Below, one piece after another: positions 1-64,000 of a stretch of DNA of 64,000 nt. This stretch comes from Caulobacter endophyticus (lineage in GTDB: Bacteria; Pseudomonadota; Alphaproteobacteria; Caulobacterales; Caulobacteraceae). The first letter of the stretch is position 1; each line of letters opens with the position of its first letter. A program made the translations under genes and the position numbers. Under the pieces are notes generated by a model. That model made no database searches and was not told where the DNA came from. It saw nothing but the letters and a program-made list of their open reading frames with translations. Where the stretch lies: positions 1-64,000 of the forward strand of contig NZ_QDKQ01000064.1 of the NCBI RefSeq assembly GCF_003116815.1, given 5' to 3'.

Positions 1-112
1 AGCCGCGCATTCTCATGCACGTTCATCCGGGGCCTCCGGGCTAGAGTTTGGAGCTTCGCAACCCCAGCCTCTCAGCACCGCCCCGGGTGAACAACCTTCA
101 TAGCTTCGACAC

Positions 113-787
113 CTAGCGCTTCCGCGTCGCGACGCTGAACCGCGCGGGCGTTGGCGCCGGCGGGGCCTTGGCCTGGCGCAGTTCGCCCTGCGCCTGGCGG
201 ACGATCTCCCAGCCGCCGTGCAGGGCCAGGGCGGCCATCACCGCGGCCACCGCCAGGTCGGGCCAGCGCGATCCCGTGCCGAACACGCCGACAGCCGCCA
301 GCATCACCGCCACGTTGCCGATGGCGTCGTTGCGCGAACAGATCCACACCGAGCGCATGTTGGCGTCGCCGGTGCGGAAGCCGTAGAGCATGATCGCCAC
401 GGCGACGTTGGCGACCAGTGCGGCCAGGCCCAGGGCGCCCATCACCGGCGCCTCGGGGGTTCGTCCCTCGAAAACGCCCCACAGCGTCGTGGCGCTGACC
501 CAGAGCCCGAAAGCCAGCATGGTCGCGCCCTTCAGCATCGCCGCCCGGGCCCGCCAGGCCAGGGCCATGCCCGCCACGCCCAGGCTGATGGCGTAGTTGG
601 CCGCGTCACCGAGAAAATCCAGGGAGTCGGCCTGCAGTGCCGCCGAGCCTGACAGCAGGCCCGCCGTCCCCTCGACCAGGAACATGCCGCCGTTGACTAC
701 CAGGGCGATCCACAGCGCCAGGCGCCAGCGGCCCGCGGGCGGAGCGGTTTCGGGCTTGCAAAGATCGTCGCCGCAGCAGCCGGACAT
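113..787 (-). CDS. Cation diffusion facilitator-like metal efflux protein
   Basis: This is a 224-residue inner-membrane protein with about six hydrophobic segments that resembles the short cation-transporter members of the CDF family, which export divalent metals in exchange for protons. The N-terminus is Cys-rich (Cys4, Cys5, Cys10), and the second hydrophobic segment carries the acidic DxxxD pair (D57, D61) expected for metal coordination. The long cytoplasmic C-terminal domain of larger CDF proteins is missing. An ATG also exists 12 bases upstream at 799, but GGAGG at 792-796 sits correctly only for the ATG at 787. It is divergent from a MerR regulator, and a MerR-type promoter points into it, so metal-induced efflux (Cd/Zn/Pb-like) is the likely role. 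The exact metal is inferred. Confidence 0.82.
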   Translation of the reverse strand: MSGCCGDDLCKPETAPPAGRWRLALWIALVVNGGMFLVEGTAGLLSGSAALQADSLDFLGDAANYAISLGVAGMALAWRARAAMLKGATMLAFGLWVSATTLWGVFEGRTPEAPVMGALGLAALVANVAVAIMLYGFRTGDANMRSVWICSRNDAIGNVAVMLAAVGVFGTGSRWPDLAVAAVMAALALHGGWEIVRQAQGELRQAKAPPAPTPARFSVATRKR

Positions 788-811
788 CTGGACCTCCATC
801 GAGAAAGCCCC

Positions 812-843
812 ATCTCTGCACCCTGTAGTCGCTACAGGGTCAA
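812..843 (-). promoter_or_regulatory. MerR-type metal-responsive promoter and operator
   Basis: A perfect dyad lies at 820-840: ACCCTGTAG, a three-base centre, then CTACAGGGT. On the minus strand it sits between a -35 TTGACC (843-838) and a -10-like AGAGAT (817-812) separated by 20 bases. The over-long spacer filled by the dyad is the hallmark of MerR-family activated promoters, and the arms match the CadR/PbrR-type operator style. The promoter drives the efflux gene; the regulator at 848 probably autoregulates from the same site. Confidence 0.8.
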
Positions 844-847
844 GAGC

Positions 848-1252
848 ATGTCGACGCTATCGATCGGGGATCTGGCCCGCCGCACAGGCGTGCCGGTCGA
901 GACCATCCGCTACTACGAGCGCATGGGCCTCTTGCCCAAGCCGCCGCGCACCGAGGGCAACTATCGCGCCTACGAGGCCACGCACGAGCGTCGGCTGGCC
1001 TTCATCAAGCGCTCGCGGGACCTGGGGTTCGGGCTCGACGCCATCCGGGCCCTGCTGGACCTGGCCGACGGCGCCGACCGGCCCTGCGGCGAGGTCGACG
1101 CCCTGGCCCGCGACCAGCTGGCCGAGGTCGAACGCAAGATCGCCGACCTGACGGCCATGCGGGCCGAGCTGCAGGACATGCTGGGCCACTGCCGCAACGA
1201 CACCGTCGCCGACTGCGAGATCATCGGGCGACTGCGGGGGGCGGTAGAATAG
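848..1252 (+). CDS. MerR-family heavy-metal-responsive transcriptional regulator
   Basis: A 134-residue protein of the usual length for CadR/PbrR/ZntR-type regulators. The N-terminal winged helix-turn-helix (about residues 4-70) has the family RYYERxGLL signature. It is followed by a dimerisation helix and a C-terminal metal loop. Cys80, Cys115 and Cys123 correspond to the three metal-binding cysteines of Cd/Pb/Zn sensors. It would bind the dyad at 820-840 and activate the divergent efflux gene by realigning its long-spacer promoter. The ATG at 848 lies only 7 bases beyond the operator, so its message has a very short leader and no clear Shine-Dalgarno. Confidence 0.9.
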   Translation: MSTLSIGDLARRTGVPVETIRYYERMGLLPKPPRTEGNYRAYEATHERRLAFIKRSRDLGFGLDAIRALLDLADGADRPCGEVDALARDQLAEVERKIADLTAMRAELQDMLGHCRNDTVADCEIIGRLRGAVE

Positions 1253-1373
1253 ATGCTCCCCCGCTGGGGGAGCTGTCGCGGAGCGACTGAGGGGGGACGT
1301 TTTCAGCTGCCGCGGAAGCTGAAAACGTCCCCTCTCCGGCCCTCTGGGCCACCTCCCCCAGAGGGGGAGGATC
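1253..1373. repeat. Palindromic intergenic repeat, family A copy 1
   Basis: This fills the space between the convergent merR-like and phoB genes. Outer parts carry CTCCCCC/GGGGGAG motifs at both ends, and the core holds 16-base complementary arms (1293-1308 and 1317-1332) around an 8-base loop. The same end motifs recur at 19741, 43459, 45778, 49820 and 59267. It may also act as a bidirectional terminator. Confidence 0.75.
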
Positions 1374-1378
1374 AAGAC

Positions 1379-2071
1379 TTAAGCCGCCTCGACGTCCAGT
1401 GAGTAGCCGGCCGAGCGGACGGTGCGGATGGGGTCGGCTTCGGTGGAGCCGTTCAGGGCCTTGCGCAGGCGGCCGATGTGGACGTCGACCGTGCGGGCCT
1501 CGACATAGACGTCCGAGCCCCAGACGGCGTCCAGCAGCTGTTCGCGGCTGAACACCCGGCCCGGATGCTGCATCAGATAGTCGAGCAGGCGAAACTCGGT
1601 CGGGCCGAGGTGCACTTCCTTGCCCTGGCGCTTCACGCGGTGGGCGACCCGGTCGATGACGATGTCGCCGACCGTGATGCGGTCGTCGGCCAGGGCCGGA
1701 CGGATGCGGCGCATCACGGCGCGGACCCGGGCGGTCAGCTCGACCATCGAGAACGGCTTGACCACATAGTCGTCGGCGCCGGTGTCGAGGCCGCGGATGC
1801 GGTCGCTCTCCTCGCCGCGCGCCGTCAGCATGATGATCGGCACGTTGCGGGTGTCGGTGCGGCCGCGCAGGCGGCGGCAGACCTCGATGCCCGAGACCTT
1901 GGGCAGCATCCAGTCGAGGATGACCAGGTCCGGCGCGCGTTCGCTGGCCAGTGTCAAGGCTTCCTCGCCATCGGCGGCCACCGCGACCTGGTAGCCCTCC
2001 TTGTCGAGGTTGTAGTGAAGCAGGGTGGCCAGGGCGTCCTCGTCCTCGACCACCAGAACGTACGGAGTCAC
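1379..2071 (-). CDS. phoB: Phosphate regulon response regulator PhoB
   Basis: A 230-residue OmpR/PhoB-family regulator. The receiver domain (about 1-120) has the acidic pocket at D10/E11, phospho-acceptor D53, T83 and K105. The C-terminal winged helix (about 130-228) ends in the typical trans-activation and recognition helices. When phosphorylated by PhoR it would bind Pho boxes such as the one at 6539-6571. It is the last gene of the minus-strand phosphate locus, 21 bases after phoU, and its stop faces the family A repeat. Confidence 0.96.
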   Translation of the reverse strand: MTPYVLVVEDEDALATLLHYNLDKEGYQVAVAADGEEALTLASERAPDLVILDWMLPKVSGIEVCRRLRGRTDTRNVPIIMLTARGEESDRIRGLDTGADDYVVKPFSMVELTARVRAVMRRIRPALADDRITVGDIVIDRVAHRVKRQGKEVHLGPTEFRLLDYLMQHPGRVFSREQLLDAVWGSDVYVEARTVDVHIGRLRKALNGSTEADPIRTVRSAGYSLDVEAA

Positions 2072-2092
2072 TTTTAAAGGCCTCCCGAAAGC

Positions 2093-2785
2093 TTACTGAG
2101 CGACGACATCGAGCTTGGGACGCTGGGAGATGATCTCCTCGCCCGTCAGCTCGAAATGGATGATCTCGGCGATGTTGGTGGCGTGATCGCCGATCCGCTC
2201 GAGGTTCTTGGCGACGAAGAGCAGATGCGTGCACGCGTTGATCGTGCGCGGATCGCCCATCATGTAGGTCAGCAGTTCGCGGAAGATCGAGTTGTAGTGC
2301 TCGTCGACTTCCTCGTCGCTGCTCCAGACGTTGATGGCGCGCTGCACGTCAGAGGCCGTGTAGGCGTCCAGCACGTCCTTGAGACGGCTCTGCACCAGGC
2401 GGCCCATGCGCTCGATAGAGCGGGTCAGGGCGCTCATCGGCTCGGCCTCGGTCAGGATCAGGGCGCGCTTGCCGATGTTCTTGGCCATGTCGCCGCAGCG
2501 CTCAAGGCTCATCGAGATCTTCAGGGCGGCGACGGCGTGGCGCAGGTCCACGGCCATCGGCTGGCGCAGGGCGATCAGGCGGAAGGCCTTGCGCTCGATC
2601 TCGACCTGCAGCGTGTCGAGGCGCTCGTCGCGGCCGACCACCAGCTGGGCCAGCGGGGCGTCGCGGCGGGCGATGCACTCGACGGCGTCGGCCACCTGGG
2701 CTTCGGCGAGGCCGCCCATGCGGGTCACCTCGGCGGTCAGGTGGTTCAGCTCTTCGCCGTAGGATTTGACGGTATGCTCGGTCAT
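2093..2785 (-). CDS. phoU: Phosphate signalling complex protein PhoU
   Basis: An all-helical protein of 230 residues with two tandem PhoU domains. Each carries the conserved ExxGD metal-binding motif (LERCGD near residue 93 and LERIGD near residue 197). PhoU links the Pst transporter to PhoR so that the kinase stays off when phosphate is plentiful. It lies 18 bases downstream of pstB in the same transcription unit, the usual order in alphaproteobacteria. Confidence 0.96.
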   Translation of the reverse strand: MTEHTVKSYGEELNHLTAEVTRMGGLAEAQVADAVECIARRDAPLAQLVVGRDERLDTLQVEIERKAFRLIALRQPMAVDLRHAVAALKISMSLERCGDMAKNIGKRALILTEAEPMSALTRSIERMGRLVQSRLKDVLDAYTASDVQRAINVWSSDEEVDEHYNSIFRELLTYMMGDPRTINACTHLLFVAKNLERIGDHATNIAEIIHFELTGEEIISQRPKLDVVAQ

Positions 2786-2803
2786 GTCCTCGTCCCCTCC
2801 CGC

Positions 2804-3694
2804 CTAGCCGAAGCGGCCGGTGATGTAGTCCTGGGTGCGGCTGTCGCGAGGATTGGTGAACATCTCCTCGGTCGGGCCGCTCTCGACCAGCTTGCCCAGG
2901 TGGAAGAAGGCCGTCTTCTGCGACACGCGGGCGGCCTGGGCCATCGAGTGGGTGACGATGACGATGCAGAACTGGCTGCGCAGCTCGTCGATCAGCTCCT
3001 CGATCTTGGCGGTGGCGATCGGGTCCAGCGCCGAGCAGGGCTCGTCCATCAGGATCACTTCAGGCGAGACCGCGATGGCGCGAGCGATGACCAGACGCTG
3101 CTGCTGGCCGCCCGACAAACCCGTGCCGGGTTGATGCAGGCGGTCGGCGACCTCGTTCCAGAGGCCGGCCTTCTTGAGGCTGCTCTCGACGATGGCCTCC
3201 AGCTCGTCCTTGCGGGTGGCCAGGCCGTGAATCTTCGGGCCGTAGGCGACGTTCTCGAAGATGGTCTTGGGGAACGGGTTGGGCTTCTGGAACACCATGC
3301 CGACGCGCGAGCGCAGCACCACCGGGTCGACGCTCTTGGCGTTGACGTCGGCGCCGTCGATCTCGATCGAGCCCTGCACGCGGGCCGACGGGATGGTGTC
3401 GTTCATCCGGTTGATGCAGCGCAGGAAGGTCGACTTGCCGCAGCCCGACGGGCCGATGAAGGCGGTGACCGACTTGGCCGGGATGTCGAGGTTGACGTCG
3501 AACAGCGCCTGCTTCTCGCCGTAGAACACCTTGACGTCGCGGGCGCGGATCTTGAAGTCGCGGCTCTCGACCACGCCGTGGCCCTGGGGCACGGCGGTGT
3601 GGATGACGGGCGCGGCGACGGAAGCGTCGCGGTTCTGGGTGGGCATGGCGTGTCCCTGGACGAGGGCCTGAGCTTTGGGATGGGTGAAGGTCAT
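2804..3694 (-). CDS. pstB: Phosphate ABC transporter ATP-binding protein PstB
   Basis: The cytoplasmic ATPase of the Pst phosphate importer, 296 residues. Walker A is at residues 81-89, the LSGGQQQR signature at 193-200 and Walker B (VILMDEP) at 213-219. The first 45 or so residues are a poorly conserved extension; a second Met at residue 17 (position 3646) would give a length closer to the family norm, so the start is uncertain. It follows pstA by 7 bases. Confidence 0.96.
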
Positions 3695-3701
3695 CGGGAT
3701 C

Positions 3702-5015
3702 CTACCACCGGCGTTCGAAGCGGCGGCGCAGGATGACGGCCGCGGCGTTCATGACGATCATGAAGATCAGAAGGACGAGAATGGCCGCGGCGGTGCGTTC
3801 GTGGAAGGCGCGTTCCGACGCGTTCTCCCAGATGAACACCTGGACCGGCAGGACGGTCGAGGCGCCGGTGAAGCCTTCCGGCACGCCCGGCACGAACGAG
3901 ACCATGCCGATCATCAGCAGCGGGGCGGTTTCGCCCAGGGCGTGGGCCAGCGACAGGATGGCGCCGGTCATCACGCCCGGCATGGCCAGCGGCAGAACGT
4001 GGTGGAACACGGTCTGGGCCCTGGAGGCGCCGACGCCGAGGGCGGCTTCGCGGATCGAGGGCGGCACGGCCTTGAGCGCCGAGCGGGTGGCGATGATCAC
4101 GGTCGGCAGGGCCATCAGGGCCAGCACAAGACCCCCGACGAGGGGAGAACTGCGCGGCACGTGCAGCCAGTTGATGAACAGGGCCAGGCCCAGCAGGCCG
4201 TAGACGATCGAGGGGACGGCCGCGAGGTTGTTGATGTTGACCTCGATGACGTCGGTCCAGCGGTTCTTCGGGGCGAACTCTTCCAGGTAGACGGCGGCCA
4301 GCACGCCGACCGGCACCGCGATCAGGGCGGTGATGACCAGCATCAGGGCCGAGCCGACCACCGCGCCCAGCACGCCGGCCTGTTCGGGCTCGGTCGAGTC
4401 GGACTTGGTGAAGAAGCCGAAGTTGAAGCCGCCCTTGACGGTGCCGTCCTTCTCCAGCTGGTCCAGCCAGGTCAGTTGCTGGTTGTCGAGCTTGCGGTCT
4501 TCCTCAGGCGTAGAGCGCTTGATCTCGCCCTTGTAGTAGAGGTCGGCGTCGGCCTTGACCGGACCGGTGACCTCGATCGTCTTGCCGATCACCGACGGGT
4601 CGGCCTTGATCTTGTCGAGCAGCTGGAAGCCGAGATCGCGCGAGACCAGGTCCATGACCTTGCCCGAGGTCGTGCCCAGGTCGTCGTCCTGGATGTTCAG
4701 CTTCTTCATCACCGCCTCGGCGACGATGTAGTCGTAGTTGACCCCGTCCAGCGCCGAGCGGTCGATACGGTCCGGGTTCAGGTAGACCGGCACGCTGATC
4801 GAGTGGGTCTCGAAGGTGGTGTAGCCCTGGGCGACGATGCGGCCGACCAGCACGACCAGGAAGATCATGGCCACGACGATGGCGGCGATCCCCTGCGCCT
4901 TGAACCACATCTCCGAGCGGTAGCGCTTCTTCAGGCGCGCCTCGGCGGCCGAGAGCTGCGGGCGGGGACCCTGCTCGCGCGGGGCGGCGCCGGCGTTGAT
5001 GGCGGCGTCAGTCAT
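3702..5015 (-). CDS. pstA: Phosphate ABC transporter permease PstA
   Basis: An inner-membrane permease of 437 residues, much longer than E. coli PstA (about 296). The extra length is a first membrane segment near residue 40 followed by a roughly 180-residue periplasmic region typical of alphaproteobacterial PstA (the DUF3333-type N-terminus). The C-terminal half holds the BPD_transp_1 permease domain with the EAA loop near residue 320 ([13 protein letters not shown]). It overlaps the end of pstC by 8 bases, implying coupled translation. Confidence 0.94.
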
Positions 5016-6450
5016 ATTGTTCCCGATACTTCTGGACGATGCGCAGGGCGATGATGTTGAGCGCCAGGGTCACGACGAACAGCGTCAGGCCCAGGCCGAA
5101 GGCCGAGAGCGTCTTGGGGCTGTCGAACTCCTGGTCGCCGGTCAGCAGGGTGACGATCTGCACCGTGACGGTGGTGACCGTGTCCAGCGGGTTGGCGGTC
5201 AGCTTGGCCTGCAGGCCGGCGGCCATGGTCACGATCATGGTCTCGCCGACGGCGCGGGAGATGGCCAGCAGCATGGCGGCCATGATGCCCGGCAGGGCGG
5301 CGGGAAGGATGACCTTCTTGACCGTCTCGGACTTGGTGGCGCCCATGGCGTAGCTGCCGTCGCGCAGGGATTGCGGCACGGCGTTGATGATGTCGTCCGA
5401 CAGCGACGAGACGAACGGGATCAGCATGATCCCCATCACCACGCCGGCCACCAGGGCCATCTGGTTCTGCACCTGCATCAGGTACTGGGCGATCCCATCG
5501 AGCGGGCCGCCGGCCATGCCCTCGCCGATCGCATTGAAGAAGGCGCGGAACAGCGGGCCCACCGTCAGGGCGGCGAAGAAGCCGTAGACGACGGTCGGCA
5601 CCCCGGCCAGCACCTCGAGCAGCGGCTTGACCACGGAGCGAACGCGGCGGTCGGCGTATTCCGAAAGGTAGATCGCCGAGTAGAGGCCGACCGGCGCGGC
5701 CACCAGCATGGCGATCAGCATGATCAGGAAGGTGCCGGCGAACAGCGGCACGGCCCCGAAGGCGCCCGACGAGGCCACTTGGTCGGCGCGCATGGCGATC
5801 TGCGGGCTCCACTCGGTGCCGAACAGGAACGACAGCGGATTGACGCTCTGGAAGAAGCGCCAGCTTTCCCAGACCAGCGACAGCACGATGCCGAGCGTGG
5901 TCAGCACGGCGGCGACCGAGCAGGCGATCAGCAGGCCGTTGATCCAGCCTTCGACGCGGTTGCGGGCGCGGAACTCAAGGCCGACGCGCGGCAGCGCCAG
6001 CAGCGCGCCGATCAGGGCCACAAGGGCGGCCAGGGCGATGGTGCTGTAGCGGACGGTGGCGGTGATCCTGCGCGACTCTTCGACCTTGGCGTCGAGAGCG
6101 GTCTTCAGTTCGCCCTCGTAGACGACTTCGGACGGCGACTCCTTGGCCGCGATGGCGCGGGCGTCGCCGAAGAACACGTCCTGGCGGTCGGGGGTCAGAG
6201 AGGCGATGGCGGCAGGACGCTCGGCCTGCAGCACCGCTTCCTCGATGCGGCCGCCGAACACGGCGCCGAGCAGCAGGAGCAGGGCGGCCGGGGCGCCGGC
6301 CCAGAGGGCGGCGTAGGCGCCGTAATAGTTGGGCAGCGAGTGCAGGCGCACCGAGGCGCCGCCGGCGGCCTTGAGCGCTCGGCCGCGGCCAAGCAGGAAC
6401 GCCGCCAGCGCGAACAGCGCCAGGAACAGGAGCGAGAGCCAGGTCAGCAT
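5008..6450 (-). CDS. pstC: Phosphate ABC transporter permease PstC
   Basis: An inner-membrane permease of 480 residues, with an N-terminal extension of about 200 residues over enterobacterial PstC that includes several hydrophobic segments. The C-terminal permease domain has the EAA-loop motif (GSYAMGATKSETV) around residue 370. It is the first gene behind the tandem Pho box at 6539-6571, making it the head of the phosphate-inducible pstCAB-phoU-phoB unit. No strong Shine-Dalgarno precedes the ATG. No pstS gene is present here. Confidence 0.94.
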   Translation of the reverse strand: MLTWLSLLFLALFALAAFLLGRGRALKAAGGASVRLHSLPNYYGAYAALWAGAPAALLLLLGAVFGGRIEEAVLQAERPAAIASLTPDRQDVFFGDARAIAAKESPSEVVYEGELKTALDAKVEESRRITATVRYSTIALAALVALIGALLALPRVGLEFRARNRVEGWINGLLIACSVAAVLTTLGIVLSLVWESWRFFQSVNPLSFLFGTEWSPQIAMRADQVASSGAFGAVPLFAGTFLIMLIAMLVAAPVGLYSAIYLSEYADRRVRSVVKPLLEVLAGVPTVVYGFFAALTVGPLFRAFFNAIGEGMAGGPLDGIAQYLMQVQNQMALVAGVVMGIMLIPFVSSLSDDIINAVPQSLRDGSYAMGATKSETVKKVILPAALPGIMAAMLLAISRAVGETMIVTMAAGLQAKLTANPLDTVTTVTVQIVTLLTGDQEFDSPKTLSAFGLGLTLFVVTLALNIIALRIVQKYREQYD

Positions 6451-6538
6451 GCGTGAAGCGGTCTTGCGCTGGATGCGAAGACGGCGCCCGTTGCACCGCC
6501 CCGCCCGTCAACCGATCTATGCCGGCCGGGCGACGACC

Positions 6539-6571
6539 TTATGCGACGTTTCTACGACAGTTTTACGACAC
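6539..6571 (-). promoter_or_regulatory. Three-unit tandem Pho box upstream of pstC
   Basis: On the minus strand three contiguous 11-base units read GTGTCGTAAAA, CTGTCGTAGAA and ACGTCGCATAA. They match the PhoB-box layout (CTGTCAT plus four A/T-rich bases, repeated every 11 bases). The array overlaps the phoR stop codon and lies about 90 bases upstream of the pstC start, so pstCAB-phoU-phoB should have a PhoB-dependent promoter separate from that of phoR. Confidence 0.78.
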
Positions 6572-8009
6572 CGGCCTGGGCAGGTTCTTCCGAGGCCGGA
6601 AGATCCTTGTCCTGCAAGGACTTGGCCATCGGCAGGTAGACCCCGAAGGTGGCCCCCTCGCCCCGCACGGACTCCACGTGCAGCCCCCCGCGATGACGGT
6701 TGACGATGTGCTTGACGATGGCCAGGCCCAGGCCCGTGCCCTGGCGCTCGCCGCTCTTCTGTCCCTCGACGCGGTAGAAGCGCTCGGTCAGGCGCGGCAG
6801 GTGCTCGCGGGCGATGCCAGGGCCACGGTCGCTGACCCGCAGGCCGGCGTAGAACTCCTCGACGTCGGAATGGTCGGGCGTAAGCAGCGACAGGCGGGCG
6901 GCGGCCGGGTCGCGCGCGGCGACGGCCGTGGCCGGGGTCAGGCCCGGGAAGATCTCGACCCGCACCGTCCCGTCCTTGGGCGTGTACTTGATGGCGTTGT
7001 CCACCAGGTTCTGGATCACCTGGACGATCTGGTCGCGATCGCCCTCGACCACCGCCGCGCCGCGCGGCGGCAGGACGGAATCGAAGCTGACCTGCTTGTC
7101 GCGGGCCTGCGGGGCCAGGGCGTCGATGACGTCCTGCGCGGCCATGGCCAGGTCGACGCGGCCGGCCGGAGCGATGTGCTCGTTCAGCTCGATGCGCGAC
7201 AGGCTCATCAGGTCGTCGATCAGGCGCGACATGCGTTCGGCCTGGGCCTGCATGATGGCCAGGAACCTGTCGCGCGCGCCCGGATCCTCCTTGGCGTGGC
7301 CGCGCAGGGTCTCGATGAAGCCCGACAGCGAGGCCAGCGGCGTGCGCAGTTCGTGGCTGGCGTTGGCCAGGAAGTCGGCGCGGGTGCGCTCGCTGCGCCG
7401 GATGTCGGTTTCGTCGCGGAGCACCAGCAGGGCCAGCTGCGAGCCGGCCTCGTCGCGGCCCAGCGGCCGGGCCCGGGCCGACCAGTCGCGCCCCTGCGAA
7501 CCGACGCCGGTCCATTCCACCGTGCGCTCGACGCCGCCGAACAGGGCCTCGTCCACCGCCTCCAGCACCTGCGGGCTGCGCACGGCGGTGACCAGCAGGG
7601 CGCCCTCGCGGATGCGGAAGCGATCGCGGGCGGCGGCGTTGGCGAACACGAAGCGCCGGCCGGTCAGGTCGTCGGCCTCTTCGGCGGCGATGACCATCAG
7701 GGGGTCGGGCAGGTTTTCGAGGATGACGGCGAAGGGCGGGGCCCGGTCGGCCGAGGCCGCGGCGGGGGCGAGGCTCAGCACCGAGTCGTCGAGCCGCCGG
7801 CGCAGGCGGCGCAGCAGGGTGACCCCTCCGACGCCCAGCAGCAGCGCGGCAGGCAAGGCCACGCCCGGCTTGGCCGCGCCCATGGCGGTCATGGCCACCA
7901 GCGCCGTCGGCCCGGCGGCCACCGCCGTCCAAGCCCCCGCCCAGGCTCCGGCCAGACCGGCGCCCCAGCGCTCCGGCGCGACCGGCGAAACGGGTGTGAG
8001 GGTGGGCAT
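6552..8009 (-). CDS. phoR: Phosphate regulon sensor histidine kinase PhoR
   Basis: A 485-residue membrane kinase. Two hydrophobic segments (about 20-65) are followed by a basic stretch, a PAS-like region (about 95-205), a HisKA domain with phospho-acceptor H219 in ASHELRTPL, and a HATPase_c domain with N, G1 (DRGPG) and G2 (GTGLGL) boxes. It phosphorylates PhoB. The frame stays open 43 codons further upstream, but the ATG at 8009 places the membrane hairpin at the N-terminus as in other PhoR proteins. The gene end carries the pstC Pho box. Confidence 0.93.
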   Translation of the reverse strand: MPTLTPVSPVAPERWGAGLAGAWAGAWTAVAAGPTALVAMTAMGAAKPGVALPAALLLGVGGVTLLRRLRRRLDDSVLSLAPAAASADRAPPFAVILENLPDPLMVIAAEEADDLTGRRFVFANAAARDRFRIREGALLVTAVRSPQVLEAVDEALFGGVERTVEWTGVGSQGRDWSARARPLGRDEAGSQLALLVLRDETDIRRSERTRADFLANASHELRTPLASLSGFIETLRGHAKEDPGARDRFLAIMQAQAERMSRLIDDLMSLSRIELNEHIAPAGRVDLAMAAQDVIDALAPQARDKQVSFDSVLPPRGAAVVEGDRDQIVQVIQNLVDNAIKYTPKDGTVRVEIFPGLTPATAVAARDPAAARLSLLTPDHSDVEEFYAGLRVSDRGPGIAREHLPRLTERFYRVEGQKSGERQGTGLGLAIVKHIVNRHRGGLHVESVRGEGATFGVYLPMAKSLQDKDLPASEEPAQAGVVKLS

Positions 8010-8184
8010 GGCGGGCGTCCGGGCTTCCTGGATAGGGCGAAGGCCTCCGGCTGTACGGGGCGGGGGCCAAGGCTCGTAGGCCAGTTTTGTGACGATGCGA
8101 TGATTCGACGAACCAGATATGGCGCCGCCGCGGAGCATGGGATAGACGGGGAACCCCCGGATGCGTGTCGGGTGCGGAAGTCAC

Positions 8185-8210
8185 CGCAATTTCGCCGCAA
8201 CCTGACGCAA
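8185..8210 (+). promoter_or_regulatory. Helically phased CGCAA repeats upstream of autotransporter
   Basis: CGCAA occurs three times on the plus strand at 8185-8189, 8196-8200 and 8206-8210, at intervals of 11 and 10 bases. The cluster ends 41 bases before the autotransporter start and could be an activator binding array in the phoR/autotransporter divergent region. No known regulator is assigned. Confidence 0.3.
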
Positions 8211-8251
8211 TCTGGGGATCGAGGGAATTCTCCTTAGGGTGGTCTGTTCGT

Positions 8252-11200
8252 ATGCAGCGCAAGGTCCTGGTCGCGACGGTCGCGGCCGCTCCTCTGATGG
8301 CTATCGCCTTGGCCGCACAGGCCGAGACGGTGGTGAACACCGCGCGGACCACGCCCATCGCCACAGGCACGGCCGGGGCGAACGGCGCGGCCGATGATGT
8401 CAAGATCGACACGGCCGGCTCGATCAAGGTCACCACGCCCGGCGCGCTGGTGACGCTGAACAGCAACAATAAGGTCACCAGCGGCGGGACGCTGAGCGCC
8501 CAGGGCGTCAACGACTCGACGGGCATCCTGATCATCGGCGGCGTGACCGGTACGGTCACCAACACCAGCACGATCACGCTCGACGAGGACTACACCCCGA
8601 CCGACACCGACTCGGACGGCGACCTCGACGGCGCCTTCGCCCTGGGCAGCAACCGCTACGGCATCCGCCTGACCGGTCCTGGCGCCTTCACCGGCGACAT
8701 CATCAACAGCGGCGGCTCGATCCTCATCGAGGGCAACAACTCTGCCGGCATCTCGCTGGAGAGCGCCCTCAACGGCAACCTGACCCTCGGCAACACGACC
8801 GCCGCGTCGGCCGCCATCTCGGTCACCGGCAACAACAGCTACGGCGTGCGCGTCGCCGCCCCGGTCAGCGGCAAGGTGTCCATGACCGCCGGCACCATCT
8901 CGGCCCTGGGCCAGAATGCGACCGGCTTCGCGGTCGACGGCGACGTCGGCGGCGCAGTCCTGCTGCAGGGCGCGATCAGCGCGACCGGCTACCGCTACAC
9001 CACCCGCCCGGCCGACAAGACCGTGCGCGACAAGCTCGACGCCGACGACCTGCTGCAGGGCGGTCCGGCCGTGCGCATCGCCGGCAATGTCGGCGGCGGC
9101 GTCTTCCTCGACATCCGCCCGACCGACAGCGACACCACCAAGACCGACGAAGACGGCGACGGCATCGACGACGCCCTGGAGGGCAACTCGGCGCTGGCCG
9201 TCTACGGCTCGGCCCCCGCCCTGCTGGTCGGTTCGGACACCAAGGCCATCACCCTCGGCGTCATCGGCACGGGCGACAACGCCTACGGCCTGCGCGTGCG
9301 CGGCGGCATCTCGGCCAACGGCGTCTATGACGGCGTCAGCTCGACCGGCATCCAGCTGGGCGGCAACGCCGGCCAGTCGACCACCATCACCAACGGCGCG
9401 AGCCTCGAGGCGACCCTGACCTCGCAGGCCTACGAGGCCAACGCCAACGGCGTGCGGGTGACCGCCGGCGCCAACGCGCCGGTGATCGTCAACAAGGGCA
9501 CGATCACCACGAACAGCGTCTCCGAAGGCCTGTTCGACTCCCGCGGCGTCATCATCGAGGCCGGCGCCAACGTTCCGTCCCTGCGCAACGGCGGCGTGAT
9601 CATCTCCACCGTCTACGGCGAGAAGGGCTCGTCCTACGGCGTGATCGACTATTCGGGCGGCCTCAACGCGATCGAGAACACCGGCTCGATCATCGCGGCC
9701 ATCTCGCCCACCGACGACGCCGACGACAAGGACGACGCCGACACCGATCCCAGCAACGAGACGATCACCGGCAAGGCCGTGGCGATCGACGTCAGCCGCA
9801 ACACCACCGGCGTCACCCTGACCCAGAACGGCGTCGTCAGCACCGACAAGACCCTGCCCGACGCCGACGGCGACGGCGTGCCCGACAACGCCGAGCCGTC
9901 GATCATCGGCCAGATCCGCTTCGGCTCGGGCGCCGACACCTTCAACGTCCTGAACGGCGCCGTGATCGGCGACATCTCGTTCGGCGGCGGCGCCGACAAG
10001 TTCCGCATCGACGGCGGCGCGGCCGTGGTCGGCGCGCTCGACAGCGGCGACGGCCAGCTGGACGTCACCATCGGCAAGGGCTCGCTGGGCATCAGCAACG
10101 CCCAGGCCATCAATGTCACGAGCCTGACCCTCGGCGCCGAGAGCAAGCTGGTGTTCACGGCCGATCCGACGGCGGGAACCAACACCCGCCTGGTGGTCTC
10201 GGGCGCGGCCAACATCGCCTCGGGCGCGCAGCTTGGCCTGCGCCTGACCAGCCTCCTGACCGCGCCGACCTCGTACAACGTCATCAGCGCCGGCTCGCTG
10301 ACCAGCGGCGTCTTCGGCCAGGGCCTGCTCGACAACGCGCCGTACATGTACGTCGCCACCGCCCGCGCCGCCGGCAACGACGTCTATCTGGACGTGCGCC
10401 GCCGCACCGCCGCGGAGATCGGCCTGGCCCGCTCGGGCTCCCAGGCCTACGACACGCTGTTCGGCTCGCTGGCCGGCGACAAGGACGTCGCCAACCTGTT
10501 CCTGGGCATCAACGACAAGGGCACGTTCGTCCACAACTACAACCAGCTGCTGCCCGACCAGGGCGAGGGGATGTTCGCCACGCTGCAGAACATCAACCAG
10601 CAGATCTCGGCGGCCACCGCGATCCGGCCCGATCCGGGCGACCGTTATGGCCCCGACAGCATCTGGGTGCAGGAGATCAACGGCCTGGTGCGCCGCGAGG
10701 ACGGCGAGACTCTAGGCACCGACACCCAGGCCTTCGGCTTCGTGGCCGGCTACGAGGCCATGGGCGACGCGGGCGGGGCCCTGGGCGTGACCCTGGCCTA
10801 CACCGCGCTGGAAGAACACGACACGGTCGCCCAGGTGGGCGAGCAGACCACCGCCTCGATCGTCCAGGCCGGCGTCTACTGGCGCCGTTCGGTCGGTCCC
10901 TGGCGCTTCAACATGGGCGGCGGCGCCGGCTACGGCTGGTTCGAGAGCAACCGCGTGCTGTTCCTCGACCTCAACGGCGACGGCGTCACCGACGAGGATC
11001 GCGTGACCAAGGCCGACTGGGGCGCGGTGACCGCCAACGCCTTCGCCGGCGCGGCCTACGAGGCCAAGCTGGGCCGGTTCTTCACCCGTCCCGAAGCGCG
11101 CATGGACTACACCTACCTGAACGAAAGCAGCCACGACGAAGTCGGCGGCGGCGAGGTTCTGGACGGCGCCATCGGCAGCCGCAAGTGGAGCAACCTGTCG

Positions 11201-11494
11201 GGCGACCTGGGCCTGGTCATGGGCGCCGACTTCGGTCGCGAAGTGTGGCTGCGCCCCGAAGTGCGCGTCGGCTACCGCAAGACCATCGCCGGCAGCCTGG
11301 CCGACACCGTCGTGACCAAGAAGAACGGCAAGTACGTGCTGGAAGCCTTCGACAACCGCGACGGCGCCCTGACCCTGGGCTTCGCCCTGCGGGCCGGCAC
11401 GGCCATGTCCTACGTCGCCCTGGAAGGCGGCGCGGAAAGCACCAAGCGCCAGAAGCGCTACAACGTGAAGCTCACCGGCCGGACGATGTTCTAG
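8252..11494 (+). CDS. Autotransporter with calcium-type acidic repeats
   Basis: A 1080-residue outer-membrane/secreted protein. A Sec signal peptide (MQRKV... ending AAQA) leads into a passenger of about 700 residues rich in Gly, Asn, Thr and Ser with beta-helix character. Asp-rich segments of the thrombospondin type-3/dockerin style occur (DTDSDGDLDG, DEDGDGIDD, DADGDGVPDN). The last 270 or so residues form an autotransporter beta-barrel and end in Phe; a further DLNGDGVTDED segment lies within the barrel region. The ATG at 8252 is chosen because it starts the signal peptide, although the frame is open from 8165. The passenger's function (adhesion, surface layer) cannot be read from sequence. 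A strong terminator follows. Confidence 0.88.
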   Translation: MQRKVLVATVAAAPLMAIALAAQAETVVNTARTTPIATGTAGANGAADDVKIDTAGSIKVTTPGALVTLNSNNKVTSGGTLSAQGVNDSTGILIIGGVTGTVTNTSTITLDEDYTPTDTDSDGDLDGAFALGSNRYGIRLTGPGAFTGDIINSGGSILIEGNNSAGISLESALNGNLTLGNTTAASAAISVTGNNSYGVRVAAPVSGKVSMTAGTISALGQNATGFAVDGDVGGAVLLQGAISATGYRYTTRPADKTVRDKLDADDLLQGGPAVRIAGNVGGGVFLDIRPTDSDTTKTDEDGDGIDDALEGNSALAVYGSAPALLVGSDTKAITLGVIGTGDNAYGLRVRGGISANGVYDGVSSTGIQLGGNAGQSTTITNGASLEATLTSQAYEANANGVRVTAGANAPVIVNKGTITTNSVSEGLFDSRGVIIEAGANVPSLRNGGVIISTVYGEKGSSYGVIDYSGGLNAIENTGSIIAAISPTDDADDKDDADTDPSNETITGKAVAIDVSRNTTGVTLTQNGVVSTDKTLPDADGDGVPDNAEPSIIGQIRFGSGADTFNVLNGAVIGDISFGGGADKFRIDGGAAVVGALDSGDGQLDVTIGKGSLGISNAQAINVTSLTLGAESKLVFTADPTAGTNTRLVVSGAANIASGAQLGLRLTSLLTAPTSYNVISAGSLTSGVFGQGLLDNAPYMYVATARAAGNDVYLDVRRRTAAEIGLARSGSQAYDTLFGSLAGDKDVANLFLGINDKGTFVHNYNQLLPDQGEGMFATLQNINQQISAATAIRPDPGDRYGPDSIWVQEINGLVRREDGETLGTDTQAFGFVAGYEAMGDAGGALGVTLAYTALEEHDTVAQVGEQTTASIVQAGVYWRRSVGPWRFNMGGGAGYGWFESNRVLFLDLNGDGVTDEDRVTKADWGAVTANAFAGAAYEAKLGRFFTRPEARMDYTYLNESSHDEVGGGEVLDGAIGSRKWSNLSGDLGLVMGADFGREVWLRPEVRVGYRKTIAGSLADTVVTKKNGKYVLEAFDNRDGALTLGFALRAGTAMSYVALEGGAESTKRQKRYNVKLTGRTMF

Positions 11495-11519
11495 ACCGCC
11501 CGACTGCCAGGTGGAGTTG

Positions 11520-11548
11520 AAGGCCCCGCACAACGCGCGGGGCCTTTT
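11520..11548 (+). terminator. Rho-independent terminator after autotransporter
   Basis: AAGGCCCCGC, a five-base loop, GCGGGGCCTT and then a T-rich tail (TTTTTC). It lies 26 bases after the autotransporter stop. Confidence 0.9.
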
Positions 11549-11700
11549 TCTTTGGATTGTCCGCTCCCGGAGCGACGTTTGGCCGCAGCAGCGAACAAAA
11601 CCAAGGACTTGGATCGTCAAAGCTCCATTTAGGCCTACTCGTTAGTCATATTCTCCTGAGCAATAGGACGGCGGCCCCAGCCCGCCGCGAGGGGAAGACC

Positions 11701-13230
11701 GTGACCATCAACCGCCTTGCCTCGCGCATGGCCCTGATCGCCTGCGCCTCGACGCTGGCGATCGCGGGCGGCGCCCAGGCGCAGACGTCGACGCCGAGCG
11801 ACCAGCAGGCTCGGATCGAGGCCTTGGAAGCGCAGCTGAAGTTCCTGCAGCAGCAGATCAACGACCTGAAGGCCGCCAGCGCCGCCGCCCCGGTTCCGAC
11901 GGCCGTCCCTGCAGCGGCGCCCATGCCGATCCAGGTTGCCGCCAGCGCGCCCGCCGCCGCGCCGAAGGCGGCCCCTGCCGCATCGCCGCTGCCGGCCGCC
12001 ACCGTCAGCATCGCCGCCGGCCGCCCGACCATCGCCTCCACCGACGGCGCCTTCACCGCCAGCCTGCACGGGGTGATGCAGCTCGACACCGCCCACTACT
12101 TCCAGGACAAGGGCCTGCCGGCGGTGATCGGCAACGGTCGCGACCTCAACAGCGGCAGCAACTTCCGCCGCGCGCGCCTGGGTCTCGACGGCCGGTTCTT
12201 CAGGAACTTCGACTATTCGATCCTGCTCGACTTCGGCGGCAACGGGACCGACGGGCCCGGCATGCTCCAGGAGCTGTTCGTCCAGTACAACTACGCGCCG
12301 TTCAAGGTGCGGGTCGGGGCCTTTGCGCCCAGCGTGGGCCTGAGCGACGCGGCGTCGCAGAACGGTTCGCTGTTCCCCGAGCGCCCGGCGATCGCCGAGA
12401 TGGTGCGGGGCCTGGCCGCCGCCGACCGCCGCTATGGCCTGCAGGTGCAGACCTCGGGCGAGAACTGGCTGCTGTCGGCCGCCGCCACCGGCGGCAAGAG
12501 CGGCGATGCGCAGACCTTCGACGAGCAGCAGGCCTATGTCGGCCGCGCCGCCTTCGCCCCGATCAAGAGCAAGGACTGGCTGCTGCACCTGGGCGTCAAC
12601 GGCGGCTACATCGCCACCCCGGCCCAGGCGGCGGTCGGCGGCGCCTACGCCCTGACCCTGGCCGAGCGGCCCGAGCTGCGCGTCGACGGGGCCACCCTGG
12701 TCTCGACCGGCGCCCTGGACGCCAGGAACCTGCGCCACCTGGGCGCCGAGCTTGCCGTGCAGCACAAGAGCCTGCTGATCCAGAGCGAAGTGTTCGACCT
12801 TGCGCTGGAACGCCGCAACGCCGCCGCGGGCGTCAGCGACCCGAAGTTCGGCGGCTGGTACGTCGAGGGCGGCCTGGTGCTGACCGGCGAGAGCCGCCGC
12901 TACAACGCCTCGACCTTCGCCTTCGACGCCCCGTCCATCGCCCACCCCTTCGACCCGAAGGCGGGCCAGTGGGGCGCCTGGGAGCTGGCGGCGCGCTATT
13001 CGGTGCTCGACCTCAACCACCACGAACTGGCCGCCCTGGCCGCCGACCGGGTGCGCGGCGGCGAGCAGACGATCTGGAGCGCGGGGGTCAACTGGTTCCC
13101 CAACTCGGTGACGAAGGTTTCGCTGGACTATCTGGACGTCGACATCGACCGGCTGGACCCGGCCGGCGGCGCGATCCCGCTGAGCCAGGGCTACCAGGCG
13201 GTCAACCTGCGCAGCCAGTTCGCGTTCTGA
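11701..13230 (+). CDS. OprP/OprO-type porin
   Basis: An outer-membrane porin of 509 residues. A signal peptide (ending GGAQA-Q) is followed by a short coiled coil (QARIEALEAQLKFLQQQIND), an Ala/Pro linker, and a beta-barrel of the phosphate-selective porin O/P family, with an aromatic C-terminal residue (...FAF). I chose GTG at 11701: GAGGGGAAG stands just before it and the signal peptide begins there, whereas the ATG at 11557 overlaps the terminator zone. Proximity to the pst locus hints at anion uptake, but no Pho box was found in front of it. Confidence 0.87.
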   Translation: MTINRLASRMALIACASTLAIAGGAQAQTSTPSDQQARIEALEAQLKFLQQQINDLKAASAAAPVPTAVPAAAPMPIQVAASAPAAAPKAAPAASPLPAATVSIAAGRPTIASTDGAFTASLHGVMQLDTAHYFQDKGLPAVIGNGRDLNSGSNFRRARLGLDGRFFRNFDYSILLDFGGNGTDGPGMLQELFVQYNYAPFKVRVGAFAPSVGLSDAASQNGSLFPERPAIAEMVRGLAAADRRYGLQVQTSGENWLLSAAATGGKSGDAQTFDEQQAYVGRAAFAPIKSKDWLLHLGVNGGYIATPAQAAVGGAYALTLAERPELRVDGATLVSTGALDARNLRHLGAELAVQHKSLLIQSEVFDLALERRNAAAGVSDPKFGGWYVEGGLVLTGESRRYNASTFAFDAPSIAHPFDPKAGQWGAWELAARYSVLDLNHHELAALAADRVRGGEQTIWSAGVNWFPNSVTKVSLDYLDVDIDRLDPAGGAIPLSQGYQAVNLRSQFAF

Positions 13231-13239
13231 CGAGGTTGG

Positions 13240-13264
13240 TGACGGGCCATCCCATGGCCCGTCA
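13240..13264. terminator. Perfect hairpin between convergent genes
   Basis: TGACGGGCCAT and ATGGCCCGTCA (11 bases each) flank a three-base loop, 10 bases after the porin stop and 36 before the end of the convergent gene. There is no T-run, so termination in either direction is inferred from position. Confidence 0.5.
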
Positions 13265-13299
13265 TCTCCGCCCTTCTTGGCAGGCTGCCCCTCCGGCGC

Positions 13300-13893
13300 C
13301 TAGGCAGCCTTCAGGTCAGGTCGAACGATCGCCCAGAAGCTCGCCGTCGCGGCCACGCCCAAAGCCGCGCTCATTGCCAGCACCGCTGGATCGAGCCCGA
13401 ACTCGACGGCCAACCCCATGCTGGTCGCTTCCCCCGCCGAAACGATCAGCGCTCGCCCCAAGCCCGTGACAAGGGCGGCGGCCAAGCCTCCCGCGACAAC
13501 GGTCACCCCCAAGCCGGTCCGTCGACGAGCGCCCAGATGGGCAAAGAGAGGAAGGCCGACCACCAGCATGACGAGGTAGGCGACAATCGCCACCGTGACC
13601 GCGGCCGCCGCCGGATATGGCCCCCGGCTCCAAAGCGCCCAGGCAAAGGCGAGAATGGGCGCCCACAGCGGCGCAAGCCAGAAAGCAATGATCGTTCGGC
13701 TCGGCCTGGCCAGGAACGTGGCGGCCGCCACGAGCAGGAGAACTCCCGGTGCGGAATTGAGCGCGACGCCCAGTCCCGTTACCGGCCCGCCCGATCTAGC
13801 CCCGCTCCATATCCAGTAGGCGGTCGGCGCCAGGTACAGCACCCCTAGTGCGATCAGCGCGGCGGCTACGAGACGTGTTTTCGTGACAATCAT
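13300..13893 (-). CDS. Hypothetical multi-pass membrane protein
   Basis: A protein of 197 residues with five to six hydrophobic segments (about 5-25, 38-60, 68-85, 93-120, 125-150, 165-190) and no motif I recognise. The ATG at 13893 is preferred because the first membrane helix starts there; the frame is open back to 13983. Its base composition is slightly less G+C-rich than its neighbours. It converges on the porin gene. Confidence 0.6.
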   Translation of the reverse strand: MIVTKTRLVAAALIALGVLYLAPTAYWIWSGARSGGPVTGLGVALNSAPGVLLLVAAATFLARPSRTIIAFWLAPLWAPILAFAWALWSRGPYPAAAAVTVAIVAYLVMLVVGLPLFAHLGARRRTGLGVTVVAGGLAAALVTGLGRALIVSAGEATSMGLAVEFGLDPAVLAMSAALGVAATASFWAIVRPDLKAA

Positions 13894-14046
13894 CGAAACA
13901 ACTTCAGACGGGCTTCGATTGAAATCATAGTGCGATGCGGACGCATGCGCAGCCCTCAGGTTGCAAGGCCTGATCTGAACCACTCCGCCCGCAAGTACTG
14001 AAAAGCGTCACTTGCGACCGCGCGAGCGGCCCGCATAGATGCGCCC

Positions 14047-14436
14047 ATGACCAACCCGTCCAAGACCGAGCGGATGGACCTGCGGCGTTCGATCGGGAAC
14101 CGGGTCGTCCCGACGCCCGTCGCGCGTGGCCCCGCCGCGGCCTGCCTCTGGCCGCATGCGTGCTTCGAGTGCCGCAAGTCCTGGAAGCTGAGCAACGCCG
14201 CCGCCGGCGCCTGCCCGGAGTGCGCGCGGCCGTTGCATTGGATGGGCCGGGCCTTCAAGGCGCCTCGCAAGGCCGACAAGGACCAGTGGACCAAGGTCCG
14301 GCTCCTGTGGCTCGCCGGGTTTCGCTTCGTCAGTCACACGCGGGGGCGGGAGGCCGAGCCCTTCCCGGACCGTCCAGGCGAGGTCGAGGCGTTCGTCCGA
14401 CGAAACCCCGAGCATCCCTTCCGGATCGAGCGCTGA
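14047..14436 (+). CDS. Hypothetical zinc-ribbon protein
   Basis: A small basic protein of 129 residues. Two CxxC pairs (C39/C42 and C56/C59) spaced by 13 residues form a probable zinc ribbon, and Trp and basic residues follow. It has no membrane segment. A nucleic-acid-binding or structural role is possible but not shown. It stands alone ahead of the sulfate-binding protein genes. Confidence 0.72.
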   Translation: MTNPSKTERMDLRRSIGNRVVPTPVARGPAAACLWPHACFECRKSWKLSNAAAGACPECARPLHWMGRAFKAPRKADKDQWTKVRLLWLAGFRFVSHTRGREAEPFPDRPGEVEAFVRRNPEHPFRIER

Positions 14437-14450
14437 CCGGCGAGCGCCGC

Positions 14451-14472
14451 TTTCTGATGCCTCCATCAGAAA
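14451..14472. promoter_or_regulatory. Perfect dyad upstream of sulfate-binding gene
   Basis: TTTCTGATG and CATCAGAAA (9 bases each) around CCTC. It lies 63 bases before the first sulfate-binding protein start and 14 after the preceding stop. It may be an operator or a weak terminator. Part of it (TGATGCCTCCATC) is nearly repeated upstream of the second paralogue at 15605. Confidence 0.4.
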
Positions 14473-14535
14473 CATTCGCGCGCGTGGCGGCCGCCTGATC
14501 GGTCAAGGTCGCGGCGTTATCCGAGAGGACGCCCG

Positions 14536-15564
14536 ATGACCCTGTTCCGCCTTCCCACCCGTCGTGACCTCGCGGTCGGCGCGGGCGCCCTGGCGGCTGC
14601 GCCCGCGAGCGCGCTGGCCCAGAAGGCGCCCAAGGTCGTCACCCTGTTGAACGTCAGCTACGACCCCACCCGTGAGCTCTACCAGGACATCAACCCGGCC
14701 TTCGCCGCCTACTGGAAGCGCCGGGTGGGCCAGACGCTGGAGATCCGCCAGAGCCACGGGGGTTCGGGCAAGCAGGCGCGCTCGGTGATCGACGGGCTGC
14801 AGGCCGACGTCGTCACCCTGGCGCTGGCGGACGACATCGACCAGATCGCCGCCCGCGGGCTGACGGCGGCCAACTGGCAGTCGCGCCTGCCGCAGAACTC
14901 GGCCCCCTACGCCTCGACGATCGTGTTCCTGGTGCGCAAGGGCAACCCCAAGCGGATCAAGGACTGGGGCGACATCGTCAAACCCGGGGTGGCGATCATC
15001 ACCCCCAATCCCAAGACCGGCGGCGCGCCGCGCTGGGCGTATCTGGCCGCCTGGGCCTGGGCGCTGAAGCAGCCGGGCGGCAATGACGCCTCGGCCCAGG
15101 CGTTCGTGCGCCAGCTCTATCGCCAGGTCCCGGTGCTCGACAGCGGGGCGCGCGGCTCGATGACCACCTTCGCCCAGCGAGGCGTCGGCGACGTGCTGCT
15201 GACCTGGGAGAACGAGGCCCACCTGGCCCGCCAGGAGTTCGCCGCCGACGGGCTGGAGATCGTCTATCCGTCGCGCTCGATCCTGGCCGAGCCGTCAGTG
15301 GCCGTGGTCGACAGCGTGGTGAAGCGGCGCGGCACGAAGCTGGTCGCCGAAGGGTATCTCAACTTCCTCTACAGCCCGCTGGCCCAGGACCTGATCGGCA
15401 AGCATCACTACCGCCCGCGCAACGCCCAGGCGGCGGCGAAATACGCCGCCAAGTTCCCCAAGATCCCGTTGGCCACCATCGACGGCCAGTTCGGCGGCTG
15501 GAAGAAAGCGCAGGGCCGCCACTTCGCCGACGGCGGCGTCTTCGATCAAATCTACCGGCCGTGA
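14536..15564 (+). CDS. Sulfate ABC transporter substrate-binding protein (paralogue 1)
   Basis: A periplasmic binding protein of 342 residues from the Sbp/CysP family that delivers sulfate or thiosulfate to CysTWA. An N-terminal signal (ending ALAQ) is followed by the family motif [12 protein letters not shown] near residue 36, [14 protein letters not shown] near 75, and the conserved KTGGAPRW and [11 protein letters not shown] blocks. The Shine-Dalgarno GAGAGGA precedes the ATG. It is highly similar to the next gene, a tandem duplication. The permease and ATPase genes are not in this window. Confidence 0.93.
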
Positions 15565-15668
15565 GAGTCTTCTTGGGCGTGAAGCCTACCTGGACAATAG
15601 GGTATGACGCCTCCATCCGGTTCGTGCGTTAATCGCTCGGACCCATCGGAGCCAAGAGCGACATCGCC

Positions 15669-16715
15669 ATGACCAACGCCTTCAAGTCTCCCACCCGGCG
15701 CGGCCTGCTCGGCGCGGCGGGCGCCGGCGCCGCCGCTTTCGGGGCCCCCGCCCTGCTGGCGGGCCAGGCCCAGGCCGCCGGGTCGCTGACCCTGCTGAAC
15801 GTCAGCTACGACCCGACCCGCGAGCTCTACAAGGATATCAACACCGCCTACGCCCGGTACTGGAAGGACAAGGTCGGCCAGACCCTGACCATCAACCAGA
15901 GCCACGGCGGCTCGGGCAAGCAGGCCCGCTCGGTGATCGACGGCCTGCAGGCAGACGTGGTCACGCTGGCCCTGGCCTACGATATCGATGAAATCGCCGA
16001 CAAGGCCAAGCTCCTGCCGGCCAACTGGCAGTCGCGCCTGCCGCAGAACTCGACGCCCTACACCTCGACGATCGTGTTCCTGGTCCGCAAGGGCAACCCG
16101 AAGAAGATCGCCGACTGGCCGGATCTGGTGAAGCCGGGCGTCGGCGTCATCACTCCCAACCCGAAAACCTCGGGCGGGGCGCGCTGGAACTACCTGGCCG
16201 CCTGGGCCTGGGCGCTGAAGCAGCCGGGCGGCAATCCGGCCAAGGCCGAGGCCTATCTGAAGGACCTGTTCAACCACGTGCCGGTGCTCGACACCGGCGC
16301 CCGCGGCGCCACCACCACCTTCACCCAGCGCGGCATCGGCGACGTGCTGCTGGCCTGGGAGAACGAAGCGTTCCTGGCGCTGGAGGAACTGCCGGGCCAG
16401 TTCGAGATCGCGGTGCCCTCCCGATCGATCCTGGCCGAGCCGCCGGTGGCCCTGGTCGACAAGAACGTCGACCGCCACAAGACCCGCCTGGCCGCCACGG
16501 GGTACCTCAACTTCCTCTACAGCCCGCTGGCCCAGGAGCTGATCGCCAAGCACCACTACCGTCCGCGCAACGCGGCCGTGGCCAAGAAGTACGCCGGCAA
16601 GTTCAAGTCGATCCCGCTGTCGACCATCGACGACACCTTCGGCGGCTGGAAGAAGGCCCAGGCCACCCACTTCGCCGACGGCGGCGTCTTCGACCGCATC
16701 TACCGTCCGAAATAG
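15669..16715 (+). CDS. Sulfate ABC transporter substrate-binding protein (paralogue 2)
   Basis: Second copy of the periplasmic sulfate-binding protein, 348 residues. Its twin-arginine-like signal ([10 protein letters not shown]) ends near AQAAG. It shares the same [37 protein letters not shown] and [11 protein letters not shown] blocks with paralogue 1, differing mostly in the N-terminal region and charged surface positions. A GC-rich hairpin follows its stop. Having two binding proteins suggests separate affinities or substrates (sulfate versus thiosulfate); this is inference. Confidence 0.93.
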
Positions 16716-16745
16716 GCGCAGCTTTCACAGCTTGACCATTCCAGG

Positions 16746-16772
16746 CGCGGCGGTCCCCATGGGGCCGCCGCG
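16746..16772 (+). terminator. GC-rich hairpin after second sulfate-binding gene
   Basis: CGCGGCGG-T-CCCC, an AT loop, then GGGG-CCGCCGCG, with one bulged base. It lies about 30 bases after the stop and before the lovK promoter. Only a weak T tract follows. Confidence 0.5.
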
Positions 16773-16801
16773 TCTTGCGTTTCCACGCTGAAGCTTTGTC
16801 G

Positions 16802-16826
16802 GGAACCCGACCCTTAAAAGCACGTT
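16802..16826 (+). promoter_or_regulatory. SigT (EcfG)-type promoter for lovK
   Basis: GGAAC at 16802-16806 and CGTT at 16823-16826 with a 16-base spacer match the GGAAC-N16/17-CGTT promoter of the alphaproteobacterial general-stress sigma factor. Transcription should begin near 16832-16834, upstream of the lovK ATG at 16875. Confidence 0.78.
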
Positions 16827-16874
16827 CAGCCGATGACGGGGCGTCCATCGAACAAGCCGGGGTCGGGCTCAGGA

Positions 16875-17984
16875 ATGACGGATTATCTGAAGTCGCAACG
16901 GGCGGGCGATCAGCTCGCGACCGAGCACGGCATCGACGACCCTTTCGCCGCCGCCATCCGCGCCACCCGCATGGCCATGATCGTCACCGACGCCACCCAG
17001 GCCGACAATCCGATCATCTTCGCCAACGACGCCTTCCTGCGGCTGACCGGCTACGCCCGGGCCGAGGTGATCGGCCGCAACTGCCGCTTCCTGCAGGGAC
17101 CCGACACCGATCCCGCCTCGGTCGGCGATCTGCGGCTGGCGATCGCTTCGGGCGAGGACATCGCCATCGACATCCTCAACTACCGCAAGGACGGCAGCAG
17201 CTTCTGGAACGCGCTGTACCTCAGCCCCGTGCGCAACAAGCTGGGCGAGATCATCTACTTCTTCGGCTCGCAGCTGGACGTCAGCGACAAGAAGCAGACC
17301 GAGGCCCACCTGCGCGCGACCCGCAGCGACCTGGAGGACGCCGTCGAGGCGCGCACCCGCGAGCTGTCCCAGGCCCTGGAGCAGAAGACCGCCCTGCTGC
17401 ACGAGGTCGACCACCGGGTGAAAAACAACCTGCAGCTCATCTCCTCGCTGCTGCTGCTGCAGAACCGGCGCGAGAAGGAGCCGGCGGTCAAGCACAGCCT
17501 GCGCGGCATGCTGGAACGGGTGAACGCCATCGCCACCGTCCACCGCCGGCTGTTCCAGAGCGAGGACGTCGAGCGCTTCGACGTCTCGGCCTTCGTGCGC
17601 GACCTTGTCTCGGACATGGCCGGCTCGGCCAATCGCGACGAGATCCGCGTCAGCCTGGACCTGGAGCGCGTGGACGTGCCGGCCTCCAAGGCCGCACCGC
17701 TCGCCCTGGTGATCAGCGAGCTGTTCTCAAACGCCCTGCGCCACGGTTTTCCGGAGGGGCGCGGAGGACACATCTCGGTATCGATCACTCGCACGAACGG
17801 CGAGTTCCGGATCGAAATCGCCGACGACGGCGTTGGAATGGCTGAAGGGGCCCGGACTTCGGGTTTCGGACTGACCATCGTCCAGCTGCTGTGCCAGCAG
17901 CTGAAGGCGCGGTCCGAGACGACAAGCGCCGAGCCCGGAACCCGTGTCGTCGTCAACCTGCCCGTCAACGGCGCGCACCATTAG
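16875..17984 (+). CDS. lovK: LOV-domain blue-light sensor histidine kinase LovK
   Basis: A soluble photosensory kinase of 369 residues. The LOV/PAS domain (about 25-135) holds the flavin-cysteinyl motif GRNCRFLQG with photoactive Cys70. A coiled linker (about 137-172) leads to a HisKA_2 domain with H180 in the HRVKNNLQ motif, then an HATPase domain with a D-G-G box and GFGLTIV. In Caulobacter LovK works with LovR to tune the SigT general stress response and adhesion. The ATG at 16875 aligns with the expected N-terminus; an in-frame ATG at 16833 coincides with the predicted transcription start and could give a leaderless longer form. lovR follows 13 bases downstream. Confidence 0.95.
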   Translation: MTDYLKSQRAGDQLATEHGIDDPFAAAIRATRMAMIVTDATQADNPIIFANDAFLRLTGYARAEVIGRNCRFLQGPDTDPASVGDLRLAIASGEDIAIDILNYRKDGSSFWNALYLSPVRNKLGEIIYFFGSQLDVSDKKQTEAHLRATRSDLEDAVEARTRELSQALEQKTALLHEVDHRVKNNLQLISSLLLLQNRREKEPAVKHSLRGMLERVNAIATVHRRLFQSEDVERFDVSAFVRDLVSDMAGSANRDEIRVSLDLERVDVPASKAAPLALVISELFSNALRHGFPEGRGGHISVSITRTNGEFRIEIADDGVGMAEGARTSGFGLTIVQLLCQQLKARSETTSAEPGTRVVVNLPVNGAHH

Positions 17985-17997
17985 GAACCAGTGACCC

Positions 17998-18462
17998 ATG
18001 CCAGGGCGCGCGTTGGATGTGTTGATCGTCGAGGACGAGGTGCTGCTGGCGGCCGAGCTGGAGTACCTGGTCCAGGAAGTGGGCTACCACCCGGTGGGCT
18101 GCGCCATGAGCTCGGACGAGGCCGTGGACCTGGCCAAGTCGCTGCACCCCGATCTGGCCCTTGTCGACGTCCATCTGCGCGATGGCCCGACCGGCGTCGA
18201 CGTGGTGCGCAAGATCCATGACGACTGCGGCTGCGTGGCCCTGTTCATGACCGCCAATGTCAAGCGCCTGCCGGAGGACTTCGCCGGCGCCTGCGGGGTG
18301 ATCGGCAAGCCCTATTCCGAGCACGGGGTGAAGACGGCCCTGGCCTATCTGGCCGTCTGCATGGACGAGGGCCGCGCCCCGGGTCTGCCGCCGGTAGGGC
18401 TGGAGCTGGCGCCCGCCTTCGCCGAGCTCTGGGGCCTGACCGAAATGCCGCGCACGGCCTGA
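17998..18462 (+). CDS. lovR: Single-domain response regulator LovR
   Basis: A 154-residue stand-alone receiver domain with no output domain. It has the acidic pair E12/D13, phospho-acceptor D57, T85 and K104. In Caulobacter LovR accepts or drains phosphate from LovK and related kinases and represses the general stress response together with LovK. It lies 13 bases after lovK, and its stop codon overlaps the start of the next gene by one base. Confidence 0.92.
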   Translation: MPGRALDVLIVEDEVLLAAELEYLVQEVGYHPVGCAMSSDEAVDLAKSLHPDLALVDVHLRDGPTGVDVVRKIHDDCGCVALFMTANVKRLPEDFAGACGVIGKPYSEHGVKTALAYLAVCMDEGRAPGLPPVGLELAPAFAELWGLTEMPRTA

Positions 18463-18758
18463 TGGCCGAGATCCACCCCGCCGCCGTCTTCGTCGGGACC
18501 GCCGCGGCCCTGCTGTCGATCACCAGCTTCGCCCCTCAGATCGTCAAGATCCTGCGGGAGAAGGACGCCTCGTCGGTGTCGCTGCGGACCTACGTAGTGA
18601 CCGTGACGGGCTTTTCCTGCTGGCTGGCCTACGGCCTGATGATCAAGGCCTGGCCGGTCGCGCTTTCGAACCTCGCCTGCCTGGCCATGTCGGCCGCCGT
18701 GCTCGCGCTGAAATGGCGCTATGGGCGCCAGGGGTCCGGAGACGACGTCAAAGGGTGA
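18462..18758 (+). CDS. SemiSWEET-type PQ-loop transporter
   Basis: A small membrane protein of 98 residues with three predicted helices and the PQ motif (P25-Q26) in the first, the size and pattern of bacterial SemiSWEET sugar transporters that act as homodimers. Its ATG shares a base with the lovR TGA (TGATG), so translation is probably coupled and the gene is likely co-transcribed with lovK-lovR. A link of sugar flux to light or stress signalling is inference only. Confidence 0.8.
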   Translation: MAEIHPAAVFVGTAAALLSITSFAPQIVKILREKDASSVSLRTYVVTVTGFSCWLAYGLMIKAWPVALSNLACLAMSAAVLALKWRYGRQGSGDDVKG

Positions 18759-18818
18759 CAGGGGGGGCGGGGTCCGCTATCGAGGCGCGCCTAATTTCGC
18801 GCACCAGGACCACCGCCC

Positions 18819-19733
18819 TTGACCAACGTCGCCGAGGAAGCTGGCTGGGCCACCGCCAAGACCCTGGCCGAGGCCCTGCCCTATATCCAGATCTACGACC
18901 GCGAGACGGTCGTGATCAAATACGGCGGCCACGCCATGGGCCAGGAAGAGGTGGCCAAGCTGTTCGCCGCCGACGCCGTGCTGCTGAAGCTGCTGGGCGT
19001 GCATCCCGTCGTCGTCCACGGCGGCGGTCCGCAGATCAGCCGCATGCTCGACAAGGCCGGCGTCAAGTCGACCTTCATCGACGGCCTGCGCGTCACCGAC
19101 GAGGCGACGATGGAAGTGGCCGAGATGGTTCTCTCGGGCGCCATCAACAAGGAGATCGCCAACTGGATCACGCTCGCGGGGGCTGAAGCCGACGTGCGCG
19201 GCGTGGGCCTGTCGGGCAAGGACGCCCGCCTGATCACGGCCGAGAAGGTGACCCGGACCAGGAAGGATCCGGACAGCAACATCGAACAGGCCGTCGACCT
19301 GGGCTTCGTGGGCGAGCCGACCAAGGTCGACCCGCACCTGATCCAGGCCCTGCTGACCTCGGAAACCGACTACATCCCGGTGATCGCCCCGATCGGCGTC
19401 TCCGAGCAGGGCGAGACCTTCAACATCAACGCCGACACCGTGGCCGGAGCGCTCGCCGGCGCCCTGAAGGCCAAGCGGATGCTGATGCTGACCGACATCA
19501 AGGGCGTGCTCGACGCCGACGGCGAGCTGATCCGCGAGATGACGATCGAGCAGGCTCGCCAGCTGATCGCCGACGGCGTGGCCACCGGCGGCATGATCCC
19601 CAAGCTCGAGAACGCCATCCACGCCGTGGAGAGCGGCGTCGAGGCCGTGGTCATCCTCGACGGCCGCCGCCCGCACGCCATGCTGGTCGAACTGTTCAGC
19701 GAGCACGGCGCGGGCACGCTGATCTCGAAATGA
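18819..19733 (+). CDS. argB: Acetylglutamate kinase
   Basis: Catalyses ATP-dependent phosphorylation of N-acetylglutamate, step two of arginine synthesis. It has 304 residues, the family length. The amino-acid kinase fold shows IKYGGHAM near residue 30, the HGGGPQIS loop near 70 and the C-terminal TGGMIPKL motif. A TTG start is needed at 18819, preceded by AGGA; no ATG or GTG fits better. A family A repeat separates it from the next gene. Confidence 0.95.
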
Positions 19734-19740
19734 TCGACAG

Positions 19741-19864
19741 GATCCTCCCCCTGTGGGGGAGGTGGCCCGAAGGGCCGGAGGGGGGCCGTTCTCAGCTTCC
19801 GCCGCGCCAAGGTCCCTCCCCTTTCCGTCCGCTGCGCGGGCGCCTCCCCCACAGGGGGAGGTTC
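19741..19864. repeat. Palindromic intergenic repeat, family A copy 2
   Basis: Begins with CCTCCCCCTGTGGGGGAGG and ends with CCTCCCCCACAGGGGGAGG. It lies between argB and the HAD nucleotidase gene. The last GGGGGAGG (19855-19862) falls 7 bases before the downstream ATG and is its best Shine-Dalgarno. Confidence 0.75.
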
Positions 19865-19869
19865 TAGCC

Positions 19870-20535
19870 ATGGCCGCCGACCTCGCCCACGTCGACACCT
19901 GGCTGTTCGACCTCGACAACACCCTCTACCCGGCCGAGACCGAGTTCATGGGCCTGATCGAGGGCCGGATGACCGACTTCGTCGAGCGCTTCACGGGCCT
20001 GCCCCGCGAAGAGGCCCGGGCCCTGCAGAAGAAGTATTATCTGGAGCACGGCACCACCCTGGCCGGGCTGATGACCTATCACGGCATGGACCCCGCCCAG
20101 TTCCTGGAGGAGGTGCACGACGTCTCGATGGAGAACCTGGTCCCCGACCAGGCGCTGCATGAGGCCATCAAGGCCCTGCCCGGCCGCCGGCTGGTGTTCA
20201 CCAACGGCTCGCTAGGCCATGCCGAGCGGGTGCTGGGCCATCTGGGCCTGCGGGGCCTGTTCGAGGACGTCTTCGCCATCGAGACGGCCGACTACATTCC
20301 CAAGCCCTCGCTGGCGACCTTCGACAAGATCACCAAGCTGCACGCCATCGATCCGCCGACCACGGCCTTCTTCGAAGACAGCGAAAAGAACCTCGTCCCG
20401 GCCGCGCGGCTGGGCATGACCACCGTCCTGGTCGGCGCCCACGCGGCCGCATCGACCTCCGAATACGTCCACCACCGCACCAACGACCTCGCCGGGTTCC
20501 TGAGCTCGGCGCGCCTGAAGGGATCCGACCAATGA
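19870..20535 (+). CDS. HAD-family pyrimidine 5'-nucleotidase
   Basis: A cytoplasmic phosphatase of 221 residues in the SDT1-like HAD branch that dephosphorylates pyrimidine nucleoside monophosphates. Motif I is FDLDNTLY with D14 and D16, motif II is the VFTNGS block, motif III lies around YIPKPS, and motif IV is FFEDSEKN. The frame is open upstream through the repeat, but the ATG at 19870 gives the normal N-terminus. It ends in a four-base overlap (ATGA) with dapD, so the two are probably translated together. Confidence 0.87.
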
Positions 20536-21377
20536 CCGCCCTTACACTCGCCGACCTGCAGACCGAGATCGAAGCCGCCTGGGAAGCCCGCGACGGCGTC
20601 TCCACCGCCACCACCGGCCCGGTCCGCACCGCCGTGGAGGAAGCCCTGCTGCTGCTCGACAGCGGCAAGGCCCGCGTCTCGGAAAAGATCGACGGCGAGT
20701 GGACCACCCACCAGTGGCTGAAGAAGGCCGTGCTGCTGTCGTTCCGCCTCAACCCCAACACCGTCATGCGCGCCGGCTCGCTGGGCGGCGGCGTGGGTCC
20801 GTGGTGGGACAAGGTGCCCAACAAGTTCGACGGCTGGGAAGCCCCGCAGTTCGAGGCCGGCGGCTTCCGCGCCGTGCCGGGCGCGATCGTGCGCCGCGGC
20901 GCCCACATCGCCAAGAACGTCATCCTGATGCCGTCCTTCGTGAACATCGGCGGCTTCGTCGACGAGGGGACCATGGTCGACACCTGGGTGACGGTCGGCT
21001 CGTGCGCCCAGATCGGCAAGCACGTCCACCTGTCGGGCGGCGTCGGCATCGGCGGCGTGCTGGAACCGCTGCAGGCCAACCCGACCATCATCGAGGACAA
21101 CTGCTTCATCGGCGCGCGTTCGGAAGTCGTCGAAGGCGTGGTCGTGGGCGAGGGCTCGGTCCTGTCGATGGGCGTCTACCTGTCGGCCTCGACCAAGATC
21201 GTCGACCGCAAGACCGGCGAGATCCACATCGGCAAGGTGCCGCCCTACAGCGTCGTGGTGCCGGGCAGCCTGCCCGACAAGAACGGCGGCCCGAGCCTGT
21301 ATTGCGCCGTGATCGTCAAGACGGTCGACGCCCAGACCCGCTCGAAGACCTCGATCAACGACCTGCTGCGCGACTGA
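20532..21377 (+). CDS. dapD: 2,3,4,5-tetrahydropyridine-2,6-dicarboxylate N-succinyltransferase
   Basis: Succinyl-CoA-dependent step of the lysine/meso-diaminopimelate pathway. It has 281 residues, the family length, with left-handed beta-helix hexapeptide repeats from about residue 115 to 215 (for example GIGGVLEP and [10 protein letters not shown]). It works in the same pathway as dapE at 27197-28357 on the opposite strand. It starts inside the last codons of the nucleotidase gene. Confidence 0.96.
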
Positions 21378-21390
21378 TCCGCGCCGGATG

Positions 21391-21413
21391 GGGCGGCCCT
21401 GGGGGTCGCCCCG
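21391..21413 (+). terminator. Hairpin after dapD
   Basis: GGGGCGGCC, loop CTGGG, GGTCGCCCC (nine pairs, one G-U), 14 bases after the dapD stop. There is no strong T-run, so termination is tentative. Confidence 0.45.
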
Positions 21414-21463
21414 CCTCTTCCTGATCCCTTTCCCCGGCGGACGGATCAGGCTCTTGTCGCCCC

Positions 21464-21913
21464 ATGCGGGGCCTGGCCGACAGACTGAAACCGATCTTCG
21501 CCTTCTCCGGCCGCGCCTCGCGGCTGGACTACTGGCGTGCGCAGGTCGGGCTGGCCCTGGCCACCGCGCTGGTGCTGACCCTGACGGTGCTGGCCACGAT
21601 GGCCGGCGGCTGGCTGGGGGCGGTTCCCGGACTGCTGTTCCTGCCGGTGCTGGCGGCGGGCGTGGCCATCGCGGTGCGACGCCTGCACGACCGGGGCAAG
21701 CCGGCCTGGTGGATGGCCGTCTTCGCCGCCGGCCCCTACGCGCTGAGCGGCCTGGCCAGCGGGCTCTACGCCGGCGACTCGGTGCTGATCCTGGCCGCGC
21801 CGCTGCTGGCCCTCGCCGCCATGGCCCTGTCGCTCTGGGCCTGGGTGGAGCTAGGCTTCCTGCGCGGCGCGCGGGGCAAGAACCGCTACGGACCCGAACC
21901 CGCCCGCCGCTGA
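21464..21913 (+). CDS. DUF805 family membrane protein
   Basis: A protein of 149 residues with four predicted membrane helices. It has the family hallmarks: an N-terminal FSGRASRLDYW segment and the central RRLHDRGKPAWW motif. The function of DUF805 is unknown. It is a single gene convergent with the lipoprotein at 21923, and the two stops are only 9 bases apart. Confidence 0.85.
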   Translation: MRGLADRLKPIFAFSGRASRLDYWRAQVGLALATALVLTLTVLATMAGGWLGAVPGLLFLPVLAAGVAIAVRRLHDRGKPAWWMAVFAAGPYALSGLASGLYAGDSVLILAAPLLALAAMALSLWAWVELGFLRGARGKNRYGPEPARR

Positions 21914-21922
21914 AGCCCGCCG

Positions 21923-22279
21923 CTAGCGGGTGGCCTCGTGGACTTCCTTCTTGGCGGCCTGGCCGGCTTCCTTGCTTTCACGCGTGATGTCCTTGCCGGC
22001 TTCCTGGGCCGCGTCGCCGGCCTTGGCGCCGGCGTCCTTGGCCGCGTCGACGGCGTCGCCGGCGGCGGCCTTCAGCTCGGCGGCGGTCTCCTTGCTGCTT
22101 TCCTTCAGCGCCGTGCCGGCTTCCTTGACGTCCGGATCGTTCTTGATCTCGTTGGCGGCGTCCTTGATGTCCTGGCCGGCGGCGCTGGCGCCTTCCTTGA
22201 TCTGCTGGGCGTGCTGGTCCGAGCAGGCGGCGGCCGACAGGGCCAGGGCGGAGACGGCGATCAGGGCGAGGGTGCGCAT
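21923..22279 (-). CDS. Helical stress lipoprotein, LEA-like repeats
   Basis: A protein of 118 residues. A signal peptide leads to a lipobox-like LSAAAC (C19), so it is probably lipid-anchored. The mature part is a continuous amphipathic helix of Lys/Ala/Asp/Glu 11-mer-like repeats (AGTALKESSK, AAGDAVDAAKDAGAKAGDAAQ), much like late-embryogenesis-abundant or YtxH-like stress proteins. A SigT-type promoter stands 45-70 bases upstream, in line with a role in envelope or desiccation/osmotic stress. The role is inferred. Confidence 0.75.
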   Translation of the reverse strand: MRTLALIAVSALALSAAACSDQHAQQIKEGASAAGQDIKDAANEIKNDPDVKEAGTALKESSKETAAELKAAAGDAVDAAKDAGAKAGDAAQEAGKDITRESKEAGQAAKKEVHEATR

Positions 22280-22323
22280 CTAGTGTTCCTCCGACGATCC
22301 GGTTTGCGAAGAGTCGGGCAGAG

Positions 22324-22349
22324 AACGGCGGTCGAACGGTCGAGGTTCC
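22324..22349 (-). promoter_or_regulatory. SigT (EcfG)-type promoter for helical lipoprotein
   Basis: On the minus strand GGAAC (22349-22345), a 17-base spacer, then CGTT (22327-22324). The predicted start of transcription, near 22316, leaves a leader of about 37 bases before the lipoprotein ATG. Confidence 0.72.
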
Positions 22350-22417
22350 GACTCTGGGGCTCGCTTGGGGCCGACGCACGGCTTTCCCCAGCGCGCTCCG
22401 ACCGCTAAACCCCCGCC

Positions 22418-23344
22418 ATGCGCATCGCCTTCCTCGGAACTCCCGATTTCGCCGTCGCCTGCCTGGCCGAGCTGGTCGCCAGCGGCCATGAGATCGCCTG
22501 TGTCTATTCCCAACCGCCCGCCCCGCGCGGCCGCGGCCAGGAGCTGAAGCCCTCGCCGGTCCACGCCTTCGCCGAAGGGCTGGGCCTGCCGGTGCGCACG
22601 CCGGTCTCGATGAAAACCCCCGAGGAGATCGAGGCCTTCAAGGCGCTGGACCTCGACGCGGCCGTCGTCGTCGCCTTCGGCCAGATCCTCGTGAAGGACG
22701 TGCTCGACGCCCCCAGGCTGGGCTGCTTCAACCTGCACGCCAGCCTCCTGCCGCGCTGGCGCGGCGCCGCCCCGATCCAGCGGGCCATCATGGCCGGCGA
22801 CCCTGTCACCGGCGTCCAGGTGATGCGGATGAGCGAGGGCCTCGACGAGGGCCCCGTGCTGCTTTCGGAAACGGTGCGCATCGACGCGCTGGACACCGTC
22901 GCCAGCCTGCATGACCGCCTGGCCGCCGTCGGCGCCCGCATCCTGCCCGTGGCCCTGGCCGCCGTCGAGCGCGGCGGCGCGATCGAGACCCCGCAGAGCG
23001 ACGAGGGCGTCACCTACGCCAGGAAGATCAGGCCGGCCGAGGCCCGCATCGACTGGACGCGTTCGGCCGCCGAGGTCGACCGCCATATCCGCGGCCTCTC
23101 GCCCTTCCCCGGCGCCTGGTTCGAGGCCCCGTCGGACAAGGGTCCGGTGCGTGTGAAGGCCCTGCTGTCGACGGTGGAGGACGCTTCCGGCGCGCCGGGA
23201 ACGGTGCTCGACGACGCTTTGCTGATCGCCTGCGGCGAGGGCGCGGTGCGCCTGCTCAAGGCCCAGCGCGAGGGCAAGGGCGTGCAGGAGGCCGAGGTCT
23301 TCCTGCGCGGCTTCCCGCTGGCGACCGGGACGGTCCTGGCCTGA
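22418..23344 (+). CDS. fmt: Methionyl-tRNA formyltransferase
   Basis: Formylates initiator Met-tRNA using 10-formyltetrahydrofolate. It has 308 residues, the normal length. The N-terminal formyltransferase domain shows FLGTPDFAV at the start, the catalytic block [16 protein letters not shown] near residue 105, and [11 protein letters not shown] near 145; the C-terminal tRNA-binding domain follows. Its TGA overlaps the ATG of truA (one shared base). The usual partner def (peptide deformylase) is not next to it. Confidence 0.96.
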
Positions 23345-24087
23345 TGCCCCGCTACCGCCTCCTCGTCGAGTACGACGGCCGTCCCTATTCGGGCTTCCAG
23401 GCCCAGGCGACCCTGCCCAGCGTGCAGGGGGCGATCGAGGCGGCGGTGAAGGCCTTCTCCGGCCAGGAGCTGCGTATCGCCGCGGCCGGCCGCACCGACA
23501 CCGGCGTACATGCGACGGGCCAGGTCGTGCATGTGGACCTCGAGCGCGACTGGCCGCCCCAGACGGTGATGAACGCGCTGAACGCCCACCTCACCCGCGA
23601 GGCGGTGTCGATCCTTGACGCGCAGGTCGCGCCGGAGGGCTGGCATGCGCGGTTCTCGGCCAACGAGCGGCGCTACCTTTACCGGATCCTCAACCGCCGC
23701 GCCCCGCCGGCCCTCGACAAGGGCAAGGTCTGGCACATGAAGAAGGATCTCGACCACGAGGCCATGCATGCGGCGGCCCAGGCCCTGGTGGGCCTGCACG
23801 ACTTCACCACCTTCCGCGACATGCACTGCCAGGCCCAGAGCCCGATGAAGACCCTGGACGTGGCCCGCGTGCGGCGGGTGGGCGAGGAGATTCATCTCGA
23901 CTTCGAGGCGCGCAGCTTCCTGCATCGTCAGGTGCGCTCGATGACCGGGACGCTGGTCGAGGTGGGCGCCGGCCGCTGGGCGCCCGACGATGTGAAGAAA
24001 GCTCTGGAGGCGAAGGACCGCCGCGCCTGCGGACCGGTGGCCCCGGCCGACGGCCTTTACCTGGTGGGCGTGGGCTACGAGGACTGA
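23344..24087 (+). CDS. truA: tRNA pseudouridine(38-40) synthase TruA
   Basis: Modifies uridines 38-40 in the anticodon arm. It has 247 residues, the family length. The catalytic aspartate is D52 in the [10 protein letters not shown] motif, and the RRYLYRI and [14 protein letters not shown] blocks are present. It overlaps fmt by one base, forming a translation-related operon. A three-hairpin intergenic region follows. Confidence 0.96.
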
Positions 24088-24098
24088 AGTCCCGACCC

Positions 24099-24205
24099 GC
24101 GGCCTTCGCCGGCTCGACATCCGGCGAAGGCCGCGAGGGGCCGGAGGCCGACCGACATCGGCCTCCGGAGGAAAGCCCCCGGGGTTGGAGGGAACGAGGG
24201 CTTTC
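24099..24205 (-). other. Three consecutive hairpins, candidate structured RNA
   Basis: The segment holds three stems in a row: GCGGCCTTCGCCGG/CCGGCGAAGGCCGC (24099-24134, 8-base loop), CCGGAGGCCGA/TCGGCCTCCGG (24141-24168, 6-base loop) and GAAAGCCC/GGGCTTTC (24171-24205). On the minus strand the last stem's loop contains CCCTCC, an anti-Shine-Dalgarno-like sequence. It lies between the convergent ends of truA and the small gene at 24214. It could be a 3' UTR, a terminator cluster or a small RNA. Confidence 0.45.
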
Positions 24206-24213
24206 GAAAGGCG

Positions 24214-24321
24214 TCAATCGTCCGAAACGCGCTCGGCGATCCAGACCGATCCCAGCGCCAGCATGAACACGCCGAAGGCGGCGAGGACGAAACCAAGATA
24301 GACGAGCTGGGCGATCGGCAT
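24214..24321 (-). CDS. Small single-helix membrane protein
   Basis: A predicted protein of only 35 residues: a short polar start (MPIAQ), one hydrophobic helix of about 20 residues, and a charged tail (AERVSDD). An in-frame ATG four codons upstream is an alternative. Support comes from the clean membrane-helix pattern and its place downstream of the gene at 24386. No family was recognised. Confidence 0.5.
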   Translation of the reverse strand: MPIAQLVYLGFVLAAFGVFMLALGSVWIAERVSDD

Positions 24322-24385
24322 GGCGGGCTCCATCGGGGAACGGATGGAGGTTGCGCCCGCGGGCGACGGGTCGCCTTGATCTGGG

Positions 24386-24934
24386 TCAACCGTCGATCGT
24401 GACCCGGGCGCGCTCCAGCAGAAGCTGATCGACCTGGGCCCCGGCCGCGCGAGCGGCCAGGATCGCCTCAGCCAAGCCCGAAAGGCCGTCATTCAGGCGC
24501 AGGGCGCGGCCTGATCGCGTTTCGAAGACGATCTGGCCCCAGAGGTTGCTCCGCACGTGGACGACCTCCTTCCAGGCGATCCATGGGCCGTCGATTCCTA
24601 GGCTGCTGCGCACCTGCACGCCGTTCTCGTCGAGCCGCATCCGCCAGTTGCCAGCCGCGACGATCAGCAGGAGTCCACCGAGGCCAAAGCCTCCGCACAC
24701 CATCACCCAGGCCCAGAAGTCGTCCCGGCGTGGTGTCATGTGGCCAAGCAGGCCGATGCCCAGGAAGAACACGGCCATCGTCACGCCAAGGAGGCCCACC
24801 GCCGTCTGGATGGCTGGTGTGCGATGCTCGCCGGGCCGCTGCGGAGTGAAACGCGTGACCAGCCATTGGAACAGCCAGAACAGGCCGCCGATCAGACACA
24901 GGACGACGGGGCCGACGACAAAAGCGGCGATCAT
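24386..24934 (-). CDS. Membrane protein with PH-like C-terminal part
   Basis: A protein of 182 residues. Three hydrophobic segments (about 1-25, 43-62, 75-95) are followed by a soluble part of about 85 residues with the look of a bacterial PH-like domain (MRLDENGVQVRS, IAWKEVVHVR). The function is unknown. Its ATG overlaps the stop of the preceding DUF3916 gene by four bases, so the pair is translationally coupled. Confidence 0.7.
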   Translation of the reverse strand: MIAAFVVGPVVLCLIGGLFWLFQWLVTRFTPQRPGEHRTPAIQTAVGLLGVTMAVFFLGIGLLGHMTPRRDDFWAWVMVCGGFGLGGLLLIVAAGNWRMRLDENGVQVRSSLGIDGPWIAWKEVVHVRSNLWGQIVFETRSGRALRLNDGLSGLAEAILAARAAGAQVDQLLLERARVTIDG

Positions 24935-25455
24935 GCCAAGACCTCTCCGATCAGCCAGGCTTCGCCGGTGATCTCCAGCGGCGGGTCGTCGTCGCGATAG
25001 AGCATGTCGAAGCCCTCGACCGCGAAGCCCGCTGGGACCCTCAGGTCCAGATGCCGCACGAGGGCCTGGTCGGCGCGGGGCGTCCAGCGGCGCCATTCGT
25101 CGTCGCGCTGGCGGAAGGCGTCGTAGGCGGCCGGGTCGAAGAACACGCAGATCTCGCTGGCGAAGAGATCCGGCCAGCCCAGGATCGCCACCACCCGCGT
25201 CTCGCCAAGGTGGGCCGGCTTCTCCGCCGCCAGGCGGGCGGCCGTGTCGATCAGCACCTGGGCGCAGGCGGCCTGCACCGGCCGCCGCCCCGCGGGGCCG
25301 CGCACGATGTCGCTGCGCACAGGGATCTTCCAGTTGTGGTAGCCCAGCCCCTCCCAGGGCGCGGCGGGAAAGGCCAGGGCGTCGGCCCGCCGGCGCAGCG
25401 CCCGCAGCTCGCGCACGACGTCGTACCGGTCGCGGCGTCCACGTCCGTTCATCAC
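24931..25455 (-). CDS. DUF3916 family protein
   Basis: A soluble protein of 174 residues that fits the DUF3916 pattern: YHNWKIPV near residue 40, a QAACAQVLIDTAARL block near 62, and the PDLFASEICVFFD core near 97. The family's function is unknown. Four-base overlaps join it to the downstream membrane gene and to the upstream glutaminase gene (whose stop is at 25452), suggesting one transcription unit. Confidence 0.72.
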   Translation of the reverse strand: MMNGRGRRDRYDVVRELRALRRRADALAFPAAPWEGLGYHNWKIPVRSDIVRGPAGRRPVQAACAQVLIDTAARLAAEKPAHLGETRVVAILGWPDLFASEICVFFDPAAYDAFRQRDDEWRRWTPRADQALVRHLDLRVPAGFAVEGFDMLYRDDDPPLEITGEAWLIGEVLA

Positions 25456-26372
25456 AGCACCGAGCAGTTGGTCAGCTGGCTGAACGCCTCCAGCGCGCTG
25501 GCGCCGACCACCGACGTGCCGAAGCGGTCGAGCTCTGGCGACCAGACGGCCACCGTCGCCTTGCCGGGAACCACCGCGACGACGCCGCCGCCGACGCCGC
25601 TCTTGGCCGGCAGGCCGACGCGGTAGGCGAAGCTGCCGACGCTGTCATAGATGCCGCAGGTCAGCAGCAGGGCGTTGAGGCGCCGGGTCAGGCGCTCGGC
25701 GAAGATGGTTTCCTCGACCACGGGCGAGAAGCCGCCGGCCGCCAGCGGCAGGAAGGCCCGCGCCAGCTGGCGGCAGCTCATGGTCAGGGCGCACTGGCGG
25801 CTATAGGCGGCGACCACGGCTTCCGGATCGTGGCGCACCGTGCCCTTGCCGCGCATCAGGTTGGCGATGGCGCGGTTCTGCCAGGCGTTGTCGAGCTCGG
25901 AGGCGGCCACCGCCTCGTCGATCGCCACCGGGCTGTCGGCGAGGAAGCCGGCGAAGCCCCGCACCAGGGCGGCGGGGTCCTTGACCTTGTCCAGCAGGAT
26001 ATCGGTCACCGCCAGGGCGCCGGCGTTGATGAACGGATTGCGCGGAAAGCCGCCCTCGGCCTCGAGCAAGGAGAGGTGGTTGAACGGCGTGCCCGACGGC
26101 TCCTTGCCCACCCGGGTCCACACCTCGTCGCCGATGCGGTTGAGCGCCAGGCCCAGGGAAAACACCTTGGTGATGCTCTGGACCGAGAAGCCCTCGTCGG
26201 CGTCGCCGATCACGTGCTCGCCGCCCTCGACCGTGCGCACCGCCATGCCGAACTTCGTCGCCGGCACGGTGGCCAGTTGCGGGATGTAGTCGGGCACCCG
26301 GCCCTTGCCGAAGTGCGGTTTCACCAGCACCGCGACCTCGGCCAGGACTTCGTCGATGGAGAGCTCGTTCAT
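25452..26372 (-). CDS. glsA: Glutaminase
   Basis: Hydrolyses glutamine to glutamate and ammonia. It has 306 residues, the size of bacterial glutaminases with a beta-lactamase-like fold. The catalytic SxxK pair is S66/K69 in SVQSITKV, and the conserved NPFINAGAL, GSFAYRVGLPAKSGVGGG and SRQCALTMS blocks are present. AGGGAG just before the ATG at 26372 fixes the start. It is downstream of the membrane protein at 26383 and overlaps DUF3916. Confidence 0.95.
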   Translation of the reverse strand: MNELSIDEVLAEVAVLVKPHFGKGRVPDYIPQLATVPATKFGMAVRTVEGGEHVIGDADEGFSVQSITKVFSLGLALNRIGDEVWTRVGKEPSGTPFNHLSLLEAEGGFPRNPFINAGALAVTDILLDKVKDPAALVRGFAGFLADSPVAIDEAVAASELDNAWQNRAIANLMRGKGTVRHDPEAVVAAYSRQCALTMSCRQLARAFLPLAAGGFSPVVEETIFAERLTRRLNALLLTCGIYDSVGSFAYRVGLPAKSGVGGGVVAVVPGKATVAVWSPELDRFGTSVVGASALEAFSQLTNCSVL

Positions 26373-26382
26373 GGCTCCCTGT

Positions 26383-27138
26383 TTAGCCGACGTAATCAGG
26401 GTTGTCGGCCCGCAGGCCAAGGACGCCGTCGAGGCGACGCCTGTCTTCCTCGTCCAGCCGCCGCGCATAAAGCCGGACGCAGGCGGAAAGCTCTCCCCGG
26501 CTCACAGCCCCATGGGGCACGACGTGAAGGATAGGGGCGTCCTCCAGGCGCTCTATCCAATGCAGCGCCGGCTCGCCCCAGTCGGGAGACAGATCAACCC
26601 GGCGGCCCCCAGCGAAGGTGACGACATAGGCCAGCTTGAGCCGCTTCGAACGGCCGTGTTCCACGCAGTTCAAGGCCACGCCGGTCGCCGCGCTCCAGGG
26701 CGCCCGGGCGATGACCTCCCGGTTCTTCAGCCAAACGACCTCGTCGATAGTGGCGATACCGCGCCGATGGCCGGAAAATACCGCGACAGCCGCCGTGGCT
26801 CCGGCCAAGACCAGGACCAGCAGGGTCAGCACGCGGCCCCTCGCCTTCCGGCCCAGAGTCGGGTGGAGACGCCAGTTTCGGACGCCGAAAAGCCCAGGGA
26901 CAAAATAGAACGGCACCGCGCCGACCAACAGGGTCAGCCAAGGTGGGGGACCGTCCATGCGCCAGGCCGCGACGACGTTCCGCGTCTCGGCGGCCGCCAT
27001 CTCCAGACGCATGTCGTTTCGGGCGTCCACCCACAGCAAGGCGGCGATGAACAGGCCCGCCATGCCGACAGCCAGCGCCCAACCCAGCAGCTGCTCGGTC
27101 AGCGAGAACTCGCCGTCATAATCTTTGGCCCGGATCAT
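26383..27138 (-). CDS. Hypothetical membrane protein
   Basis: A protein of 251 residues with three predicted membrane helices (about 17-38, 66-83, 101-121) and a soluble C-terminal half of about 125 residues. No motif was recognised. Codon and base usage are less biased than in the neighbours, a mild sign of recent acquisition. It ends 10 bases before the glsA start and may be co-transcribed with it. Confidence 0.65.
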   Translation of the reverse strand: MIRAKDYDGEFSLTEQLLGWALAVGMAGLFIAALLWVDARNDMRLEMAAAETRNVVAAWRMDGPPPWLTLLVGAVPFYFVPGLFGVRNWRLHPTLGRKARGRVLTLLVLVLAGATAAVAVFSGHRRGIATIDEVVWLKNREVIARAPWSAATGVALNCVEHGRSKRLKLAYVVTFAGGRRVDLSPDWGEPALHWIERLEDAPILHVVPHGAVSRGELSACVRLYARRLDEEDRRRLDGVLGLRADNPDYVG

Positions 27139-27196
27139 CAGCCCTTGTCGCCCGACGAGGGTTGATGGAGGATTTCAATCCCTGGTCGCACCGTGG

Positions 27197-28357
27197 CTAG
27201 GCGAACGCCTCGAAATACCGCCGGATCAGCGCGGTGTAGGCGCCGGCCAGCTGGCGGACCTCTTCCACCGGCACGCGCTCGTCCACCTGGTGCATGGTCG
27301 AGCCGACGAGGCCGAACTCGACTACCGGGCAGAGGGCGCGGATGAAGCGGGCGTCGCTGGTGCCGCCGGTGGTCGACAGCTCGGGCACGCGGCCCGTGGC
27401 GTCGCCCACGGCGCCCACGATGACGTCGGTGAAGGCGCCCGGCTGCGTCAGGAAGGCCTCGCCGCTGATCTTGCACAGGGCCTCGACACGGCCCGAGAAG
27501 CCCTCGGCCGCCTCGCGGCACTCCTGCTCGATCCAGGCGGCCAGGTCCTTGCCCTTGTGGGCCGGGTTGAAGCGGATGTTGATGCGGGCCTTGGCCGAGG
27601 CGGGAATGACGTTGGTGGCGGGGTTGCCGACGTCGACCGTGGTGACCTCCAGGTTCGACGGCTGGAACCCGGTATAGCCCTCGTCCAGCACGCGGCCCTG
27701 CAGGCGCGAGAGGATGTCGACCATCACCGGGATCGGGTTGGCCGCCCGGTGCGGATAGGCCACGTGGCCCTGTTTGCCGTCGACGGCGATCCAGGCGTTG
27801 ATGCTGCCGCGCCGGCCGATCTTGACCATGTCGCCCAGCAGGTTGGCGCTGGTTGGCTCGCCGACGATGCAGTGGTCGATGATCTCGCCCTCGGCCGCCA
27901 GGGCCTCGACCACCTTGACCGTGCCGTCCTCGGCCACGCCCTCCTCGTCGCCGGTGATCAGGAAGCTGATCGAGCCGGGGACCTCCTCGGTATGGGCCAC
28001 GGCCGAGACGAAGGCGGCGATCGCCGACTTCATGTCGACCGCGCCGCGGCCGTATAGCACCCCGTCCTTGATCTCGGCCTCGAAGGGACCGGCGGTCCAG
28101 GCCGCGTCGTCGCCCACCGGCACCACGTCGGTATGGCCGGCGAAGCAGAGGTTGGGCTGGGCCGTCCCGCGCCTGGCGTAGAGGTTTTCGATCTCGCCGA
28201 ACTTCATGCGGCGGCAGTCAAACCCCAGGCCTTCCAGCTGGCGCTGCAGCACGTCCATCGCGCCCTCGTCGGCGGGCGTGACGGACGGGCGGCGGATCAG
28301 GGCCTGGGCGAGCTCGACGGGGTCGATGCTGACGGAAACGGGCGCGGGGCTGGTCAT
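27197..28357 (-). CDS. dapE: Succinyl-diaminopimelate desuccinylase
   Basis: Zinc peptidase-fold enzyme releasing succinate from N-succinyl-LL-diaminopimelate in lysine and cell-wall synthesis. It has 386 residues. Metal ligands lie in the [26 protein letters not shown] and GEPTSA motifs, and the C-terminal GGTSDARF block completes the dinuclear site. The frame is open 24 codons upstream, but the ATG at 28357 gives the usual N-terminus. It pairs functionally with dapD at 20532. Confidence 0.96.
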
Positions 28358-28437
28358 GCTGCAGGCTTTAGGCTTCCCATGGGCGGGACGCAAACCACGC
28401 ACGAATATCTCCCGCTGCGAACACCCCAAGGCCGACC

Positions 28438-28917
28438 ATGCCCAAGATCGACATCGACCAGGCCCCCACCCGTCACGGCACGGCCTATCCCTCGCCCTTC
28501 GACGAGCCGTGCCGGGCGCGCAAGCGCTGGAAGCTGGGCGACGCGGTCGGCCTGACCCAGTTCGGGGTCAACCTGATGCGGCTGGAGCCCGGAACCTGGT
28601 CCAGCCAGCGCCACTGGCACACGGCGGAAGACGAGTTCGTCTGGGTGGTCGAGGGCGAGGTGGTGCTGGTCGAGGATGAGGGCGAGACGATCCTTCGGGC
28701 CGGCGACTGCGCGGGCTTCAAGGCGGGTGTTCCCAACGGCCACCAGATCCAGAACCGCTCGAACGCGCCGGCCGTGCTGCTGGAGATGGGCTCGCGCCGG
28801 CCAGGCGAGGACGGCTGCGACTATCCGGACCTGGATCTCATCATCCGCCCGGGCGAGGAGACCTATCGGCATCGCGACGGGACGCCCTACGAGACCGAAA
28901 GCGGACGCAAGCGTTAG
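28438..28917 (+). CDS. Cupin-domain protein
   Basis: A soluble protein of 159 residues with one conserved cupin barrel. Cupin motif 1 appears as [17 protein letters not shown] and motif 2 around [10 protein letters not shown], giving His and Glu ligands for a metal. The C-terminus is [12 protein letters not shown] and a basic tail, as in alphaproteobacterial cupins of unknown substrate. It stands alone, divergent from dapE. Confidence 0.85.
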
Positions 28918-28925
28918 CGGCGCTG

Positions 28926-29080
28926 GATCAATTCCCTTCTCCCATCGGGAGAAGGAGGGGCCCGCGCCGTCAGCCGTGGGAGGATGAGGGGATAAGGCGG
29001 TCGAGGGTGAAACCCCTCACCCTCCCATCGCTTCGCGACGGGCCCCTCCCTCTCCCTATGGGAGAGGTGGACTTGTGCAT
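28926..29080. repeat. Palindromic intergenic repeat, family B copy 1
   Basis: Two hairpins bound the element: CCTTCTCCC/GGGAGAAGG at 28935-28955 and CCTCTCCC/GGGAGAGG at 29049-29067, each with a three-base loop. GGAGGGGCCCG and CGGGCCCCTCC sit as inverted inner parts, and a short GGTGAAACC lies between. It fills most of the space between the cupin gene and the small gene at 29207. Confidence 0.7.
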
Positions 29081-29206
29081 GGGCCCGCCGACGCGAGAAG
29101 GACGGAATACCGTCGTTCTTGGCCACACTTGCAAGCTCCGCAGGCGGAACCATATGTCGAGCGCGGGCGCTGAATTTACAGACCCGAAACGGACCTGAAA
29201 CACGCC

Positions 29207-29344
29207 ATGGCGGCCAAGGCCCTCATCGCTCTCGCCATCGTCGCGGCCATCGCCGTCGGACTGCTGCTGCCGATCCCCGGCCGCAACCACAAGGCCGAGG
29301 CGACCCAGTCGCAGATCGAGACCATCGACATCAAGGGCGGCTGA
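29207..29344 (+). CDS. Small membrane protein, 45 residues
   Basis: A short reading frame (45 codons) with a hydrophobic N-terminal helix (residues 5-21, AKALIALAIVAAIAVGLLL) and a polar tail. It could be an inner-membrane-anchored or secreted small protein. A near-consensus SigT promoter (GGAAC at 29146, 17 bases, CGCT) lies about 36-60 bases upstream. The codon usage has the high third-position G+C of real genes here. No family is known. Confidence 0.5.
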   Translation: MAAKALIALAIVAAIAVGLLLPIPGRNHKAEATQSQIETIDIKGG

Positions 29345-29348
29345 ATTG

Positions 29349-29738
29349 CTAGCTGATGAAACTTGCTAGCTCGTCGCCGTCGTAAGCGATGAACACCCAG
29401 CCATGATCTTGCTCGTGGAAATCTTCAAAGCGGATTTCCCCAACACAGTACGCATCGCTCTCCGCGCGCACTCGCTCGCCGACATGCGGGCCAGCTTCCA
29501 ACAGCTTGCAGAAAATATGAACTTCCACTGCGGTTAGCTTTTCACCCTTGGGGGTGGTCGCTTCCGTGTGGGTGATTTCACCATCGTATTCTCTAGACCA
29601 GCCGGTCTGACTGACGCGGATCGGTCCAAGAAACTTGCACGCACGAACGATGTTCATGACTTTCTCCATTTGCAGGCCTGCGGCGTCATCCGACGGCGCT
29701 ATGGAGTTGATCATGCTCTCGCTTAGGGTGAGTCGCAA
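29349..29738 (-). CDS. Low-G+C orphan protein
   Basis: A hypothetical soluble acidic protein of 129 residues. Later Met codons (for example MINSIAPSD at residue 9) are alternative starts. The gene is clearly poorer in G+C, with ordinary codons such as AGC, TTG, AAA and GCT, than everything around it. This points to horizontal transfer. No motif was recognised; the C-terminus (GWVFIAYDGDELASFIS) is hydrophobic/acidic. Confidence 0.6.
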   Translation of the reverse strand: MRLTLSESMINSIAPSDDAAGLQMEKVMNIVRACKFLGPIRVSQTGWSREYDGEITHTEATTPKGEKLTAVEVHIFCKLLEAGPHVGERVRAESDAYCVGEIRFEDFHEQDHGWVFIAYDGDELASFIS

Positions 29739-29741
29739 GCT

Positions 29742-30209
29742 CTAAGGCCGCCCCTGCTTGGCCAGATCCTCGGTCCGCGCGGCGCATCCCTTTAACGTCG
29801 CCCCATCCAGCCAGACCTCGGCCGCATGGCTGAACACCCGGTCGGACATGCCGTCCGAGCAAGGCTGCGGTGTCAGGCGGAAGACCAGCCGATGCCCCTC
29901 CGCGCCGGCCTCGCCCGGCTGCTCGGCGTCCCAGACGCCCTGCTCGCCGTCGATCCGGACGCCGGGATTGGGCAGGCTGACGGCCCCGCCCTCCATGCGG
30001 TCCAGCGTCAGGACGGTCTCACGTACCCGGCCTGCCCAGAACGGCTCGGTGCCCGCCAGGTCGAAGTCGCCGGCATAGTCGGGACCGGGCGCCACGCCGG
30101 CCGGCGCGTCGGCCGGCGCGGACGCCGCCCCCTCGGCCGCGCCCAGCGGACCGTCGCCGCATCCGGCCAGCAGCAGGCAGACGGCGAAGACGGCGGTGGA
30201 TCGGATCAT
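29742..30209 (-). CDS. Putative lipoprotein, COG3650-like
   Basis: A protein of 155 residues. The lipobox LLLAGC places the lipidated Cys near residue 17, followed by an Ala/Pro linker. The C-terminal part matches the pattern of small periplasmic proteins of the COG3650 type: GTEPFWAGRV, CSDGMSDR and ATLKGCA, with two cysteines likely to form a disulfide. The function is unknown. The ATG at 30209 starts the signal peptide. It ends 3 bases before the low-G+C orphan start and diverges from the methyltransferase. Confidence 0.72.
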   Translation of the reverse strand: MIRSTAVFAVCLLLAGCGDGPLGAAEGAASAPADAPAGVAPGPDYAGDFDLAGTEPFWAGRVRETVLTLDRMEGGAVSLPNPGVRIDGEQGVWDAEQPGEAGAEGHRLVFRLTPQPCSDGMSDRVFSHAAEVWLDGATLKGCAARTEDLAKQGRP

Positions 30210-30256
30210 GCGGGCGCTATCCTCGAAGCGGCGGCTCAAGCTAGAATCCGGCCACG

Positions 30257-31384
30257 ATGAATCACAACGCCCGCCCCGTCTTCTATGAATTCTTCGCCGG
30301 CGGCGGCATGGCCCGCATCGGCCTCGGCGAAGGCTGGAATTGCGCCTTCGCCAACGATTTCGACCCGGTGAAGGCGCAGACCTATCGCGCCAACTTCGAA
30401 GGCGCCGACGATCACTTCCACACCGGCGACGTCTTCAAGCTGGAGGCGTCCGACCTGCCAGGCCAGGCGGATCTCGCCTGGGCGTCCAGCCCCTGCCAGG
30501 ACTTCAGCCTGGCCGGCGCGCGGGCGGGCCTGCACGGCGGGCGCTCCTCGGCCTTCTTCGGCTTCTGGCGGCTGATCGAGGCGCTGGAGGACGAGGGCCG
30601 CGCCCCGACCACCATCGTCATCGAAAACGTCGTCGGGCTTCTGACCTCGCACCGGGGCGAGGACTTCACGGCCCTGTGCCAGGCGCTGGCCGACCAGGGC
30701 TACCGCTTCGGCGCGCTGGAGATCGACGCCTCCAGCTTCACCCCCCAGTCGCGGCCGCGCGTCTTCGTCGTCGCCACCCGCGCCGACGCCAGTGATCTGA
30801 CCGGCCAGGGGCCGTTCCACAGCCGCGCCGTGCGCGAGGCCGCCGCCCGCCTGCCCCAGGCGCTGAAGGACAAGTGGCTGTGGTGGGCTCTGCCCGCCCC
30901 GCCGGCCCGCAACACCGATCTCTCCACCGTGCTGGAGCCTGACGACGCCGTCGAATGGCGCAGCGACGAAGCCACCGCCGCGCTGCTGGAACTGATGGCT
31001 CCGGCTCACCGCGCCTCGGTGGACGCCCGGATCGCCAGCGGCGAGCGCGCCGTCGGCGGCGTATTCCGGCGCATGCGCGGCGGCGAACAGCGCGCCGAGG
31101 TGCGCTTCGACGGCCTGGCCGGCTGCCTGCGCACGCCGCGCGGCGGCTCCTCGCGCCAGACGCTTCTCGTCATCGACAAGGGCGCCGTGCGCTCGCGCCT
31201 GGTCACCCCCCGCGAAGGCGCCCGGCTGATGGGCCTGCCCGACAGCTACGAGCTGCCCAGGAGCGCCACGGCCGGCCTGCACGTGATCGGCGACGGCGTG
31301 GCCGCCCCGGCCGTGCGCTGGCTGGCGGAGCACCTTTTGACTCCGCTCGCTGCCAGGAAAACTGCAGCCCTGGCGGCCGAATAG
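30257..31384 (+). CDS. DNA (cytosine-5)-methyltransferase
   Basis: A C5-cytosine methyltransferase of 375 residues. SAM-binding motif I is FFAGGGM near the N-terminus; the catalytic Cys80 is in SSPCQDFS (motif IV); motif VI is ENVVG; motif VIII is QSRPRVF; after a compact target-recognition region come motif IX (LRTPRGGSSRQ) and motif X (VIGDGVAAPAV). No restriction endonuclease is adjacent, so it looks like an orphan methylase. A Vsr repair endonuclease lies 2.3 kb downstream on the same strand, suggesting T:G mismatches arising from its 5-methylcytosines are repaired. The recognition sequence is unknown. Confidence 0.93.
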   Translation: MNHNARPVFYEFFAGGGMARIGLGEGWNCAFANDFDPVKAQTYRANFEGADDHFHTGDVFKLEASDLPGQADLAWASSPCQDFSLAGARAGLHGGRSSAFFGFWRLIEALEDEGRAPTTIVIENVVGLLTSHRGEDFTALCQALADQGYRFGALEIDASSFTPQSRPRVFVVATRADASDLTGQGPFHSRAVREAAARLPQALKDKWLWWALPAPPARNTDLSTVLEPDDAVEWRSDEATAALLELMAPAHRASVDARIASGERAVGGVFRRMRGGEQRAEVRFDGLAGCLRTPRGGSSRQTLLVIDKGAVRSRLVTPREGARLMGLPDSYELPRSATAGLHVIGDGVAAPAVRWLAEHLLTPLAARKTAALAAE

Positions 31385-31462
31385 GTCGCTGACAGGCCAA
31401 TCCCCACGGCCTAAGGTGGAGATCACCCAAGGGTCGAAATTCAAACGCTCCGAGAGATCACC

Positions 31463-32449
<987 letters not shown>

Positions 32450-32468
32450 GGCGTTCTGAGCGCGTGGT

Positions 32469-32497
32469 CCTCGTCCTTAGCTTGTCGAAGGACGAGG
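32469..32497. repeat. Palindromic repeat, family C copy 1
   Basis: CCTCGTCCTT and AAGGACGAGG flank the 9-base loop AGCTTGTCG, 19 bases after cysK. This resembles the common alphaproteobacterial extragenic palindrome of the GTCCTTCGACAAGC type and may double as a terminator. Confidence 0.75.
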
Positions 32498-32528
32498 GTT
32501 TCGCCACCGCGTTTCAGGCCCTCATTCC

Positions 32529-33731
32529 ATGACCAAACTCAAGGTCGGCATCGTCGGCTGCGGGGTAGGCGGCATGGCCTCCGCCCTCGCGCTCGCCCGC
32601 CAGGGCCATGCCGTGATGCTGCTGGAAGCCTTCGAGCAGCCGCGGCCTGTCGGCTCGGGCCTGCTGCTTCAGCCCACGGGCCTGGCGGCCCTGCGCGCGC
32701 TTGGGCTGGAAGACGCCGTGCGGACCGCCGGCGCCCCGGTGCAGGAACTGATCGGCCACGACAGCCTTGGCCGCCGGGTGATGGCCCTGGACTACGGCGA
32801 CTGGCGGCGCGGCGCCCACGGCGTCGGCATCCATCGCGCCGCCCTGTTCGACGCCCTGCATGCGCCCCTGGCCCCCGCGGGGGTCGAGATCGTCACCGGC
32901 GCCCGGATCGTCCGCCTGGAGAACACCGCTCGCCCGGTGCTGCACGACGACGCCGGCCGCGCCTTCGGTCCCTTCGACATCGTGCTGGCGGCGGACGGCT
33001 CGGCCTCGGCCCTGCGTCCGCTACTCAGGCCCAGGGCCCGCGCCCCGGTCTATCCGTGGGGCGCGGTGTGGACCAACATCAGCGACCCCGACGGCCGCTT
33101 CGCCGGCGCCCTGCGGCAGGTCTATCACCGGGCCGAGGTAATGTGCGGCGCCCTGCCGGTGGGCCTGGGGCCGGACGGCGAGGAAAACTGCACGGCGGTG
33201 TTCTGGTCGGTCCCCGTGGCCGGCATGGACGAGTTCCTGGCCGGAGATTTCTCCACCTGGCGCGACCAGCGCCTGGCCCCTTTGTGGCCTGGCCTGGCCG
33301 AAGCCTTCGCCGGCCACGCCGACTGGAGCGGCTTCTCGCGGGCCATCTATCGCGACGTTTACGTCGGTCGCTGGGACGTGGGCGCCTGCGCGCTGATCGG
33401 CGACGCCGCCCATGGCACGAGCCCCCAGCTGGGCCAGGGCGCCAACCTGGCCCTCGTCGACGCCGTCGAGCTGGCCGACCGGCTGCAGACCGTTCCCTCG
33501 CCCGCCGCCCTGAAGGGCTGGCAGGCCGGCCGCCGACGTCATACCGGCCTCTACCAGCTGGCCTCCAGGGCCCTGACCCCGCTCTTCCAGTCGCGCGGCC
33601 GGTTCTGGCCGGCGGTGCGCACCTTCGCCTTCACCCCGACCTCGCGCCTGCCGGGCTTCAGGCAAATCGGCGCGAGGCTGCTGACCGGCACGCTGCGCCT
33701 GGGCCGCTTCCCGCGCGTTACGCGTCCATGA
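32529..33731 (+). CDS. FAD-dependent monooxygenase
   Basis: A flavoprotein hydroxylase-type enzyme of 400 residues. The Rossmann motif GCGVGGMASALALARQ starts near residue 10, the DG motif is ADGSASAL near 155, and the FAD ribityl motif GDAAHGTSPQLGQGAN lies near 293. The substrate cannot be told from sequence; aromatic or polyketide-like compounds are usual for this fold. Its TGA overlaps the Vsr ATG (ATGA). Confidence 0.88.
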   Translation: MTKLKVGIVGCGVGGMASALALARQGHAVMLLEAFEQPRPVGSGLLLQPTGLAALRALGLEDAVRTAGAPVQELIGHDSLGRRVMALDYGDWRRGAHGVGIHRAALFDALHAPLAPAGVEIVTGARIVRLENTARPVLHDDAGRAFGPFDIVLAADGSASALRPLLRPRARAPVYPWGAVWTNISDPDGRFAGALRQVYHRAEVMCGALPVGLGPDGEENCTAVFWSVPVAGMDEFLAGDFSTWRDQRLAPLWPGLAEAFAGHADWSGFSRAIYRDVYVGRWDVGACALIGDAAHGTSPQLGQGANLALVDAVELADRLQTVPSPAALKGWQAGRRRHTGLYQLASRALTPLFQSRGRFWPAVRTFAFTPTSRLPGFRQIGARLLTGTLRLGRFPRVTRP

Positions 33732-34186
33732 CCCCGCCGACCACCGACGTCTTCGACCCGGCCAAGCGCTCGGCCGTCATGGCCAGGGTCAGGAGCAAGG
33801 ACACCACGCCCGAGAAGGCCCTGCGGCGCCTGCTGACCAGCCTGGGCGCCCGCTATCGCCTGCATCGAAAGGACCTGCCCGGCTCGCCCGACGTGGTGAT
33901 GCCGGGGCGCAGGCTGGCCTTCTTCGTCCACGGCTGCTTCTGGCACGGCCACGACTGCAAGCGCGGCGCCCGCGTGCCCCAGGCCAACCGCGACTACTGG
34001 CTGGCCAAGGTGGCCAGGAACAAGGCCCGCGACGCCCGCAACGAGGCCGCGCTCATCGACGCCGGCTGGCGTGTCGAGACGATCTGGGAATGCCAGATGA
34101 AGGACGAGGCCGCGCTGGTGGAACGGCTGAAGCTTACCCTCTCCCGTGGGAGAGTTTTGATCAAGGGTAGGAGATGTATTGCCTAA
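33728..34186 (+). CDS. vsr: Very short patch repair endonuclease (Vsr)
   Basis: Nicks DNA 5' of a T in T:G mismatches created by deamination of 5-methylcytosine. The protein is 152 residues. It has the family start (RSAVMARVRSKDTTPEKALR), the catalytic Asp and metal site in the SPDVVMPGRRLAFFVHGCFWHGHDC region, and the C-terminal block GWRVETIWEC. It overlaps the FAD monooxygenase by four bases and the opposite-strand kinase by four at its end. The last 15 or so residues are encoded by a family B-like palindrome, an unusual C-terminal extension. Its partner methyltransferase is at 30257, separated by cysK and the monooxygenase. Confidence 0.93.
   Translation: MTPPTTDVFDPAKRSAVMARVRSKDTTPEKALRRLLTSLGARYRLHRKDLPGSPDVVMPGRRLAFFVHGCFWHGHDCKRGARVPQANRDYWLAKVARNKARDARNEAALIDAGWRVETIWECQMKDEAALVERLKLTLSRGRVLIKGRRCIA
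34139..34154. repeat. Family B-like palindrome inside the vsr 3' end
   Basis: CTCTCCC-GT-GGGAGAG followed by a short T-run (TTTT). It codes for part of the Vsr tail and may serve as a terminator for the gene that contains it. Confidence 0.5.
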
Positions 34187-35943
34187 GCCGCCGCCGTTCG
34201 CGACGGGGCGGCCGACAGCACCTCGACCAGGGCCCCGTGCAGCTGGGCCGGGTCGATGGGCTTGGCGACGTGGGCGTCCATGCCGGCGGCGCGGCAGGCG
34301 TCCCAGTCCTTGGCGGTCGAGGAGGCGGTGACCGCGATCACCGGAACCTCGCGGTTGGGGCCCGGCTCGCCGCGCAGGATGCGGGTGGTCTCGCGTCCGC
34401 CGAGGCCGGGCATATAGACGTCCATCAGCACCACGTCGAAGGCGCTCGCGCCCAGCAGCTCCAGGGCCCGCTCGCCGGACTCGGCCAGGACGGGGGTGAC
34501 GCCGAAGGTCTGCAGGACGAGCTCGACGGCCCGGCGGTTGACCACGTGGTCGTCGACCACCAGCACCCGGGTCCCGGCGATCGATGCGGCGTCGGCGCTG
34601 GCGGGCGGGGCCTGCGCCTCGTCCAGACGCACGGTCAGGCGTAGGGTCGCGCCCTTGCCCAGGCCGTCGCTGGCCACGGTGATGTCGCCGCCCATCAGGC
34701 GGGCCAGTTCACGGCTGATCACCAGGCCCAGGCCCGAGCCGCCATGCCGGCGCACGACCTCGGCGGTCAGCTGGTCGAAGGGCGTGAACAGGCGCGGCAG
34801 GGCCTCGGGCTCGATGCCCCGGCCGGTGTCGACGATGGCGATCTCCAGCGTCCAGCCCTCGCCCTGGCGATGGGCGGCCAGGAACACCGCCACCTCGCCC
34901 AGCTCGGTGAACTTGATGGCGTTGGACAAAAGGTTGTTGAGCACCTGGCGCAGGCGAAGGCTGTCGCCGGCCACCCAGCGCGGCAGGCCCGCCGCCCCCT
35001 CGATGCGCAGCCGCAGGCCCTTCTTCTGCACCTCGGGCCGCCACAGACGCAGGGTGTCGGCCAGGGCCTGGCGCAGGTCGTAGGGCGCGCGCTCCACGGC
35101 CATGCGGCCAGCTTCCAGCCGCGAGAAATCCAGAAGGTCGTTCAGCAGGGTGCGCATCATGCCGCCGGCGTCGGCGATCAGCTGGGCGTGGACCTTCGCG
35201 CTGGCCTCGGGAACCTCGCTGTGCAGGCGGGCCGCGCCGGCCAGGATGGCGCTGATCGGGGTGCGCAGCTCGTGGCTGATCATGGCCACGAAGGCGCTTT
35301 TGGCGGCGACGGCCTCCTCGGCCTCGTGGCGGCGGCGCTCGGCCTCGGCCTTGGCGGCCTCCTCGGCCCTCAGCGCGGCCTCCAGGGTGCGGGCGGCCAC
35401 CGCCACCGAAACGATCAGCAGCAGCACCCCGAACCACAGGGCGTTGGCCAGGGGCGCGCCGGGATTGGCGGCCCGGCCGATGAACGGCGCGATCAGCAGG
35501 TAGACGACGTGCGGCGCCGCGGCCGCCAGGGTCGCCGACCTGAGGCTGACATTGACGACGATGACGTTGAGCAGGGCGCCCGCCAGCAGCATGCCGCCCA
35601 GGGTGGGGGCGAAGCGCTCGGATGAGGCGAACAGCGGCAGGGCGAGAGCCCCGAAGATGATCGAGGTGACCGCCGGCATGATCGCCAGCGCCCAATGCCG
35701 CCAGCCGGTCAGGAAGCGCTCGGGCGCGGCCTTCAGCCGCCGGAACAGCCACAGCTCGAACAGCTGGGCCAGGGTGTAGACCGCCGCCCAGGCCCAGACC
35801 CAGTCCATGCCGATGAAGACGTAGAGGATGACGGCGATCGAGATGGTGGCGACCAGGCGCAGATAGACGTTGCCCCGCCGCGCCGCGGCGGCGTGCACGA
35901 TCGCCGCTTGCCGATCCTTGACGTTGATGGACCTGGCGCTCAT
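34183..35943 (-). CDS. Hybrid sensor histidine kinase with C-terminal receiver
   Basis: A 586-residue inner-membrane protein. About five to six membrane helices (residues 28-185) are followed by a coiled stretch, HisKA with H224 (MISHELRTPISA), HATPase_c (NLLSNAIKF, DTGRG, GSGLGL) and a receiver with acceptor D508. No periplasmic sensor domain is seen, so the membrane region itself or a partner must sense the signal. A separate Hpt protein would be needed to pass phosphate on. The frame is open 28 codons upstream; the ATG at 35943 is preferred. Target unknown. Confidence 0.9.
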   Translation of the reverse strand: MSARSINVKDRQAAIVHAAAARRGNVYLRLVATISIAVILYVFIGMDWVWAWAAVYTLAQLFELWLFRRLKAAPERFLTGWRHWALAIMPAVTSIIFGALALPLFASSERFAPTLGGMLLAGALLNVIVVNVSLRSATLAAAAPHVVYLLIAPFIGRAANPGAPLANALWFGVLLLIVSVAVAARTLEAALRAEEAAKAEAERRRHEAEEAVAAKSAFVAMISHELRTPISAILAGAARLHSEVPEASAKVHAQLIADAGGMMRTLLNDLLDFSRLEAGRMAVERAPYDLRQALADTLRLWRPEVQKKGLRLRIEGAAGLPRWVAGDSLRLRQVLNNLLSNAIKFTELGEVAVFLAAHRQGEGWTLEIAIVDTGRGIEPEALPRLFTPFDQLTAEVVRRHGGSGLGLVISRELARLMGGDITVASDGLGKGATLRLTVRLDEAQAPPASADAASIAGTRVLVVDDHVVNRRAVELVLQTFGVTPVLAESGERALELLGASAFDVVLMDVYMPGLGGRETTRILRGEPGPNREVPVIAVTASSTAKDWDACRAAGMDAHVAKPIDPAQLHGALVEVLSAAPSRTAAA

Positions 35944-35973
35944 GGCGCTGCCCCCGCTGGCCCGAACTCGAAA

Positions 35974-36056
35974 AAGTCCCGCCCCACCATGGGCGACAGA
36001 CGCTAAGAGGGCGTGAAAGAACGCCATTCTCTCAATGGCACGCCGTGGCGGGACTT
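35974..36056. repeat. Nested inverted repeat in kinase leader
   Basis: AAGTCCCGCC at 35974-35983 is complementary to GGCGGGACTT at 36047-36056. Between them GCCAT/ATGGC form a smaller stem at 36023-36039. The structure lies just upstream of the kinase start and could be a structured leader or an intergenic palindrome. Confidence 0.4.
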
Positions 36057-36136
36057 GGCGAGGGCGGTAAGGGGCTGCCGGGCGATTCGCCGCACCCCGC
36101 CCGCGAAACAGGCGATTCCGGCCAGCTCGGAAGGGA

Positions 36137-36424
36137 TCAGGCCGGGCGGCCGAGCAGCCGGTCGAGATCCTCGGGCGTCAGGCCGTCGATCTCCAGCCGC
36201 TTTAGGCGGGCGGTCGCGCCGCTCGCCACGCGCACGGCCGAGCGCGACACCGCCAGGCGCTTGGCCAGGAGCGCCACGAGGGCGGCGTTGGCCTCGCCCT
36301 CGACCGGCGGGGCGCTGACCCGCACCTTCAGATAGGGCCGGCCGTCGGCGTCGGCGGCCCAGCCGTCGACGGCGTCGCGCCCGCCCCGAGGGGTCAGGCG
36401 CACGGCCAGGACGGCGCAGCTCAC
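36137..36424 (-). CDS. DUF167 (YggU-type) protein
   Basis: A soluble protein of 95 residues with the DUF167 pattern: an N-terminal VRLTPRGGRDAVDG strand, the LKVRVSAPPVEGEAN core and the ASGATARLKRLEI end. The function is unknown. It follows the YggT gene by 7 bases, as in many proteobacteria where these two are neighbours. Confidence 0.9.
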   Translation of the reverse strand: MSCAVLAVRLTPRGGRDAVDGWAADADGRPYLKVRVSAPPVEGEANAALVALLAKRLAVSRSAVRVASGATARLKRLEIDGLTPEDLDRLLGRPA

Positions 36425-36431
36425 GGCTGGA

Positions 36432-36746
36432 TCAGCCGAGGATGCTAAGCAGGGTGTTGCGCAGCGGGAACAGCAGGAAGCTCTGCACGCCGATGATCAC
36501 CAGGATCAGGATGATCGGGGTGATGTCGACGCCGCCCAGCGGCGGGATGACCTTGCGCAGCGGGGCCAGCAGGGGCCGCGTCACCGCGTCGAGGAAGCGG
36601 CTGATCTGATAGACGGCGTTGTTGCGCAGGTTGATGACGTCGAAGGCCACCAGCCAGCTGATGATCGCGCTGATGATCACCGCCCACTTCAGCAGGTCCA
36701 GGAGGGCGTTGAGGATGAAGAAGACGAAATAGATCAGCGGGGCCAT
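36432..36746 (-). CDS. YggT family membrane protein
   Basis: A protein of 104 residues with two hydrophobic segments (about 1-35 and 72-98) and the family sequence around SRFLDAVTRPLLAPLRKVIPP. YggT proteins have been linked to osmotic/ion homeostasis and cell-division or membrane organisation in other bacteria, but no role is fixed. The ATG at 36746 is the natural start; the longer upstream frame is not supported. It is paired with DUF167. Confidence 0.88.
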   Translation of the reverse strand: MAPLIYFVFFILNALLDLLKWAVIISAIISWLVAFDVINLRNNAVYQISRFLDAVTRPLLAPLRKVIPPLGGVDITPIILILVIIGVQSFLLFPLRNTLLSILG

Positions 36747-36945
36747 GTGGGTTCCAGGCTGGAGCGTGGCGACCGAAGATAGGATCGGTTTCGGGCGCCC
36801 GCCACGCTCGCGGTGTTCGATGAGAGCCGCCCGCTCGCCCCGATGTCGCCATCGCGGCCAGGCCGGCTCCCGGTCGTCGACTTCTTGCCCGCCCCCGCCC
36901 TCCCTGGCAAGGCCGAGCTGTTTTCGCCCAAGCCGCAACTGCCGC

Positions 36946-36974
36946 TTGACGGACGCTCCCGGTCACCGTATCTC
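36946..36974 (+). promoter_or_regulatory. Sigma-70-type promoter for tRNA-Ala
   Basis: TTGACG (36946-36951), a 17-base spacer, then TATCTC (36969-36974). It places the start of transcription a few bases before the tRNA 5' end at 36986. Confidence 0.6.
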
Positions 36975-36985
36975 CGCGCTTCCTT

Positions 36986-37061
36986 GGGGCCGTAGCTCAG
37001 ATGGTAGAGCGCCTCGTTCGCAATGAGGAGGTCAGGGGTTCGATTCCCCTCGGCTCCACCA
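36986..37061 (+). tRNA. tRNA-Ala (anticodon CGC)
   Basis: A 76-base cloverleaf with encoded CCA. The acceptor stem GGGGCCG pairs with CGGCTCC and includes the G3-U70 wobble that defines alanine identity. The D arm is GCTC/GAGC, the anticodon stem CCTCG/TGAGG with loop TTCGCAA (anticodon CGC, reads GCG), and the T arm GGGGTTCGATTCCCC. GCG codons are abundant in this genome. Confidence 0.96.
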
Positions 37062-37154
37062 AGGACCTTTCCGGACATCGATGAATAGGCCGACGGCTCG
37101 CCTGGGGTGGCGGACGGATATCGCCTGGCTTCTCCGGCGCCCAGGAGCCTGAAC

Positions 37155-37183
37155 GAAAAAGGGCGGGGTTTCCCCCGCCCTTT
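37155..37183. terminator. Bidirectional terminator between tRNA-Ala and aguB
   Basis: AAAAAGGGCGGGG, loop TTTC, CCCCGCCCTTT. The A-run on one side and T-run on the other let it work for the tRNA on plus and for aguB on minus. Confidence 0.8.
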
Positions 37184-37207
37184 CCGTTGTCGTGCTGACC
37201 GCCGGTC

Positions 37208-38089
<882 letters not shown>

Positions 38090-38096
38090 GCGGACT

Positions 38097-39101
38097 TTAC
38101 TCCTCGGGTTCTTGCTGGCTGATGCAGTGGAACGAGCCGCCGCCGGTCAGGATCGCGATCGAGGGCAGGCCTATGACCTGGCGCTCGGGGAACAGGCCCC
38201 TGATCACCTCGACGGCGAAGGCGCCCGACTCCTCGGCGTAGATCGGCACGATCACCGCCTCGTTGGCGATCAGGAAGTTCATGTGCGAGGCCGGGATCGG
38301 CTCGCCGTCCTCGTCGAGGATGCGGCCCGGCGAGGGAATGCGCACGACCTGCAGCGGCGAGCCGCGGCTGTCGGTCATCGAGCCCAGCAGGCGGGCGGTC
38401 TCGGCATAGACCTCGGCGTTGGGATCATCGGCGCCGAAGGCCATCGGGCAGGCGACGACCCCCGGGGCGACGAAGCGGGCCAGGTTGTCGACGTGGCCGT
38501 CAGTATGGTCGTTGAGCAGGCCGTCGCCCAGCCACAGCACCTTCCTGACGCCCATCGAGGCGGCGAAGGCGGCGGTGATCGCGGCTTCGTCCATGCCTGG
38601 GTTGCGGTTGTCGTTCAGCACGCACTGGCGGGTGGTCAGCACCGTGCCCAGGCCGTCGTGGTCGAGCGAGCCGCCTTCGAGCACGAAGTCGTTGCGGACC
38701 AGCGGCGCGCCCGAGGCGGCGGCGATCTGCTCGGCGACAATGTCGTCGCCCTCCATCTCGTACTTGCCGCCCCAGCCGTTGAACTTGAAGCCGGCCGCCG
38801 AGGCGCCCTTGTCGGTGGCGGTGAAGATCGGGCCGGTGTCGCGCAGCCAAATGTCGCCGAACTGGCCGCGGACGATCTCGACGGTCGTGTCCGACAGCAG
38901 GGCGCGGGCGGCGGCCTCGGCCTCGTCGCCCACGACCATCAGGCGCACACGCTCGCCGCCCGGGCCGGCCAGGGCGCGGGCGAGGTCGGCGACCTCCTTC
39001 TGGGCCGGCTCGAGGTCTTCCTTCCAATGCTCGCCATGGCTCGGGAAGCCCAGCCACATGGCGCGGTGCGGAGCCCACTCGGCGGGAACGGTGAGGGTCA
39101 T
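38097..39101 (-). CDS. aguA: Agmatine deiminase
   Basis: Converts agmatine to N-carbamoylputrescine and ammonia. It has 334 residues with the guanidino-group-modifying fold: the MWLGFPSH start, IWLRDTGPIF near residue 86, the LEGGSLDHDGLGT block with a catalytic acid and base, GHVDNLARF, and the C-terminal GGGSFHCISQQ containing the nucleophilic Cys. The ATG at 39101 is preferred over the one at 39158. It forms an operon with aguB. Confidence 0.95.
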   Translation of the reverse strand: MTLTVPAEWAPHRAMWLGFPSHGEHWKEDLEPAQKEVADLARALAGPGGERVRLMVVGDEAEAAARALLSDTTVEIVRGQFGDIWLRDTGPIFTATDKGASAAGFKFNGWGGKYEMEGDDIVAEQIAAASGAPLVRNDFVLEGGSLDHDGLGTVLTTRQCVLNDNRNPGMDEAAITAAFAASMGVRKVLWLGDGLLNDHTDGHVDNLARFVAPGVVACPMAFGADDPNAEVYAETARLLGSMTDSRGSPLQVVRIPSPGRILDEDGEPIPASHMNFLIANEAVIVPIYAEESGAFAVEVIRGLFPERQVIGLPSIAILTGGGSFHCISQQEPEE

Positions 39102-39193
39102 TTTCGAAACCTGGTCAAAACGAGGGGCGCAGATGGCCCCGGATGGCCCGGGGGTCAAGCGCGCGTTCTAGCAAATTGGTGCGACAAAAGAAA

Positions 39194-39219
39194 AAGGGCG
39201 GCTCCGAAGAGCCGCCCTT
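39194..39219 (-). terminator. Rho-independent terminator of the TonB receptor gene
   Basis: AAGGGCGGCTC, loop CGAA, GAGCCGCCCTT. In the minus direction it is followed by TTTTTC, and it sits 26 bases beyond the receptor stop. Confidence 0.88.
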
Positions 39220-39244
39220 CCCCATCTTACGTGTCCAAGTTCGA

Positions 39245-41686
39245 TTAGAACTTGGCGTGCAGGGTGACCATGACGGTGCGCGGGTAGCCCGGCTGACCGG
39301 TGCCGGTGCCCGACGGGTTCACCGACAGGTCGCCGAGGTACTTCTCGTCCGACAGGTTCTTGACGTTCAGCTGGATGTACGAGCCCTTCGCGCCGAACTG
39401 GTCGAGCGTGTAGCGCGCGTCCAGGTCCAGCAGAGCGTAGCTCGGCACCTTTTCGGTGTTGGTCAGGTTGGTCCAGCGCTCGCCGACGTACTTGGCCTGG
39501 ACGCCGACGCTGAAGGCCTCGGTGATGTCCCAGTCGACGCGCATGCCGCCCTGGTACTTCGGGGTTTCGTACAGTTCCTTGCCCTTGGTCGGCAGGGTGG
39601 TGCCGGCCGAGGTGCCCGGGATGTTCGACTGGATCTCGGAGTCGACATACGAGAACGAGGCGTAGAAGCCGAGGTAGTCGACCGGACGAACGCCCAGCTG
39701 GGCGTCGAAGCCCTTCAGCACCACGTCGCCGACGTTGACCGAGAAGGCGATGTTGTCCTGCTCGTTGAACGCGCGTTCGATGCGGTTGGTGAAGTCGTTG
39801 TAGTACATCGAGGCCGCGAACAGGACCGTCGAGTTCTGGAAGCGGTAGCCGATGTCGTAGACGTTGGCGGTTTCCGGATCCGGATCGGTCATCTTGCGGT
39901 CGTACAGGTCGTCAGTACGCGGCGCAGACAGGGTCTGGGCGTAGCTGAAGTAGACCGACTGGGCGCCGGTCAGCTTGTAGCTGGCGCCGAAGTTCGGCAG
40001 CACGTCGTCGTACTTGCGGTTGAACTTGCGCGGACGGCCGTACTGGGTCGAACCTTGACCCGGCAGGGTGACCAGGGTCTGGCCATTGCCGTCGTCAGTG
40101 CCCGCGACGGCGGTCGGGGCCTGGTTGGTGCAGTAGGCGTTGAACGTGTCGACCTGGTAGCAGAAGTTGTTCAGCTCGCGCTTGAAGAACGGGGCGCGCA
40201 GGCCGACGTTCACGAGCAGGGCGTCATCCATGAACTTGCCGCGGTATTCCACCGAGAACTGGTTCAGGGTCGCCACCGAGACGCGGTCGCGACGACGCAG
40301 GATGCTGCCGTCCGAGAGCTTGATCGGCTGGCCGTAGCCGTCCTTGCCGCCGAACACGTCGTTCGGGTTCATCTGCAGGTCGAAGGTCGTGTACTGACCG
40401 GTCTGACGGTGGTTGGCCGTGTCGAAGGTGTAGGCCGCACGCACGCTCTGGCTGTCCGAGAACTTCCAGATCGCCGACGAGGTCACGCCGTAACGACGGG
40501 TGTTGGTGATGTTGGGGCCGTACAGCAGGACGGTGTCGAGCGTGTCGCCGTCGCCGTTCAGGTCCAGGCCGCCGGTCAGGGACGAACCGCGGATGAAGCC
40601 GTTGCCGGTGCCGCTGCCGTCTTCACGGAAGAGGGCGCGGCCGCCGCCGTTGGCCAGGGTGTACTGGAAGTACGGGTCGGCCGTGACGATCAGGTTCTCG
40701 CCGATGTGGAACAGCGACTGACCGCGGATGTTGCCGGTGTTCGACGGGTTGATGTTGTACTTGTAGCAGGTGCCGGTGTTCAGATCGACCTGAGCGGTGC
40801 CGGCGACCGGCGTGGCGCGGTTACAGGCGCCAGCGGCGTTCGTGCCCGAGACCGCGTCGGTGTAGCCGACGCCCGTGCCGGCCTGGAAGGCCGCCAGCGA
40901 CATGCGGTTGATGAAGTTGTTGCGGTTTTCGTTGTAGTTGGCGATCAGGCTGACGAAGTCGCCGTTGTCGCCGATCGGCTGATAGATGCGGGCGTTGAAC
41001 TGCTTCTTGTGGATCTTGCCCGGGCCGTTGAAGATGTCGTTCTTCGACTCCGCGTAGCTGATCCAGGCGCTGGTGCCGAGCGGGCCAATGGCGCCGGTGT
41101 CGATAACGCCGAAGAAGCGCTTGAAGTTCTGCTCGCCGCCCTGCAGCTCGATCGTGGCGCCGAAGTCTTCCGAGGGCTTGCGGGTGACGTAGTTGATGGT
41201 GCCGCCGGCGGCCGCGGCCGTCGGGCTGTCGACGTCGGTCGTGCCCAGGTTCACGTCAACCTTGGAGATCAGTTCCGAGTCCATCTGCTGGTTCGGGTAG
41301 ATGGCGTAGTTGCCGCTGTCGTTCAGCGGAATGCCGTCCTGCAGCAGGGCGACGCGCTGGCTGTCGAAGCCGCGGATGTTGATGTCGCCGCCGGCCGAAC
41401 CGAAGGCGTCGTTGTTGGTGAAGTTCACGCCCGGCATCAGGTTCAGCGAATCCAGGATGGTCTGGCCGGGAACCTGGCGGGAGATGAATTCCTGCGTGAT
41501 GGTCGAGCGCGACTTCGGAACGGTCTGCGAAACGATCGCGCCGTTCTGGTTGCGGGTGGTGGTCGCGGTGACGACGATGGCTTCGACGGCGTCGGTGCCG
41601 GTCGACTGGGCGAAAGCGGCGGTCGACGCCAGCAGGCTGCCGACCAGCGCGGTCGACGCCAGGCAGGCGATTTTTTTCGTGTTCAT
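39245..41686 (-). CDS. TonB-dependent outer-membrane receptor
   Basis: An 813-residue outer-membrane gated channel. The signal peptide ends STAAFAQ. The plug domain (about 35-170) holds the TonB-box-like start EAIVVTAT and the conserved DINIRGFDSQRVALLQDG block; a beta-barrel of about 630 residues follows and ends in Phe (LHAKF). GAGGGG precedes the ATG at 41686. Caulobacters carry many such receptors; substrate (siderophore, sugar or vitamin) cannot be assigned, and no ligand-specific genes are adjacent. Confidence 0.93.
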   Translation of the reverse strand: MNTKKIACLASTALVGSLLASTAAFAQSTGTDAVEAIVVTATTTRNQNGAIVSQTVPKSRSTITQEFISRQVPGQTILDSLNLMPGVNFTNNDAFGSAGGDINIRGFDSQRVALLQDGIPLNDSGNYAIYPNQQMDSELISKVDVNLGTTDVDSPTAAAAGGTINYVTRKPSEDFGATIELQGGEQNFKRFFGVIDTGAIGPLGTSAWISYAESKNDIFNGPGKIHKKQFNARIYQPIGDNGDFVSLIANYNENRNNFINRMSLAAFQAGTGVGYTDAVSGTNAAGACNRATPVAGTAQVDLNTGTCYKYNINPSNTGNIRGQSLFHIGENLIVTADPYFQYTLANGGGRALFREDGSGTGNGFIRGSSLTGGLDLNGDGDTLDTVLLYGPNITNTRRYGVTSSAIWKFSDSQSVRAAYTFDTANHRQTGQYTTFDLQMNPNDVFGGKDGYGQPIKLSDGSILRRRDRVSVATLNQFSVEYRGKFMDDALLVNVGLRAPFFKRELNNFCYQVDTFNAYCTNQAPTAVAGTDDGNGQTLVTLPGQGSTQYGRPRKFNRKYDDVLPNFGASYKLTGAQSVYFSYAQTLSAPRTDDLYDRKMTDPDPETANVYDIGYRFQNSTVLFAASMYYNDFTNRIERAFNEQDNIAFSVNVGDVVLKGFDAQLGVRPVDYLGFYASFSYVDSEIQSNIPGTSAGTTLPTKGKELYETPKYQGGMRVDWDITEAFSVGVQAKYVGERWTNLTNTEKVPSYALLDLDARYTLDQFGAKGSYIQLNVKNLSDEKYLGDLSVNPSGTGTGQPGYPRTVMVTLHAKF

Positions 41687-41874
41687 ATCGAAGGATCCCC
41701 TCATTCTTTGACGCGAGCCCTAAAGGTGAGCATCAATCCGCATCGTTCCGGGGGTTTAGCGAAACATTTCGAAGGTTTGGTGACGGAAAGGCCACGATCG
41801 CCCAGAAACCGCCATAACGACGGTCGTTTGCGGAACGATTGGTCAGATTCCACTTACTTGGCTAAGGAGAGGGC

Positions 41875-43458
41875 ATGACCGTGACCGCCTTGTCCGCCTT
41901 GGATTCCGAAGCCCGCGCCTGGCGCCTGACGCTCATCGCGGTCGGCTTGCTGACGATCGTCCGGGTGCTGGCGATTTTTTCCACGCCGCTGGAGCTGTAC
42001 CCGGACGAAGCCCAGTACTGGCTTTGGTCGCGGACCCTCGACTTCGGCTACTATTCCAAGCCGCCGATGGTGGCCTGGGTGATCTGGCTGACCACCCAGA
42101 TCGGCGGCGACGCCGAGGCCTGGTTGCGGCTGGGCGCCCCCCTGCTGCACGGGGCCACCGCCCTGGTGCTTTATCGCATCGCCCGCCGCCTCTACGGCGG
42201 CTGGACCGGCATGGCGGCCGCGGCGGTCTACGCCCTGATGCCGGGCGTGGCCCTGTCCTCGGCGGTGATCGGCACCGACGCGCCGCTGCTGTTCTTCCTG
42301 GCGCTGACGATCTGGGCCTACGTCTCGCTGCCGGCCGCTGAAGCCGGCCGCAAGCGCCTCCTCGTCGCCGCCGGCCTGGGCGCGGCGCTGGGTCTGGCCT
42401 TCCTGTCGAAGTACGCGGCGGTCTACGTCCTCTTCAGCATCGGCGCGCACCTGGCTCTTTCCCGCGAGGCCCGCAAGGTGTGGACCTGGCCGATGGCCCT
42501 GGCCTTCTTCGGCGTGCTGATCGCCGTCTTCGCGCCCAACCTGATCTGGAACGCCGCCCACAAGTTCGCGACGGTCGAGCATACCGCCGCCAACGCCAAC
42601 TGGGGGGCCAAGTCGCTGTTCAATCCGCGCGAGCTGGTCGAGTTCATCGGCTCGCAGTTCGGGGTGTTCGGCCCCCTGCCCTTCGGCGTCCTGCTGGGCG
42701 GCGGCATCGTGCTGGCGGTGCGCCGCAAGCTTGCGCCCGCCGACGTGCTGCTGCTGTGCTTCGCCCTGCCCCCGCTGCTGACCGTAGCTGGCCAGGCCTT
42801 CGTCAGCCGCGCCAACGCCAACTGGGCGGCCGCGGCCTATGTCGCCGGCTCGGTGCTGGCGGCCGGCTGGATGGTGCGCTGGGGCGCGCGCAGGTGGCTG
42901 ATCGCCGGCCTGGCCGTGCAAGGCGTGTTCGCGGGCCTGTTCCTGGCCTGCCTGACCAACCCGCGGCTGGCCGACGGCATCGGCCTCTCCAACAGCTTCA
43001 AGCGGGTGCGCGGCTGGGACCAGACGGTGCAGGCGATCATCGACCGGGCCCGCGAGGAGCAGGCCGGCGTCGGCGTGACCTCGGTGGCCGTCGACGACCG
43101 CTTCCTGTTCAACGTGGCGGCCTATTACGGCCGCGACTACTGGGGCACGTTCGGCGCCCCGCCGCTGCGCATCTGGGTGCACGAGGCCCATCCGCAGAAC
43201 CAGGCCGAGACCGAGGCCCCGCTGACGGCCGAGTACGGACGCCGCGCGCTGGTCGCCAGCCTGGAGGGCGTCTACCGCGCCAAGATCGAGCAGGACTTCA
43301 AGGCCCATTCGGGCGACGAGATCGTCCGCGTGCGCCTGGACGCCAAGCGCAACCGCCGCACCGACCTGTTCATCGCCGAGGGCTTCGCGCCCGTGCCGCG
43401 CGATCCGAAGACCGGCCTGCCGCCGGATCCGGAGAACGGGGGATCGACGGCGCGATAG
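41875..43458 (+). CDS. Glycosyltransferase family 39 (ArnT-like) membrane protein
   Basis: An integral membrane glycosyltransferase of 527 residues with about ten to twelve helices. The periplasmic loop-1 motif LYPDEAQYWLW near residue 43 contains the conserved acidic residues of GT-C enzymes (PMT/ArnT). It probably transfers a sugar from polyprenyl phosphate to lipid A or another envelope glycan; the acceptor is unknown. A strong Shine-Dalgarno AAGGAGAGGG precedes the ATG. A family A repeat follows. Confidence 0.87.
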   Translation: MTVTALSALDSEARAWRLTLIAVGLLTIVRVLAIFSTPLELYPDEAQYWLWSRTLDFGYYSKPPMVAWVIWLTTQIGGDAEAWLRLGAPLLHGATALVLYRIARRLYGGWTGMAAAAVYALMPGVALSSAVIGTDAPLLFFLALTIWAYVSLPAAEAGRKRLLVAAGLGAALGLAFLSKYAAVYVLFSIGAHLALSREARKVWTWPMALAFFGVLIAVFAPNLIWNAAHKFATVEHTAANANWGAKSLFNPRELVEFIGSQFGVFGPLPFGVLLGGGIVLAVRRKLAPADVLLLCFALPPLLTVAGQAFVSRANANWAAAAYVAGSVLAAGWMVRWGARRWLIAGLAVQGVFAGLFLACLTNPRLADGIGLSNSFKRVRGWDQTVQAIIDRAREEQAGVGVTSVAVDDRFLFNVAAYYGRDYWGTFGAPPLRIWVHEAHPQNQAETEAPLTAEYGRRALVASLEGVYRAKIEQDFKAHSGDEIVRVRLDAKRNRRTDLFIAEGFAPVPRDPKTGLPPDPENGGSTAR

Positions 43459-43543
43459 GGAGGCCCTCCCCCTCTGGGGGAGGTTCCTAGGGGTCTTCCC
43501 CCTCAGTCGCTCCGCGACAGCTCCCCCTTCAGGGGGAGCATCT
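43459..43543. repeat. Palindromic intergenic repeat, family A copy 3
   Basis: Starts CCTCCCCCTCTGGGGGAGG and ends CTCCCCCTTCAGGGGGAG, with GTCGCTCCGCGAC as an inner stem. It lies between the convergent GT39 and cysS genes and directly abuts the cysS stop. Confidence 0.75.
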
Positions 43544-43546
43544 TGA

Positions 43547-44938
<1,392 letters not shown>

Positions 44939-45130
44939 GAAAAGTCGGTCGCCTTGACGCAGCGGAAGGGTGTTGTCGGATCGAAAAACCGGACCCATAT
45001 AGCGGGGTGCGCGCCTTCGAACCATGTCTTTGCGACGTGAAAGACGCGCCTTGAACGGGTGGCACGCGTAATTCCAGGGCGACAGGCGTCCTGGCGCAAC
45101 TCAGCCCGTGGAAAGAACCCCCTCGACAAC

Positions 45131-45766
45131 ATGGACGCACTGACCCGCGAGCGAACCCTGATCGGCACGGATGACGCCGGTCTTGATCTTGAACCCGCCC
45201 AGCGCCCCACCCGCGACGAAGCCATGGCCGCCGTGCGGACTCTGCTGGCCTGGGCCGGCGACAATCCCGACCGCGAGGGCCTGCTCGACACGCCCCAGCG
45301 CGTGGTCGACGCCTATGGCGAGTGGTTCGCCGGCTACCAGGGCGATCCGGCCAAGGAGCTGTCGCGCACCTTCGAGGACGTGCAGGGCTATGACGACATG
45401 GTCATGCTGCGCGGCATCGACGTGCAGAGCCACTGCGAGCACCACATGGCGCCGTTCCTGGGCAAGGCCTGGGTGGCCTACATGCCCACCGGCAAGGTCG
45501 TGGGCCTGTCGAAACTGGCGCGCCTCGTGGAAATCTACGCCAAGCGCCTGCAGACCCAGGAAACCATGACCATGCAGGTCGCCGACGCCATCGAGGACCA
45601 CCTCTCGGCCGCCGGCGTGGCCGTGCTGATCGACGCCGAGCACCAGTGCATGAGCACCCGCGGCGTCCACCATCACGACGTCTCGACCATCACCACCCAG
45701 TTCCGCGGCGTGTTCAAGACCGACAAGGTCCTGCAGCAGCGGTTCATGGACCTGGTGCGGAAGTAG
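45131..45766 (+). CDS. folE: GTP cyclohydrolase I
   Basis: First enzyme of folate/tetrahydropterin synthesis, acting on GTP in a decameric complex. It has 211 residues. Zinc ligands are in SHCEHHMAPF and the CMSTRG block; the active-site region includes GLSKLARLVE and the HHHDVST stretch. The ATG at 45131 is the family-typical start; the longer upstream frame is not supported. Confidence 0.95.
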   Translation: MDALTRERTLIGTDDAGLDLEPAQRPTRDEAMAAVRTLLAWAGDNPDREGLLDTPQRVVDAYGEWFAGYQGDPAKELSRTFEDVQGYDDMVMLRGIDVQSHCEHHMAPFLGKAWVAYMPTGKVVGLSKLARLVEIYAKRLQTQETMTMQVADAIEDHLSAAGVAVLIDAEHQCMSTRGVHHHDVSTITTQFRGVFKTDKVLQQRFMDLVRK

Positions 45767-45777
45767 GCTGCAAAGAT

Positions 45778-45902
45778 GCCCCCCCTCTGGGGGAGGTGGC
45801 CCGTAGGGCTGGAGGGGGGCCGTTTTCAGCTTCCGAGATGCTGGACGGCCTCAGCCCCTTCCCTCTCCGTCGGCTTCGCCGACACCCTTCAGGGAGAGGG
45901 TT
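45778..45902. repeat. Palindromic intergenic repeat, family A copy 4
   Basis: Begins CCCCCCTCTGGGGGAGG and ends CCTTCAGGGAGAGGG, with GTCGGCTTCGCCGAC as an inner stem. It fills the gap between the convergent folE and DUF817 genes. Confidence 0.7.
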
Positions 45903-45903
45903 T

Positions 45904-46788
45904 CTACGCCGCCGCCCGGATCCCCTCGCGCAGGCGTTCGACGCAGGCGTCGAGCGGGCGGTGGACGAGGCTGACCAGCACGAAGCTGATGGTCATCAGC
46001 AGGTACCAGGCGCCCAGCTTCTCGATCGGCACCATGTGCCAGCCCTCGCGCTGGCTGGGATAGATCCAGGCGCCGGCGGCCGTGCCCAGGTTCTCGGCCA
46101 GCCAGATGAACAGCGCCACCAGCATCAGGCCCAGCAGCAGCGGCATGCGCCGCGCGACGCGATCGGGCGTGTAGACGATCCAGCAGCGGCCGAACAGCAG
46201 CGCCGACAGCACGAACAGGCCCAGCCGCATGTCGGTGACGTAGTGGTGGCTGAAGAAGTTGATGTAGATCAGCACCGCCAGGATATGCGCGCTCCAGAAC
46301 GGCGGATAGCGCACGAAGGTGAACTCGAAGAGCCGCCAGGCGCGGGCGATGTAGCTGCCGACGCAGGCGTACATGAAGCCGGTGAACAGCGGCACGCCGC
46401 CGATCCGCAGGACGCTGTCCTCGGGATAGATCCACGAGCCGTGGGCGGTCTTGAAGATCTCCATGACCGTGCCGACCATGTGGAAGATCAGGATCACCGC
46501 CGCCTCGTCCCAGCGTTCGAGCTTGAGCAACAGCAGCAGCGCCTGGATGGCGACCGAGGCGATGACGAGAAAGTCGTAGCGGGCGAGCGCCGCGTCGTGA
46601 GGCCAGAACAGGTAGGTGCCGACCAGCAGGGCCAGCATCAGGCCCCCGAACAGGCACGCCCAGGCCTGCTTGAGGCCGAACAGCAGGAACTCGTAGGCCC
46701 ATGCGTTGGCCTTCGAGCGCTGCGCCCATGGACGCGCCCAGCGGTCCAACGCCGCCACGCCATCCTTGATCCTGGACTTGAGGTCCAT
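45904..46788 (-). CDS. DUF817 family membrane protein
   Basis: A protein of 294 residues with eight or so helices. It matches the DUF817 pattern: FGLKQAWACLF near the start, IFHMVGTVMEIFKTAHGSW, GGVPLFTGFMYACVGSYIARAWRLF, and an IYINFFSHHY block. The conserved His, Glu and Tyr residues lie in membrane segments, suggesting transport or an intramembrane reaction. Function unknown. The ATG at 46788 is preferred. It diverges from hisI. Confidence 0.85.
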   Translation of the reverse strand: MDLKSRIKDGVAALDRWARPWAQRSKANAWAYEFLLFGLKQAWACLFGGLMLALLVGTYLFWPHDAALARYDFLVIASVAIQALLLLLKLERWDEAAVILIFHMVGTVMEIFKTAHGSWIYPEDSVLRIGGVPLFTGFMYACVGSYIARAWRLFEFTFVRYPPFWSAHILAVLIYINFFSHHYVTDMRLGLFVLSALLFGRCWIVYTPDRVARRMPLLLGLMLVALFIWLAENLGTAAGAWIYPSQREGWHMVPIEKLGAWYLLMTISFVLVSLVHRPLDACVERLREGIRAAA

Positions 46789-46853
46789 CGTCCCTGTCGT
46801 TCCGTCCCCCGCCGGTGCGCGGAGGCTAGCCCAAACCGGGGGTGATGCGCCAT

Positions 46854-47285
46854 ATGTCATTGATGACCAGCCCGATCTTCCCCGCCGCCCCCGACAAGCA
46901 GGCCCTGGAACGGGGCCCGGCTCTCGCCCCGCGCTTCGACGCCAACGGCCTGGTGGCCGCGGTCGCCCAGCATGCCGACACCGGCGAGATCCTGATGCTG
47001 GCCTGGATGAACGACGAGGCCCTGAAGCTGACGCTGGACACTGGCGTGGCCCACTATTTCAGCCGCTCGCGCAACGGCCTTTGGAAGAAGGGCGAGACCA
47101 GCGGCCAGCTGCAGATCGTCACCCAGGTGCGGATCGACTGCGACCAGGACGCGGTCGTGATCAAGGTGCGGCCGCAGGGCGACGGCGGGGCCTGTCACGT
47201 GGGCTTCCGCTCGTGCTTCTATCGCGTCTGGGAGAACGGCCAGCTGGTCGAGCGGGAAGAAGAGCACGTCCATGACCACGCCTGA
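46854..47285 (+). CDS. hisI: Phosphoribosyl-AMP cyclohydrolase
   Basis: Third step of histidine synthesis, opening the adenine ring of phosphoribosyl-AMP. It has 143 residues. Zn/Mg sites lie in CDQDAV and the [12 protein letters not shown] block, and the [17 protein letters not shown] signature is complete. Several close Met codons exist (46845, 46854, 46863); the ATG at 46854 is chosen because GGGGG ends 11 bases upstream. Its last codons overlap the next gene by 14 bases. Confidence 0.94.
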
Positions 47286-47898
47286 GGCCCTGCTGGCCTT
47301 CACCCTGGCCGCGTCCTTGCTGACCATCACCCCGGGCCTCGACACCGCGCTCGTCCTGCGCAGCGCCGCCACCGAGGGCCCACGCCGGGCGGCTGCCGCG
47401 GCTATGGGCATCGGCATGGGCTGCCTGGTCTGGGGGATGGCCGCGGCCTTCGGGGCAGGCGCTCTGCTGACCGCTTCGGAACTGGCCTATACGGCGCTGA
47501 AGTGGGCCGGCGCGGCGTATCTGGTCTGGATGGGCGTGAAGATGCTGTGGAAGCCCCGCGACCGCTTCGAGCCGGGCGCGGTGTCGCCCACCGGCGGCGG
47601 GCTGGCGGACTCGTTCCGGCGGGGCCTGTTCACCAACCTGCTCAATCCCAAGGTCGGGGTGTTCTACATCTCGTTCCTGCCGCAGTTCGTGCCGGCCGGC
47701 GCCAATCCTGGCGTGTTCGGCACGCTGCTGGCGGGGATCCATGTGCTGCTGGGCCTGGCCTGGGCCGGCCTGCTGATCGCCGCCACCGCGCCGCTCGCCG
47801 GCCTGCTGCGCGAGGCGGCCGTGGTGCGCTGGCTCGACCGCATCAGCGGCGGGGTGTTCATCGCCTTCGGCCTGCGCCTGGCGTTGGAGCGGCGCTGA
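47272..47898 (+). CDS. LysE-family amino-acid exporter
   Basis: An inner-membrane exporter of 208 residues with about six helices. The LysE/RhtB hallmark is the [12 protein letters not shown] segment near residue 20 followed by the GxxxG-rich AAMGIGMGC helix, and the [22 protein letters not shown] block. Amino acids or derivatives (threonine, homoserine lactone-like compounds) are usual substrates. It overlaps hisI and is probably co-translated. Confidence 0.9.
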
Positions 47899-47906
47899 AC
47901 TGCCGT

Positions 47907-48003
47907 GCGTCCTTCGAGGCTCGGCGCCGCCTCGCACCTAAGGACGAGGAGTTCAGAGCTGCCAGCTCCCCATCCCGAGGCGCCCGCGCAGCGGGCCCCG
48001 AAG
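47907..48003. repeat. Palindromic repeat, family C copy 2
   Basis: GTCCTTCGAGG near the left and AAGGACGAGG at 47940-47949 form the outer arms. A second half holds GAGGCGCCCGC, GCAGC and GGGCCCCGAAG. It lies between the convergent lysE-like and phoD genes. Confidence 0.55.
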
Positions 48004-48016
48004 CACGCAACGCCCC

Positions 48017-49720
48017 TTACGCTTCGCTGAGCGCCTTCACCCCGCCGCCCTCGGCAGGCGTCACCACGAACGTCTTCAGCACGCTGGTGGTGTAGTCGGT
48101 CGACAGGATGGTCGAGACGGCGACCAGCTCGCCGGTGGCCTTGCCCTTCTCCAGGGTCAGCAGGACGAAGCCCTTGGCGCTGGGGTGAGCGTACTTGACC
48201 TCGCGATTGCGCTGCACGAAGGCCTCGCCGATCGGCGCGCCCGGCATCAGGTCGCCGTAGCCGGGCGAGGTGATCGAGGTTGCGCCGAACTCAGCGGCCA
48301 CGCGGCTGGAGCCGGTGTCATCCCACAGCTCGTTGGCCCAGAACATGTGGCTGTCGCCGGCCAGCACGATCGGGGCGGCCTTGCTGGCCTTGAAGATGTC
48401 GTAGACCCGCTGGCGATCGACCGGATAGCCGTCCCAGGCGTCGAGATTGGACGGGATGTCGAAGGCCGACATGGCCACGCTCTTGGCCACCCGGCCCCGG
48501 GCGTAGTCGGGCAGGGCCGCGACCATGGCGTCGAACTTCCCAGCGCCCATCGTGGCCTTCAGGTTGGGGGCGGCGACGCGGGCCATGACCACCTGGTTGC
48601 CCAGCACCTGCCAGGCCGTGCCGGCCTTGACCGAGGCGTCGACCTCGCGGGCCAGCCACTGCTCCTGGCCCTCGCCCATCATCCGGCGCGATGGGTCCTT
48701 CCACTTGGCGACGAAGGCCTCGACCTGCGGCTTGCCGTCGGCCGAGAACGCCAGGTCCTTGGCGTAGTCCAACTGCTCAGTGCGGGCGGTGAGGCGCGTC
48801 TCGACCATCAGGAGGGTGGCGACATCGCCGAACTGGAAGCGACGCCAGGCGGCCTCCGGCAGGGTTCCGGCCGAGGGCTCGCGGATCGGCATCCACTCGT
48901 AATAGGCCTTGAGCGCGGCGGCCTTGCGCGCGGCCCAGTCGCCCTCGCCCTTTTCAGGATCGTGGTTCTCGGCCCCGCCGACCCAGCTGTCATTGGCCGT
49001 CTCGTGGTCGTCCCAGACCACGATCCACGGCGCGCGGGCGTGGGCGGCCTGCAGCATCGGATCGGTCTTGTAGATCGCGTGGCGGCGGCGGTAGTCGCTG
49101 AGCGAGACGATCTCGTGCGGCGGATCGGGCTGGCGCTGGGCGGCGACCGGCGAGCTCATGCCGTAGTCCTTGGGACCGCCGCCATACTCGTAGATGTAGT
49201 CGCCCAGGTGCAGCACCGCGTCGACGCGCGGCAGCCTGGCGATGGCGTCGTAGGCGGTGAAGTAGCCGTTCGGATAGAGCGAGCAGGAGGCGACGGCCAG
49301 GACCACGTCCTTCACCGATCCCTGCGGCAGGGTGCGGGTGCGGCCGACGATCCCCTCGCCCACCGGCTTGCCGGCCTTCAGCGGGCGGAAGCGGAAGTGA
49401 TAGTCCGTGCCCGGTTTCAGGCCCGTCGCATCGACCTTGACCGTCCAGTCGCGGCCGGCGTCGGTGAGCGCCTGGCCCTGGGCGACGATGGTCTTGAAGC
49501 CTTCGTCGGTCGCCACGTCCCAGCGCAGGGCGACGGGCGCGCCGGCCCCGTCGGCGGTGATGCGTGTCCACAGGATCACCCGGTCCGAAAGCGGATCGCC
49601 CGAAGCCAAGCCGTGGGCGAAGCGGACTTCGCCCTCGAAGGTCTTGGAAGCGGCGGCCGCGACGGGCGTAGCCGCGCCGGAGCCGAGCAGGGCCAGAAGC
49701 CCGCGACGATCGATCTTCAT
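48017..49720 (-). CDS. phoD: Alkaline phosphatase PhoD
   Basis: A secreted metallophosphatase of 567 residues. A Tat signal (DRRGLLALLG) exports the folded enzyme. The N-terminal PhoD domain is followed by the catalytic domain with the VASCSLYPNG, LHLGDYIYEYG, WDDHETANDSW and AGDSHMFWANEL blocks that bind Ca2+ and Fe3+ in PhoD enzymes. The ATG at 49720 is three codons inside the open frame. A two-unit Pho-box-like site upstream suggests phosphate control. Confidence 0.93.
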   Translation of the reverse strand: MKIDRRGLLALLGSGAATPVAAAASKTFEGEVRFAHGLASGDPLSDRVILWTRITADGAGAPVALRWDVATDEGFKTIVAQGQALTDAGRDWTVKVDATGLKPGTDYHFRFRPLKAGKPVGEGIVGRTRTLPQGSVKDVVLAVASCSLYPNGYFTAYDAIARLPRVDAVLHLGDYIYEYGGGPKDYGMSSPVAAQRQPDPPHEIVSLSDYRRRHAIYKTDPMLQAAHARAPWIVVWDDHETANDSWVGGAENHDPEKGEGDWAARKAAALKAYYEWMPIREPSAGTLPEAAWRRFQFGDVATLLMVETRLTARTEQLDYAKDLAFSADGKPQVEAFVAKWKDPSRRMMGEGQEQWLAREVDASVKAGTAWQVLGNQVVMARVAAPNLKATMGAGKFDAMVAALPDYARGRVAKSVAMSAFDIPSNLDAWDGYPVDRQRVYDIFKASKAAPIVLAGDSHMFWANELWDDTGSSRVAAEFGATSITSPGYGDLMPGAPIGEAFVQRNREVKYAHPSAKGFVLLTLEKGKATGELVAVSTILSTDYTTSVLKTFVVTPAEGGGVKALSEA

Positions 49721-49778
49721 GCAACGCACTCCCCGACTGGACGCCCGCGACGTCTTGCGGTGGCGTTAGCGGCGGCCC

Positions 49779-49796
49779 GCGACAACCTTATGACGC
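49779..49796 (-). promoter_or_regulatory. Candidate two-unit Pho box upstream of phoD
   Basis: On the minus strand GCGTCAT, four bases, then TTGTCGC, with GTC cores 11 bases apart, as in PhoB boxes. It ends 58 bases before the phoD ATG. The match is weaker than the pstC array. Confidence 0.5.
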
Positions 49797-49819
49797 ACAG
49801 GGTTATTCGGAAAAGAGAT

Positions 49820-49936
49820 CCTCCCCCTCTGGCGGAGGTGGCGCGAAGCGTTGGAGGGGGGGCGCCTTCAGCTGACGAGACGTTGGCGGACACTTCGCTC
49901 GGCCGCTCCGCGACAGTTCCCCTTCGGGGGAAGCGT
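49820..49936. repeat. Palindromic intergenic repeat, family A copy 5
   Basis: Begins CCTCCCCCTCTGGCGGAGG, contains GGCCGCTCCGCGACAG, and ends TTCCCCTTCGGGGGAAG. It runs up to the stop of the DUF418 gene and lies in the phoD upstream region, beyond the candidate Pho box. Confidence 0.7.
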
Positions 49937-51106
49937 CTACCCGCGCCCCAGCTGCGTCGGCCCGCGATAGAGCCGGCGCCAGACCCACTCCAGCGGCCCC
50001 ATGGAAAAGCGCTCCAGCCACCAGCGCGACCACAGCACCTGGGCGATCCAGATCGCGACCACGATCAGGGCCAAGGCCGGACGATCGAGGCGGGCGAAAA
50101 GGCCAAGACCGCGGCCGCCGTAGAAGATGGCGGTCATCACCAGCGACTGGGCGATATAGTTTGTGAAGGCCATCTGGCCGACGGGCGCCAGGACGGCGGG
50201 GATCTTCTTCCAGAAACCGGCCGAACGCGCCGCCAGGGCCATCAAGCCCACATAGGCCAGGGTGGTGAGCGGCGCGGTGACCATCTGCAAGACCTCGGCA
50301 AGGCGCAGGTCGCGTTCCTGCATGCCGTTCAGCGCAAAGGCGAAGTAGGGCCAGCCGACCAGGGCGAGGGCGGCCAGGCCGACCGCGATCAGCACCCCGT
50401 AGGTCCGGCTGGAGACTGCGCCCGTGAACACGCCTTTCTTGTAGGCGCCCAGGCCGATCATCATAAGGCCGGTCGTAAGCAGGAAGATGATCGGCTCGAA
50501 GGGCAGGTTCTCCAGCCGCTCGCGGGCGTTGATCGCCAGGGACGACAGGAAGTCGCCGCGATAGGCGGCGATCGCCGCCGCTCCTCGGGCGGCCTCCTGC
50601 ACGGCGTCAGCGGCGACGTCGGCGGGCGTGGCGAGGGCCAGCAGGGTCACCAGCGCGAAGGCGGCCCACAGGCCTATCCCCCAGGACAGCAGCCGGCGGG
50701 CCGGCCACGAACGGGCCTGGGCCACGGCGAAACCGGCCAGGGCGTAGCTCAGCAGCACGTCGCCCCACCAGATGGCGAAGCCGTGAATGATCCCGAACAC
50801 CAGGAGCCAGCCGAGGCGGCGGTAGAGCACTCCGCCCCTGCCCTCAGGTCCCTTCTCGCCGCCGACCAGGAACATCGAGATCCCGAACAGCATCGAGAAC
50901 AGGGTGACGAACTTGCGCTGGAACAGCCACTGGGTGACCAGCCACACCGACATCGTCCCCGGCCCCGTCCCGAACGGCCAGGCGCGCACGCTGTCGCTGA
51001 GCTCCATGGGAAACGCAAAGCCCGGCGCGTTGCACAGGAGGATGCCCAGCACCCCCAGCCCCCGCAGGGCGTCGAGCAGGATGATGCGGTCTTTGTCAGC
51101 GGCCAT
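49937..51106 (-). CDS. DUF418 (YeiB-like) membrane protein
   Basis: A protein of 389 residues with about eight to ten helices. It has the family start LLDALRGLGVLGILLCN, the central KFVTLFSMLFGISMFL and the C-terminal DUF418 block (APVGQMAFTNYIAQS... WSRWWLERFSMGPLEWVWR). The function is unknown, with a possible transporter or acyltransferase-like role. The family B repeat lies upstream. Confidence 0.9.
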   Translation of the reverse strand: MAADKDRIILLDALRGLGVLGILLCNAPGFAFPMELSDSVRAWPFGTGPGTMSVWLVTQWLFQRKFVTLFSMLFGISMFLVGGEKGPEGRGGVLYRRLGWLLVFGIIHGFAIWWGDVLLSYALAGFAVAQARSWPARRLLSWGIGLWAAFALVTLLALATPADVAADAVQEAARGAAAIAAYRGDFLSSLAINARERLENLPFEPIIFLLTTGLMMIGLGAYKKGVFTGAVSSRTYGVLIAVGLAALALVGWPYFAFALNGMQERDLRLAEVLQMVTAPLTTLAYVGLMALAARSAGFWKKIPAVLAPVGQMAFTNYIAQSLVMTAIFYGGRGLGLFARLDRPALALIVVAIWIAQVLWSRWWLERFSMGPLEWVWRRLYRGPTQLGRG

Positions 51107-51174
51107 CGGGCCCGTTCCCCCCGGAGTTCGGCGGCGATGGTGGCCTGCGTCGCGGGCGGGGGGTAGTCTCTATT

Positions 51175-51293
51175 CCCTTCCCCCTTGATGGGGGAAGGGT
51201 CGGGGGATGGAGGTGTTGCTGACTTGGCCGCGATGCGCCGCGTCCGCCGCCGTGGTCACCCCCGCCCCTGCCCCTCCCCGACAAGGGGAGGGG
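51175..51293. repeat. Palindromic intergenic repeat, family B copy 2
   Basis: CCCTTCCCCC/GGGGGAAGGG (51175-51199, loop TTGAT) at one end and CCCCTCCCC/GGGGAGGGG (51271-51293, loop GACAA) at the other. It lies between DUF418 and the glutamate dehydrogenase gene. Confidence 0.7.
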
Positions 51294-51318
51294 TGGAGAA
51301 CGACGAGAGGGATCCGGA

Positions 51319-54300
51319 TTACCCCTGCACCGACAGCTCGCGCAGCGCTGCGTTGGCGATGGTGAGCTTGGCGAAGGTCCAGCCGCCGCCGGCCTGTTCG
51401 ATGTCTTCCACCGTGCGCTTGGCGGCCTTGACGCGGTCGGCGCGCAGGGCCGCCCAGGAGGCGACCGCCTGCTTGGCCGAGGCCTCGTCGTCGCCGGCCT
51501 GGGCGTTGGCCGAGAACTTCAGCACCGCCTGGGTGATGGCGGCCTGCTCGAACAGCAGATCCTCGATCAGGCGACGCACGGCCAGGCGCTCGAAGCTGTC
51601 GCCGCCGACGAACTGACCGGCCGCCCAGCGCAGGCGGTCGAAGCCCAGCGCCGCGCCGACCTGGTGATAGAGACGGGCGACGTTCTCGACCGACCAGCTG
51701 GACGCATTGCCCAGGTCGACGAGGTCGGCGGCCGTGGTCACCGGCTGCAGGGCGGCGACCGCTTCGGCCAGGGCCTGGGGCGCGCCGTCGGCGACATAGG
51801 CCTTGGCGCGCTTGGCCGTGGTCTTCTGCTCGAAGGCCGACAGGATGGCCGGGGTCTTGTCCTTCAGGGCCGCCACCGACGGACCATAGGCCTCGACCAG
51901 TTGCTGGACGCTGGACTTGTCGCGGAAGGCCCGGCGGGCCAGCCAGAAGGTCAGGCTGCGCAGGGCGTAGGCCAGGGCCTTGTAGAGGGCGGTCTGGCCC
52001 TCGGCGCCGGCCCGGTTGTCCAGGGCCGAGACCTGGTCCCACAGGGCGTCGACGCCCAGGATCTCGCGGGCGGCGGCGAAGCCGACCACCAGGGCCTCGA
52101 CGTCGCAGCCGGCGGCGGCCCTCAGGCGGCTCGGGAAGGTCGGGCCGCACATGTTGACCATCTGGTTGCCGACCACCGTGGCGATGATCTCGCGCTTCAG
52201 GCGGTGCTTCTGCATCGCGTCGGCATAGACGCCCAGCGCCTTGGGGAAGTAGCCGCGCAGGGTGGTCTCGAACCAGGGATCATCCGGCGCGCGCGAGGCG
52301 ATGATGTCGTCGAACAGATCCAGCTTGCCGTAGGCCAGCAGCACGGCCAGCTCCGGACGCGTCAGGCCCTTCCTGGCCTGGGCGCGGTCGGCCAGGACGG
52401 CGGCCTCGGGCAGGCCCTCGACCTTGCGGTCCAGGCGGCCGCGGGCCTCCAGCTCGCTCATGAAGCGGGCGTGGGCCTCCAGCTCCTCGGCGCTGTCGCT
52501 TTCGAGCAGCGTCAGGGCCAGGGTCTGGTCGTAGTTGTGCTCCAGCACGTGATGGGCGACGTCGTCGGTCATCGAGGCCAGCAGCGTGTTGCGGTCCGGA
52601 CGGGTCAGCTCGCCCGAGCGCTCCAGCAGGCCGGTGAGGATCTTGATGTTGACCTCGTGGTCGGAGCTGTCGACGCCGGCGCTGTTGTCGATGGCGTCGG
52701 TGTTCGAGTGGCCGCCAGCTTGCGCGAACTCAATGCGGCCCGCTTGGGTGAGGCCGAGGTTCGCGCCCTCGCCCACCACCTTGACGCGCAGGTCGGCGCC
52801 GTTGACGCGGATGGCGTCGTTGGCCTTGTCGCCGGCGTCGGCGTTGGTCTCGCCCTTGGCCTTCACATAGGTGCCGATGCCGCCGAGATAGAGCAGCTCG
52901 GCGCGCGACTTGAGGATCGCGGTCATCAGCTCGGCCGGCGAGACGCTGGCGGCCTTCAGGTCGAGCATCGCCTGGACCTCGGGCGACAGCGGGATCTCCT
53001 TCTGGTTACGCGGCACGATGGCCCCGCCCTTGGAGAGCTTGCTGGCGTCATAGTCGGCCCACGAGGAACGCGGCAGCTTGAACATGCGGTCGCGCTCGGC
53101 CCACGAGACGGCCGGATCCGGATCGGGATCGAGGAAGATGTGACGGTGGTCGAAGGCGGCCAAGAGCTTGGTCTGCTTGGACAGCAGCATGCCGTTGCCG
53201 AACACGTCGCCCGACATGTCGCCCACGCCGACCACGGTGAAGGGCTCTGCCTGGATATCCTTGCCGAGTTCCCGGAAGTGGCGCTTGACCGCCTCCCAGG
53301 CGCCGCGGGCGGTGATGCCCATGACCTTGTGGTCGTAGCCGACCGAACCGCCCGAGGCGAAGGCGTCGCCCAGCCAGAAGCCGTAGGATTCCGCCAGACC
53401 GTTGGCGATGTCGGAGAAGGTGGCCGTGCCCTTGTCGGCGGCGACGACCAGGTAGGGATCCTCGCCGTCGTGGGCGACCACCGCCGGCGGGGCGATCACC
53501 TGGTTGTCGGCGTCGATGTTGTCGGTGATGTCCAAGAGGCCCGACAGGAAGGTCTTGTAGGCGCGGATGGCCTCGGCCTGGATGGCGTCGCGGTCGCCGC
53601 CGCGCGGCAGCTGCTTGGGATAGAAGCCGCCCTTCGAGCCGACCGGCACGATGACCGCGTTCTTGACCTGCTGGGCCTTCACCAGGCCCAGGACCTCGGT
53701 GCGGAAGTCGTCGCGGCGGTCGCTCCAGCGCAGGCCGCCGCGGGCGACGGGGCCGAAGCGCAGGTGCACGCCCTCGACGTGCGGGGCCGAGACGTAGATT
53801 TCGCGATAGGGCTTGGGCGCGGGCAGGTCGGCCAGTTCGCGCGAGGCGATCTTGAAGCTGATGTGCGGCTTGGCCGCGCCGTCCTCGCCGGACTGGTAGA
53901 AGTTGGTGCGCTGGATCGCGCCCACCAGTGCGGCGATGCGGCGCAGCGCGCGGTCGGCGTCCAGGCTTTCGACCGCCTGCAGGGCCTCGGTGATCTTTTC
54001 CGCCACGGCCTGCGCCTGCGCCTTGCGGGCGGTCAGGTCGGCGGCGATGGCCGGGTCGAACTTGATGCGGAAGAGATCCAGGATCAGGCGCGCGACGCCC
54101 GGATTGTCGGCCAGGGCGGCTTCCTGCACGGCCTGCGACGGATCGAGGCCCGTCTGCTGGCGATAGCGGGCCAGGCCTCGGACCAGCGCGGCCTCGCGCC
54201 AGCCGATGCCCAGTTCCAGCACCAGGCGGTTGAAGCCGTCGCTTTCGGCCTTGCCCGTCCAGATGGCGACGAAGGCGGCCTCGAAGGCGCCCTTCACGTC

Positions 54301-56145
54301 GGCGAACGACAGGTGCTCGCCTTCCTCGTCGCGCAGCACGAACTCGTGCACCCAGGTCGGGGCCCTCAGGCCGTCGATGGTGGGCTTCAGCTTGAAGCCG
54401 TCCTCGATAAGGGCCTTCAGGCCCATGTGCTCGAGGATGGGCAGCACGTCGGCCAGCGGCGCGGCCGCGCCCGGACGATAGAGCTTGAAGCGGAAGGTCA
54501 TGGCGTCGTCGCCGTCGCGGCGGAAGGCCCGCACCCGCACGGCCTCGCCGGCCTTCAGGTCGTCGACCACCGCGATGTCGGCCAGGGCCTCGGGCGCGTC
54601 GTACTGGTCGCGATAGCCGGGCGGGAAGGCGCCGGTCCAGCGCGCGAGGGTGTCGACCACCGGACGGGTGGCGCCGCGCTCGCGGACGATGGCTTCGAAG
54701 CGGTCGTCCCAGGTGCGGGTGGTCTCGGCGATGGCCGCTTCCAGCGCGGCCAGGTCCGGCTCGGGATGGACGCCCGGCTTGACGCCGAGGATGTAGTGGA
54801 CACGCGCCAGCGGAGCGTCGGAGAAGCTCGGGTAATAGGCCGAGACGCGGCCCTCGAAGGCCTCGCTCAGCAGGTCGCCGGCGCGCTGGCGCACGCCCGA
54901 GTCATAGCGCTCGCGCGGGACGAACAGCAGGGCCGAGATGAAGCGGTCGAACGGGTCGCGGCGGGTGAACAGGCGCACGCGCGGGCGGTCGTAGAGGTGC
55001 AGCACGCCCAGGGCCATGGAGAGCAGGTCGCCCTCCTCGATCTGGAACAGCTCGTCGCGCGGCCAGGTCTCGAGGATGTTGCGCAGGCGCTTGCCGTTGT
55101 GGCTGTCGGGATCCTTGCCGGCCTGGCCGAGCACGTGCTCGACCTTGCGGCGGATCAGCGGCACCTCGTGGGCGGGGGTCTCATAGGCCTCGGCGGTGAA
55201 CAGGCCGACGAACCGGACCTCGCCCGAGGGCTTGCCGTCGGCGCCGTAGCGGCGCACGCCGACATAGTCCATGTAGCCGCGGCGATGGACGCGCGAGCGC
55301 AGGTTCGACTTGGCCACGACCAGCGGGGCGCCCAGCAGCAAGTGGTCGCGCACCTGCGGCGACAGGATCGCCGGCTCGCTTTCGCGGCGCAGGACGGTGC
55401 GGGTCTGGTCGCGCAGCACGCCCAGGCTGCCTTCCGGCTGGTACAGGGGCTCTTCGGCGGCATAGCCGCCGTCGGCGGTGCGGGGATATTCGTAGACCCG
55501 CGCGCCCAGGAACACGAAGTGGTCGCCTTCCAGCCAGTCGAGGAAGTCCAGGCCTTCGGCCCGCTCTTCGGCCGGAATCTCGACCTGGGCGCCGCGCAGC
55601 TCGTCGATCGTGCGGCGCATCAGGGCGCGCATGGCGTCGAAGTCGTCGACGGCGCGATGGACGTCGGCCAGGGCGTCGCGGACGGCGGTCAGCAGGGCCG
55701 CCTCGCGGTCGGCGCCGACCGGCTCCAGCCACACCTGGATCAGCGAGCGGCGCTGGCCGGCCAGCTCGACCATCGGGTGGAACATGGCCCGCACCGAGAA
55801 GCCGGTCTCGGCGATGGCGCCCATGATCGAATCGACGAGGAAGGGACGGTCGGGCTGGACGATCTCGAGCACGTCGCCGCCCTGGGCGGCGCGCACGCGC
55901 AGGGCCAGGGGTTCGTCGGCGGAGGCCTCGGCGAAACGGTAGAGGGCGGCGAGCTCCGCGGCCACGTCTCCAGCCTGCAGGCCGGGCAGCTCCTCGGCCG
56001 ACCAGTCTTCCGCGGCCAGGGCCGCGAACTGGGCCTGGACAGGGGTGAGCGCACCGCCGAAAGCCGTTTCCAGAGCCGCGCTCAGGGCCGTGCCCTGGGC
56101 GCTGGACGCCTGTTGGTTCGCCTTGCGGTCAATCTCGCCGACCAT
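51319..56145 (-). CDS. gdhZ: NAD-specific glutamate dehydrogenase, large (180 kDa) type
   Basis: Oxidatively deaminates glutamate to 2-oxoglutarate using NAD+. It has 1608 residues, the size of the large bacterial GDH class. The N-terminal 700 residues are the regulatory ACT-like modules; the catalytic core has the GGLRWSDRRDDFRTEVLGL and KNAVIVPVGSKGGF blocks in the middle, followed by a long C-terminal helical domain. In Caulobacter this enzyme also influences cell division in response to metabolism. GAGGAAAAACC precedes the ATG at 56145, which fixes the start inside the longer open frame. Confidence 0.95.
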   Translation of the reverse strand: MVGEIDRKANQQASSAQGTALSAALETAFGGALTPVQAQFAALAAEDWSAEELPGLQAGDVAAELAALYRFAEASADEPLALRVRAAQGGDVLEIVQPDRPFLVDSIMGAIAETGFSVRAMFHPMVELAGQRRSLIQVWLEPVGADREAALLTAVRDALADVHRAVDDFDAMRALMRRTIDELRGAQVEIPAEERAEGLDFLDWLEGDHFVFLGARVYEYPRTADGGYAAEEPLYQPEGSLGVLRDQTRTVLRRESEPAILSPQVRDHLLLGAPLVVAKSNLRSRVHRRGYMDYVGVRRYGADGKPSGEVRFVGLFTAEAYETPAHEVPLIRRKVEHVLGQAGKDPDSHNGKRLRNILETWPRDELFQIEEGDLLSMALGVLHLYDRPRVRLFTRRDPFDRFISALLFVPRERYDSGVRQRAGDLLSEAFEGRVSAYYPSFSDAPLARVHYILGVKPGVHPEPDLAALEAAIAETTRTWDDRFEAIVRERGATRPVVDTLARWTGAFPPGYRDQYDAPEALADIAVVDDLKAGEAVRVRAFRRDGDDAMTFRFKLYRPGAAAPLADVLPILEHMGLKALIEDGFKLKPTIDGLRAPTWVHEFVLRDEEGEHLSFADVKGAFEAAFVAIWTGKAESDGFNRLVLELGIGWREAALVRGLARYRQQTGLDPSQAVQEAALADNPGVARLILDLFRIKFDPAIAADLTARKAQAQAVAEKITEALQAVESLDADRALRRIAALVGAIQRTNFYQSGEDGAAKPHISFKIASRELADLPAPKPYREIYVSAPHVEGVHLRFGPVARGGLRWSDRRDDFRTEVLGLVKAQQVKNAVIVPVGSKGGFYPKQLPRGGDRDAIQAEAIRAYKTFLSGLLDITDNIDADNQVIAPPAVVAHDGEDPYLVVAADKGTATFSDIANGLAESYGFWLGDAFASGGSVGYDHKVMGITARGAWEAVKRHFRELGKDIQAEPFTVVGVGDMSGDVFGNGMLLSKQTKLLAAFDHRHIFLDPDPDPAVSWAERDRMFKLPRSSWADYDASKLSKGGAIVPRNQKEIPLSPEVQAMLDLKAASVSPAELMTAILKSRAELLYLGGIGTYVKAKGETNADAGDKANDAIRVNGADLRVKVVGEGANLGLTQAGRIEFAQAGGHSNTDAIDNSAGVDSSDHEVNIKILTGLLERSGELTRPDRNTLLASMTDDVAHHVLEHNYDQTLALTLLESDSAEELEAHARFMSELEARGRLDRKVEGLPEAAVLADRAQARKGLTRPELAVLLAYGKLDLFDDIIASRAPDDPWFETTLRGYFPKALGVYADAMQKHRLKREIIATVVGNQMVNMCGPTFPSRLRAAAGCDVEALVVGFAAAREILGVDALWDQVSALDNRAGAEGQTALYKALAYALRSLTFWLARRAFRDKSSVQQLVEAYGPSVAALKDKTPAILSAFEQKTTAKRAKAYVADGAPQALAEAVAALQPVTTAADLVDLGNASSWSVENVARLYHQVGAALGFDRLRWAAGQFVGGDSFERLAVRRLIEDLLFEQAAITQAVLKFSANAQAGDDEASAKQAVASWAALRADRVKAAKRTVEDIEQAGGGWTFAKLTIANAALRELSVQG

Positions 56146-56488
56146 GGGTTTTTCCTCGCGAATTTTTGGCGACAACCTAGCCCTTTCCCACGCGCATTCA
56201 ACCGACACGCCTGAGAACCGAACAATATTTTGCCTAAACTGCCAAATTCCGAAGGAAGCGCCACCCACATTTGTATTCGGACGCCCCGCCCGAGGATTGT
56301 TCGGAAATGCTGCTTTCCGAACACGGAAGCGCCGCCGGTGGGGGGAGACCGGCGGCGCAGGCCCGCCTGGGGGGAAGCGGCGGGCGTTTTCCGCGTTCGA
56401 CGCGCCAAGTAAAGCAGGCCGGCGTCGCGCGGGACCGGGATTGGGGGGCTCCCGGCGCCAACTCTAGATAGGAGCGCTCCCAGGAAAT
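56146..56488. other. Long intergenic region upstream of gdhZ
   Basis: A 343-base gap with no credible coding region. The part near gdhZ (about 56219-56262) is unusually A+T-rich and likely holds its promoter, though I could not fix -35/-10 boxes. The part near the AI-2E gene holds three hairpins, listed separately. Confidence 0.7.
56300..56385 (-). ncRNA. Candidate small RNA with three hairpins and C-rich loops
   Basis: Three clean stems follow each other: TTCGGAAA/TTTCCGAA (56300-56321, 6-base loop), GCGCCGCCGGT/ACCGGCGGCGC (56329-56358, loop of six G, A, G) and GCCCGCC/GGCGGGC (56361-56385, G-rich loop). Read on the minus strand the two larger loops are CTCCCCCC and GCTTCCCCCCA, resembling the C-rich, anti-Shine-Dalgarno loops of alphaproteobacterial regulatory RNAs. 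It could equally be a leader of gdhZ or a 3' UTR. The call rests on fold alone. Confidence 0.35.
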
Positions 56489-57616
56489 TTAAGTCCCTTT
56501 TTTCGAACTTGGCTTTTTTCTCGGAGATCCCTGTTTGGCGACCCCCGCGGGGCCGTGGCCAGTGGCCCGCTCACTGGTCGGATCGCCGTCTTCCGACAGC
56601 AGGATGGCGATCCAGCGGGTGCCGTCGAACTGGGCCAGGATCAGCATCAGGGCCACGGTCAGGGGCGTCGACAGGAACATGCCGATGCCGCCCCACAGCG
56701 CGCCCCAGACGGCCAGGGAAAGCAGGACGACGGTGGGGTCCATGTTCAGGCTGTCGCCCTGCATGCGCGGCAGCACGACATTGCCGACGACGAAGAAGAT
56801 CACCTGCAGGGACCCGGCAAGGATCAGGGCCGGCAGAAGGGTGTGGGGAAACTGCACCAAAGCAAACAGCGGCGGCAGGATGCAGCCGATGGCCCCGCCG
56901 ATGATCGGGATGTAGGCGGCGATGAAGATCAGGAAAGCCCAGAAGAAGGCGTTGTCGAGCCCGACCAGGGCCATCACCGCCCAGGCGGCCACGGCGATCA
57001 TCAGGCCGGTGACGGTCTGGATCCACAGGTACTGTTCCACGCCGTTGCGGATGCGCTGGAACAGCTGGACCGAACGGTCGCGCTCGGCGTGGTGCGGGAA
57101 CAGGGCGACGATCTTGCGCGAGAAGCCACGGCGCGAGGCGATGATGAAGCCCAGATAGATCAGCACCAGCACGGCGTTGGAGGCGAAGTTCTGCAGGCTG
57201 CCGGCGATCGCGCCGACATATTGCTGCGGATTGAGCTGGGCGATCACGTCGTCGAGCGTGGGCGCCACGCGCACGCCCACCAGGCCGGCGATCTTGGCGA
57301 TCACCTCGTTGAGGCGCGGGGCGTAGGCCTTGGCCTGGCCCACGAAGCCCGCACCGTTCTCGACCACGATCCACACCGAGCCGCCGAACAGCAGCAGCGA
57401 CAGCACGATGGCCGTCGGCAGGGCCAGCTTCTGCGGGAACTTCGGCACCCGCACGGTCAGCACGCGGGCGAAACTGTCGATCATCACGGCCAGGAAGATG
57501 GCCAGGACCAGAGGGGTGAGGATGCCGCGCATGTAGTAGAGGGCCGCACCCGCCGCGACCACCGCCAGGAAGACGACGGCGTTGCGGCTGGTGATCGAGG
57601 GCGTGAAGGTCGTCAT
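56489..57616 (-). CDS. AI-2E family (PerM-type) transporter
   Basis: An inner-membrane protein of 375 residues with about eight helices in the AI-2E transporter/PerM arrangement. The TM-rich core includes the LVLAIFLAVMIDSFARVL start and the GGIGMFLSTPLTVALMLILAQF end block. Members are Na+/H+ antiporters, ion or signal exporters; the substrate here is unknown. The C-terminus is a Lys/Ser/Pro-rich tail (KKPSSKKGT). It is divergent from the HerA-like ATPase gene. Confidence 0.88.
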   Translation of the reverse strand: MTTFTPSITSRNAVVFLAVVAAGAALYYMRGILTPLVLAIFLAVMIDSFARVLTVRVPKFPQKLALPTAIVLSLLLFGGSVWIVVENGAGFVGQAKAYAPRLNEVIAKIAGLVGVRVAPTLDDVIAQLNPQQYVGAIAGSLQNFASNAVLVLIYLGFIIASRRGFSRKIVALFPHHAERDRSVQLFQRIRNGVEQYLWIQTVTGLMIAVAAWAVMALVGLDNAFFWAFLIFIAAYIPIIGGAIGCILPPLFALVQFPHTLLPALILAGSLQVIFFVVGNVVLPRMQGDSLNMDPTVVLLSLAVWGALWGGIGMFLSTPLTVALMLILAQFDGTRWIAILLSEDGDPTSERATGHGPAGVAKQGSPRKKPSSKKGT

Positions 57617-57724
57617 CGACGGGAATCTCTGCTGGCGTAAGTCTTGCCGGACATTGTTCAGGCCGATTGGCGAGAGACAAGGCCGGAGCTAGGCTTAAGC
57701 CTCAATCATGTAGGGAAGTTGCGC

Positions 57725-59266
57725 ATGACCTTGGCGATCGGCGACGGTGAAATCCTCATCGGCCTTGGCGAGGGCCCCGTCACCCAGCGGCTGGACCGCT
57801 CGAACCGCCACGGCGTGGTGGCCGGCGCCACCGGCACCGGCAAGACGGTGACGCTGCAGGTCATGGCCCAGGCCTTCGCCGACGCGGGCGTGCCGGTGTT
57901 CGCCGCCGACGTGAAGGGCGACCTCTCGGGCGTCGCCGCCCTGGGCACGCCCAACGAGAAGATGCTGGCCCGCGCCGCGTCGATGGACATCACCCTGACC
58001 CCGGCGGCCCCGCCGACCATCTTCTGGGACCTGTTCGGCGAGAAGGGCCACCCGATCCGCACGACCATCTCCGAGATGGGGCCGCTGCTGCTGTCGCGCC
58101 TCCTGGAGCTGAACGACGTGCAGGAGGGGGTGCTGACCATCACCTTCCACGTCGCCGACCAGGACGGCCTCTTGCTGCTCGACCTGAAGGATCTTCAAGC
58201 GGCGCTGAAGTACGTGGCCGACAACGCCGGCGAGATCGGCGTCCAGTACGGCAACGTCTCGGCCGCCACGGTCGGCGCGATCCAGCGCAAGCTGCTGACC
58301 CTGCAGACGCAGGGGGCCGAGCACTTCTTCGGCGAGCCGGCCCTGAACCTCTCCGACATCATGCGCACCGACGTGGCCGGGCGCGGCTATGTCAACGTCC
58401 TGGCGGCCGACAGGCTGATCCAGTCGCCCAAGCTCTATTCGACCTTCCTGCTGTGGCTGCTGTCGGAGCTCTTCGAAGAGCTGCCCGAGGTGGGCGATCC
58501 GGAAAAGCCCAAGCTCGTCTTCTTCTTCGACGAGGCGCACCTGCTGTTCAACGACGCGCCCAAGCCCTTGCTGGAGAAGATCGAGCAGGTGGTGCGCCTG
58601 ATCCGCTCCAAGGGCGTGGGCATCTATTTCGTCACCCAGAACCCGGCCGACATTCCCGACGCGGTGCTGGGCCAGCTGGGCGCGCGCGTGCAGCACGCGC
58701 TGCGCGCCTACACGCCCGCCGACCAGAAGGGGCTGAAGGCGGCGGCCCAGTCGTTCCGGGTCAATCCGGCCTTCGACACCGCAGAGACCATCCAGGCCCT
58801 GGGCGTGGGCGAGGCCCTGGTCTCGGTGCTCGACGCCAAGGGCGCGCCGTGCGTGGTGCAGAAGACCCTGATCCGCCCGCCGGCCTCGCGCCTGGGCCCG
58901 CTGACGCCGGAGGAGCGCGCCGCGGCCATGGCCAAGAGCCCGGTGGCCGACCTCTACGACACCGCCCAGGACCGCGCCTCGGCCTACGAGACCCTGCAGG
59001 GCCGCGCCGCCCAGGCCCAGAAGGACGCAGCCGCCGCCGCCAGCGCCGCCGAAGCCGACCGCCAGCGCGCGGCCGAAGCCAAGGTGCGCGAACGCGAGCG
59101 CGCCCAGGAAGAACGCCAAGCCGCCCGCGCCTCGCGGCCCCGCGCGTCGTCCAACCGCCAGGGCATGGCCGAGACCTTCGCCAAGTCGCTGCTGCGCACC
59201 GTGGCCAGCCAGGCCGGCCGCGAGATCATGCGGGGGTTGCTGGGGGGCCTGAGCCGGCGGCGGTAG
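57725..59266 (+). CDS. HerA-like ATPase, DUF853 family
   Basis: A soluble P-loop ATPase of 513 residues. Walker A is GATGTGKT near residue 36; the DUF853 core has [21 protein letters not shown] (Walker B) and [19 protein letters not shown]. The C-terminal 90 residues are a basic/Ala coiled coil. It is related to HerA/FtsK DNA-pumping ATPases, but the DNA role of DUF853 proteins is not established. GGGAAG precedes the ATG at 57725; the frame is open to 57644. Confidence 0.9.
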
Positions 59267-59292
59267 GAACCTCCCCCTCTGGGGGAGGATCT
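59267..59292. repeat. Palindromic intergenic repeat, family A, single-hairpin copy
   Basis: One arm only: CCTCCCCCTCTGGGGGAGG. It occupies the entire gap between the convergent DUF853 and hybrid-kinase genes and may be a decayed or minimal family A element. Confidence 0.65.
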
Positions 59293-61608
59293 TTAGCGCA
59301 CCGCCTCGGCCAGGGCCCGGTGCAGCTGCTCTATCCGGAACGGCTTGCGCAGCACCGGCCAGGGCAGGTCTTCCAGGGCCGCGGCCAGGCGGTCGCCCGC
59401 GTAGCCGGTGGTCAGCAGCACGGCCGTCTCAGGCGTACGCTCGGCGACGATACGGCCCAGCTCCACGCCGCTGACGCCGCCCGGCATGACGAGGTCCGAC
59501 AGCAGGACGTCGAAGGCGGCCTCGGTCTCCAGCCGGGCCAGGGCCGCGCGGCCGTGCTCGGCGGTGACGACGACGCAGCCCAGCTCCGACAGCGCGCCTT
59601 CCGTGATGGCCCGGACGCTGGCGTCGTCCTCGACCAGCAGCACCCGCACGCCGGTGAGATCGGCGATCGGCGCGTCCTCGGCCTTCTCGGCGACGATCCC
59701 GTCGGAAGCGGCGGCCGGCAGGTGCAGCGAGACGGTGGTTCCCCTGCCCTCCTGGCTGTCGATGGTCACCGCCCCGCCGCACTGGCGCACAAAACCATAG
59801 ACCTGGGCCAGGCCAAGGCCCGTGCCCTTGCCGACCTCCTTGGTGGTGAAGAACGGCTCGAACACCCGGCCCAGCACCTCGGGCGACATGCCATGGCCGG
59901 TGTCGCTGACCGCCACCCGCACATAGTCGCCGGCCGGGGCTTCGCCCGCCTGTCCCTCGGCCAGGCGCTCGGAGGCGACCTCGACGGTGATCGTGCCGTC
60001 GTCGGGGGTGGCGTCGACGGCGTTGACCACCAGATTGAGCAGGGCCGCCTCGAACTGGGCGGCGTCGACGCGGCTGGCGCCGGCCTCGCGGTCGGCGCGG
60101 ACCACCAGGCTCTTGGCGTCGCCGGCGGCGCGGCGCACGAGCGGCTCGACCTGCAGGATCAGGCCGGCGATATCGACGACCTCCAGCTTCAGTTCCTGGC
60201 TGCGCGAGAAGGCCAGCAGCTGGCGGGTCAGGCGCTCGCCCCGCTGGCCGGCGGCCAGGGCCGCCTCGCCCAGGCGCTTCACCCGCGCCACGTCGTCGGG
60301 GCGCTTGAGGATCATGTCGAGCCCGCCGACCATCACCGTCAGCAGGTTGTTGAAGTCGTGGGCGACCCCGCCGGTCAGCCGGCCGACGGTCTCCAGCCGC
60401 TGCGACTGGGCGAGCGCCGCCTCGGTCTTGGCGCGTTCGGCGATGCTGGCTTCGAGCGCGGCGGTGCGCTCGACGACGCGGGCTTCGAGGTCCAGCGTGG
60501 TCTCGACCACCTCGGTATTGTCGAAGCAGCTGCCGATATAGCCCTGGAACTGGCCGTAGGCGTCGTAGCGAGGGGCGCCGGCGCTGCTGATCCAGCGCCA
60601 GGCGCCGTCGGCGCGGCGCAGGCGGAAGGCGGCGCGGAATGGCCGGCGAGCCTCGATGGCGGCGGCCGCCTCGCCCTCGGCGGCCGATAGGTCGTCGGGA
60701 TGCACGCCGGCCGCCCATCCGCGCCCCAGCTCTTCTTCCATGCTGCGGCCGGTGAATTTCAGCCAGGCGTCGTTGAACCAGACGCAGGCGCCGTCGACGC
60801 CGGAAATCCAGATCATCACCGGGGCGGCGTTGGCCACGCCCCGGAACTGCTCCTCGCTGGTGCGCAGGGCCGCCTGGGCGCGCCGCTCGCGGGTCACGTC
60901 GCGAAAGGTCACCGCCAGCCCCTCGGTGATGCGTACGCCGCTGGAGCGCACCCAGTGCTCCTCGCCGTCGATCACCCGGCGCACCTCAAGGTCGTCGGGG
61001 CCGCCCTCGTCGAGCAGGCGGGTCAGGCGATCGATCATCTGCTGGCCCGTCTCGTCGCGAAACACGTCGCGCACCCGGCGGCCGATCAGGGTGGAGACGC
61101 CGCGCGGCCGCAGGGCCTGGGCGGCGGGATTGGCATAGGTCCAGCGGAAGTCGTCGATCCGGCCCGCCCGCCGCACGGGCTCGAGGATCACGAAGGCGTC
61201 GAGCGAGGCGTCCTGGGCGATACGGAAGCGCTCCTCGGCGGCCAGGCCGCTGCGCACGGCCAGCCGCAGGGCGGCGACGAACAGCACGATCAGGCCGCTG
61301 CTCAGGCCGAAGGTGGCCAGTTGCGCGGCCTGGGCGGTCTCCAGCGGACCGCTCATCCACAACAGGCGGACCAGCAGGGCGCTGGCCAGCACCGAGGCCA
61401 GGCCCGCCCATAGGCCGCCGACCAGGGCGGCCAGCATCACCGCCACGAAGAAGGGCGGGAAATTGCTGGGGTGGTCGGTCAGGGTCGCCGCGCCCACGCG
61501 GGCGGCCGCCGCCAGCGCCACGGCCGCGCCGGCCAGGCAGAACCGAAGAACCGGGCGATCGACCGACGATGCGAACCGGATCGTCGCCCGACTGAGAAAC
61601 TGGCCCAT
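59293..61608 (-). CDS. PAS hybrid sensor histidine kinase with receiver domain
   Basis: A 771-residue protein. The N-terminal 115 residues form four or so membrane helices of the KdpD/DUF4118 type. Two PAS domains follow (about 125-235 and 245-365), then a coiled coil, a HisKA with HDFNNLLT (acceptor His), HATPase_c (NLVVNAVDA, DTGHGM, GTGLGLAQ) and a C-terminal receiver with acceptor Asp in LLSDLVMPG. It passes signal by internal phosphorelay. A SigT promoter lies upstream, so it is a candidate stress-response kinase. Confidence 0.92.
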   Translation of the reverse strand: MGQFLSRATIRFASSVDRPVLRFCLAGAAVALAAAARVGAATLTDHPSNFPPFFVAVMLAALVGGLWAGLASVLASALLVRLLWMSGPLETAQAAQLATFGLSSGLIVLFVAALRLAVRSGLAAEERFRIAQDASLDAFVILEPVRRAGRIDDFRWTYANPAAQALRPRGVSTLIGRRVRDVFRDETGQQMIDRLTRLLDEGGPDDLEVRRVIDGEEHWVRSSGVRITEGLAVTFRDVTRERRAQAALRTSEEQFRGVANAAPVMIWISGVDGACVWFNDAWLKFTGRSMEEELGRGWAAGVHPDDLSAAEGEAAAAIEARRPFRAAFRLRRADGAWRWISSAGAPRYDAYGQFQGYIGSCFDNTEVVETTLDLEARVVERTAALEASIAERAKTEAALAQSQRLETVGRLTGGVAHDFNNLLTVMVGGLDMILKRPDDVARVKRLGEAALAAGQRGERLTRQLLAFSRSQELKLEVVDIAGLILQVEPLVRRAAGDAKSLVVRADREAGASRVDAAQFEAALLNLVVNAVDATPDDGTITVEVASERLAEGQAGEAPAGDYVRVAVSDTGHGMSPEVLGRVFEPFFTTKEVGKGTGLGLAQVYGFVRQCGGAVTIDSQEGRGTTVSLHLPAAASDGIVAEKAEDAPIADLTGVRVLLVEDDASVRAITEGALSELGCVVVTAEHGRAALARLETEAAFDVLLSDLVMPGGVSGVELGRIVAERTPETAVLLTTGYAGDRLAAALEDLPWPVLRKPFRIEQLHRALAEAVR

Positions 61609-61658
61609 TACGCTAGCCCCGCGTCGCCGGGCGCACCCCCGCCGACGACGCAGGTGCT

Positions 61659-61683
61659 AACGCCGGCCAACGGCAGAGGTTCC
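61659..61683 (-). promoter_or_regulatory. SigT (EcfG)-type promoter for PAS hybrid kinase
   Basis: On the minus strand GGAAC (61683-61679), a 16-base spacer, then CGTT (61662-61659). The predicted start of transcription, near 61651, leaves a leader of about 43 bases. Confidence 0.75.
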
Positions 61684-61701
61684 CGCGCAGGTTGCTTCTG
61701 A

Positions 61702-64000
61702 TCAGGCCGCGCCGCGGGCCTTGGTCTCGACCTCCGCGGCGGCGGCCGCCGCGGCGCGGGCCAGGGTCCAGGCCGACAGGCTGTCGATCGGGCCGGGACG
61801 GCCGATGGCGTAGCCCTGCAGCTCGGCGCAGGACTCGCCGCGCAGGAAGTCGATCTGCTCCTGGGTCTCGACGCCCTCGGCCACGACCGGGATCTCCAGG
61901 CTGCGGCCCAGGCCCAGCACGGCGCGCACGATGACGGTGGCGCGGTCGTGGCGGTGGATGTTCTCCACGAAGCTCTTGTCGATCTTGATCTTGTCGAACG
62001 GGAACGACTGCAGGGTCGACAGCGACGAGAAGCCGGTGCCGAAGTCGTCCATGGCGATGCGAACGCCCAGGGCCTTCAGGCGGCGCAGGTTGTCGAGCGC
62101 GCGCTGGTAGTCCTTGAACAGGGCGCTTTCGGTGATCTCCAGCTCCAGGCGCGAGGGCGACAGGCCGGTGGCGATCAGCACCTCGTGCACCAGGGTCGGC
62201 AGGTTCGGCTGGTTCAGCTGCAGCGGCGACAGGTTGACGGCGATGCGCAGCGGGCGGTCCCAGCTGGCGGCGTCGGCGCAGGCGCGGCGCAGGACCCATT
62301 CGCCCAGCTGGGTGATCAGGCCGTTCTCCTCGGCCACCGGAATGAACTCCAGCGGCGGGACCATGCCGCGCACCGGGTGCTTCCAGCGGACCAGGGCCTC
62401 GAAGCCGCAGACCTCGCCGTCGGCGGCGCGGGCCAGGGGCTGGTAGAACACCACCAGTTCCTCGTCGGTGATCGCCTGGCGCAGCTCGCGGGCCAGGGTG
62501 CGACGTTCACGGATGGTCTCGTCCATCTCGCGCTTGAAAAAGCGATAGACGCCCCGGCCGCTTTCCTTGGCGCGGTAGAGGGCCATGTCGGCGTTGGCCA
62601 GCAGGGCCTCGGCGGTGCGGCCGTCATCGGGGAACAGCGACACGCCCAGGCTCGCGCCCATGGCCAGGTCCTGGCCTTCGTAGACGGCAGGGACCGACAG
62701 CTGCTCGAGCACGCGGCCAGCCAGTTCGGCGGCGGCGGCGGGCTGATCGCCGGCGGCGATCTGCACCAGGATGAACTCGTCGCCGCCCAGGCGCGCGGCG
62801 AAGGACGGGGCGGTCACGGCGTCCTGCAGGCGGCGCGCGGCCTCGACCAGCAGGGCGTCGCCCGCCAGGTGGCCGTGCAGGTCGTTGGCTTCCTTGAAGT
62901 GATCAAGATCGATGCAGACCAGCGACAGCGTCTCGCCGGAAGCCTCGACGCGCTCCAGGGCCGCGGCCAGGCGCGCTTGCAGCGAATTGCGGTTGGGCAG
63001 GCCGGTCAGGCCGTCGTGTTCGGCCAGGTAGCGGATCTTCTCTTCGGCCGAGCGGCGCTCGCGCAGGTCGCGGATGGCCAGCACGGTCAGGCCCGAGGTC
63101 TCGGTGCGGGCGCCGTCGTCCATCAGGCGCGAGAACACCTCGACGGGAATGGCCCGACCGCCGGCCAGGGGCTGAAGAAGCCCTTCGCGGCGCACGCCCT
63201 CGCGGGCCGGCTCCTTGCCGTCAAAAGTCAGCATGGCGTTGTAGAGCGGCTTGCCGACCAGCTCGCCCAGCGGGGCGCCGGCCAGTTCGGCGAAGGCGGC
63301 GTTGGCGTCGTTGATGCGGCCGTCCTGGACCACGACGATGCCTTCGTAGGCGGCGTTGGCCAGGCGGCGGATGCGGTCCAGCGCCGAGCGGCTGGTCGAG
63401 GACTCGATGGTCACCGCGCCCAGGCCGCCCAGGATGATCAGGCCCGTGATCGAGGTCACGGCCAGGGTCAGCATGGCGCCCGACAGCAGCTGGTCGGGCA
63501 CGACGACGTTGACGTCGGGAACGATGGTGACCGCGCCCATGCCGGTGAAGTGCAGGCCGCAGACGCCCAGCGTCAGCACCGTGCCGCCGATCAGTTGCTT
63601 GGCCAGCGAACGGGCGCGGCCGGCGACGACCAAGGCCACGGCCGACAGGCTCACGCCGATCACCACCGAGGCGGCGACGGTGGCCTGTTCCCAGACCACA
63701 TAGCCTTGGGTGACGAAGGCCGACATGCCGGTGAAGTGCATCGCGCCGATGCCCAGGCCCAGCAGCAGGCCGCCGGCGCAGTCGTTGGTCCGGGTGCGCT
63801 CGGCCGAGGCCACGGCGAAGCCGGCGGCCATGAACAGCACGGCGATCATCAGCGACAGCAGCGTGCCGGCCGGGCTGTAGCCCGTCTTCAGGCCGGGATC
63901 GTAGGCGACCATGGCGATGAAGTGGGTGGCCCAGACGCCCGAGCCGGCGACGAGGCCGGTGAGCAGCAGCCAGGCGCCGCGCACGAGACCGCGCGCGCCG
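61702..64000 (-). CDS. MHYT-PAS-GGDEF-EAL cyclic-di-GMP protein (partial)
   Basis: An inner-membrane c-di-GMP enzyme cut by the window edge at its N-terminus; about 765 residues are visible. Three MHYT-type motifs (THFIAM, MHFTGM, LHFTGM) sit in membrane helices and may bind a metal sensing a gas. A PAS domain leads to a GGDEF domain with an intact LGGDEF, then an EAL domain with FEALVRW, ELEITES and DDFGTGFSS. The RxxD inhibitory site expected just before GGDEF is not seen. It may make or degrade c-di-GMP. It ends in an Ala-rich tail. Confidence 0.9.
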   Translation of the reverse strand, partial: GARGLVRGAWLLLTGLVAGSGVWATHFIAMVAYDPGLKTGYSPAGTLLSLMIAVLFMAAGFAVASAERTRTNDCAGGLLLGLGIGAMHFTGMSAFVTQGYVVWEQATVAASVVIGVSLSAVALVVAGRARSLAKQLIGGTVLTLGVCGLHFTGMGAVTIVPDVNVVVPDQLLSGAMLTLAVTSITGLIILGGLGAVTIESSTSRSALDRIRRLANAAYEGIVVVQDGRINDANAAFAELAGAPLGELVGKPLYNAMLTFDGKEPAREGVRREGLLQPLAGGRAIPVEVFSRLMDDGARTETSGLTVLAIRDLRERRSAEEKIRYLAEHDGLTGLPNRNSLQARLAAALERVEASGETLSLVCIDLDHFKEANDLHGHLAGDALLVEAARRLQDAVTAPSFAARLGGDEFILVQIAAGDQPAAAAELAGRVLEQLSVPAVYEGQDLAMGASLGVSLFPDDGRTAEALLANADMALYRAKESGRGVYRFFKREMDETIRERRTLARELRQAITDEELVVFYQPLARAADGEVCGFEALVRWKHPVRGMVPPLEFIPVAEENGLITQLGEWVLRRACADAASWDRPLRIAVNLSPLQLNQPNLPTLVHEVLIATGLSPSRLELEITESALFKDYQRALDNLRRLKALGVRIAMDDFGTGFSSLSTLQSFPFDKIKIDKSFVENIHRHDRATVIVRAVLGLGRSLEIPVVAEGVETQEQIDFLRGESCAELQGYAIGRPGPIDSLSAWTLARAAAAAAAEVETKARGAA

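Follow-up and report, generated by a model that had tools for sequence, protein, structure and literature searches.

The DNA directly upstream of lovK in Caulobacter endophyticus raises the question of whether the pair of elements GGAAC-N16-CGTT found there is a promoter for the stress sigma factor SigT, through which SigT would raise its own modulators LovK and LovR, and of whether transcription from it could begin at an in-frame ATG and yield a longer LovK from a leaderless mRNA. The locus was analysed within a 64,000-nucleotide stretch of the genome (hereafter the window), together with related loci from the family Caulobacteraceae.

Conservation of the motif upstream of lovK

GGAAC-N16-CGTT occurs 3 times in the window against an expectation of 1.36, a count reached by 16 of 100 shuffles, and 81 times across the 5.4 Mb genome against 103 times for the reversed control, i.e. 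there is no enrichment of the SigT motif by count alone at either scale relative to these controls. As the motif is not enriched genome-wide, the sequence alone could not show a promoter, and conservation was used in place of the uninformative chance counts. The search covered 61 relatives and then 390 genomes of the family including C. endophyticus itself, 56 of which matched at E <= 1e-120. After removal of duplicates this resulted in 57 lovK loci, including the window and one distant locus (L022) from the first search; the loci span 52 to 100% protein identity and are related, such that counts across them are not independent events.

The initial annotation had placed a SigT motif directly upstream of lovK, and the motif is indeed present there (16802-16826), with the exact N16 form retained in 51 of the 57 loci and a 17-base spacer in one more. 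The match in locus L130 overlaps the projected lovK start. No motif was found upstream of lovK in the other five loci, which are mostly distant (L022, L128, L132, L140 and L144). The reversed pair was found in none of the 57 loci, and scrambled pairs averaged 0.017 and never exceeded 1. No other spacer length between 10 and 23 occurred more than twice. The position and conservation of the motif exceed chance. The GGAAC element was without change in all nine near-clade genomes and in 50 loci with the exact N16 motif before lovK, and in an alignment of the nine nearest genomes, including the window, both boxes were constant and most of the spacer, in its later part, was variable. Hexamers and spacing are identical to those of SigT/EcfG promoters in C. 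crescentus and Sphingopyxis granuli (PMC4287350; PMC7083833, in part), with two extras in lovK relative to the published consensus, namely CCGAC after the -35 element and a G-tract approximately 11-13 bases after the -10 element. The motif and its conservation support the proposal of a genuine SigT promoter at this position in C. endophyticus. Features of the locus are listed in Table 1.

Table 1. Features of the lovK-lovR locus, in window coordinates
Feature	Position	Strand	Basis or remark
-35 element GGAAC of the putative SigT (EcfG-type) promoter	16802..16806	+	Sequence; conservation
-10 element CGTT	16823..16826	+	Exact 16-base spacer after GGAAC; conservation
Inverted repeat GTCGGG-AA-CCCGAC spanning the -35 box	16798..16811	+	Candidate operator
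ATG, proposed leaderless start	16833..16835	+	Rejected as a conserved start
Predicted +1 (A), at the 10th base after CGTT	16836	+	Plausible range 16835-16837; inferred
5'-terminal G-tract GGGGCGTC	16838..16845	+	Complementary over all 8 nt to GACGCCCC of the GsrN loop; candidate sRNA site
Second G-rich leader element GGGGTCGGG	16859..16867	+	Before the start codon; kept in the near clade
lovK, 369 aa, LOV-type PAS and HisKA_2/HWE kinase	16875..17984	+	Pfam; conserved start position
lovR, 154 aa, single-domain response regulator	17998..18462	+	Pfam Response_reg; NF009974; 13-nt gap after lovK
Loci with a motif upstream of lovR			L015 and L120 (roughly 50 nt upstream of the lovK stop codon); L014, L016, L114-L119 and L123

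The lovK-lovR genes and the general stress system

LovK carries the Pfam domains PAS_9, HisKA_2 and HATPase_c, and the nearest solved chains are blue-light-activated histidine kinases. Its translation contains NCRFLQ, which we take to be the flavin-binding motif of the LOV domain. The protein scored 272.8 bits against the NCBIfam equivalog BluLightHisKinLov, below the cut-off of 450, and is therefore named as a LovK-type kinase from synteny and domain order and not from that model. LovR passes the NCBIfam model NF009974, with 278.9 bits against a cut-off of 171, and lovR was the same-strand neighbour after lovK in 56 of the 57 loci, being not found in locus L128. The ATG at 16875 is supported as the lovK start by a start position aligned across relatives. 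The arrangement is the same as that of C. crescentus lovK-lovR (CC_0285/CC_0284), in which a LOV histidine kinase is followed by a single-domain response regulator.

A profile search identified NepR once in the genome, above its cut-off, with the gene order nepR, an ECF sigma factor gene and then PhyK, and with PhyR on the other strand. PhyR and PhyK were both above their NCBIfam cut-offs. Among the 25 NCBIfam matches listed, the sole cut-off exceeded by the ECF protein was that of the generic sigma70-ECF model, and the name SigT is given from its place directly after nepR. A GGAAC-N16-CGTT motif, GGAACCCGATGCGGAATGTGGCGTT, is present upstream of nepR-sigT. The main original study of lovKR in relation to SigT is that of Foreman (2012, J Bacteriol).

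In C. crescentus, lovKR is under positive SigT control, expression of lovK and lovR in a carbon-starved sigT mutant being reduced 3.94-fold and 2.65-fold, respectively (PMC3073932, Table 1), and it likely exerts negative feedback by draining phosphate from MrrA (PMC5964349, in part). The feedback loop through lovK-lovR that had been read from the window is therefore supported and already in print for that species, the published sign being negative with LovKR dampening SigT, and the regulatory idea is not new; the present data set extends the loop known from C. crescentus across a broad range of Caulobacteraceae. The best explanation overall for the locus, which we hold to be very likely, is that a SigT (EcfG-type) promoter at 16802-16826 drives transcription of lovK-lovR from about A16836, giving a leader of approximately 39 nt and a LovK that starts at 16875, as part of a negative loop. 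When SigT is active, LovK and LovR levels would rise, and on the C. crescentus model the two proteins would drain phosphate from MrrA, resulting in less phosphorylation of PhyR and a lower SigT output. Observed here were the conserved motif, the order of the operon and the co-occurrence of nepR, sigT, phyR, phyK and a GsrN sRNA in one genome; from these, with the SigT dependence and loop sign supplied by the C. crescentus literature, we infer the exact +1 and the presence of the same circuit.

A different ECF sigma factor, e.g. a SigU-type paralogue, might use the site beside or instead of SigT, as EcfG paralogues can have promoters in common (PMC7083833, in part). However, GGAAC-N16-CGTT matches the published SigT motif (PMC4287350), and in C. 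crescentus both lovK and lovR are SigT-dependent, with only CC_3466 being SigU-dependent under starvation (PMC3073932, section 8), leaving use of another sigma factor improbable.

Transcription start and the proposed long form of LovK

The initial annotation had placed the +1 at an in-frame ATG at 16833, from which a leaderless mRNA could give a LovK with 14 additional residues alongside the 369-aa form, through initiation by the 70S ribosome on a 5' AUG. The ATG exists, 42 nt or 14 codons before 16875, is in frame, and opens a 383-aa open reading frame; its A is a suitable base for a transcription start, and leaderless mRNAs are common in C. crescentus, with 375 reported (PMC4117421, in part). 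The position of the start, however, does not fit. The published SigT motif lies at -34 of a mapped start (PMC4287350), which for a motif of 25 bases places the +1 at the 10th base after CGTT, and the RF01529/GsrN model starts, among 50 genomes, at the 11th base after CGTT in 30 and at the 12th in eight, with no recognised box in 12. Applied to lovK, starts at the 10th or 11th base correspond to 16836 or 16837, downstream of the ATG, whose first base is only the 7th after CGTT; the ATG thus probably lies just upstream of the +1.

Conservation also argues against the long form. An ATG 5-10 bases after the -10 box was found in two of the 51 motif-bearing loci, of which the window alone has it in frame. 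Among the eight closest relatives (88-97% identity), seven carry an in-frame TGA at -42, where the window has its ATG, and the remaining one has an in-frame stop at -6. In the nine-genome alignment, the position of the ATG is occupied by TTG in six of the eight relatives and by other letters in two, and near 16854 the window is one base shorter than all other aligned genomes, this missing base and one spacer change being the only changes private to the window. The reading frame from 16833 is therefore accidental, depending on a 1-nt deletion private to this genome, and the residues that it would add, MTGRPSNKPGSGSG, are of low complexity and lie outside the LOV domain. The long form very probably reflects chance in a single strain, and production of a leaderless LovK from A16833 is highly improbable, which deals with an otherwise tempting reading of the locus. 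No link between lovK and leaderless translation was found in the literature searched, a search outside which most subscription journals lay.

A conserved G-tract at the predicted start of the lovK transcript

On the preferred start at A16836, the predicted mRNA of the window begins with ACGGGGCGUC, within which GGGGCGUC exactly complements GACGCCCC of the GsrN loop. The ACGGGG of this predicted 5' end is conserved at a position tied to the promoter and complements the C-rich loop of GsrN. Across the 51 motif-bearing loci, GGGG occurs between bases 9 and 17 after the -10 box in 46, most often beginning at base 11-13, and the distance from GGGG to the start codon varies from 13 to 43. The G-rich stretches of the leader at 16836-16845 and 16859-16867 are both candidate GsrN sites.

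A GsrN-like sRNA (Rfam CC3552, RF01529) is present in the same genome at 2724-2829 on the reverse strand of L147 (G000:C43), with its own SigT motif. The gene adjoins nepR-sigT-phyR here, whereas the two are reported to lie far apart in C. crescentus. From the loop sequence, SigT promoter and published targets, we identify CC3552 as the putative GsrN; the name CC3552 was not found in the text of PMC5869019 that was searched, a paper which uses R0081. GACGCCC...CGACTTGA was kept in 50 of 50 GsrN sequences, and the loop was predicted to be unpaired over most of its C-tract.

Pairing over the whole leader was rejected as a signal. Across 49 loci, i.e. the 51 without genomes G394 and G346, which had no RF01529 match, full-leader pairing with GsrN did not exceed that of dinucleotide shuffles (median fraction 0.263, with 0.263 in the window), and the leaders of four of 45 crudely defined window genes paired equally well. 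The 5' end was considered next, on the precedent of katG, whose pairing with GsrN through the first 7 nt has been demonstrated with compensatory mutants (PMC5869019, section 11). The katG ATG of this genome is preceded at 47 nt by GACGGGGG, and pairing of the first 20 nt with GsrN scored -19.2 for katG and -18.5 for lovK, with a shuffle fraction of 0.023 each. The two cases are thus alike in having a G-tract at the predicted mRNA 5' end that is complementary to the exposed C-rich loop and in their class of score; the difference is that pairing is proven for katG (PMC5869019) and predicted for lovK. Random 20-mers of the window paired with GsrN as well as the first 20 nt of lovK in 145 of 4000 cases. 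In 36 of the 49 loci the first 20 nt of lovK ranked in the top 5% of random 20-mers, but they beat dinucleotide shuffles at 0.05 in only 13 of the 49. The first-20-nt test is post hoc, as it was chosen after the failure over the full leader and after the report of the first 7 nt in katG.

Two readings of the tract were considered. One is that GsrN, itself SigT-dependent, targets the lovK mRNA directly through the promoter-anchored 5' G-tract, and the other is that the tract is an initial-transcription or ribosome-standby element and not an sRNA site. The second is consistent with the shuffle result over the full leader, with the pairing of the tract in a 120-nt fold of the window mRNA, and with the C. 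vibrioides-type clade, in which the tract continues into GGAGGTGGGAG, resembling a ribosome-binding site. However, the spacing of the tract is fixed to the -10 box and not to the start codon, a poor fit to a standby site, and the nepR promoter, in the bases read, is without such a tract. An initial-transcription or standby role is given an even chance, and direct regulation by GsrN is a tentative hypothesis that is somewhat unlikely. In PMC5869019, lovK and lovR are absent from the GsrN pull-down table (Table 1) and the name lovK was not found outside the seed set, nor was a GsrN-lovK link found there or in the available part of PMC11005374, most subscription journals being outside the literature search. 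If GsrN does act on lovK, SigT would control its own brake twice, through transcription of lovKR and through GsrN acting on the translation or stability of lovK, resulting in a feed-forward loop on top of the negative feedback loop. The candidate site is one of two testable leads on the dose of LovK and LovR, the other being the lineage difference described below.

A lineage difference upstream of lovR

PMC3073932 marks lovK as 'No (*)' for a SigT motif and gives a motif to lovR. A strict SigT motif within 250 nt upstream of lovR was found in 11 of 56 loci, in each case inside the 3' end of lovK and at a distance from lovR of 44-48 nt in ten loci and 150 nt in one. All 11 belong to a group at 73-76% identity that includes a named C. 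vibrioides MAG, and the C. vibrioides-type loci that were read have the motif at both lovK and lovR, in agreement with the assignment of a motif to lovR in PMC3073932. In contrast to C. crescentus, the nine near-clade genomes, the window included, have no strict motif before lovR and only the promoter of lovK. A GGAAC at the lovK stop of the window (from 17985) was rejected, having no CGTT partner at the right distance. The lovR motif is embedded in the conserved codons of EPGTRVVV, for which the motif-bearing clade uses GAA and GTT and the window the synonymous GAG and GTC; GTT accounts for 141 of the 1644 valine codons counted across all lovK genes.

As the lovR motif is limited to these 11 loci, C. 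crescentus-type lineages have two predicted SigT promoters and the clade of the window one. This difference is a testable lead on the dosing of LovK and LovR, and dose is published to matter, as SigT activity is abolished only by joint overexpression of LovK and LovR (PMC5964349, in part). Were lovK a target of GsrN, all SigT control of LovK and LovR would pass through one leader in the clade of the window, whose lovR either lost a SigT promoter or never had one.

Other features of the locus

The inverted repeat over the -35 box is identical in nine of 39 motif-bearing Caulobacter-type loci, with related forms in most others, and could possibly be the operator of some regulator. A regulon for the repeat was sought and rejected, with 15 genome-wide sites for the pattern GTCNGGNNCCNGAC against 36 for the reversed control, i.e. 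no enrichment. Most Caulobacter loci also keep CCGAC after GGAAC, a block that belongs to no sigma consensus.

Upstream, at 14536-16715, are two adjacent and similar genes of 342 and 348 aa, apparently duplicated, which presumably encode periplasmic sulfate-binding proteins, a name given from sequence. Between the sulfate-binding-type gene and the lovK promoter, at about 16747-16772, there is a terminator-like G+C-rich inverted repeat followed by a T-rich stretch, conserved in the nine genomes. Two further GGAAC-N-CGTT matches occur elsewhere in the window, both on the reverse strand, at 22324-22349 and 61659-61683.

Follow-up and report, generated by a model that had tools for sequence, protein, structure and literature searches.

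Sensor kinases under the control of the stress sigma factor SigT are already known. In C. crescentus, both lovK and lovR are SigT-dependent (PMC3073932), and lovK/lovR have been proposed to dampen the stress response by draining phosphate from MrrA (PMC5964349). In the same organism CC2874, a hybrid kinase of the HisKA type, phosphorylates MrrA, a reaction for which its own Rec domain is not needed; MrrA, in turn, feeds PhyK and LovK (PMC5964349). No statement that CC2874 is itself controlled by SigT was found. The kinase described here, a HisKA hybrid, is very probably an addition to the SigT-controlled set.

The window, i.e. the whole stretch of 64,000 nucleotides of Caulobacter endophyticus DNA that was analysed, carries on its minus strand, at 59293..61608, an intact gene for a hybrid histidine kinase of 771 aa, organized as TM-PAS-PAS-HisKA-HATPase-REC. 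The N-terminal hydrophobic region (residues ~20-124) is followed by PAS_4 (153-243), PAS_3 (278-359), HisKA (with H417), HATPase_c and REC (with D705). HisKA, HATPase_c and REC all exceed the curated cut-offs, as expected of a hybrid HisKA kinase, and aligned orthologs keep H417, D705 and K755, along with the N-box and the G-boxes. The first-pass annotation had called the protein a PAS hybrid histidine kinase, a description that the PAS, HisKA, HATPase_c and REC profile matches show to be correct. The start at 61608 is credible, as the alignment pairs MGQFLSRATIRF with the first residues of more distant orthologs.

As to the type of kinase, the HisKA family model PF00512 scores over its cut-off, while the domain profile search gives no match to HWE_HK or HisKA_2 in this protein; such a match is found in both PhyK and the LovK-like kinase. 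A PhyR-pathway kinase of the PhyK/LovK type was thus discarded, as the HWE_HK/HisKA_2 domain is missing. Identity with CckA was also discarded: the score is 248 bits, against an equivalog cut-off of 1000, and the genuine CckA is encoded at C19:46090-48099. Both the Caulobacter-type CckA model and the PhyK model are over cut-off in the genome, which, together with its GsrN homolog, points to the genus Caulobacter. The genome encodes about a dozen CckA-like HisKA-REC kinases. Given this number of similar kinases, and since no response regulator gene is found beside the kinase, its partner cannot be read from either family or context. A search of genome contigs for named relatives returned distant kinases only, and a plasmid search domain-level matches only.

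Upstream of the kinase, the motif scan of the window identifies GGAACCTCTGCCGTTGGCCGGCGTT, a GGAAC-N16-CGTT sequence on the minus strand, at 61683..61659. The -35 box, GGAAC, occupies 61679..61683, and the -10 box, CGTT, 61659..61662, with a 16-bp spacer in between. Measured to the kinase ATG at 61608, the end of the -10 box lies 50 nt and the start of the -35 box 75 nt upstream: both the sequence and its distance of 50–75 bases from the kinase are exactly as the first-pass annotation had claimed. The boxes are at the 16-17 bp distance typical of EcfG/SigT promoters; strand and position are those of a site upstream of its gene and outside coding sequence; the motif is conserved in orthologs beyond background, and the sigma factor is encoded in the genome together with NepR and PhyR. 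Similar boxes are usable by other ECF sigma factors. In the 93-bp gap between the kinase and the preceding EAL gene (61609-61701), neither a sigma-70-type site nor a U-tract terminator was found. As judged from these features, 61683..61659 is very probably a direct EcfG/SigT-type target promoter of the hybrid kinase.

Conservation was evaluated in 49 genomes of the genus, this one (G000) included, 13 of which feature a close relative of the kinase (at least 65% identity). In 11 of the 13, an exact GGAAC-N16/17-CGTT, with an invariant -35 box, is found between the stop of the upstream EAL gene and the kinase start; a shuffled 100-bp leader contains the motif with P ~0.0004-0.0008. Near-clade spacers share 9-13 of their 16 positions with that of G000, and all nine box bases are unchanged. 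Among far-clade genomes spacer identity to G000 is 1/16 in G027, G048 and G030, and 5/16 in G033, both boxes being intact. The two exceptions are G016, where the kinase is intact and the motif absent, and the complete genome G043 (L022), where the -10 box reads TGTT and the kinase is frameshifted at about residue 170, either by decay or by sequencing error. The 11 motif-bearing genomes are related, and hence not independent, but the spacers of the near clade, of the far clade, of G004 and of G033 clearly have distinct histories. Conservation among orthologs is the decisive evidence that the motif is real.

The raw number of motifs, in contrast, is uninformative in this GC-rich genome, and was rejected as promoter evidence, being equalled by shuffles and by the reversed pattern. 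The N15-18 pattern has 3 matches in the window (1.36 expected), a number reached by 16 out of 100 shuffles; in the whole genome 67 matches are found, while the reversed pattern has 64. For every one of the 67 matches the flanking sequence was extracted, and genes were called by codon usage; for the kinase, distance was taken to the ATG at 61608, since the caller chose a later internal start. Of the 67 matches, 40 are on the correct strand and have a called gene beginning no more than 200 bp downstream, where random placement (4.3%) would leave about 3. Throughout the genome, the distance of these promoter-position matches peaks at 30-65 bp before genes. For the other 27 matches, no gene start is close downstream.

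All three window matches are located 44-50 bp before a gene start. One of them, a SigT-type motif at 16802..16826 (plus strand), works as a positive control, being found 48 bp before the gene of a LovK-like PAS-HisKA_2 kinase (16875-17984). The gene next to this kinase, at 18019-18462 (plus strand), codes for 147 aa and, by position, could be lovR. The third SigT-type motif of the window, at 22324-22349 (minus strand), is 44 bp before the gene at 21923-22279 (minus strand), whose 118-aa product matches no Pfam family.

Elsewhere in the genome, PhyR, NepR, SigT and PhyK are all encoded in the core locus of the general stress response (GSR), on contig C43, where the phyR-nepR interval carries motifs on both strands. 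Motif sites precede phyR, nepR-sigT, a GsrN-like sRNA and the LovK-like kinase, all of which may be used as positive controls. Three further sensor genes, two coding for HWE kinases and one for a phytochrome, feature an upstream motif; other genes downstream of a motif code for topoisomerase IB, a BON-domain protein, a GST and an OmpA-family protein. The GsrN-like sRNA, 127 nt long (G000:C43:25212-25338; L121:5212-5338, minus strand), begins just after an exact SigT motif and shows a strong fold (z -4.4), with a seven-C loop and a terminator-like 3' hairpin; it was detected in 28 of the 30 genus genomes searched. Its C-tract loop and its location near sigT fit GsrN (PMC5869019).

On contig C57 (L154 and G000:C57:57704-57727), a SigT-type motif precedes the gene of a phytochrome (PAS-GAF-PHY), and a receiver motif of the FATGY type is found at a distance of about 2.5 kb. 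The genome contains several such FATGY-type receiver motifs, as motif matches only. A third EcfG-like gene, at G000:C16:50596-51150 (L237), is 55% identical to SigT and contains four stop codons: it looks like a decayed paralog.

The kinase is preceded, on the same strand, by the gene of an MHYT-PAS-GGDEF-EAL protein (61702..63999, called to 64113, beyond the window end), and followed by the convergent gene of a HerA-like ATPase (57644..59266, plus strand). The EAL gene, present in this genome and in 27 of the 29 same-genus relatives searched, is a fixed neighbour of the kinase cassette. In most of the kinase-less relatives where the locus is visible, no gene separates the EAL gene from the HerA gene, which indicates that the kinase and its promoter were gained or lost together, as one unit. 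The tree of the EAL protein implies that the kinase was gained or lost no fewer than three times, and is compatible with both transfer and repeated loss.

These data bear on three other explanations for the motif. That it is a chance match is hardly credible: its number, in the window as in the genome, is not above that of shuffles or of the reversed pattern, but the motif is kept across two clades whose kinases are 65% identical, at a chance of ~0.0006 per leader, and matches are enriched in promoter position throughout the genome. It is also improbable that expression of the kinase comes mainly from read-through of the MHYT-GGDEF-EAL gene, the motif being minor or silent. Common strand, the 93-bp gap, the lack of a U-tract terminator in it and the constant vicinity of the two genes, wherever the kinase exists, would all agree with read-through. 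Yet the motif is conserved while spacer and leader diverge, and many relatives have the EAL gene without the kinase, which argues for the kinase bringing its own promoter. Unlikely to a similar extent is a real promoter read mainly by an ECF sigma factor other than SigT, the obvious candidate being a SigU-like EcfG paralog, 62% identical to SigT, encoded at C71:100967-101539. In C. crescentus SigU is indeed a SigT-activated paralog, but only a single starvation-induced gene looked dependent on SigU, and that gene lacks the motif (PMC3073932); moreover, the same motif class is found here before phyR and nepR-sigT, as expected of SigT autoregulation. The assignment of the kinase to EcfG/SigT, proposed by the first-pass annotation, is thus well supported by the phylogenetic footprint, the genome-wide positional enrichment and the positive controls.

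It is accordingly likely that a promoter of the EcfG type, read by SigT itself or by a close paralog, brings the kinase into the general stress response as a sensor of the second tier. SigT-dependent transcription would start near 61651-61655, and the kinase, probably absent as long as the response is off, would accumulate after its onset. The protein would then autophosphorylate at H417 and exchange phosphate with D705 of its fused receiver, from which the output would pass to another receiver or to a phosphotransfer protein. Any specific output is proposed here tentatively. The most likely single one, by analogy, may be a modulation of the stress pathway, either positive or dampening, via a single-domain receiver of the MrrA type, although other outputs, taken together, are likelier. 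Feedback on PhyR-type signalling, as suggested by the first-pass annotation, survives in part. Direct phosphorylation of PhyR is unlikely, because the kinase is HisKA and not HWE/HisKA_2, as PhyK and LovK are; an indirect, MrrA-type route is possible by analogy, since the precedent of CC2874 indicates that a HisKA hybrid can reach PhyR indirectly.

The main functional rival to modulation through an MrrA-type receiver is an output in cell-cycle control, where a CckA-like hybrid would feed ChpT and, from there, CtrA or CpdR, linking SigT to the clearance of CtrA. The closest solved structures, by sequence, are those of a related kinase core (5idj) and of CckA (5idm), ChpT can be recognised by eye in the vicinity of sigT, and SigT-dependent clearance of CtrA under starvation has been reported in C. 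crescentus (PMC3073932). The link is nonetheless rather unlikely: the kinase falls far below the CckA cut-off, its REC is 31% identical to that of CckA, and the true CckA is encoded elsewhere; the starvation phenotype, furthermore, comes from C. crescentus, and no close copy of the kinase was found in the 4.0-Mb relatives searched.

The promoter geometry, with a start some 4-8 nt downstream of the -10 box, predicts a 5' leader at 61609..61655 (minus strand). At its beginning a candidate hairpin, with loop GGGGUG, may form at 61623..61651 (minus strand), and is a putative pairing site for GsrN. Its fold z is -1.74. In six near orthologs most of the pairing persists (94% of cells paired); covariation is weak, with double changes at two pairs, a level as high in 23 out of 500 shuffles, and the six sequences are closely related. 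Leaders of the far clade feature unrelated hairpins at a similar place, and no G-rich hairpin loop. The GsrN pairing score of the kinase leader is the best of 94 leaders (40 SigT and 54 other), and is matched by 25 out of 200 shuffled versions of this leader. Pairing of GsrN with the G-rich hairpin is therefore a speculative lead only. It would be one element of a coherent feed-forward within the stress response. In this scheme, kinase and sRNA would share SigT as their sigma factor, GsrN would bind the G-rich loop near the 5' end of the kinase mRNA, and the kinase, as a HisKA hybrid, would pass phosphate into the MrrA/PhyK/PhyR relay, the whole HisKA branch being gained or lost as a cassette in the genus; such a complete scheme would be quite improbable.

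By good comparative evidence, a HisKA hybrid is added to the sensors whose expression is controlled by the stress sigma factor of the Alphaproteobacteria itself. A conserved, SigT-controlled kinase of this type is a concrete candidate, and the cassette composed of kinase and promoter, present or absent among close relatives, provides a natural comparison.

Among described systems, CckA has in common with this kinase the domain order, PAS-PAS-HisKA(HDFNNLL)-HATPase-REC, and differs from it in the features already reported (248 bits against the equivalog cut-off of 1000, a REC with 31% identity, a true CckA elsewhere in the genome). The likeness to lovK-lovR consists in a PAS-type sensor kinase under SigT, for which, in the case of LovK, feedback on the stress response has been proposed (PMC3073932, PMC5964349). 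LovK, in contrast, is a HisKA_2 kinase with no REC of its own, encoded beside lovR, while the present kinase is HisKA, has a fused REC, and is encoded with no regulator gene adjacent to it. With CC2874, the kinase shares, with no orthology implied, the combination of a HisKA kinase and a C-terminal Rec, in a host endowed with the MrrA/PhyK/PhyR pathway (PMC5964349). As for the promoter, no difference is found from those of EcfG (ECF15), GGAAC-N16/17-CGTT: at the level of sequence, boxes, spacing and distance from the gene appear identical.
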